From positions 1 to 28,100 of IMG/VR virus record IMGVR_UViG_3300030107_006048: 28,100 nucleotides of DNA. One strand, given 5' to 3'. This document shows positions 1 through 28,100 of this stretch, piece by piece (positions within the stretch are counted from its first letter, which is position 1; each line of letters starts with the position of its first letter). A program made the position numbers and the translations under genes. The DNA comes from a virus. A model generated the notes under the pieces. The model saw nothing but the letters and a program-made list of their open reading frames with translations, had not been told where the DNA came from and did not search any database.

Positions 1-267
1 GATATTGGAGTTGATAATTCAGCCTTCAGTTTTTCTGAATCATTTACTCAGGGAGATGCAATAGCTGCAATGGGAGCTGGTGTTGACGTTAGTGCTGATG
101 GTTTAGTTGTGGACATGCCAGCTTTTGGTAATACCACAACTCAATCGGGTGGTGTTAAAGGTTCACTCGCAGGAACTATTTTGAGTTCGGGCGTTCTGAC
201 CTTAACAGCTGGAGGCAGCAACACATCGGTGGTGGGGCAATTTGTTAGTGAAGTAGTCGCTAAGTAG
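1..267 (+). CDS. 3' end of a truncated Gly/Ser/Thr-rich protein
   Basis: The open frame runs from the first base of the window to a TAG at 265-267, giving 88 visible residues. The 5' end and start codon lie outside the window, so the internal Met at base 70 is not a credible start. The visible part is rich in Gly, Ser, Thr and Val with alternating small and beta-branched residues, as in beta-rich surface or virion proteins. It contains no Cys and no hydrophobic membrane segment. The next gene starts two bases after the stop, which suggests one transcript with the two signal-peptide genes downstream. I do not recognise the family. A virion or extracellular protein is an inference from composition only. 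Confidence 0.6.
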   Translation, partial: DIGVDNSAFSFSESFTQGDAIAAMGAGVDVSADGLVVDMPAFGNTTTQSGGVKGSLAGTILSSGVLTLTAGGSNTSVVGQFVSEVVAK

Positions 268-269
268 AT

Positions 270-509
270 ATGTCTAATTTACCACCACAACCAAATGCTA
301 ATGACAGGAAGGTTTATAACCAAATTAGAAATCAATTGATGTCTGATCAAATTACTACTAGACAAGTTTATGACAGACTAAGAAAAGGAGATTTTACTCC
401 TGGTACCGTTACTTTATTGCATGACATTATAGATTTTGGTCATCATTATGCAGAAGATAATATCAAAGGAATGAAAATAGTAAATAACAGAGAAATACCT
501 TATAGTTAA
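270..509 (+). CDS. Small hypothetical protein (79 aa)
   Basis: This is a 79-residue soluble-looking protein that begins two bases after the upstream stop and ends two bases before the next ATG. That spacing fits a translationally coupled operon. The N-terminal 40 residues are polar with many Asn, Gln and Arg. The segment around residues 20-45 (QLMSDQITTRQVYDRLRKGD) looks helical, and the central part contains a His pair in a DFGHHYAEDN context. There is no signal peptide or membrane segment, unlike its two downstream neighbours. I cannot assign a family. Reality as a gene rests on tight packing, normal amino-acid composition and lack of a competing frame. Confidence 0.65.
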   Translation: MSNLPPQPNANDRKVYNQIRNQLMSDQITTRQVYDRLRKGDFTPGTVTLLHDIIDFGHHYAEDNIKGMKIVNNREIPYS

Positions 510-511
510 TC

Positions 512-937
512 ATGAAGCGGCTTTTACTGCTTTTATTGTTAGCACCAATCCCTGCTTTATCTGTTCCTGTCACGCCAAATTTTCAAAGTGGTTCGATGAC
601 ATCTCATACAGAGACTACTAGTAAAGTTTCAGAGGTTATTTCAGTTATTGAATATCAATCTGGTTGGCAAATGACCTTGACTGGGAATAATATAACTACA
701 GATGCTGATAGTCTATTACCTGCAGCAGTCTCAAATTCTAATACAGTGAATGGAGTGGTATCAACATGGACTGGATTAGATGCTACCAATATGCCGAATT
801 TTACGATTAAAGATACAAGTCAGCCATGGCAATTCACTTCATCACTAAGCCAACCAGGGCTGAAATCTCATACCGTAATAACGAGAGAAACAGAAATAAA
901 TTCAGTGACAGACACGGTTTCAACCTTCAGTCAGTAA
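512..937 (+). CDS. Secreted or periplasmic hypothetical protein with signal peptide (141 aa)
   Basis: The N-terminus is a classical short signal peptide: MKR, a run of seven Leu, then APIPALS with a plausible cleavage near residue 17. The mature part (about 124 residues) is rich in Ser and Thr and looks beta-structured. It has an SGSMTSHTETTSKVSEVIS segment near residues 27-45 and a TETE...SVTDTVSTFSQ C-terminus. It has no Cys and no second membrane segment. The start follows the previous stop by two bases. The 3' end overlaps an extension of the next open frame. Export is inferred from the signal peptide. The function is unknown; a surface protein made during infection or an exported virion-associated protein are both possible. 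Confidence 0.7.
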   Translation: MKRLLLLLLLAPIPALSVPVTPNFQSGSMTSHTETTSKVSEVISVIEYQSGWQMTLTGNNITTDADSLLPAAVSNSNTVNGVVSTWTGLDATNMPNFTIKDTSQPWQFTSSLSQPGLKSHTVITRETEINSVTDTVSTFSQ

Positions 938-1791
938 AATATATTTTATTGGTTCTGCTTAATGCATTATCACTATTACCTCAGTCAGTACGTGCAGAAA
1001 GTGTTGGTGGTGTTAGTGCATCTGCTGCTCCTGTTGCAAATTCGTCTGGATCTGTAACAAATCAAGCTATTCAAGTTTTGCAAGGTCCATATATAACTAA
1101 TACCTATGGCAATGGAGTTTCATGTCAAGGACCAACTTTAAATATCACTCCATTTGTAACGGGAAGCAATTCTTGGAAAGATCCTTATGAGGGATATTGG
1201 GATTCTCCTGTTTATGATATGACTACAGATGATGATGGAAATTTAAATAATCCAGGGAATATTTTATATTATGTCCCAACAAGAACAGGACAGAAAGCAA
1301 ATAACAATCTATCACTAGGTATTAGTGCAACCATATCAATACCTTTAGATAAACGACATCATGAAGGATGTTTAAGAGCTGCTTCCACACAAACACAATT
1401 AACTCAACAAATATTAGCAAATAAACGATTAGACTTTGAATTTGCGAGACTTAAACATTGTGCTGAGCAAAAAAGACTTGGAGTATCCTTCCATCCTTCC
1501 AGCTCCTCTTTCAAGATTTGCGAGGATATTGTTGTTACTAACCCCCATGGAGTTATACCGCAGCATCAACATACTATTTCTTCGCCTTCTTCTTCTTCAA
1601 AGGAGGTAAATCCTTCTTCTGACGATACTGATTTGCCACAATCTCAGAACGATTCAACTTCTCTGGATTCTTCCCAAGCAACTTCTGGATTTTCTTTATC
1701 GCAGTTTTTATCAAAGGCTTTATCCCCTTCAAAATCAAATCAGCCAGCGGCTTTGCTAGGACTGCCGATGTCGTTGCCACAAGAGCAATAG
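826..1791 (+). CDS. Exported hypothetical protein; start uncertain, C-terminus antisense to next gene (up to 321 aa)
   Basis: The longest form starts at ATG 826, but its first ~36 residues overlap the preceding gene and look like shadow sequence. The real protein probably begins near base 934, where a hydrophobic signal-like segment (KYILLVLLNALSLLPQSVRA) starts right at the upstream stop. No ATG or GTG exists there; TTG 949 or a non-standard start would be needed. The middle is a plausible folded domain (GNGVSCQGP, WKDPYEGYWDSP) followed by a charged helical part around residues 180-235 with several Cys. The last ~73 codons are Ser/Gln-rich low-complexity sequence, lie antisense to the neighbouring conserved-looking gene, and may be stop-codon-loss readthrough. 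The family is not recognised. Confidence 0.55.
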   Translation: MAIHFITKPTRAEISYRNNERNRNKFSDRHGFNLQSVKYILLVLLNALSLLPQSVRAESVGGVSASAAPVANSSGSVTNQAIQVLQGPYITNTYGNGVSCQGPTLNITPFVTGSNSWKDPYEGYWDSPVYDMTTDDDGNLNNPGNILYYVPTRTGQKANNNLSLGISATISIPLDKRHHEGCLRAASTQTQLTQQILANKRLDFEFARLKHCAEQKRLGVSFHPSSSSFKICEDIVVTNPHGVIPQHQHTISSPSSSSKEVNPSSDDTDLPQSQNDSTSLDSSQATSGFSLSQFLSKALSPSKSNQPAALLGLPMSLPQEQ

Positions 1792-2338
1792 ATGCTGTTG
1801 CTGTAACTGCTCCAGCTGTAGGTAATGCTTCTATAACTTGTTCAACAATAGGAATCTCTTCGTAAAGAGTTATACACCGATCATTTTGTACTTCATATCC
1901 ACTTATCTTTTTATTGCCTTCAACTTTAGAACCGACTATAGGAGCGTCAATTGGGGGACAAATAATTTTAGGAGGAGGTGTAGGGGGTACTTTTGTAGAA
2001 GGTTTAACTATTTCATTGTTATCTAAAGGTACCATTGGTACTTCAGCTGGTTTAGTGAGTATTAATTGTTCTGGTTCATAATTCATTGGATCATAACTAG
2101 GAACCGTACCATCACATAGCACTCGATTCCCTCTTGGATCATCATCAACTAATTGATTTGATTTTTTATTGCCAGGGTTATATTCAACACATCCAGGTAA
2201 CTCGATAATTGGAGAACCAATACTTAAAGTTACAGGAGGAGTTTTAGGAATATTTTGCTTTAAATTTAAATCGTAGTCTGGTATCTCAGTTGTTCTTATT
2301 CCAATATTATGAATACCAATTTCTGGTATTTCTACCAT
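1574..2338 (-). CDS. Pro-rich membrane protein with basic C-terminal tail (254 aa)
   Basis: The first ~165 residues are Pro-rich and polar, with many short PPP, IPxxG and EIP motifs and few predicted helices. Residues about 173-195 (AGAVTATASIALVATTSAVL) form one hydrophobic segment. After it comes a Lys-rich amphipathic tail (KTAIKKIQKLLGK) that ends in PLKKKKAKK. The ATG shares one base with the TAA of the upstream gene (TAATG), so the two are coupled. The organisation resembles a small protein I associate with T4-like cyanophages, found near fibre genes; this is memory, not a search. The last 73 codons are antisense to the opposing gene's 3' end. Membrane or virion-associated role is an inference. 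Confidence 0.75.
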   Translation of the reverse strand: MVEIPEIGIHNIGIRTTEIPDYDLNLKQNIPKTPPVTLSIGSPIIELPGCVEYNPGNKKSNQLVDDDPRGNRVLCDGTVPSYDPMNYEPEQLILTKPAEVPMVPLDNNEIVKPSTKVPPTPPPKIICPPIDAPIVGSKVEGNKKISGYEVQNDRCITLYEEIPIVEQVIEALPTAGAVTATASIALVATTSAVLAKPLADLILKGIKPLIKTAIKKIQKLLGKNPEKLNRSEIVANQYRQKKDLPPLKKKKAKK

Positions 2339-2589
2339 TAGAACTGAGGTACTCCTAATCCACTTCTAGTACTTCTTGGTGCTACAGGACCAGTCATTCT
2401 AGGTAATTCTGGACTAGGAATTAAATCTTTAACTGCATCACCAGCAATTGCACCAACTTGACCCATAATTTTTTCTTTAGCTGAATCAATTATTGCATCC
2501 TTATTCGCATATACATATATACCAGTCCCAACAACGGAAGCAGATATAACGAAAGACGCAACAGAAAGTACATTAATTATTTTCTGCAT
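2338..2589 (-). CDS. Small single-span membrane protein (83 aa)
   Basis: Residues 8-27 form a hydrophobic helix (SVASFVISASVVGTGIYVYA) that could be a membrane anchor or an uncleaved signal. It is followed by an amphipathic stretch (KDAIIDSAKEKIMGQVGAIAGDAV) and a Pro/Arg-rich C-terminal tail. Its TAA shares one base with the ATG of the downstream 254-aa membrane protein, so the two are probably made together and may interact. It lies 43 bases downstream of the stop of the 1993-aa fibre gene on the same strand, so it could be the end of that late transcript. I recognise no family name. Confidence 0.7.
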   Translation of the reverse strand: MQKIINVLSVASFVISASVVGTGIYVYANKDAIIDSAKEKIMGQVGAIAGDAVKDLIPSPELPRMTGPVAPRSTRSGLGVPQF

Positions 2590-2632
2590 AATAAAAACCT
2601 AGATACTTTCTTATATTAACCACAAATAATCT

Positions 2633-5600
2633 TTATGCAGATTCAAGAGCTTTTACTTTAGCTGATAATTCTTGTATTGCTTTTACAAGAATTGGTATTA
2701 ATTTACCTGGAGCGGCCTCCAGTTTTTCAGGGTTTGATTCTAAAACTAAATCAAGGTAATCAGCATCATTATCTTTTTGTATCTGTTGAAAATCTTGGGC
2801 AATGAAACCTGCTTCGTAAGTACCGTCTTTTAGTATGCCTTCTCTAGAATTCCACTTAAATTTAACTGGCTTAAGAGCATCAACGAAATTTAATCCTAAA
2901 TCTAAAGTGTTAATATCTGTTTTATCTCTCCTATCAGATAATGAACTAATACTTGTAACTTGACAACGTAAGGTTGATATTGAACTATTACCTAAAGTTA
3001 TTTCATTAGATACTGTTGTTGAACTAGCAGTGGCACCTAATCCAATTGCAGTATTATTTAGACCTGTTGTTAAATTACTTAATGCGTTACGTCCTAAAGC
3101 AGTATTTCCTTCACCACTAGTTATAGCATCACCAGCAAAACATCCTACAGCAGTGTTATGACTTCCAGTGCATTTTTCTAAAGCTAGATTACCAACAGCT
3201 GTAATTTGACTAGCAGTAGTTATTGTTTCACCTGCTTTATATCCAATAGCTACACTTTGCGAAGCAGTCGTATTAGCTTTTAAAGCATATTTTCCTATAG
3301 CAACATTCCATCCTCCAGTTGTATTAGCTAGTAAAGCTTCAGCACCAATAGCAACAGTAGCTTCACCTGTTGTATTAACTTCTCCTGCATCTTTACCAAT
3401 AAATACATTGCTACCACCAGTAGTATTTGCATAGCCAGCATCTTTACCAATAAATGTATTAGCTGCACCACTTGTATTCGAATAAGCTGATTTAGAACCA
3501 ATAAATGTATTATCATCAGCTGTTGATACAAAGCCAGATCTATAACCAATATATGTATTATCTTGTCCAGTAGTTTGGGTATAGCCTGAATCAATACCAA
3601 GTCCAGTATTATTAGCTCCAGTAGTAGTAGCTTTTAATGCATTGCATCCAAATGCAGCATTATTACTTGCAGTTGTATTCAATTGTAAAGCATAAGCACC
3701 CACACCCGTATTATTTGATCCTGTCGTTATTTCATGTAAAACATAATGACCAACACCTGTATTATTTCCTCCTGACGTTAATTCATCTAATGCTTCTCCA
3801 CCAATAGCAACATTACTTGAACCAGTTACAGCTGCAGCATGCATAACACTATATCCAATACCTATATTCCAAGAACCTGTTGTAACTTTGAATCCTGAAG
3901 CTTGGCCTACGAATACAGAATAACTACCAGTAGTTAAATCTTCACAAGATCTACCACCAATTGCTGTGTTTCTATCTCCAGTTGTACATTGAGCTAAAGC
4001 AGAACCACCTACAGCAGTACAAGAACTATTACTTGCATTTCTATCATGTGCTCCTAATGCTCGATAACCAACAGCTACAAATTCTGTAATCGTTCCAGTT
4101 GTTTGTGCATCTAATGCACCATTACCAATCGCAACATTATTAGTACTTTCATTTGCAAGAAGTTTAAAAGCATCTTTTCCTATTGCAATATTTCCATAAC
4201 CTGTAGTTTCGGTATATAAAGCATCACTTCCTATAGCAACATTAGAGTATCCAGTTGTTAAGCTATATCCTGCTTGGTTTCCAAAACCTATATTGTTAGA
4301 GCCAGTTGTTACTTGTCTAATAACATCATTACCAACACCAACGTTGTAAGCACCAGAAGTAAGGGCACGTAAACCATCTCTACCAACTACTACATTATGA
4401 GTTCCAGTAACAGTACCCATCATGGATTCTGGACCAAGACCCATGTTGTAGTTTCCTGTAGTTACGCCACCACCTGCATCTCTACCTAAGAAAGTACAAT
4501 CAGTAGCTGTAGTTACTGCGTCTCCAGCACGAATTCCTACAGCAGTATTGCTTGTTCCAGTAACATTTCTTAAAGCATCTAATCCGACCCCAGTATTACC
4601 ATTGCCTGTTGCAAGTTGACCTGAATCTTTTCCAATAAATACACAGTGACTAACTGTTGTAAGAGCAGAACCTGCATTATTTCCTATGCAAACATTTTGT
4701 GTTCCTGTAGTGATTGCATCACCAGCTTGATACCCTATTGCTGTGTTATCTGTACCTGTTGTGAGTGATTTTAGAGCTTCTTTTCCTATCGCAACATGAC
4801 CTGATGTAGTAGTTAAGCTGTATAAAGCTCGTCTACCCACTGCAATATTATCTGATCCTGAAGTATTGTCTTCTAAAGCTCCTTGTCCAAAACCACAGTT
4901 ATCACCACCAGTTGTCTTTAAACCAGCATTAGATCCAAAGAAACAGTTGTTGCCAGCTGCTGCGATTGCTTTACCAGCTTGATATCCGAAAAGTGTTGTA
5001 TGATCTGCTGTACTTAAACCATTACCAGCTTGATAACCAGCAAATGTATTAACTCCACTATTACTAGGACTATTGCTGGTTTCTAAGTTGACGTATTGTT
5101 GACCTGTACCTGGACCACCACCTGCTGCTTCCCATCCAGCATCACCATTTGCATCTACTGTTAGAACATAATTATCAGTAGCCGTACTATCTTTAATTGA
5201 GAAGTTTAGACCAGGAATTCTAAATTTGGTAGTACTGCTATTTCCAAGAGTTATTTCATCGCTTACATCTGATGCACTTGCGTATGTAAAGTTTCCAATA
5301 CAGATATTATTACTACCTGTTCTTAAATTATCTCCTGCACCTACTCCAATTCCTACGTTAGTAGTACCAGTAGTTAAATCTTTTAAAGCTTGATAACCTA
5401 CTGCAGTATTTCTAAGGCCAGTTGTACTAGCCATCGCTTCAAATCCTACTGCTACACAAGCATCTGCTGTTGTTATAGCACTTAGGGATGTAGCCCCAAT
5501 AGCTACATGTTTTGCACCTGTAGTTATTGCATCACCAGCTGCATTACCAACTACTGTATTTTCACTTCCAGTTGTATTTTCATGTAGACTATCTCTACCA

Positions 5601-8600
5601 ACAGCTACGTTTGAAGTTCCAGTTGTTGTTTTTTGTAGAGAACCGTGACCAAGAGCTACGATATTAGTACTTGTTGTAGCTGTTTGTAATGAAAAGGTTC
5701 CAATAGCAATATTTTGACCACCTGTAGTAATTGCTTTACCAGAATCTCTAGATATGAATACATTATTATTAGCAGTTGTACTTGCATAACCTGCGTTATA
5801 TCCAATTACTGTGTTGTTGTAACCAGTACTATTTGTATATAAGGTCCTACTTCCAATTGCGGTATTCCAACTTCCAGTAGTACTGGTATATCCAGAATAA
5901 TGTCCAATAAAAGTATTCTCACTAGCTGTTGTTAGTGATGTTCCTCCTTGCATACCTAGAACAGTATTATTACTACCTGTTGTTAAAGTTTTTGCTACAT
6001 TATGACCTACTGCAGTATTTTCTACACCTGTTGATAAATCCATTAAAGCTTGATGACCAACAGCAGTATTTTTAGTTGATGACCAAATATCTTCTAATGC
6101 TTTATAACCAATAGCAACGTTTTCTGTTCCTGTTGTAAGAGTTTTAAGTGCTTCATTACCTATCGCAATATTTTTATCTCCAGTCTCTAAATTTTCGAAA
6201 GCTTTATATCCAATTCCTATATTATCGTCAGCTCCATCTATATCAGTTCCTGCTTGCGCCCCCACCATTGTATTACGGTTGCCATCTCCTCCATCGAAAG
6301 CCCAATTTCCAACTGCTGTATTGTCGTCTCCACTACTAATACCATTACCAGCATTACTACCAACTAATGTATTACGGTTAGCATTAGTTCCACTAAAGTT
6401 TAAACCAGCCCATTTACCAAATATAGTATTAGATTGAGCATCGGATGACTCAGTTCCATTAGTTGAAAAAGTTATCGTATCACTAGATCTAGAAACTGAT
6501 AATCCAGTACCAGCAGATAAAACAACATCATCTGTATTTGAACTACTATCAGTAAGCCTAATTTTCTCAGAAGCTGCTGTATCACCATCTACAGCAGATA
6601 TAGTATATGTTGTATCAGAACTAGATACAGCTTCCCAACCAGCATCTCCATTAGCATCAACAGTTAATACATAATTATCTGTAGCTGTACTATCTTTGAT
6701 ACTAAAATTAAGACCAGGAACTCTGAACTTGGTAATTGCTGAATCACCTAAAGTTATCTCATTAGAAACTGTTGCAGAACTAGGAGTAGCATCGTGACCG
6801 ATAAGAATATTATTTGAACCAGTTGTTAAATTATTAGTTCCAGAAGTACCAGCTTGATAACCAATCAGTGTATTATCAGCTCCACTGGTTACAGCATAAC
6901 CAGCTCTACCTCCTAATGCTGTGTTATAACTACCTGTTGAATTATATAAACAATTAGCTCCAATTCCAGTACTATATGTTCCTGATGTATTTAGTAGTAA
7001 AGCAAATTGTCCAATACCTGTATTTTGTTGCCCTGTCGTTAATTTACATGCTTGTGCACCTATAGCAATATTTCCTAGAGATGTAGTACAAGCTTTAAGT
7101 GCCTCTTGACCAATAGCTACGTTTTGAACACCAGTTGTTATTGCAGTTCCAGCTTGATAACCAAGTGCAGTATTATTATCAGCTGTAGTGTTTGCTGCTA
7201 AAGCTTGAGAACCAATTCCCGTATTATTACTTCCTGTAGTTAACGCAGTACCAGCTTGATAGCCTAATAAAGCATTATTAGTTGCCGTACTTGTAACTAT
7301 TCCAACTTCAAAACCAACTCCTGTGTTTTGACTTCCTGTTGTACAACTACGAAAAGCTTTATAACCAACTGCAGTTTGGTTGCCTATTGTTGTATCTCTT
7401 AATGCATAGGCACCAACAGCTACACCACCTCCAACTGTTGTTATGCTATTCAAAGCCATTAAACCAATACCAGTATTCTCACCTCCTGTAGTTACGCTAA
7501 CTAAAGCTTGATAACCAAAACCAGAGTTGTAAGTTCCTGTTGTAAGAGCAATTAAAGATGCCGAACCAACGGCTGTGTTACTGGTTCCAGTAGCAACTCT
7601 TAAAGCCTGATCACCAATCGCAGTATTATGATTAGAACTAACATTATGTCTTAATGCATCACGTCCAAATGCAACGTTGTTGCCACCAGTTGTATTAGAA
7701 TAACCTGCTACAGCCCCAAAGAAACAATTATTATCCCCTGTCGTAGTTGCAAATCCAGTACCATATCCATAAAAAGTATTCTCAACAGCTCCATTAGCTA
7801 GACCGTTACCTGAGTTATAACCTGCAAATGTATTGGTTCCTGTGTTAGAAAGTGCTCCAGAAACGTTTAATTTTACATAAGTTTCACCTGTACCAGTACC
7901 AACAGCTTGCCAACTGCCATCACCTCTTAAGAACGTAGAACTTGAAGCTGTTCCCGATCCAAGTCTTGCTGTTCCAACTGTTCCAGATGAAAGGTTAGAC
8001 GCATTTAAAGCTGTTAAATTTACACCACTAGCAGTAGGTAATGTCGCAGGAAAACGAGCATCAGGTACTGTTCCAGATGTTAAATTACTTGCGTTTAATG
8101 CAGTTAAATCTACTGTTGCCCAACTTAAAGTTCCATTCCCTGAAGTTTGTAAAACTTGACCAGAACTTCCATCAGCATTAGGTAAAGTCCAAACAATATT
8201 ACTAGCGACAGTACTTGCTGATTGAAATCCTACATAATTAGATCCATCTGCATCTTTTAAACGAATATCAGCTGGAAAAGTAAAATCACCTGTAGCAGCA
8301 ATGGATGCAGGTGTTACTGAATTATCTGATGGTATTCCAACTGAATAACTATCTCCTAAAACTGTTGCAAAGAATGCCGTTCCATTTGCTGGAGCACTTG
8401 TAAAGACAATACTAGAACCTGAAACATTGTAATCTGTTCCAGGTTGCTTAATAACATTTCCTAAAGAAACTAATAAATTAGCAGCTGTTCCAGGGGAAAC
8501 AGCATCACCATTAACTGTTAAAGCAAAACTAGTCGTACTACCATTAAATCCACTGGAAATGTTATCACAAAGACTATATTTTCCAGTTATTGGGGATTGT

Positions 8601-8614
8601 CCTAAATATGCCAT
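2633..8614 (-). CDS. Giant phage fibre with YadA-head-like repeats and S74 self-cleaving chaperone (1993 aa)
   Basis: This is a very long virion fibre or adhesin. Residues 1-165 are a unique N-terminal domain, presumably for virion attachment. Residues ~165-240 hold repeats of the LTALNASNLSSGTV type. From ~257 on, about 17-residue repeats of the pattern NTAxGYxAxxxxTTGxx occur in three cassettes (ends near 655, 1160 and 1868). The first two cassettes each close with an SNEITLG...FRIPGLNFSIKD cap and a DANGDAGWEA segment. The pattern resembles the YadA-head left-handed beta-roll of trimeric adhesins. The C-terminus is a peptidase S74 (endosialidase chaperone) domain beginning SDRRDK, with Ser1893 and Lys1898 in the positions of the known catalytic pair. 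S74 domains trimerise the fibre and then cleave themselves off. A late-type promoter lies 57-64 bases upstream of the start. Confidence 0.9.
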   Translation of the reverse strand: MAYLGQSPITGKYSLCDNISSGFNGSTTSFALTVNGDAVSPGTAANLLVSLGNVIKQPGTDYNVSGSSIVFTSAPANGTAFFATVLGDSYSVGIPSDNSVTPASIAATGDFTFPADIRLKDADGSNYVGFQSASTVASNIVWTLPNADGSSGQVLQTSGNGTLSWATVDLTALNASNLTSGTVPDARFPATLPTASGVNLTALNASNLSSGTVGTARLGSGTASSSTFLRGDGSWQAVGTGTGETYVKLNVSGALSNTGTNTFAGYNSGNGLANGAVENTFYGYGTGFATTTGDNNCFFGAVAGYSNTTGGNNVAFGRDALRHNVSSNHNTAIGDQALRVATGTSNTAVGSASLIALTTGTYNSGFGYQALVSVTTGGENTGIGLMALNSITTVGGGVAVGAYALRDTTIGNQTAVGYKAFRSCTTGSQNTGVGFEVGIVTSTATNNALLGYQAGTALTTGSNNTGIGSQALAANTTADNNTALGYQAGTAITTGVQNVAIGQEALKACTTSLGNIAIGAQACKLTTGQQNTGIGQFALLLNTSGTYSTGIGANCLYNSTGSYNTALGGRAGYAVTSGADNTLIGYQAGTSGTNNLTTGSNNILIGHDATPSSATVSNEITLGDSAITKFRVPGLNFSIKDSTATDNYVLTVDANGDAGWEAVSSSDTTYTISAVDGDTAASEKIRLTDSSSNTDDVVLSAGTGLSVSRSSDTITFSTNGTESSDAQSNTIFGKWAGLNFSGTNANRNTLVGSNAGNGISSGDDNTAVGNWAFDGGDGNRNTMVGAQAGTDIDGADDNIGIGYKAFENLETGDKNIAIGNEALKTLTTGTENVAIGYKALEDIWSSTKNTAVGHQALMDLSTGVENTAVGHNVAKTLTTGSNNTVLGMQGGTSLTTASENTFIGHYSGYTSTTGSWNTAIGSRTLYTNSTGYNNTVIGYNAGYASTTANNNVFISRDSGKAITTGGQNIAIGTFSLQTATTSTNIVALGHGSLQKTTTGTSNVAVGRDSLHENTTGSENTVVGNAAGDAITTGAKHVAIGATSLSAITTADACVAVGFEAMASTTGLRNTAVGYQALKDLTTGTTNVGIGVGAGDNLRTGSNNICIGNFTYASASDVSDEITLGNSSTTKFRIPGLNFSIKDSTATDNYVLTVDANGDAGWEAAGGGPGTGQQYVNLETSNSPSNSGVNTFAGYQAGNGLSTADHTTLFGYQAGKAIAAAGNNCFFGSNAGLKTTGGDNCGFGQGALEDNTSGSDNIAVGRRALYSLTTTSGHVAIGKEALKSLTTGTDNTAIGYQAGDAITTGTQNVCIGNNAGSALTTVSHCVFIGKDSGQLATGNGNTGVGLDALRNVTGTSNTAVGIRAGDAVTTATDCTFLGRDAGGGVTTGNYNMGLGPESMMGTVTGTHNVVVGRDGLRALTSGAYNVGVGNDVIRQVTTGSNNIGFGNQAGYSLTTGYSNVAIGSDALYTETTGYGNIAIGKDAFKLLANESTNNVAIGNGALDAQTTGTITEFVAVGYRALGAHDRNASNSSCTAVGGSALAQCTTGDRNTAIGGRSCEDLTTGSYSVFVGQASGFKVTTGSWNIGIGYSVMHAAAVTGSSNVAIGGEALDELTSGGNNTGVGHYVLHEITTGSNNTGVGAYALQLNTTASNNAAFGCNALKATTTGANNTGLGIDSGYTQTTGQDNTYIGYRSGFVSTADDNTFIGSKSAYSNTSGAANTFIGKDAGYANTTGGSNVFIGKDAGEVNTTGEATVAIGAEALLANTTGGWNVAIGKYALKANTTASQSVAIGYKAGETITTASQITAVGNLALEKCTGSHNTAVGCFAGDAITSGEGNTALGRNALSNLTTGLNNTAIGLGATASSTTVSNEITLGNSSISTLRCQVTSISSLSDRRDKTDINTLDLGLNFVDALKPVKFKWNSREGILKDGTYEAGFIAQDFQQIQKDNDADYLDLVLESNPEKLEAAPGKLIPILVKAIQELSAKVKALESA
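2990..5060 (-). repeat. Fibre 1 repeat cassette 3
   Basis: The longest cassette of this gene, with about 17-codon repeats opening at NTFAGYQAGNGLSTAD and running into the terminal cap SNEITLGNSSISTLRCQVTS that leads into the S74 domain. The preceding linker (GTGQQYVNLETSNSPS) is nearly the same as the one before cassette 1 of the 2289-aa fibre. Boundaries are approximate. Confidence 0.75.
5125..6440 (-). repeat. Fibre 1 repeat cassette 2
   Basis: A second run of about 17-codon repeats, opening at SNTIFGKWAGLNFSG and closing with SDEITLGNSSTTKFRIPGL and GWEA. It is separated from cassette 1 by a different linker of about 60 residues (TYTISAVDGDTAASEKIRLT and following), a non-repeat beta-rich spacer. 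Boundaries are approximate. Confidence 0.75.
6630..7845 (-). repeat. Fibre 1 repeat cassette 1
   Basis: About 51-bp (17-codon) repeats encode NTAxGYxAL-type units. The cassette opens with NTFAGYNSGNGLANGA and closes with an SATVSNEITLG cap and GWEA. Its opening matches cassette 2 of the 2289-aa fibre, not the other cassettes of its own gene. Boundaries are approximate. Confidence 0.75.
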
Positions 8615-8670
8615 TTAGCAACCAAAACTTATTATTCTAATATAATTTTAGCTTTAGTTGACTTGGGAAA

Positions 8671-8678
8671 TATTTATA
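8671..8678 (-). promoter_or_regulatory. T4-type late promoter candidate upstream of fibre 1
   Basis: TATAAATA on the minus strand matches the T4 late-promoter -10 element read by gp55-type sigma factors. It lies just after the stop of the 78-aa gene and 57-64 bases before the ATG of the 1993-aa fibre, in a 66-base gap. The position fits separate late transcription of the fibre. Confidence 0.6.
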
Positions 8679-8680
8679 AG

Positions 8681-8917
8681 TTATGCAGGTCTTACTTCTG
8701 CTGATTCGTCTGGTGTTTCTATAATTAAAGAATTTAACTCAGCAATAGCTCTATTTAAACCAATTGCTTGCTGTTCTAATCCAGCAGCTTCTGATCTAAT
8801 TTGATTTGTTTGCTGTGTTAATTCATTAATAGCTTCTACTTTTTCTCTGAAAGCATTAGAAACACCTTCTAACTCTTTTTGTAGAGTTTCAATCTTTTCT
8901 TTCACTTTAGTTTCCAC
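8681..8917 (-). CDS. Small coiled-coil protein (78 aa)
   Basis: Almost the whole protein (residues 3-67) is a predicted coiled coil with regular hydrophobic spacing: KVKEKIETLQKELEGVSNAF, then INELTQQTNQI and LEQQAIGLNRAIAELNSLI. The last 11 residues are acidic and flexible. The start codon is GTG at 8917; no ATG is better placed. It sits between an 82-aa gene and the 1993-aa fibre gene. Small coiled-coil proteins in fibre clusters can act as fibre chaperones or connectors, but nothing in the sequence shows that directly. Family unknown. Confidence 0.7.
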   Translation of the reverse strand: METKVKEKIETLQKELEGVSNAFREKVEAINELTQQTNQIRSEAAGLEQQAIGLNRAIAELNSLIIETPDESAEVRPA

Positions 8918-8949
8918 AATGGATTAAGTAACTAGACAAATTATAGTCC

Positions 8950-9198
8950 TTAATACTTAGATTTACCAAGAGTAACAGCCGCATCTTGAGCAGTAAAGTC
9001 CTCACTAGTCCAAATGCTAGTAGTACCGTCTTCTTTTTTATATGCTTTAATGATTTCAAGATGATCTACATTTCTTTTTAATGTATCCTTGTCGTCATCA
9101 GTAATTGTAGATTGAGCAGCAATACTATTTATAAGAGTAACGCTATCGCCAGCAGCAGAAAAAATTTGTGCTACTTCGTCTGCAGTTCTTTCAGCCAT
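8950..9198 (-). CDS. Small hypothetical protein in fibre cluster (82 aa)
   Basis: An 82-residue soluble protein. It starts MAERTADEVAQIFSAAGDSV, has a polar helical middle (DDDKDTLKRNVDHLEIIKAY) and ends in a beta-like segment TSIWTSEDF followed by TLGKSKY. There is no signal peptide, membrane segment or Cys. A TATAAATA box lies 12-19 bases upstream of the ATG, so expression with the late (virion) genes is likely. It is separated from the downstream coiled-coil gene by 32 bases. I recall small proteins of this kind beside cyanophage fibre genes, but assign no function. Confidence 0.7.
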   Translation of the reverse strand: MAERTADEVAQIFSAAGDSVTLINSIAAQSTITDDDKDTLKRNVDHLEIIKAYKKEDGTTSIWTSEDFTAQDAAVTLGKSKY

Positions 9199-9209
9199 GA
9201 CAAAATCAA

Positions 9210-9217
9210 TATTTATA
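9210..9217 (-). promoter_or_regulatory. T4-type late promoter candidate upstream of the 82-aa gene
   Basis: A second exact TATAAATA on the minus strand sits in the 46-base gap between the 2289-aa fibre and the 82-aa gene, 12-19 bases before the ATG. The transcript would have a very short leader. Confidence 0.5.
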
Positions 9218-9244
9218 TATAAATTTTAGCAGTAATGTATCTTT

Positions 9245-12200
9245 TTAGCTTGCTTCTAATACTGCAAGTCTATTTTCCAAATCAATATTTTTAGCAGATA
9301 GATCTTGTATTGCTTTCACAAGTATTGGAATTAGTTTTCCAGGAGCTGCCTCAAGTCTTTCTGGATTCGACTCTAAAACTAAATTAAGATAATCTGCATC
9401 ATTATCTTTCTGTACTTCTTGGAAATCTTGAGCAATAAAACCTGCTTCATAAGTACCGTCTTTTAATATACCTTCTCTAGAATTCCATTTAAATTTAACT
9501 GGCTTAAGAGCATTTATAAAATTCAATCCTAAATCTAATGTATTAATGTCAGTTTTATCTCGTCTATCAGAAAGTGAACTAATACTTGTTACTTGACAAC
9601 GTAAAGTAGAAACTGAAGTATTACCTAAAGTAAATTCATTATCTACATCTGTTGCAGAAGCTTCCGCATCTTGTCCTAAAATTGTATTATTATTACCTGT
9701 AACTAAATCTGCACCTGCTCCTCTACCAATACAAGTATTACCATTACCAGTAGTAACATTCATACCTGATTGATGTCCTAGTCCAGTATTAGATGGAGCT
9801 GTAGTGCAGTCTTCAAATGAATGTCCTCCAATTGCTGTTACAAAATAAGCAGTAGTAATAGCTCTTCCTGCGTATTTACCCATTGCTACACTTGTATGTG
9901 CTGTTGTAGCATTGTCCATACAATTAAGACCTACAGCAACGTTAGCTTCTCCACTAGTCATTGCAGCTGCAGCATTGCAACCTATAGCAATATTTCCACT
10001 AGATGTACTAAGAGTTAAAGCGTTATAACCTATTGCAACACTTTTATATGGATTTGCTCCAGTTGAACTAAAACATAGAGATCCAATCGCAACGTTTTCA
10101 TATCCAGTAGTTGCTGCATCACCAGCACCATGTCCTATAAAAGTATTATGGTTTCCTGTAGTAAGTGCTGCTCCAGCTTGGTATCCAACCAAAGTTGAAT
10201 GATTTGCTGTTGTTGATGCCTGACCAGCGTAATAACCAATAGCTACATTACTATTTTGTTCAATATTACTAAATAAAGAATAATGACCAATAGCTATATT
10301 ATTATTACCAGTTGTACACTGCCTATTTGTGTCATTACCAACTGCAATGTTAGTACTACCTGAAGTGATGGCACGTAAACTATCTCTTCCTACACAAACA
10401 TTATGTGTTCCAGTAACAGCAGCCATCATAGATTCTGCACCGATAGCTGTGTTGTAACTACCAGTCGTTACTCCACCACCTGCATCTCGACCTACGAAAG
10501 TACAATCGGTAGCTGTAGTTAATATGTCTCCAGCTTGATAACCAATGACTGTATTATTTGCTCCAGTAGTAAATGCATATCCAGATTTATAACCAACCGT
10601 TGTATTTCCAGCTCCTGAAGTTAAGTCTCTTAATGCCCAAGAACCAATGCCTGTATTGTTACTTCCAGTAACTGTTTCATTGCCTAGAGCTTTATAACCT
10701 ACAGCAGTATTATAAGCAGCTGTCTGGGCATACATAAGTGAGAAAGCACCGTATGCTGTGTTATATCCTCCTGTTGTAATACGGTTCATTGAGTGCATAC
10801 CAACAGCAGTGTTATAATCACCAGTCGTTAGATATTGAAAAACTTCATAACCAATTCCAACAGGACTATTAGCTGAAGTTGCTAGAGGTCCACATTTAGC
10901 TCCGATTAAAACATATTGTCCAGCACCAGTAGTAGATGAACCAGCGTTATAACCTATTGCAACAGCATGACTACCTGTAGTCATACCATTCATAGCATTG
11001 GTACCAATTGCTGCGTTATATCCGCCTGTAGTTAATGAATCTAAAGCATTAGATCCAACAGCAGTATTATTTGTTCCAGTCGTATTAACTTTAAGAGTAT
11101 TTTGTCCACAGGCTAAATTGTTATTACCACTAGTATTAGCTCTTAACGCATCTGATCCAAACGCTGTATTTCCTGTTGCTGTATTAGCAGTTAAAGCATA
11201 AGCTCCAACAGCAGTACAATCGGCTGCCGTAGTAAGAGCAGTTAAAGCATAATGACCTATTCCAACATTGGTACTTCCTGTCGTTAAAACATTTAAAGCA
11301 GCCTTGCCCATTGCAATATTGTTAGCACCTGTTGTTGCTGCATATAAAGCACCATTGCCAAACGCATGATTATAGCTAGCTGTTGTAGCCATCTCTAAAG
11401 CTGATTTACCAAACGCATTATTTTGAGTTCCAGTAGTGTTTGAAGCTAAAGCGTCTGCACCAACAGCAGTATTATAAGAAGCTGTTGTATTTGAATCCAG
11501 AGCAGCCTTTCCAACAGCAGTGTTGTCAGCTCCAGTCGTGTTTGCTTTAAGTGCTTGATACCCAAAAGATGAATTAGTACTTCCAGTAGTTGTATAGTTA
11601 CCAGCCTCATACCCAACATAAGTGTTGTTTGTAGCTGTAGTAACTGCTCCACCTGCCCATCTTCCAACAAATACATGACCTGTTCCTGTTGTTACGCCTT
11701 CACCTGCGTAATAACCAATAGCAGTAATATCATTAGGTGTTGTAAGAGCCGTTAAAGCTTTGAAACCAATAGCCACGTTTCTTCCACCCGTAGTGCAAGC
11801 ATCTAAAGCTTCCGAACCAATAGCAACGTTGTAATCTCCAGTCGTTACAGCCTTACCAGCTTGATAACCAAGTGCAGTATTATCAGAGCCAGATGTCGTT
11901 ACAGTTAAAGCTAAATAACCAATACCTGTGTTGTTATTAGCTTCGCTATCTCTTAAAGCTCTATGACCAACTGCTGTGTTATAAGAAACTCCTGCACTAG
12001 AGCTGCCCATTGCAGAATGACCTATCGCAATATTCTTTTCACCAGTGGTTAAATTCTCTAGTGTTTCATGTCCAAGAGCAACATTATTACCACCTGAAGT
12101 ACAGCCAGACAAAGCTTTAGCTCCAAAAGCAGTGTTCTCACTACCACTTGTTATTGCATCGGCAGCGTTATAACCAACTGAAGTTAGGTTTGTAGTTGCT

Positions 12201-15200
12201 GTTCCAGCAACACCACCAGCAGCAGCTTCCCAACCACATTGACCATTAGCGTCAACTGTTAAAACATAATCTTCAGTAGCCGTTGAATCTTTAAGATCAA
12301 AATTTACACCTGGTATCCTGAATCTATCATTAGAGACATTACCTATAGTTATCTCATTAGAAACTGTTGCTGAAGTAGGATTTATCGCTTCTCCAATAAC
12401 GATATTATTACTTCCTGTTGTAAGATTTCTTGCAGATTCTCTTCCTATTACTGTATTTTCAGATCCTGTAGTTAGAGCATCAAGCACTTGATGTCCTACT
12501 GCAACATTACTGGTTCCAGTTGTTACATTAGCTAAAGTAGAAGTTCCTAAAGCAACGTTCCAGTAGCCAGTAGTCATGTCGTAACCTGACATACTTCCTA
12601 CTAATACGTTATTAGTTCCAGTAGTTAGACTGTATCCAGAGCTTGTACCTACACATGTTGTATTAGATGAAGTAGAAACAACTCTAAGACTATTAGCTCC
12701 TATTGCAACGTTGTTACCACCAGATGCACTTCCATTGGTACTACGCATAGCGTAAAGACCAAGAGCAGTATTTGATGCTCCTTCACTATATTCACCAGAA
12801 TTTCCTCCAACAAAAGTATTGCTGTTTTGAGTAGTTTGTGTGATACCTGCTGATCTTCCAATAAAAGTATTACCTGTTCCTGTTGTATTAGCAAAACCTG
12901 CGTGGTATCCCAATGCAGTATTATTATCAGCTGTAGTGTTAGCCTGTAGAGCTCTTTTACCAATAGCAGTATTATTAGATCCTGTGGTATTTGTGTCTAA
13001 TGATTTATAACCTACGGCTGTATTAAAACCTCCAGTAGTATTAGCCAACATTGCCCAAGTACCAATGGATACGTTTTCCCAGCCTGTAGTATTTGCTTTT
13101 AAAGATTCATGTCCAACAGCTACATTGGAACCACCTGTAGTATTTGCATAAAGTGCATTATTACCGATTGCTGTATGATTTGATACAGTAGTAACTGTGT
13201 ATAAAGCCCTCTCACCGATTGCTATATTGGAATCTGCTGTTGTGATACTTTGACCTGCCCATTTTCCTATTCCAATATTGTCATTACCTGTTGTAACAGC
13301 TCTCAAAGCTATATAACCTAAAGCACAGTTATCGCTTCCTGTTGTTACAGCCTCTAGAGCTTCTGCACCTACAGCAGTATTTTTTTCTCCTGTTGTGCAA
13401 GCTGTTAAAGCTTCCCACCCTAAAACAGTGTTATATGATCCAGTTGTAACTGCATCAGCAGCATCTGCACCTACAGCCGTGTTGCTAACTCCTGTCGTAT
13501 TAGCTTTTAAAGCTTGCTGTCCTACTGCTACTTGATAACCTCCAGTAGTATTAGCCATCAACGCAGATGCCCCTACTGCTGTATTACCAGAGTTAGTATT
13601 AACCTTTAAAGCATCATGTCCAACAGCAACATTGCTACCGCCTGTCGTAACTGTTCTAAGAGCTTCTTTACCAAGAGCTGTGTTAGAACTACCTGTTGTT
13701 AGTGATCTTAAGGTTTCATGTCCAAAAGCAGAATTATTGCTACCTGTTGTGATATATCTACCAGCTACAGCACCAAAGAAAGCGTTATTAGTACCTGTTG
13801 ATAAGACATATCCAGCCTCATAACCATATAAAGCATTTTCAGCAGCACCATTAGCTAATGACCCTCCTGAGTTATAACCTACATAAGTATTACTTCCGTT
13901 ATTAGCTAATGAACCAGAGTTATTTTTAATTTTGACGTAACTTTCACCTGTACCTGCGCCTCCAGCAGCTTCCCAACCAGCATCACCATTTGCGTCAACA
14001 GTTAATACATAATCATTGGTAGCCGTTGAATTTTTGATTGAGAAGTTAAGACCTGGGATTCTAAATTTAGTTATACCCGAATGACCTAAAGTTATCTCAT
14101 TACTTACTGTCGCTGAACTTGCATCTACATCATCTCCAATACATATATTATAATTACCTGTCGTAATATTGCCTCCAGCACTACTTCCTAAACAGATATT
14201 ACTATGTCCTGTCGTAATTAATACTCCAGCTTGAAATCCAAGAGCTACATTATTAAATCCTGTTGTTTCGGTATATAAAGCCTCTCTGCCTATAGCAGTA
14301 TTTTGATAACCAGTTGTATTTGCTGTTAAAGTTCCTTGACCAAATGCAGCATTTGTATAACCTGTAGTATTTGCATCTAAAGCTTGAGAACCTACAGCAG
14401 TGTTATAAGCACCTGTTGTATTAGCTAATCCACATTTCGATCCAATAAAAGTATTATAACTAGCTGTTGTTTGTGCTTTTCCTGCTTCATGACCAACAAA
14501 GGTATTTCGCATTCCACTTGTTAATGCATGTCCTGTGAATGCACCAACTGCAGTGTTGTAATAAGATTGACTTGCTCCTGCAACAAGTAATGATTCATAA
14601 CCTATAGCAGTTATACCTTGTACAAAATCACTATTTAATCCATTAGCTGCCTTATAACCTACAGCAGTAACCCATTCAGCAGTTGTACTATTTTGTGCAG
14701 CTTGTTGCCCAATAGCAACTTGACCAGATGCTGTAGTACTATATTGTAAAGCTTTTCTTCCTATAGCTACATTACTTCCTCCAGTTGTATTAGTATGAAG
14801 AGCTGATTGTCCATATGCACAATTGTCAGTACCAGTAGTTGTAGCATAACCAGCATGAGAACCAAAGAAACAACTATTACCAGCTGCTGTAATAGATCTA
14901 CCAGCTTGATTACCAAATAGTGCTGTATGGTCTCCACTAGTAAAAGCATCACCAGCTAAATAACCAGCAAAGGTATTACTTCCACTATCACTAGGACTAT
15001 TACTAGTTTCTAAATATACATATTGTTGACCCGTACCTGGACCTGTTGAAACTGTTTGCCAACTATTGTCACCTCTCAAAAAAGTAGAAGTTGAAGCGGT
15101 ACCACTACCTAATCGTGCTGTTGCTACAGTTCCAGTTAATTGACCTGCTGGAAGTGAAGTAAGTAAAGCACCACTTCCGACAAAAGATGTTGCATTGCAA

Positions 15201-16114
15201 GTTGTAATAGTGGCAGAAGTAGCAGTTAAACCAGTTACAACAACTGTTGTTGCAAGGCGAGCATTAGGAAGAGTTCCAGAAGAAATATTACTTGCATTTA
15301 ATGCAGTTAAGTTGGCACCACTAGCAGCAGGTAACGTTGCTGGAAATCTTGCGTCTGGTACTGTTCCAGAAGTTAAGTTACTAGCATTTAAAGCTGTTAA
15401 GTCTATTGTTTGCCAGCTATTATCTCCTCTTAAAAAAGTAGAACTAGAAGCTGTTCCAGAACCAAGTCTTGCAGTAGCTACTGTTCCTGAGCTTAAATTA
15501 GTTGCATTTAACGCAGTTAAAGTTGATCCGTCTCCAATAAATGTTTTACCACTAGCAACTTTAATATGTTCAGAAGATGTCCATGCATCTGTTGAATTAA
15601 CCCAATTAAATGTTTTATCTGTAGCACCTTTTAAAGTCCAACCTCCTCCATCGGCAGTAGTATCTGAAGGACTAGAAACTTTTCCAAGAGTTATATTTTT
15701 ATCTTCTACATCTAAATTAGTAGTATCAATTGTAGTAGTCGTTCCATTAACTGTTAAATCTCCACCTACTGTGACATTATTAGTAACAGATAAAGTACTT
15801 AAACTATTAATAACGGGAGCTGTTAATGTCTTATTCGTTAAGGTTTGTGTATCGGTTAAACCTACTAAAGCACTAGCAGGAGCAGTTATACTTGTTCCCC
15901 ATGCTGATCCTGTACTTAATGCAATTCCTGCACCTGGATAAATAGTTGATGCATCAGGACCCCAAACTAAATTTCCACTTCCATCTAGTTCTAAAACCTG
16001 TCCTTCGCTACCACCAGCAGCACTAAGTTTGGTAGCAGTTACAGCTTGGTTAGTAATATCAGATGTTCCGACAGGAGCAGAATATCTGGGTGCCTGTGTT
16101 CCTATGTATCCCAT
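9245..16114 (-). CDS. Giant phage fibre with YadA-head-like repeats and S74 self-cleaving chaperone (2289 aa)
   Basis: A paralogue of the 1993-aa fibre with a different N-terminus. Residues 1-~200 include QTLTNKTLTAP and a VTVGGDLTVNGTTTTIDT segment of a type common in marine phage structural proteins. Residues ~195-350 hold ALNASNLSSGTVATARLGSG repeats. Then come three cassettes of about 17-residue NTAxGYxAL..TTG repeats, ending near residues 715, 1295 and 2158. The C-terminus is an S74 domain nearly identical to that of the other fibre, with Ser2182 and Lys2187 as the likely catalytic pair. It ends in a longer coiled coil (KNIDLENRLAVLEAS). The ATG follows the stop of the 126-aa gene by three bases. 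The product is probably a trimeric long fibre for host-surface binding. Confidence 0.9.
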   Translation of the reverse strand: MGYIGTQAPRYSAPVGTSDITNQAVTATKLSAAGGSEGQVLELDGSGNLVWGPDASTIYPGAGIALSTGSAWGTSITAPASALVGLTDTQTLTNKTLTAPVINSLSTLSVTNNVTVGGDLTVNGTTTTIDTTNLDVEDKNITLGKVSSPSDTTADGGGWTLKGATDKTFNWVNSTDAWTSSEHIKVASGKTFIGDGSTLTALNATNLSSGTVATARLGSGTASSSTFLRGDNSWQTIDLTALNASNLTSGTVPDARFPATLPAASGANLTALNASNISSGTLPNARLATTVVVTGLTATSATITTCNATSFVGSGALLTSLPAGQLTGTVATARLGSGTASTSTFLRGDNSWQTVSTGPGTGQQYVYLETSNSPSDSGSNTFAGYLAGDAFTSGDHTALFGNQAGRSITAAGNSCFFGSHAGYATTTGTDNCAYGQSALHTNTTGGSNVAIGRKALQYSTTASGQVAIGQQAAQNSTTAEWVTAVGYKAANGLNSDFVQGITAIGYESLLVAGASQSYYNTAVGAFTGHALTSGMRNTFVGHEAGKAQTTASYNTFIGSKCGLANTTGAYNTAVGSQALDANTTGYTNAAFGQGTLTANTTGYQNTAIGREALYTETTGFNNVALGFQAGVLITTGHSNICLGSSAGGNITTGNYNICIGDDVDASSATVSNEITLGHSGITKFRIPGLNFSIKNSTATNDYVLTVDANGDAGWEAAGGAGTGESYVKIKNNSGSLANNGSNTYVGYNSGGSLANGAAENALYGYEAGYVLSTGTNNAFFGAVAGRYITTGSNNSAFGHETLRSLTTGSSNTALGKEALRTVTTGGSNVAVGHDALKVNTNSGNTAVGASALMANTTGGYQVAVGQQALKANTTGVSNTAVGADAADAVTTGSYNTVLGWEALTACTTGEKNTAVGAEALEAVTTGSDNCALGYIALRAVTTGNDNIGIGKWAGQSITTADSNIAIGERALYTVTTVSNHTAIGNNALYANTTGGSNVAVGHESLKANTTGWENVSIGTWAMLANTTGGFNTAVGYKSLDTNTTGSNNTAIGKRALQANTTADNNTALGYHAGFANTTGTGNTFIGRSAGITQTTQNSNTFVGGNSGEYSEGASNTALGLYAMRSTNGSASGGNNVAIGANSLRVVSTSSNTTCVGTSSGYSLTTGTNNVLVGSMSGYDMTTGYWNVALGTSTLANVTTGTSNVAVGHQVLDALTTGSENTVIGRESARNLTTGSNNIVIGEAINPTSATVSNEITIGNVSNDRFRIPGVNFDLKDSTATEDYVLTVDANGQCGWEAAAGGVAGTATTNLTSVGYNAADAITSGSENTAFGAKALSGCTSGGNNVALGHETLENLTTGEKNIAIGHSAMGSSSAGVSYNTAVGHRALRDSEANNNTGIGYLALTVTTSGSDNTALGYQAGKAVTTGDYNVAIGSEALDACTTGGRNVAIGFKALTALTTPNDITAIGYYAGEGVTTGTGHVFVGRWAGGAVTTATNNTYVGYEAGNYTTTGSTNSSFGYQALKANTTGADNTAVGKAALDSNTTASYNTAVGADALASNTTGTQNNAFGKSALEMATTASYNHAFGNGALYAATTGANNIAMGKAALNVLTTGSTNVGIGHYALTALTTAADCTAVGAYALTANTATGNTAFGSDALRANTSGNNNLACGQNTLKVNTTGTNNTAVGSNALDSLTTGGYNAAIGTNAMNGMTTGSHAVAIGYNAGSSTTGAGQYVLIGAKCGPLATSANSPVGIGYEVFQYLTTGDYNTAVGMHSMNRITTGGYNTAYGAFSLMYAQTAAYNTAVGYKALGNETVTGSNNTGIGSWALRDLTSGAGNTTVGYKSGYAFTTGANNTVIGYQAGDILTTATDCTFVGRDAGGGVTTGSYNTAIGAESMMAAVTGTHNVCVGRDSLRAITSGSTNIAVGNDTNRQCTTGNNNIAIGHYSLFSNIEQNSNVAIGYYAGQASTTANHSTLVGYQAGAALTTGNHNTFIGHGAGDAATTGYENVAIGSLCFSSTGANPYKSVAIGYNALTLSTSSGNIAIGCNAAAAMTSGEANVAVGLNCMDNATTAHTSVAMGKYAGRAITTAYFVTAIGGHSFEDCTTAPSNTGLGHQSGMNVTTGNGNTCIGRGAGADLVTGNNNTILGQDAEASATDVDNEFTLGNTSVSTLRCQVTSISSLSDRRDKTDINTLDLGLNFINALKPVKFKWNSREGILKDGTYEAGFIAQDFQEVQKDNDADYLNLVLESNPERLEAAPGKLIPILVKAIQDLSAKNIDLENRLAVLEAS
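9640..12195 (-). repeat. Fibre 2 repeat cassette 3
   Basis: The longest repeat run in the window, opening near SVGYNAADAITSGSENTAFG and ending in the terminal cap NEFTLGNTSVSTLRCQVTS before the S74 domain. It contains a block near 10320-10530 that is almost the same as one in cassette 3 of the other fibre. Boundaries are approximate. Confidence 0.75.
12205..13895 (-). repeat. Fibre 2 repeat cassette 2
   Basis: About 17-codon repeats opening at NTYVGYNSGGSLANGAAEN and closing with SNEITIGNVSNDRFRIPGV and CGWEA. The opening corresponds to cassette 1 of the other fibre. The cap is the most divergent of the set. Boundaries are approximate. Confidence 0.75.
13960..14987 (-). repeat. Fibre 2 repeat cassette 1
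   Basis: About 17-codon repeats opening at NTFAGYLAGDAFTSGD and closing with SATVSNEITLGHSGITKFRI and GWEA. The preceding linker GTGQQYVYLETSNSPSDSG is shared with cassette 3 of the other fibre. Boundaries are approximate. Confidence 0.75.
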
Positions 16115-16117
16115 GAT

Positions 16118-16498
16118 TTAAATAGAAGTATCTTGAGGGTTAAGCATGTATGAAACAGTTATATCTATCGAACTTGCAGCAGTTGCATAAGCTTTTAACC
16201 AATCTCCTGGTTCAACAATCATCTTGTTTCCTGTCATAAATTCCAAGGAAGCTTTACTAGGAATAACTCCAGAAGTTATTAATGAACCAACAACCTCATT
16301 TCCTGTTCCCCCTGCTTTAATCAGTTGGACAGTTACATTTTGAGAATTGGCATGTTTATTCGAAGCTAAGATGCTAAGAACAACTCCATAAGTTGAAGCT
16401 GGTACTCCACTTGAATTTGTCGATCCTGTAATGATCGCAGTTGGTGAACCAGAACTGTTCGATACATCTTTTCGAATAACCGAGATAAAACGAGCCAT
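16118..16498 (-). CDS. Small beta-rich virion-type protein (126 aa)
   Basis: A 126-residue protein without signal peptide, membrane helix or Cys. It is rich in Ser, Thr, Val and Ile with regular alternation, as in a beta-sandwich: STYGVVLSILASNKHANSQN, then VTVQLIKAG, then an MIVEPGDWLKAYA segment near residues 92-104, and a C-terminal DITVSYML. The VEPGDWLK stretch resembles small decoration or tail-associated beta proteins of phages, but I cannot name the family. It lies between two fibre genes, 44 bases after the 363-aa fibre and 3 bases before the ATG of the 2289-aa fibre, so it is probably co-translated with the giant fibre. Confidence 0.7.
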   Translation of the reverse strand: MARFISVIRKDVSNSSGSPTAIITGSTNSSGVPASTYGVVLSILASNKHANSQNVTVQLIKAGGTGNEVVGSLITSGVIPSKASLEFMTGNKMIVEPGDWLKAYATAASSIDITVSYMLNPQDTSI

Positions 16499-16542
16499 TT
16501 ATAAATAAAGTTCTAGCATGTTATCTATTATTTTACGCTGCC

Positions 16543-17634
16543 TTATCCGAGAGCAATTGCAAATACAATTGAGGTATCACTTGCATAAGTTTGTGTTGCA
16601 ACTGTATCTCCACTCATTTTGATAGTTGTACCAGTAATTAAAGTTGTTCCAGTGATATTTGTAGCTGTTAAATTTGTAAATTGACCTGCAGTACCAGTTA
16701 CTGTAGCTCCAGATACTTTGGTGGTACCTACAACTGTTGCTCCTGTTATTAAGGGTGCTAAAACTTTTGTTGTACCTGTAACTGTTACACCTTTAATAAT
16801 ATCTTTTCCTTCAATTATTCCTGTAACTGTTAAATCATCTGTTATAAATACATCGTCACTAACATTTAAATCGACTGCATTAACTGTGGTGAAGTTTGCT
16901 GTAGTTCCAGTTACTGTTGTTCCAGTAATATTAGTTGCTGTAGCATTCGTGAAATTACCATGAGTACCTGTAACGGTTGTTCCTGAAACTAAGGTGGTAC
17001 CTACAACTGTTCCTCCAGTAATTAAAGGAGATAAAATTTTTGTACTTCCTGTAATTACAGTTCCTGTAAGAGTTCCTAATATTGTTGTATCTCCACTTAC
17101 TGTTACGTCATCTGCTACTACAAAGTCATCGTCAACAGTAAAATCTTGAGCAGTTACGTTAGTAAAATTAGCAGTAGTTCCTGTAAAGGTAGTTCCTGTA
17201 ATATTAGTTGCAGTTAAATTAGTAAATTTACCGTGAGTTCCAGTAACGGTAACACCACTAATAGTTTGTCCACTTATATTTGTACCTTTTACGTAGGTAC
17301 CTGTAATTGTTGTACCACTGATTGTTCCTGTTACTGTTGCATCTGTTTTGACAATTAATGCATTAAGAGTTGAAGTTCCTGTTGAATTTATAGTATTTGC
17401 AGTAGTTGTACCTGAAACTGTTAAATCATTTTGAATTATTACACTTCCAGCTACTGTTCCTCCTTGACTAGAAAGATAGTAAACATTTAAATATGCTTTT
17501 GTTCCTGATATTGTGAGTTTTTTGTTTTTGATCGCAGGATCAACTTCTGCAGTTTGTACAACTGTAAGCAAATCTGCATCAGCTAAATTTAACCCTGCAA
17601 TTTCTTGAAGTTCACTAATTCTTCTGTTTGCCAC
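16543..17634 (-). CDS. Repetitive tail-fibre-like protein (363 aa), GTG start
   Basis: The N-terminus (MANRRISELQEIAGLNLADA, then DPAIKNKKLTISGTKAYLN) is of a type I associate with cyanophage fibre proteins, where it probably attaches to the virion; this is from memory. From residue ~60 the chain is almost only Thr, Gly, Val, Ile, Ala and Asn. A unit starting TVTGTHGxFTNxTATNITGT occurs at residues 129, 220 and 311, an exact 91-residue period (273 bp), the last copy partial. Such composition fits a beta-helical fibre. The start codon is GTG at 17632-17634; no ATG is available nearby. It heads the minus-strand fibre run together with the 93-aa membrane protein. Confidence 0.8.
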   Translation of the reverse strand: MANRRISELQEIAGLNLADADLLTVVQTAEVDPAIKNKKLTISGTKAYLNVYYLSSQGGTVAGSVIIQNDLTVSGTTTANTINSTGTSTLNALIVKTDATVTGTISGTTITGTYVKGTNISGQTISGVTVTGTHGKFTNLTATNITGTTFTGTTANFTNVTAQDFTVDDDFVVADDVTVSGDTTILGTLTGTVITGSTKILSPLITGGTVVGTTLVSGTTVTGTHGNFTNATATNITGTTVTGTTANFTTVNAVDLNVSDDVFITDDLTVTGIIEGKDIIKGVTVTGTTKVLAPLITGATVVGTTKVSGATVTGTAGQFTNLTATNITGTTLITGTTIKMSGDTVATQTYASDTSIVFAIALG

Positions 17635-17686
17635 GTCGTATATATATAAGCCTTATCTTTCATTATAAATTGAGAATCTTAGAGTC

Positions 17687-17968
17687 TTAATTTACTTTTA
17701 CTTCTATTCTAGGTAATATATTAGTAGCAAAGTTCCAACTAATTTGTATTCCGAATACAATTCCACAAGAAATGATAAATACAGCAATTACTTCAGCAAC
17801 TGTAAGGTTTCTTCTTACATAAACAATTCTTTGCTGTTGAGGTGCTGCTGGTGAACCAATAACTTGTTGAACAGCTCGCTGTCTAGCGATCTGTTTCATT
17901 TGTTCTAATTGTTCAGGTGTAATTTGATTTTCTAATGATTCTTGATCAGGAGGTAATTGAGAGTCCAT
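17687..17968 (-). CDS. Small single-span membrane protein (93 aa)
   Basis: Residues 1-45 are hydrophilic and Gln/Glu-rich with a helical stretch (PEQLEQMKQIARQRAVQQVI). A basic patch (VYVRRN) precedes one transmembrane helix at about residues 57-78 (AEVIAVFIISCGIVFGIQIS). A short tail with KVN follows. By the positive-inside rule the N-terminus would face the cytoplasm. It is the first gene of the leftward fibre run and is divergent from the rightward operon at 18022, with 53 bases between the two starts. The function is unknown. The small-membrane-protein format recurs at the other end of the fibre cluster. Confidence 0.7.
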   Translation of the reverse strand: MDSQLPPDQESLENQITPEQLEQMKQIARQRAVQQVIGSPAAPQQQRIVYVRRNLTVAEVIAVFIISCGIVFGIQISWNFATNILPRIEVKVN

Positions 17969-18021
17969 TTGAGCAAAAGATACACAATTACACTAGCATC
18001 TAATAAAAGGAAATGCTTATT

Positions 18022-18438
18022 ATGAAATACGGGATTAGAAAAGGTTTAGAAGATATTGCATGGGAATTAAAAGGAATAAAAAATACATTAAGTTCAATAT
18101 GGCATAGTCGTTATGAAAATGAAGAAACTGATGTTTTAGATCCAAATGCGTTTGCTGATGAATACCTTTCAACAGAAGAATGTGCAAGAAGATTAAATGT
18201 TTCTGATCAAACTTTAAGAAATTGGATGGCATTAGGAAGGAAATCTCCTGATAAAGGATGGATTGAAGGAATCCATTATGTTAATGCTTCTCCAAATCCT
18301 ACAAAAAAAGCAATTATTAGAATTCCATGGAATCAATTAATACAATCATTTTCAAAAAATCGAAAGATGGAAAATCAGGATTATCGCAAAAAAGGATCTC
18401 CTATGTACAAGTCTACAAATCTAGGGAAACTGGAATGA
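18022..18438 (+). CDS. Winged-helix/excisionase-like DNA-binding protein (138 aa)
   Basis: Residues ~47-70 (YLSTEECARRLNVSDQTLRN) form a clear MerR/excisionase-type helix-turn-helix, followed by a WMALGRK turn and a wing-like segment GIHYVNASPNPTKKAIIRIP. The N-terminal 35 residues are a basic/hydrophobic helix. I choose ATG 18022 over ATG 18013 because an AAAGGAA Shine-Dalgarno at 18006-18012 is 9 bases from the former and touches the latter. The TGA overlaps the next gene's ATG (ATGA). As first gene of a five-gene operon it may regulate the operon or phage development. It shares its layout with the 72-aa protein at 26311. A role as excisionase is not supported, as no integrase is present. 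Confidence 0.75.
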   Translation: MKYGIRKGLEDIAWELKGIKNTLSSIWHSRYENEETDVLDPNAFADEYLSTEECARRLNVSDQTLRNWMALGRKSPDKGWIEGIHYVNASPNPTKKAIIRIPWNQLIQSFSKNRKMENQDYRKKGSPMYKSTNLGKLE

Positions 18439-18896
18439 CAGCACATCGTTTTAAAGAAGTAAATATAACTGAAATAACAATTACTAATTATGTAGATCTC
18501 TTACCTACATCATTAAAAAAACAGGTTGAAGCATTTATTCCTCCCCATGGTTCTTTTGATACACCTTGTTTACAAAGATATCTTCAAAATATAAAAAACT
18601 ACGAAGAAGAAGATGCAAATTCAAATATGACATTAGCTAATCGTTTAAGAATAGCTTTTAAAGATATGAGTCCAGATACTATTTGTGGTAAATTTCCACA
18701 AGCTGAATTACCTTTAAAAAGAAGATTACGTTGTGTTGCTGAATATTTAATACGTTCTGGAGAATTTGATAAAGTTCGAGATGAAAATGGCAAACTTATA
18801 AAAAAACGAGGTATCTTAGGAAAGATGGTTGTTTTATATCAACCAATGCCTAAACTTTTAGACTCATTATCACGACAGGGGTTATTAAAAAAATGA
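18435..18896 (+). CDS. Basic hypothetical protein in regulatory operon (153 aa)
   Basis: The start is taken at ATG 18435, which overlaps the upstream stop as ATGA; an in-frame ATG at 18327 would overlap that gene by 112 bases. The protein is basic. Residues ~15-35 contain NYVDLLPTSLKKQVEAFIP. A later part (LKRRLRCVAEYLIRSGEFDK, then GILGKMVVLYQ) could be a winged-helix-like unit, with a helix followed by a beta hairpin. That reading is speculative. It ends with a second ATGA overlap with the next gene, so it is translationally coupled on both sides. I do not recognise the family. The neighbours suggest a DNA- or regulation-related role. Confidence 0.65.
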   Translation: MTAHRFKEVNITEITITNYVDLLPTSLKKQVEAFIPPHGSFDTPCLQRYLQNIKNYEEEDANSNMTLANRLRIAFKDMSPDTICGKFPQAELPLKRRLRCVAEYLIRSGEFDKVRDENGKLIKKRGILGKMVVLYQPMPKLLDSLSRQGLLKK

Positions 18897-19285
18897 ATAG
18901 AAGAGAACGTTTATTAGCATCTATTCTTGGACCAGAAGTAGATGAAACTAAAGCAAAAATGTTAGACACAACAATAAAATTTATTTTAGGTGATATGGGT
19001 ATGCAATATACAAAATTATGGGCTTTAGAAGGCGCAGGAGTAATGGTTTTTCAGCCGAATAATAAAGATCGTTCTATGTTTTATTTAACCTTAGAACAAT
19101 TAAACTCAGCAAAAGAAGATGCTGAAAGAAATAATAATGATGATTTAGCAGAAAGTTTTAGAAGAATTTTAGATGCTGTTGCAAAAATTGATCCTGATAC
19201 AAAAGCAGGATATGTGATTAATGATCAGCAAGGAATGCGTTATTTTGAAGTTGATTACGATAAATTAGATGAAAGCACTAAATAA
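18893..19285 (+). CDS. Hypothetical protein (130 aa)
   Basis: A mainly helical, mildly acidic soluble protein. It begins MNRRERLLASILGPEVDETK, has a middle beta region (GVMVFQPNNKDRSMFYLTLE), then a helical segment rich in Glu, Asp and Asn (QLNSAKEDAERNNNDDLAES). It ends with YFEVDYDKLDESTK. No catalytic motif, Cys cluster or membrane segment is visible. Its ATG overlaps the previous TGA (ATGA), and its TAA overlaps the next ATG by one base (TAATG), so it is locked into the operon. Family and function unknown. Confidence 0.65.
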   Translation: MNRRERLLASILGPEVDETKAKMLDTTIKFILGDMGMQYTKLWALEGAGVMVFQPNNKDRSMFYLTLEQLNSAKEDAERNNNDDLAESFRRILDAVAKIDPDTKAGYVINDQQGMRYFEVDYDKLDESTK

Positions 19286-19872
19286 TGGCGATACATGATA
19301 TTACTAAAAGAAAAGAAGATTTAGAACTTATTACTAATTATGATTTAATAGCTTCAGCACATGCTTTATTAGAAGGTATAGAACTAGATGTAGCAAGTTC
19401 AAAAATTGCAAATAAATATGTTGAAGCAACTAATTTTTTTACACCATCAGATGATGGATTAAATTCTCAACAATGGTTTGGAAATGTTTATTTATTTCCT
19501 CCAAGAGGTGCTTATTTTTGGGATAAAAAAAATGATAAATGGAAGATGACAAGAGCATCTTCTCCTACATTGACTTCTTCTCATGCTGTATGGTTTAGAA
19601 AATTATATAATTCATGGTTATCAAAAGATATAAAACAAGGTTTATATTTTACAAATTGTCCTGACATGATTCGGTATGAACAAAAAATATTTGATTTTCC
19701 TATTTGTATTTTAAAAACAGCTCCATTGTTATTAAAAAACACAAGTACTGGAATTAGTAAACATAAAACTTGTACTTCTTTTTTAGTTTATTTACCTCCT
19801 ATAGATAACCCAACAGAAATGACTGAAAGATTTATTGGAATTTATTCGGAAAAAGGTCGCATTTTGTGCTGA
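19285..19872 (+). CDS. Divergent Dam-family-like protein, probably lacking methyltransferase motif IV (195 aa)
   Basis: The order of motifs resembles the phage DNA N-6-adenine methyltransferase (Dam) family. LDVASSKIANKYVEATNFFT at 34-53 matches the family's LDxAAxxxNAK...yfT block. DDGLNSQQW at 56-64 matches the DDGL..xW block. LFPPRG at 70-75 falls where the family has the catalytic NPPY(G). In the C-terminal half, FPICILKTAPLLLK and the final SEKGRIL fit the family's later strands. Here Asn and Tyr of NPPY are replaced by Phe and Arg, so transfer of a methyl group is doubtful. It could still bind DNA or S-adenosylmethionine, or be a pseudoenzyme. The assignment is by motif reading only. 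It is coupled by TAATG to the upstream gene. Confidence 0.5.
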   Translation: MAIHDITKRKEDLELITNYDLIASAHALLEGIELDVASSKIANKYVEATNFFTPSDDGLNSQQWFGNVYLFPPRGAYFWDKKNDKWKMTRASSPTLTSSHAVWFRKLYNSWLSKDIKQGLYFTNCPDMIRYEQKIFDFPICILKTAPLLLKNTSTGISKHKTCTSFLVYLPPIDNPTEMTERFIGIYSEKGRILC

Positions 19873-19905
19873 CATTCTTATACTAATAAAACTGACTAGA
19901 AAATT

Positions 19906-20493
19906 ATGAGCATTCTTTGTGATTGGGAAATCAAAGCTTTGTCTTTGGGTGATAAATTAATTGCTCCTTTTACAGATCATGTAGTTAGAGAAGAAAATGG
20001 GCGTAAAATACTTAGTTATGGTCTAGGTTCTTATGGTTATGATATACGTTTATCTTCTAAACAATGTTTAATATTTGGTACACCATCAAGAGGAGATTGT
20101 GATCCAAAGAATTTTAGTTCTGACATATTAAAAGAAACAGAATTAAAAGAAGATAAAAATGGAAAATATTTTATGATTCCTCCTTATGGCTATGCTTTAT
20201 GTGTTGCAGAAGAACGTTTACATTTACCAGAAGATATTACAGTTATTCCAGCTGGTAAATCAAGTTATGCACGTTCAGGAATTCATTGTAATATTACACC
20301 TGCAGAAGGAGGTTGGGAAGGATATTTAACTCTACAAATTAATAATGCAACAGGATTATTTAATCGTATTTATGCAAATGAAGGTATCATACAATTAGTA
20401 TTTTTCCGTGGAAAAACTTGTTCAGTAAGTTATAAAGATCGTAAAGGTAAATATCAAAATCAACCTAAAGAAGTTGTATGTGCAAAAGTTTAA
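19906..20493 (+). CDS. dcd: dCTP deaminase homologue with catalytic Glu replaced by Gln (195 aa)
   Basis: Clear Dcd/dUTPase-superfamily trimer fold. SYGLGSYGYDIRLS at 37-50, DPKNF at 66-70, PAGKSSYARSGIHCNITP at 115-132, WEGYLTLQINN at 137-147 and IYANEGIIQLVFF follow in the normal order and at normal length. Dcd converts dCTP to dUTP and feeds dTTP synthesis. The Ser119/Arg123 pair is present (E. coli Ser111/Arg115). At the position of the essential general base (E. coli Glu138, within LEF) this protein has Gln144, codon CAA at 20335-20337. Activity is therefore doubtful; regulation, dNTP sensing or altered chemistry are possible. It is last in the + strand operon, 33 bases after the Dam-like gene, and overlaps the convergent gene by four bases. 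Confidence 0.88.
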   Translation: MSILCDWEIKALSLGDKLIAPFTDHVVREENGRKILSYGLGSYGYDIRLSSKQCLIFGTPSRGDCDPKNFSSDILKETELKEDKNGKYFMIPPYGYALCVAEERLHLPEDITVIPAGKSSYARSGIHCNITPAEGGWEGYLTLQINNATGLFNRIYANEGIIQLVFFRGKTCSVSYKDRKGKYQNQPKEVVCAKV

Positions 20494-20888
20494 CTAAAAC
20501 TATCTAAATAATTAAAAGGTCTACCAGCATTAGGTTTAGGTTTACGTGAGTATTCAGTAGCTCCTGCTCCTGGATCACCATAGTTTTTTCCTCTTAAACT
20601 TGGTAGTTCTACACCATCCATAAATGCTTTTGTAACTGGTGTTTTACCTCTAATTGTTGGTTCAGATATTCCTCTATCTTGTCTATATTTACCAGCTTTA
20701 CGAGCTGCTCTCATAAATTTAGCAACTTTTTTTGGCTTTTCATTTTCTTCTAAATCATTTCTTGCATCTGGATCAACTCTACGTAAATCTGTATCATACA
20801 TTTTCTCAGGATTCAAATCAGTTACTTCAATACCTGAAGAACCTGAATCCCTTTGTGGGTCGTAATTAGTATTGTACAAACTTGCCAT
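20490..20888 (-). CDS. Hydrophilic hypothetical protein (132 aa)
   Basis: I take ATG 20888 (MASLYNTNYDP) as start instead of the upstream 20915, whose extra nine residues (MMYFFYNII) lie in the 42-base divergent gap and look like non-coding DNA. The protein is highly charged and Gly/Pro-rich without hydrophobic core segments. It has a basic helix KKVAKFMRAARKAGKYRQDR around residues 52-71 and low-complexity ends (QRDSGSSG; YSRKPKPNAGRPF). This looks largely disordered, as for a scaffold or internal virion protein, but that is inference. Its 3' end overlaps the dcd homologue tail-to-tail by four bases. Confidence 0.65.
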   Translation of the reverse strand: MASLYNTNYDPQRDSGSSGIEVTDLNPEKMYDTDLRRVDPDARNDLEENEKPKKVAKFMRAARKAGKYRQDRGISEPTIRGKTPVTKAFMDGVELPSLRGKNYGDPGAGATEYSRKPKPNAGRPFNYLDSFS

Positions 20889-20930
20889 GATAATATTGTA
20901 AAAGAAATACATCAAGACTCGTATATTCCC

Positions 20931-21299
20931 ATGGCTGGATACGCATCTAAAAGTAAGTTCTTAGGTAGTTTTATTGATGAACTTGATTGTCCTTCTTTAT
21001 CAATAGAAGATTTTGGACAACCAATAAGTAATGAAAATAACGACGTTCCCTTGTATGATCAATACAATCGTGGATTGGTTGCATGCGAAACAGGGATGGG
21101 AAGGGAGAATCTAGCAATAGAAGCGAACAAAAGAGACAAGACACAAAGAATTGGATTAACTGGCTATATTCCAGCAATGGAGGAAGCGGGGCAATATCCA
21201 GGTTCATCTCCAAAATCACCGAAACTTCTAATAGGACTAGGAAAACCATCAGAAGAAATGTACAGACAGTCTCTAATGAGACGTGGTTTGACCGCATAG
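20931..21299 (+). CDS. Hypothetical protein upstream of DUF3310 gene (122 aa)
   Basis: The start is ATG 20931 (MAGYASKSKFLGSFIDELDC); an upstream in-frame ATG at 20853 lies within the opposite-strand gene. The protein is polar, with an acidic first third, a middle segment MGRENLAIEANKRDKTQRIG and a Gly/Pro-rich end (GQYPGSSPKSPKLLIGLGKP). A second frame is also open from 21083 on and joins the DUF3310 gene. I prefer this frame because the other reads as a Lys/Arg/Ser-rich shadow and because the DUF3310 gene has its own ATG 17 bases after this stop. Function unknown. Confidence 0.6.
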   Translation: MAGYASKSKFLGSFIDELDCPSLSIEDFGQPISNENNDVPLYDQYNRGLVACETGMGRENLAIEANKRDKTQRIGLTGYIPAMEEAGQYPGSSPKSPKLLIGLGKPSEEMYRQSLMRRGLTA

Positions 21300-21316
21300 A
21301 CGAGACTTCTCCAATA

Positions 21317-21658
21317 ATGCGTATGGCTGGTCCAGAAGCAGAAAAAAATGAAGTTACTGATATAACTTATATAACTAAAGAATCTCCATTAAAATGGGAA
21401 AATATTACTAAATTTATTGATACTCGTATGGATGAAAAAGATACTCATTATCATCATTTTGATAATGTAGATAGACCAATACATTATGCTGCTGGATCCA
21501 TTGAATGTATTGATGCTATTGAAGCTCAATTAAGTGCTGAAGAATTTCGTGGTTATTTAAAAGGAAATATTATTAAATATCTATGGAGAGAAAAACATAA
21601 AGGTGGTATTGAATCTTTAAAAAAAGCTAAATGGTATTTAAATAGATTATTAGGTTAA
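21317..21658 (+). CDS. DUF3310-family protein (113 aa)
   Basis: Residues 49-112 match the DUF3310 pattern: a DRPIHYAAGSIECIDAIEA block, then EEFRGYLKGNIIKYLWREKH, then KGGIESLKKAKWYLNRL. The domain occurs in many tailed phages, often beside nucleotide-metabolism genes, but its biochemical role is not settled. The N-terminal 48 residues are an extra charged segment. Start ATG 21317 is preferred; ATG 21323 is an equal alternative two codons later. The 5' extension of the open frame to 21083 overlaps the previous gene and is probably not translated. It overlaps the convergent gene by four bases at its stop. Confidence 0.8.
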   Translation: MRMAGPEAEKNEVTDITYITKESPLKWENITKFIDTRMDEKDTHYHHFDNVDRPIHYAAGSIECIDAIEAQLSAEEFRGYLKGNIIKYLWREKHKGGIESLKKAKWYLNRLLG

Positions 21659-21975
21659 GCAGTAGCAAAAGGATCATCATCTTCATCGAATTCTTCTTGA
21701 TACTCACGTGCATCTTCAGCTAATTTTCTTAATTCAATATCTGTAGGTATATCAAAATCAATATTTATATTTTCTTGTGCAATTAATGATTTAACTGCAT
21801 GCCATTCCATAAGTCTTTGATAATACAAATTAAGTAGTGCTGAATATAATTGTTCCCATGTCATTTCCTGTGCTCCCATCTCTGCTTTTCGCATGGAGAA
21901 CTGTAATTCTAAGGGGAGAATAAATTCTCCTTCTTTTGCTTTATTTGACATTTCATCCTTCATAGATTCATTCAT
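21655..21975 (-). CDS. Acidic helical hypothetical protein (106 aa)
   Basis: A mostly helical protein: MGAQEMTWEQLYSALLNLYY at 33-52 and QRLMEWHAVKSLIAQENINI at 53-72, then an acidic tail ending EEFDEDDDPFATA. It has no membrane segment. The Met at residue 9 (MSNKAKEGEF) is an alternative start. It lies six bases downstream of the endolysin stop on the same strand, so it is probably on the endolysin's late transcript. I recall small proteins of this type in cyanomyoviruses but cannot name a function. It is not spanin-like, since it has no lipobox or membrane anchor. Confidence 0.65.
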   Translation of the reverse strand: MNESMKDEMSNKAKEGEFILPLELQFSMRKAEMGAQEMTWEQLYSALLNLYYQRLMEWHAVKSLIAQENINIDFDIPTDIELRKLAEDAREYQEEFDEDDDPFATA

Positions 21976-21981
21976 TCTAAA

Positions 21982-22644
21982 TCAGACTTCTAAAGAAACG
22001 GATAAATAATCATTCTCAGCGTAGCTCTTAAGGGTATGATTATCAACTCTAAAGTTATTTGCAAAATCACTAAGGATATATGGATTTATATTTTCTTCCA
22101 GTTTTTGTATTGCTCTAATTTGTCCTGGATTACTATTGAAAGTTCTAAAAGCATTTAAAAGAATTTCACTAGTTTTCCAGTCATTGGTATGGATTTCAGT
22201 TAAAAATAATTTAATTTCTTCTTTTCTTCTATCTAATAATCCACCTATTATTTGATAATCTTCATCAAAAATCCATCTACTTATATCTTCGCAAACTCCT
22301 GAAAAATTTTCATTTTCTATACAATCAATAATTTGACTATATAAAAAAGATTCCCATCCAACAGAGTGGATAAAAGATATTAAAGCTTGCATCATATATT
22401 CATCAAGATTTAAATTTTCTTTTAAAAGTTCTTTATAAATTACATTCACTTCATTAAATAAATATTCTAAAGCTTTCTCTTCTGTACATTTTTGTCCAGC
22501 TTTTACAGGAGCACCATCTGGATAATATTGAGTTCCATATCCAATAGTATATGGTTCCTTATTTGTATTTGGATCAGGATATGCTTTTTCACTAAATCCC
22601 TCATATTTACGAATTAAATTAATAGCCAATGAGAAATCTGACAT
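21982..22644 (-). CDS. Endolysin, T4-lysozyme-type glycoside hydrolase family 24 (220 aa)
   Basis: A muramidase that cuts peptidoglycan glycan strands for host lysis. The N-terminal motif IRKYEGFSEKAYPDP, then PYTIGYGT, gives the expected catalytic Glu15, Asp24 and Thr33 (numbered from ATG 22644) of GH24 enzymes. The catalytic lobe continues to about residue 150 (LLDRRKEEIKLFL). The remaining ~65 residues are an extra C-terminal region (NPGQIRAIQKLEENINPYIL) without a recognised wall-binding motif. There is no signal peptide, so a holin would be needed; none is seen next to it. I prefer ATG 22644 to the GTG at 22656. A TATAAATA box 36-43 bases upstream fits late expression. Confidence 0.88.
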   Translation of the reverse strand: MSDFSLAINLIRKYEGFSEKAYPDPNTNKEPYTIGYGTQYYPDGAPVKAGQKCTEEKALEYLFNEVNVIYKELLKENLNLDEYMMQALISFIHSVGWESFLYSQIIDCIENENFSGVCEDISRWIFDEDYQIIGGLLDRRKEEIKLFLTEIHTNDWKTSEILLNAFRTFNSNPGQIRAIQKLEENINPYILSDFANNFRVDNHTLKSYAENDYLSVSLEV

Positions 22645-22679
22645 GAAAAATAACACTTATTGCTATTAATATACACAAT

Positions 22680-22687
22680 TATTTATA
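22680..22687 (-). promoter_or_regulatory. T4-type late promoter candidate for the endolysin
   Basis: An exact TATAAATA on the minus strand lies in the 51-base gap between the 866-aa gene and the endolysin, 36-43 bases before the ATG. Lysis genes are late genes in T4-like phages, so the placement makes biological sense. Confidence 0.65.
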
Positions 22688-22695
22688 AAAAATGT

Positions 22696-25296
22696 CTATA
22701 AACCTTTAAAGAGATGAGTAAATTCTCCAAAAGGATCTTTCTCTTTTTTCTTAGATTTATATGACCAACTATCATCTTCTGTTAAATCAGCATTAAAGTA
22801 ACTTTTTTCTCTATTTTCTCTTTCTTCTTCTGTTTCTGCATAATCATTATCTTCTTCTTCTTCACCAAAGAAGCTTTCAATTGAACTAAGAGAAGCAAAA
22901 GGATCTCTCATATCTAATCCCCATGTCTTTAATGCATCGTCTTTACCACCTTTAGTTAATAAAACTTGTTCAGATCTATTTAAATCAGGAAAGAAATCAT
23001 CATAAAATTCATCTTCTGTTCCTTGAAAACCAGCATTTTGAAATGTTTTGTATAACTCTGTTTCAGCTTTAGGTTTTTCATCTTTATAATCTTCATCTCT
23101 TTGTATATAAGTAATTCCTAAAACTTTTTGAGTAGGTTTTTTACGTTTTTCATTTAAATATTTTATATTTTCTCTGATTACTTGTGCTGATCCTGTTCTT
23201 AAAGTTTCCATAATATACTCTTTTAATTCATCAAAACTACCTTGAAAATTTTCTAATCCATATTGTTCTAATACTGAATTCCATTGTTCTTTGTTTCCTG
23301 GATCAATTCCTTCTAACATGTCATCTGCAAATTCTTCTGGAGTAACAAATTGTCCAAAAATAGAACCTTGCTTTAAAGCTTCATCTTCTAAGTTAGGCAA
23401 AATATTTTCATAAATATGATTCTTTACTTTTCCAGCATTTAAAATATCTTCTGCAGCATCAAAGCCTTGTCCTTGACCTTTTACTTCAAAATGCATTCGA
23501 GCAAAAGCATCTTTATCATTAATATCAACACCAAATCTATAAGCTTGTTGTGCCCAATATGAATCTCCATTTTTTGCATCTTCCCAATCTTGATTTACCA
23601 TTTCTTTTTGTCCTGCATAAGAAGCTTGATTAGCTCCTTCAGTCCAATTCTCTCCTCTAGCTATATTTCCTGTGGGATCAAAATAAAAATCAGAATCAAA
23701 ACGACGATCTGTTTCAGCTCTTAATTGATCTAAATAACTATCTGCATTTAATTGAGCTGTTTGTTTTACAGCATTTAATAAATCTTGAGTCTGAAAAGGG
23801 TTTTGTTCTTCTTGTCTTACATCTAAATATTCAACAAATTCATCCATAGAACGAGACTCATCAAATCTTGGTTGTAAATAATCTGTAATAAATTGAGTTG
23901 CAAATTCTCCATCAATTCTTATTTGTTCTTCAGCTTCACCTGTTGTATAACCTAATTCAATTGCATCATCATATTTTTCTTTTAATTTAGTATCAAACCA
24001 TTGTTGCCAGTTATATGTAACATTATTATTAACTCCTGTAATTTTCTCTAAAGATTTTTCTAAAGATTCTTCTGCTTTTCCACCAGAAGTCCAAGATAAT
24101 ATTCCTCCAACACCACTATCACCTAATATTGAATTTGTTAAAGTTTTATTCATATCCATAATTTCATTAAATCCTGCAAAACCACCTACTGTACTTATAA
24201 ATTCTTCTTGCTGTTTTGCTTTCTTCATCTCTTCAATAGTGTCTTTTAAAACATTTTGAGTTAATGCACCAAAACGTTTTACATCTACTGTTGCTTTTGA
24301 ACCTGCAGCTTCGTTTAAAGCATCTTCTAATTCTGTAATTCCATATCCTGTATTAACATTAAAATTCATTTGAATATTTTTATCTTGATCTCGATCAGAT
24401 AATCTAAATAACGCTACAAATTCATCAGGTTTACTTACATCTAAAAATTTTTCTTTTCCTAATTCTTTCCAATAAGGATCATCTCTTTTTGCCTTTTCCC
24501 ATTCTTCTCTTACTTCAGGAATATTTAAAACTCTTTCTGTTTGAGTATCTGTATTGATACCTAATTGTAAAGATCTAACATCTTGTAAATCTGCATCTGT
24601 AGGTTTAAATTCAATATAACGATTAGCACTTTCTGTTACTTCTGCTCTATTTCCTCTTTTATTTGCAGGTTTTCCAATATTTGTATAATGCTGTAAATAA
24701 TAAACATTTGGATTATTAGAATATCTTTCTACTATATCTACATCATCATTAGCAAGAGCTTCATACCATTGTTCTTCAGCATCTGGACTTTGTTCTGAAG
24801 CATAATAATCTCCATCAAATTCTCCATATAAAGGTTTAGCACCTAAATCTGTATTCCATCTTTGCAATTTTTGATCAACATAAAAAGCTCTAAAAGCTTT
24901 TTCATATTCAGCTTTAGACGCTCCATCACTATCATGTATTCTTAAATTTTGTCTTTGTGGAACATAATCACTTCCTCTTGTAATAGTTGCAACTCTTTCT
25001 GTTTCTCTATATCCATCATTAGTTTTTGTATTTGCTTCATTTAATCTGATTGAATCTTCATTTAATTTTCTATTATCTGCATTTAATCTTTTATTATTTT
25101 CACTTGCTTCTTTGTCATATTCCATATGTGTTTCATTCCAACACTTTTTCCCTCCATATCTTTTGTTTTTACATTTTCTAACTGTTACTGGTCTATAAAC
25201 GTCTTCAATATAATCTGTTCTATGATCTGTTTTATGATCTGTTTTTTTCCAAGTAATATCAAATCCTTTGGATTTAGGATTATAAGTTATCGTCAT
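22696..25296 (-). CDS. Large unknown, candidate virion structural protein (866 aa)
   Basis: A long hydrophilic, acidic protein. Residues 30-57 are a basic patch with Cys42 and Cys52 (TVRKCKNKRYGGKKC). Residues 62-100 carry a short-period repeat (NKRLNADNRKLNEDSIRLNE). Two regions are alike: 265-300 (EWEKAKRDDPYWKEL...KPDEFVALF) and 570-604 (DWEDAKNGDSYWAQQ...DKDAFARMHF), which suggests an ancient internal duplication. Residues 365-405 are Gly-rich and weakly hydrophobic (STVGGFAGF, GVGGILSW). The C-terminus has GFQGTEDEFYDDFFPDLNRS, an acidic run (EEEEDNDY) and a basic end (KSKKKEKD). No enzyme motif is seen. Its start overlaps the 175-aa gene by 17 bases. A virion, perhaps internal, role is inference from size and context. 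Confidence 0.75.
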   Translation of the reverse strand: MTITYNPKSKGFDITWKKTDHKTDHRTDYIEDVYRPVTVRKCKNKRYGGKKCWNETHMEYDKEASENNKRLNADNRKLNEDSIRLNEANTKTNDGYRETERVATITRGSDYVPQRQNLRIHDSDGASKAEYEKAFRAFYVDQKLQRWNTDLGAKPLYGEFDGDYYASEQSPDAEEQWYEALANDDVDIVERYSNNPNVYYLQHYTNIGKPANKRGNRAEVTESANRYIEFKPTDADLQDVRSLQLGINTDTQTERVLNIPEVREEWEKAKRDDPYWKELGKEKFLDVSKPDEFVALFRLSDRDQDKNIQMNFNVNTGYGITELEDALNEAAGSKATVDVKRFGALTQNVLKDTIEEMKKAKQQEEFISTVGGFAGFNEIMDMNKTLTNSILGDSGVGGILSWTSGGKAEESLEKSLEKITGVNNNVTYNWQQWFDTKLKEKYDDAIELGYTTGEAEEQIRIDGEFATQFITDYLQPRFDESRSMDEFVEYLDVRQEEQNPFQTQDLLNAVKQTAQLNADSYLDQLRAETDRRFDSDFYFDPTGNIARGENWTEGANQASYAGQKEMVNQDWEDAKNGDSYWAQQAYRFGVDINDKDAFARMHFEVKGQGQGFDAAEDILNAGKVKNHIYENILPNLEDEALKQGSIFGQFVTPEEFADDMLEGIDPGNKEQWNSVLEQYGLENFQGSFDELKEYIMETLRTGSAQVIRENIKYLNEKRKKPTQKVLGITYIQRDEDYKDEKPKAETELYKTFQNAGFQGTEDEFYDDFFPDLNRSEQVLLTKGGKDDALKTWGLDMRDPFASLSSIESFFGEEEEDNDYAETEEERENREKSYFNADLTEDDSWSYKSKKKEKDPFGEFTHLFKGL

Positions 25297-25807
25297 TTTT
25301 TAAATCCTCTGTATTAATATTATCGTTGACATAAATTTTTTTAAATTCTTCGGGAAAAAGAGATTTAATCCATTTATCTGAAAATAAATGTTCTTGCTCT
25401 TTTCTTACTTCTACCATTTTCTCATATCCTTGTGTTAATAATGCAACTAAAGGAATAATCAATTCAATTTGATCTCGATAAACATGTGCATATATTTTAT
25501 CTGTTGAAGAACCTTTACATAATCTATTTGAATCTTTCCAGGCTTCCCAAGACAAAGTACTTAAAGATCCTAATTCTTTAATATATTTTTGATAAAAAGG
25601 ATTACTTGGTATTTTTGAAAATAATAATTCAAAAACATCAAAGATTTCTTCTTTAGTTACAGGTTTATCTTCATCATAAAAATCATCAATAACACGTATG
25701 CAATATCCTTGTTGTATTAAAAAATTGAAAGCATCTTCATTATTATTACTTGCTAATTTACAATCATCAAAAATATCTTTATCTTTTTCCCATTCTGTAA
25801 ATCTCAT
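25280..25807 (-). CDS. Hypothetical protein (175 aa)
   Basis: A helical soluble protein, acidic at the N-terminus (MRFTEWEKDKDIFDDCKLAS). It has a hydrophobic helical segment at about residues 112-127 (DQIELIIPLVALLTQG), an EHLFSDKWIKSLFPEEFKKI stretch and a polar C-terminus. The segment is amphipathic and not long enough to be a sure membrane span. Its ATG overlaps the stop of the HNH gene (ATGA) and its own end overlaps the 866-aa gene by 17 bases. The three genes therefore form one coupled unit. No family recognised; an accessory protein for the 866-aa product is possible but unproven. Confidence 0.65.
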   Translation of the reverse strand: MRFTEWEKDKDIFDDCKLASNNNEDAFNFLIQQGYCIRVIDDFYDEDKPVTKEEIFDVFELLFSKIPSNPFYQKYIKELGSLSTLSWEAWKDSNRLCKGSSTDKIYAHVYRDQIELIIPLVALLTQGYEKMVEVRKEQEHLFSDKWIKSLFPEEFKKIYVNDNINTEDLKNDDNL

Positions 25808-26175
25808 GAGATAGCTAAATTAACTTGAGGCTTAGAAGAACTATAAATCATGAGATCAGACATGTCTTCTTTAACCCATTCTTGTATCTTATGTAACTTC
25901 TCTTCATCAAAAAAATCTTGCATTCGGTACCATTCTTCCATATTCAATGATGCTTTTGTTTGATTACATGTACGACAAGCAGGAATTAAATTATTACGAT
26001 GACTAGAACCTGAACTAAACTTTGGAATTATATGATCTAATGATGTAGCAGGTGCAGAACAATAGCCACAGCAGTAGTTCCAGGCTTCATATATTGATTG
26101 TCTATATCTTCGTTTCGCAAGTCTTGGAGTAAGTTCAACGAGGAGTGTGAGAGGATCACGTTCACAGTTGAACAT
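25804..26175 (-). CDS. HNH endonuclease (123 aa)
   Basis: Metal-dependent nuclease of the small zinc-HNH type. C36GYC39 and C67RTC70 form the expected structural zinc site. They frame the catalytic motif LDHIIPKFSSGSSHRNNLIP with Asp47-His48, an Asn pair at 61-62 and the closing N71QTK. The length is usual for free-standing phage HNH proteins. Such proteins act as homing nucleases or as terminase partners in DNA packaging. No terminase is in the window, so I cannot choose. It is the first gene of the leftward HNH/175-aa/866-aa unit. Its start is separated by 135 bases from the divergent 72-aa gene, and the gap holds the operator-like dyad. Confidence 0.85.
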   Translation of the reverse strand: MFNCERDPLTLLVELTPRLAKRRYRQSIYEAWNYCCGYCSAPATSLDHIIPKFSSGSSHRNNLIPACRTCNQTKASLNMEEWYRMQDFFDEEKLHKIQEWVKEDMSDLMIYSSSKPQVNLAIS

Positions 26176-26246
26176 ACATATTTAAAGCAGTTAATTAATT
26201 TTAAAGACCCCTAGATTGCATTAGAAAAATATAGAGATAAAAATAT

Positions 26247-26309
26247 TGTTAAGCCTGTTGACAAAATGTTAAGTTTTAATAGTCTTAACATTGGTTACTC
26301 TTCTTAACA
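26247..26309. promoter_or_regulatory. Nested dyad of four TGTTAAG half-sites with -35-like box: operator/promoter candidate
   Basis: TGTTAAG occurs at 26247-26253 and 26267-26273. Its complement CTTAACA occurs at 26284-26290 and 26303-26309. The inner pair extends to a perfect 9-bp inverted repeat (AATGTTAAG at 26265-26273, CTTAACATT at 26284-26292). Both pairs are centred at about 26278, and adjacent half-sites on each arm are 19-20 bp apart, two helical turns. A TTGACA box (26258-26263) lies between the left half-sites; its -10 partner is weak (TAGTCT at 26280-26285). The outer right half-site touches the ATG of the helix-turn-helix gene. This is typical of cooperative repressor binding, probably autoregulatory. 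Confidence 0.6.
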
Positions 26310-26310
26310 C

Positions 26311-26529
26311 ATGAAAAAAGTAAATGGATGGGTTATTACCCGTCGAGCTTATGAAGCTCTGGGCATTGATAAAGAGACATTATTCAAATATAGAGATGAT
26401 GGAACTTTAAAACTTGGTCCACATTATGCTGCTTTTCCTGAAACTCGTTCTCGTAGAAGTTTTAGATGGAATATCAATAATATTAAAAAAGCATTAGCTA
26501 GTCAAGGAAAGCTTGCTATAGCTGGATAA
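26311..26529 (+). CDS. Excisionase-like small DNA-binding protein (72 aa)
   Basis: A basic 72-residue protein with a helix-turn-helix-like N-terminal half (ITRRAYEALGIDKETLFKYR) and a wing-like segment GPHYAAFPETRSRRSFRWNI, followed by a basic C-terminal helix (NIKKALASQGKLA). The arrangement parallels the 138-aa protein at 18022, where GIHYVNASPN and IRIPWN hold the same places. It is a single-gene transcript: a dyad operator candidate lies directly upstream and a hairpin terminator directly downstream. A DNA-binding role is well supported by pattern. The target is inferred to include its own promoter. No integrase is present, so true excisionase function is unlikely. Confidence 0.75.
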   Translation: MKKVNGWVITRRAYEALGIDKETLFKYRDDGTLKLGPHYAAFPETRSRRSFRWNINNIKKALASQGKLAIAG

Positions 26530-26530
26530 T

Positions 26531-26568
26531 AAAAAACCCCAGTGCTAGTCCACTGAGGTTTATTGTTA
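26531..26568. terminator. Bidirectional hairpin terminator between HTH gene and hli operon
   Basis: AACCCCAGTG and CACTGAGGTT form a stem with one mismatch around a short loop. On the minus strand it is followed by six T, a strong intrinsic terminator for the hli operon. On the plus strand the T tract (TTTATTGTT) is weaker but should stop the helix-turn-helix gene transcript. Confidence 0.8.
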
Positions 26569-26598
26569 CTAATTAGCCAAACTCATGGCATATAAATA

Positions 26599-26793
26599 CT
26601 ACCAGATCATTGGGATAATTTGTCCAGTTGTAATATATGCTCCTAATAAAGCAACAATACCAATCATTGCTAAACGTCCATTAAGCTGTTCGGCTTCTAC
26701 GACATATCCTTTATAAGTTTCATCTATATAAGGTTTTGTCTCTTTTGCAAAAATGTTTTGCTTGCCGTATTCAGTAATTATGTGAGAATTCAT
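26599..26793 (-). CDS. hli: High-light-inducible protein (64 aa)
   Basis: A phage Hli protein, a one-helix member of the chlorophyll a/b-binding superfamily that protects photosystem assembly and binds pigments in the thylakoid. Residues 33-46 carry the motif AEQLNGRLAMIGIV, with the Glu and Asn/Arg chlorophyll-ligand positions. The single membrane helix runs to about residue 57, and the chain ends TGQIIPMIW, a signature of the marine phage/Prochlorococcus multi-copy hli group. The N-terminal 30 residues are an extra soluble stretch (KQNIFAKETKPYIDETYKGY). The ATG directly follows the stop of the upstream hli, so the pair is co-translated. Confidence 0.92.
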   Translation of the reverse strand: MNSHIITEYGKQNIFAKETKPYIDETYKGYVVEAEQLNGRLAMIGIVALLGAYITTGQIIPMIW

Positions 26794-26901
26794 TTAAAAA
26801 ATACCTGGGATAATTTGTCCAGTTGTTGCGTATGCACCGAAAGCTGCAACGATACCAATCATCGCTGCCCAACCGTTAAACTTTTCTGCTTCAGGAGTCA
26901 T
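26794..26901 (-). CDS. hli: Minimal high-light-inducible protein (35 aa)
   Basis: This short gene encodes 35 residues consisting of little more than the Hli motif: MTPEAEKFNGWAAMIGIV, then an AAFGAYATTG helix end and QIIPGIF. Glu and Asn of EAEKFNG are retained, whereas the Arg of the canonical NGR is Trp, as is common in cyanobacterial short Hli proteins (NGW). Its TAA is immediately followed by the ATG of the 64-aa hli, a zero-base junction. It is the first gene of the hli pair; the outer-membrane-type gene upstream is cut off by a terminator, so the hli pair probably has its own promoter in 26902-26975. Confidence 0.9.
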   Translation of the reverse strand: MTPEAEKFNGWAAMIGIVAAFGAYATTGQIIPGIF

Positions 26902-26975
26902 GAGAATAAAATTCGCTTCTTTATATATTACATTAAGTTTTGTTAAGTACTAGGTAGTTATCCCTACTAAAGAAA

Positions 26976-27002
26976 ATAAAAAAGCCCTTCTTTTTGAAGG
27001 GC
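26976..27002 (-). terminator. Intrinsic terminator after the outer-membrane-like gene
   Basis: GCCCTTC and GAAGGGC form a perfect 7-bp stem with an AAAAA loop (minus strand), followed by a T run. It lies 27 bases after the stop of the 123-aa gene and separates it from the hli pair. Confidence 0.85.
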
Positions 27003-27028
27003 ATGTATAAAAGTTTTAATTTAAAAAC

Positions 27029-27400
27029 TTAGAAAGAATACTTAACGCCTACTTTAGTGCCGTAAGTACCATCATTGTTTGTATCAGAATCAGCTGTTAA
27101 AAGTGAAAGCTCGCCATAAACATTAAGCTTTTCAGTTGCAGCAAAAGAGCCACCAGCTTTTGCAGAGAACCTTGTATCACTGTCAGCACCGTCAGGGCGA
27201 ACCACAGCTGGTCCTCCTTGAATGTAGTAGCCAATAGAACCAACTTCACCTTCATAGCCGAGATGGAGGTCTGTAGTTGCTGATGTGTAATTCGATCCTG
27301 TGTATGATCCATTGTTTTCTACGTTGACGTAGACTCCTGCAAATGCAGAAGGAACAGCAAGAGCACTTGCTGCAGCTACGCTAAGAACTGATTTAATCAT
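27029..27400 (-). CDS. Putative outer-membrane beta-barrel protein (123 aa)
   Basis: The first 21 residues are a textbook signal peptide (MIKSVLSVAAASALAVPSAFA). The mature part of about 102 residues alternates polar and hydrophobic residues in several predicted strands (VYVNVENNG; TDLHLGYEG; IGYYIQGGPAVV; RFSAKAGGSF; LNVYGELSLL; TKVGVKYSF). It ends in Phe, the usual last residue of outer-membrane barrels recognised by the Bam machinery. The size suits a small six- to eight-stranded barrel. GC content looks higher than in the neighbouring phage genes, which suggests a host origin. The phage would place its own protein in the host outer membrane, perhaps affecting permeability or superinfection. 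Function is inferred. A promoter candidate and a terminator flank it. Confidence 0.75.
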   Translation of the reverse strand: MIKSVLSVAAASALAVPSAFAGVYVNVENNGSYTGSNYTSATTDLHLGYEGEVGSIGYYIQGGPAVVRPDGADSDTRFSAKAGGSFAATEKLNVYGELSLLTADSDTNNDGTYGTKVGVKYSF

Positions 27401-27425
27401 TTTGAATAGTTAACTATTACGTTTG

Positions 27426-27453
27426 AATCTAGCATTAAACAAATAAATGTAAA
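27426..27453 (-). promoter_or_regulatory. Sigma70-type promoter candidate for the outer-membrane-like gene
   Basis: On the minus strand TTTACA (27453-27448), a 16-base spacer and TAGATT (27431-27426), preceded by TG at the extended -10 position, precede the ATG at 27400. A perfect 14-bp palindrome (AATAGTTAACTATT, 27405-27418) lies between this box and the start codon. Confidence 0.45.
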
Positions 27454-27472
27454 CCGTAAAAGAGACAGTTAT

Positions 27473-27574
27473 TTAATTATCTTTGTCATTAGTATCTGTA
27501 ATGAATTTAATAGTTAATACTAATAGAAATGCTGTTAAATATGACCATGCAAACACATAAGAAAACTCACTCAT
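27473..27574 (-). CDS. Tiny single-span membrane protein (33 aa)
   Basis: ATG at 27574-27572 overlaps the TGA of the upstream 68-aa gene (ATGA), and the frame ends at TAA 27475-27473. The protein is MSEFSYVFAWSYLTAFLLVL followed by TIKFITDTNDKDN: one transmembrane helix (about residues 6-24) and a charged tail. Size and topology resemble the small subunits of photosynthetic membrane complexes, but I cannot match it to a known Psb or Pet subunit. Coupling to the 68-aa membrane protein and closeness to psbA suggest a thylakoid-membrane role; this is inference. Confidence 0.6.
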   Translation of the reverse strand: MSEFSYVFAWSYLTAFLLVLTIKFITDTNDKDN

Positions 27575-27777
27575 TGTCCTATAAGACTAGGGATAATATT
27601 TACATCTAATCCTAAAAATGGAGGAATTCTTCCAAGAATTCTAAATAGACCATCTACAAAAGCAGCTAAACAAAAGAATCCTAAGATTGCACTAATGATC
27701 GTGGCATTACGATTATGCTTATCCATTGCAATTTCAATGGAACGATCTATTAACTTTTTAACGTCGTCTTTATCCAT
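27571..27777 (-). CDS. Small membrane protein next to psbA (68 aa)
   Basis: The N-terminal 24 residues are charged and helical (MDKDDVKKLIDRSIEIAMDK). A hydrophobic helix follows at about 25-47 (TIISAILGFFCLAAFVDGLF), then a second weakly hydrophobic stretch containing RIPPFLGLDVNIIPSLIGQ. It has one certain membrane span. The stop overlaps the start of the 33-aa membrane protein. It is preceded by the psbA terminator, so its transcript starts in the short gap 27778-27820 or results from readthrough. Family not recognised. Confidence 0.7.
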   Translation of the reverse strand: MDKDDVKKLIDRSIEIAMDKHNRNATIISAILGFFCLAAFVDGLFRILGRIPPFLGLDVNIIPSLIGQ

Positions 27778-27820
27778 ATTGAACTGGTATGTATATTTAT
27801 TGTATTAAAAGATGCTCAAA

Positions 27821-27847
27821 AGAAAAGCCTCCCATTTAGAGAGGCTT
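27821..27847 (-). terminator. Intrinsic terminator of psbA
   Basis: On the minus strand AAGCCTC and GAGGCTT pair around a 9-base loop, followed by a TTTTCTTTT tract, 20 bases after the psbA stop codon. It should end the D1 transcript before the small membrane genes. Confidence 0.85.
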
Positions 27848-27866
27848 ATCAAGTTGTGTAGGATAT

Positions 27867-28100
27867 TTAACCTACAGCTGGAGCAAGTAAAGCAACTTTG
27901 GTTGATTCTGCAGATGCTAGATCAAGTGGGAAGTTGTGAGCATTACGCTCGTGCATAACTTCCATACCGAGGTTTGCTCTATTAAGAACATCTCCCCATG
28001 TTGGTACCACTTTTCCTGAACTGTCTACAACTGATTGGTTAAAGTTAAAACCATTCAAGTTGAAGGCCATGGTGCATATACCCATTGAGGTAAGCCATAT
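27867..28100 (-). CDS. psbA: Photosystem II D1 protein, C-terminal part (truncated by window)
   Basis: The last 77 residues of D1, the core reaction-centre subunit that is rapidly damaged by light and that cyanophages re-supply during infection. The frame is open to the window edge ([20 protein letters not shown]), so the apparent ATG at 28085 is internal. [20 protein letters not shown] contains the conserved Glu/His/Asp region near the manganese cluster. [18 protein letters not shown] is the C-terminal extension that the CtpA protease removes after the Ala that ligates the cluster. The 5' part, the promoter and any intron lie outside. Base composition appears richer in GC than most of the window, as usual for psbA acquired from the host. 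Confidence 0.97.

Follow-up and report, generated by a model that had tools for sequence, protein, structure and literature searches.

A selectively maintained dCTP deaminase homologue with glutamine in place of the catalytic glutamate in S-EIV1-like viruses

The DNA analysed here, referred to as the window, comprises 28,100 nt of the IMG/VR virus record IMGVR_UViG_3300030107_006048 and encodes a homologue of dCTP deaminase (Dcd), hereafter the window protein. The features of the locus, with positions counted in the window, are as follows:

19285..19872, plus strand: DNA-methyltransferase-like protein with an LFPP motif, directly upstream of dcd (phrog_111, E 5.5e-8)
19906..20493, plus strand: Dcd homologue in the Gln144 form, 195 aa (PF22769, phrog_1663, AF2 model)
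20254..20274, plus strand: GKSSYAR motif, residues 117-123, in which Ser119 and Arg123 correspond to E. coli Ser111 and Arg115
20305..20307, plus strand: Glu134, counterpart of E. coli Asp128 (alignment)
20335..20337, plus strand: codon CAA for Gln144, in the column of E. coli Glu138 (alignment)
20449..20463, plus strand: C-terminal KYQNQ, residues 182-186, corresponding to E. coli K178-Q182, the lid over the nucleotide
21655-21975, minus strand: NblA-like protein, a possible phycobilisome-degradation gene (PF04485, E 1.5e-4, slightly under the curated cut-off)

From the kinship with Synechococcus phage S-EIV1 described below, along with the NblA-like gene, we infer a cyanobacterial host. Elsewhere in the window, two giant ORFs (2633-8614 and 9245-16114 (-); 1993 and 2289 aa) carry NTAVGY/TTG-type repeats, have C-terminal ends that are alike and look fibre-like by eye.

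Profile searches and structure prediction place the window protein in the Dcd family. It matches Pfam DCD PF22769 with an E value of 9.9e-21 (74.9 bits against a cut-off of 27) and PHROG 1663 (dCTP deaminase) with 1.6e-50, the family profile covers the whole domain, and DCD is its only Pfam match, while the classical trimeric dUTPase family PF00692 has no match in the window record. An AF2 model built from a 51-row alignment reaches a pLDDT of 91 and finds its best PDB match in 4dhk (Z 22.4, rmsd 1.6, 168 residues), followed by 3km3 (Z 21.2), and the predicted structure thus agrees with the statement, made in a sequence-only reading of this DNA, that the Dcd fold is kept.

When aligned to E. 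coli Dcd (sequence identical to PDB 1xs1), the WxGxxxLE block is free of gaps and Gln144 falls in the column of Glu138. This bears out the central claim of that reading, in which Gln replaces the general base of a Dcd homologue; the block WEGYLTLQINN had been given exactly. Deamination of dCTP is considered to depend on a general base in this column, and E. coli Dcd carrying E138Q reportedly has no detectable activity. On these two grounds, the Gln144 protein has likely lost dCTP deamination.

IMG/VR scans recovered relatives at 60-96% identity to the window protein, of which the nearest, at 82-96% identity and on independent contigs, all carry Gln. Column 144 in 187 locus records, a set that includes repeat views with several loci from one contig, is encoded by GAA (62), GAG (54), CAA (56) or CAG (12), with Ser in one record and no data in two. 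Sequencing error, raised earlier as an alternative, is rejected at this codon by 33 distinct Gln proteins from many separate IMG/VR contigs that use both CAA and CAG. Phylogenetically, all 33 Gln proteins fall within one clade of S-EIV1-like phages (support 99/96), together with two nested Glu proteins (L036 and L079). Glu is kept in S-EIV1 and its relatives outside this clade, and in all 80 of the most similar cellular Dcds, Prochlorococcus among them. The idea that Gln is fixed in a cyanophage clade thus holds for most of the S-EIV1-like clade but not for the two Glu sequences nested inside it, which imply that the replacement of the Glu can be reversed or took place repeatedly. The minimum change count on the tree remains two when column 144 is masked, an AU test does not reject a tree that constrains Gln to a single clade (p 0.389), and Gly41, Cys99, Ser120 and Cys128 are common to the nested Glu proteins and most Gln rows. 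Gln may therefore have a single origin, a single origin followed by reversion to Glu, or several origins, and the two nested Glu sequences could also mean that deaminase activity in the clade is easily recovered or never disappeared completely, which would speak against its loss.

Purifying selection acts strongly on the Gln clade. MG+F3X4 codon models give omega values of 0.050 (all 33 Gln proteins), 0.048 (a close subset) and 0.038 (a Glu sample); the medians of pairwise dN/dS lie above these, at 0.15-0.16 for Gln and 0.04 for Glu (with few unsaturated pairs), and all are far below 1. Within the Gln rows, codon 144 has undergone four or more switches between CAA and CAG, yet only two amino-acid changes are needed over the whole tree, which argues that Gln itself is constrained. 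Ordinary decay, in which dcd would drift after losing its use, would fit the lost catalytic residue and the lid motif lost in one subclade, but omega is at most about 0.05 in every Gln set, the ORFs are full-length in many contigs and Gln persists through these synonymous changes. We consider such drift highly improbable, and simple decay is rejected by omega, in agreement with the earlier argument from conservation, given that the fold and the Ser/Arg pair are also kept. Since Dcd has been kept under strong selection after replacement of a residue thought essential, the homologue has probably acquired a different function in this S-EIV1-like ocean virus family.

Ser119 and Arg123 align to E. 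coli Ser111 and Arg115, as proposed from the sequence, and no row of the S-EIV1-like group, Gln or Glu, departs from this pair. The column of Glu134, which we take to be that of the dUTPase catalytic Asp, an acidic residue, has Glu without exception, be the row a Gln, Glu, S-CBS4 or sampled cellular one. Lys182, Tyr183 and Gln186 align to E. coli K178, Y179 and Q182, and the window's branch of the Gln clade retains every mapped nucleotide-site residue, the lid motif included. The E. coli H125-R126 stretch is missing throughout the window's family branch, in Gln and Glu forms alike.

With most other active-site residues unchanged, the protein might still deaminate dCTP, if water were activated by Gln or another group or if Gln were converted to Glu post-translationally, and the changes at positions 99, 120 and 128, which go with the clade, might compensate for the replacement. 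However, these changes occur in the nested Glu sequences too, no new acidic residue is fixed across all Gln rows at the mapped site positions, and the E. coli E138Q protein is said to be inactive. Retained deaminase activity is therefore unlikely. Instead, we lean towards a reading in which the general-base Glu was replaced by Gln in an S-EIV1-like cyanophage lineage with loss of dCTP deamination; the Gln144 protein would still bind a pyrimidine dNTP, leave dCTP undeaminated and owe its maintenance under selection to some other nucleotide-dependent role. By their titles, the PDB matches include Glu mutants with nucleotide, namely 1xs4 (E138A with dCTP) and 2j4q (E138A with dTTP), as well as 3gf0 (E145Q with pyrophosphate), and the 2hxd title, as far as it is listed, gives E145A with an alpha,beta-modified nucleotide.

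E. coli-type Dcd is not known to hydrolyse dUTP. Nonetheless, by analogy with archaeal P45, a dUTPase that has Met in the Glu column and, on our reading, lacks deaminase activity, dUTP pyrophosphatase is tentatively the likeliest single function of the window protein. The Dcd-like dUTPases P45 and that of Thermococcus pacificus (9ln0, 8y1w), also among the PDB matches, both have Met in the Gln144 column, and the window protein shows the same pattern, with the catalytic Glu absent (Gln144) and the acidic residue of xDPGW/xExxW kept (Glu134). An archaeal protein annotated as dCTP deaminase, from Pyrococcus furiosus, is described as an efficient dUTPase without dCTP deaminase activity (PMC5122711, citing Hogrefe 2002); we read this protein as P45, although the review does not equate them. 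It is a closer precedent for the window protein than the phage dUTPases from which the sequence-only reading had suggested nucleotide sensing as a possible role. No sequence feature marking the S-EIV1-like Dcd group as bifunctional was found. In the related genomes searched, some of which are fragments, no other dUTPase matched, whether trimeric PF00692 or dimeric PF08761, although PF08761 was detected in only one control genome and its absence is weak evidence.

In one Gln subclade (L171, L173, L176, L178, L184 and L191), the Tyr and Gln have disappeared from the C-terminal KYxxQ lid while omega is still 0.037, which counts against triphosphate hydrolysis in that subclade. Because the lid is lost there in addition to the Glu, non-catalytic binding is nearly as likely as dUTPase activity: the trimer could, though this is less probable than not, bind a nucleotide (dTTP, dCTP or dUTP) or another protein, for example the adjacent methyltransferase-like one, and regulate phage or host functions without turnover. 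Catalysis-independent moonlighting of phage dUTPases offers a precedent (PMC12524310). Furthermore, nearly all related loci examined have the methyltransferase-like gene together with dcd, and in the window and in S-EIV1 it adjoins dcd upstream, making its product a possible partner of the Dcd homologue. On the other hand, the window's branch keeps all mapped nucleotide-site residues and the lid, beyond what a pure binder might need, and the neighbour is present in Glu-bearing relatives as well, so the pairing predates the loss of the Glu.

The methyltransferase-like protein has LFPP where an NPPY/DPPY catalytic motif is expected, and FPP in every aligned locus that covers this position; it is possibly a second altered enzyme. 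As the FPP motif is identical in Glu and Gln lineages, this neighbour was rejected as a co-lost partner. Loss of the thymidylate synthase ThyX was likewise considered. No ThyX match came from the Gln genomes G001 and G002, where tblastn with S-EIV1 genes places the polymerase and a flanking gene close together with no ThyX between them, and it is missing from G025, G026, G044 and G048, whose DNA polymerase is closest to that of G001 and G002. Several long Glu genomes (G011, G028, G033 and G040) also lack it and the Gln genomes are close relatives of one another, which leaves a weak link, and ThyX loss was set aside as a driver of the Gln form. ThyA, dCMP deaminase, the RNR large-subunit C-terminal domain and MazG had no match in the records searched, some of which are fragments.

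The catalytic column has also changed in another cyanophage lineage. Near relatives of S-CBS4 carry Ser in 11 cases and Cys in one, a replacement separate from the Gln of the S-EIV1-like clade; within this lineage (L007, L328-L339), L336 is also without the Arg of the Ser/Arg pair. It is possible, if short of probable, that on two or more independent occasions (Gln in S-EIV1-like phages, Ser/Cys in the S-CBS4 lineage) cyanophage Dcd lost deamination and took on a newly selected role, for example as a stand-alone dUTPase or as a dNTP sensor with the adjacent methyltransferase-like protein. Genes of this kind carry the annotation dCTP deaminase and are counted as auxiliary metabolic genes that supply dTTP synthesis, a label that would be mistaken for a recurrent set of environmental cyanophages should their Gln and Ser forms be unable to deaminate. 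A ready comparison for the repurposing of a metabolic enzyme comes from the natural Glu/Gln pair of L036/L038 and the window protein, at 76-77% identity.

Among known systems, the closest isolate counterpart is the dCTP deaminase of S-EIV1 (AHV82249), of equal length and 67% identical, in the same gene order as the window (methyltransferase-like gene, dcd, a reverse gene and lysozyme). It differs in having Glu144 instead of Gln144, and S-EIV1 encodes ThyX, which was not found in the Gln genomes searched. The nearest solved structures, the Burkholderia thailandensis and Anaplasma Dcds (4dhk and 3km3), have the NxTPxE loop in common with the window protein but retain the Glu (TLEFSN). P45 and the T. 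pacificus dUTPase resemble it in combining a Dcd-like fold with absence of the catalytic Glu, and P45 has Met and Asp where the window protein has Gln144 and Glu134; these dUTPases differ in being about 30% identical, about 155 aa long and of an independent lineage, with Met as the replacement. The M. jannaschii DCD-DUT variant E145Q (3gf0) carries the same Glu-to-Gln change, but it and E145A (2hxd) are laboratory-made variants of a bifunctional parent enzyme about 26% identical to the window protein. The S-CBS4 Dcd, from a cyanophage of another lineage and 43% identical, has lost the Glu as the window protein has, but to Ser (once Cys).
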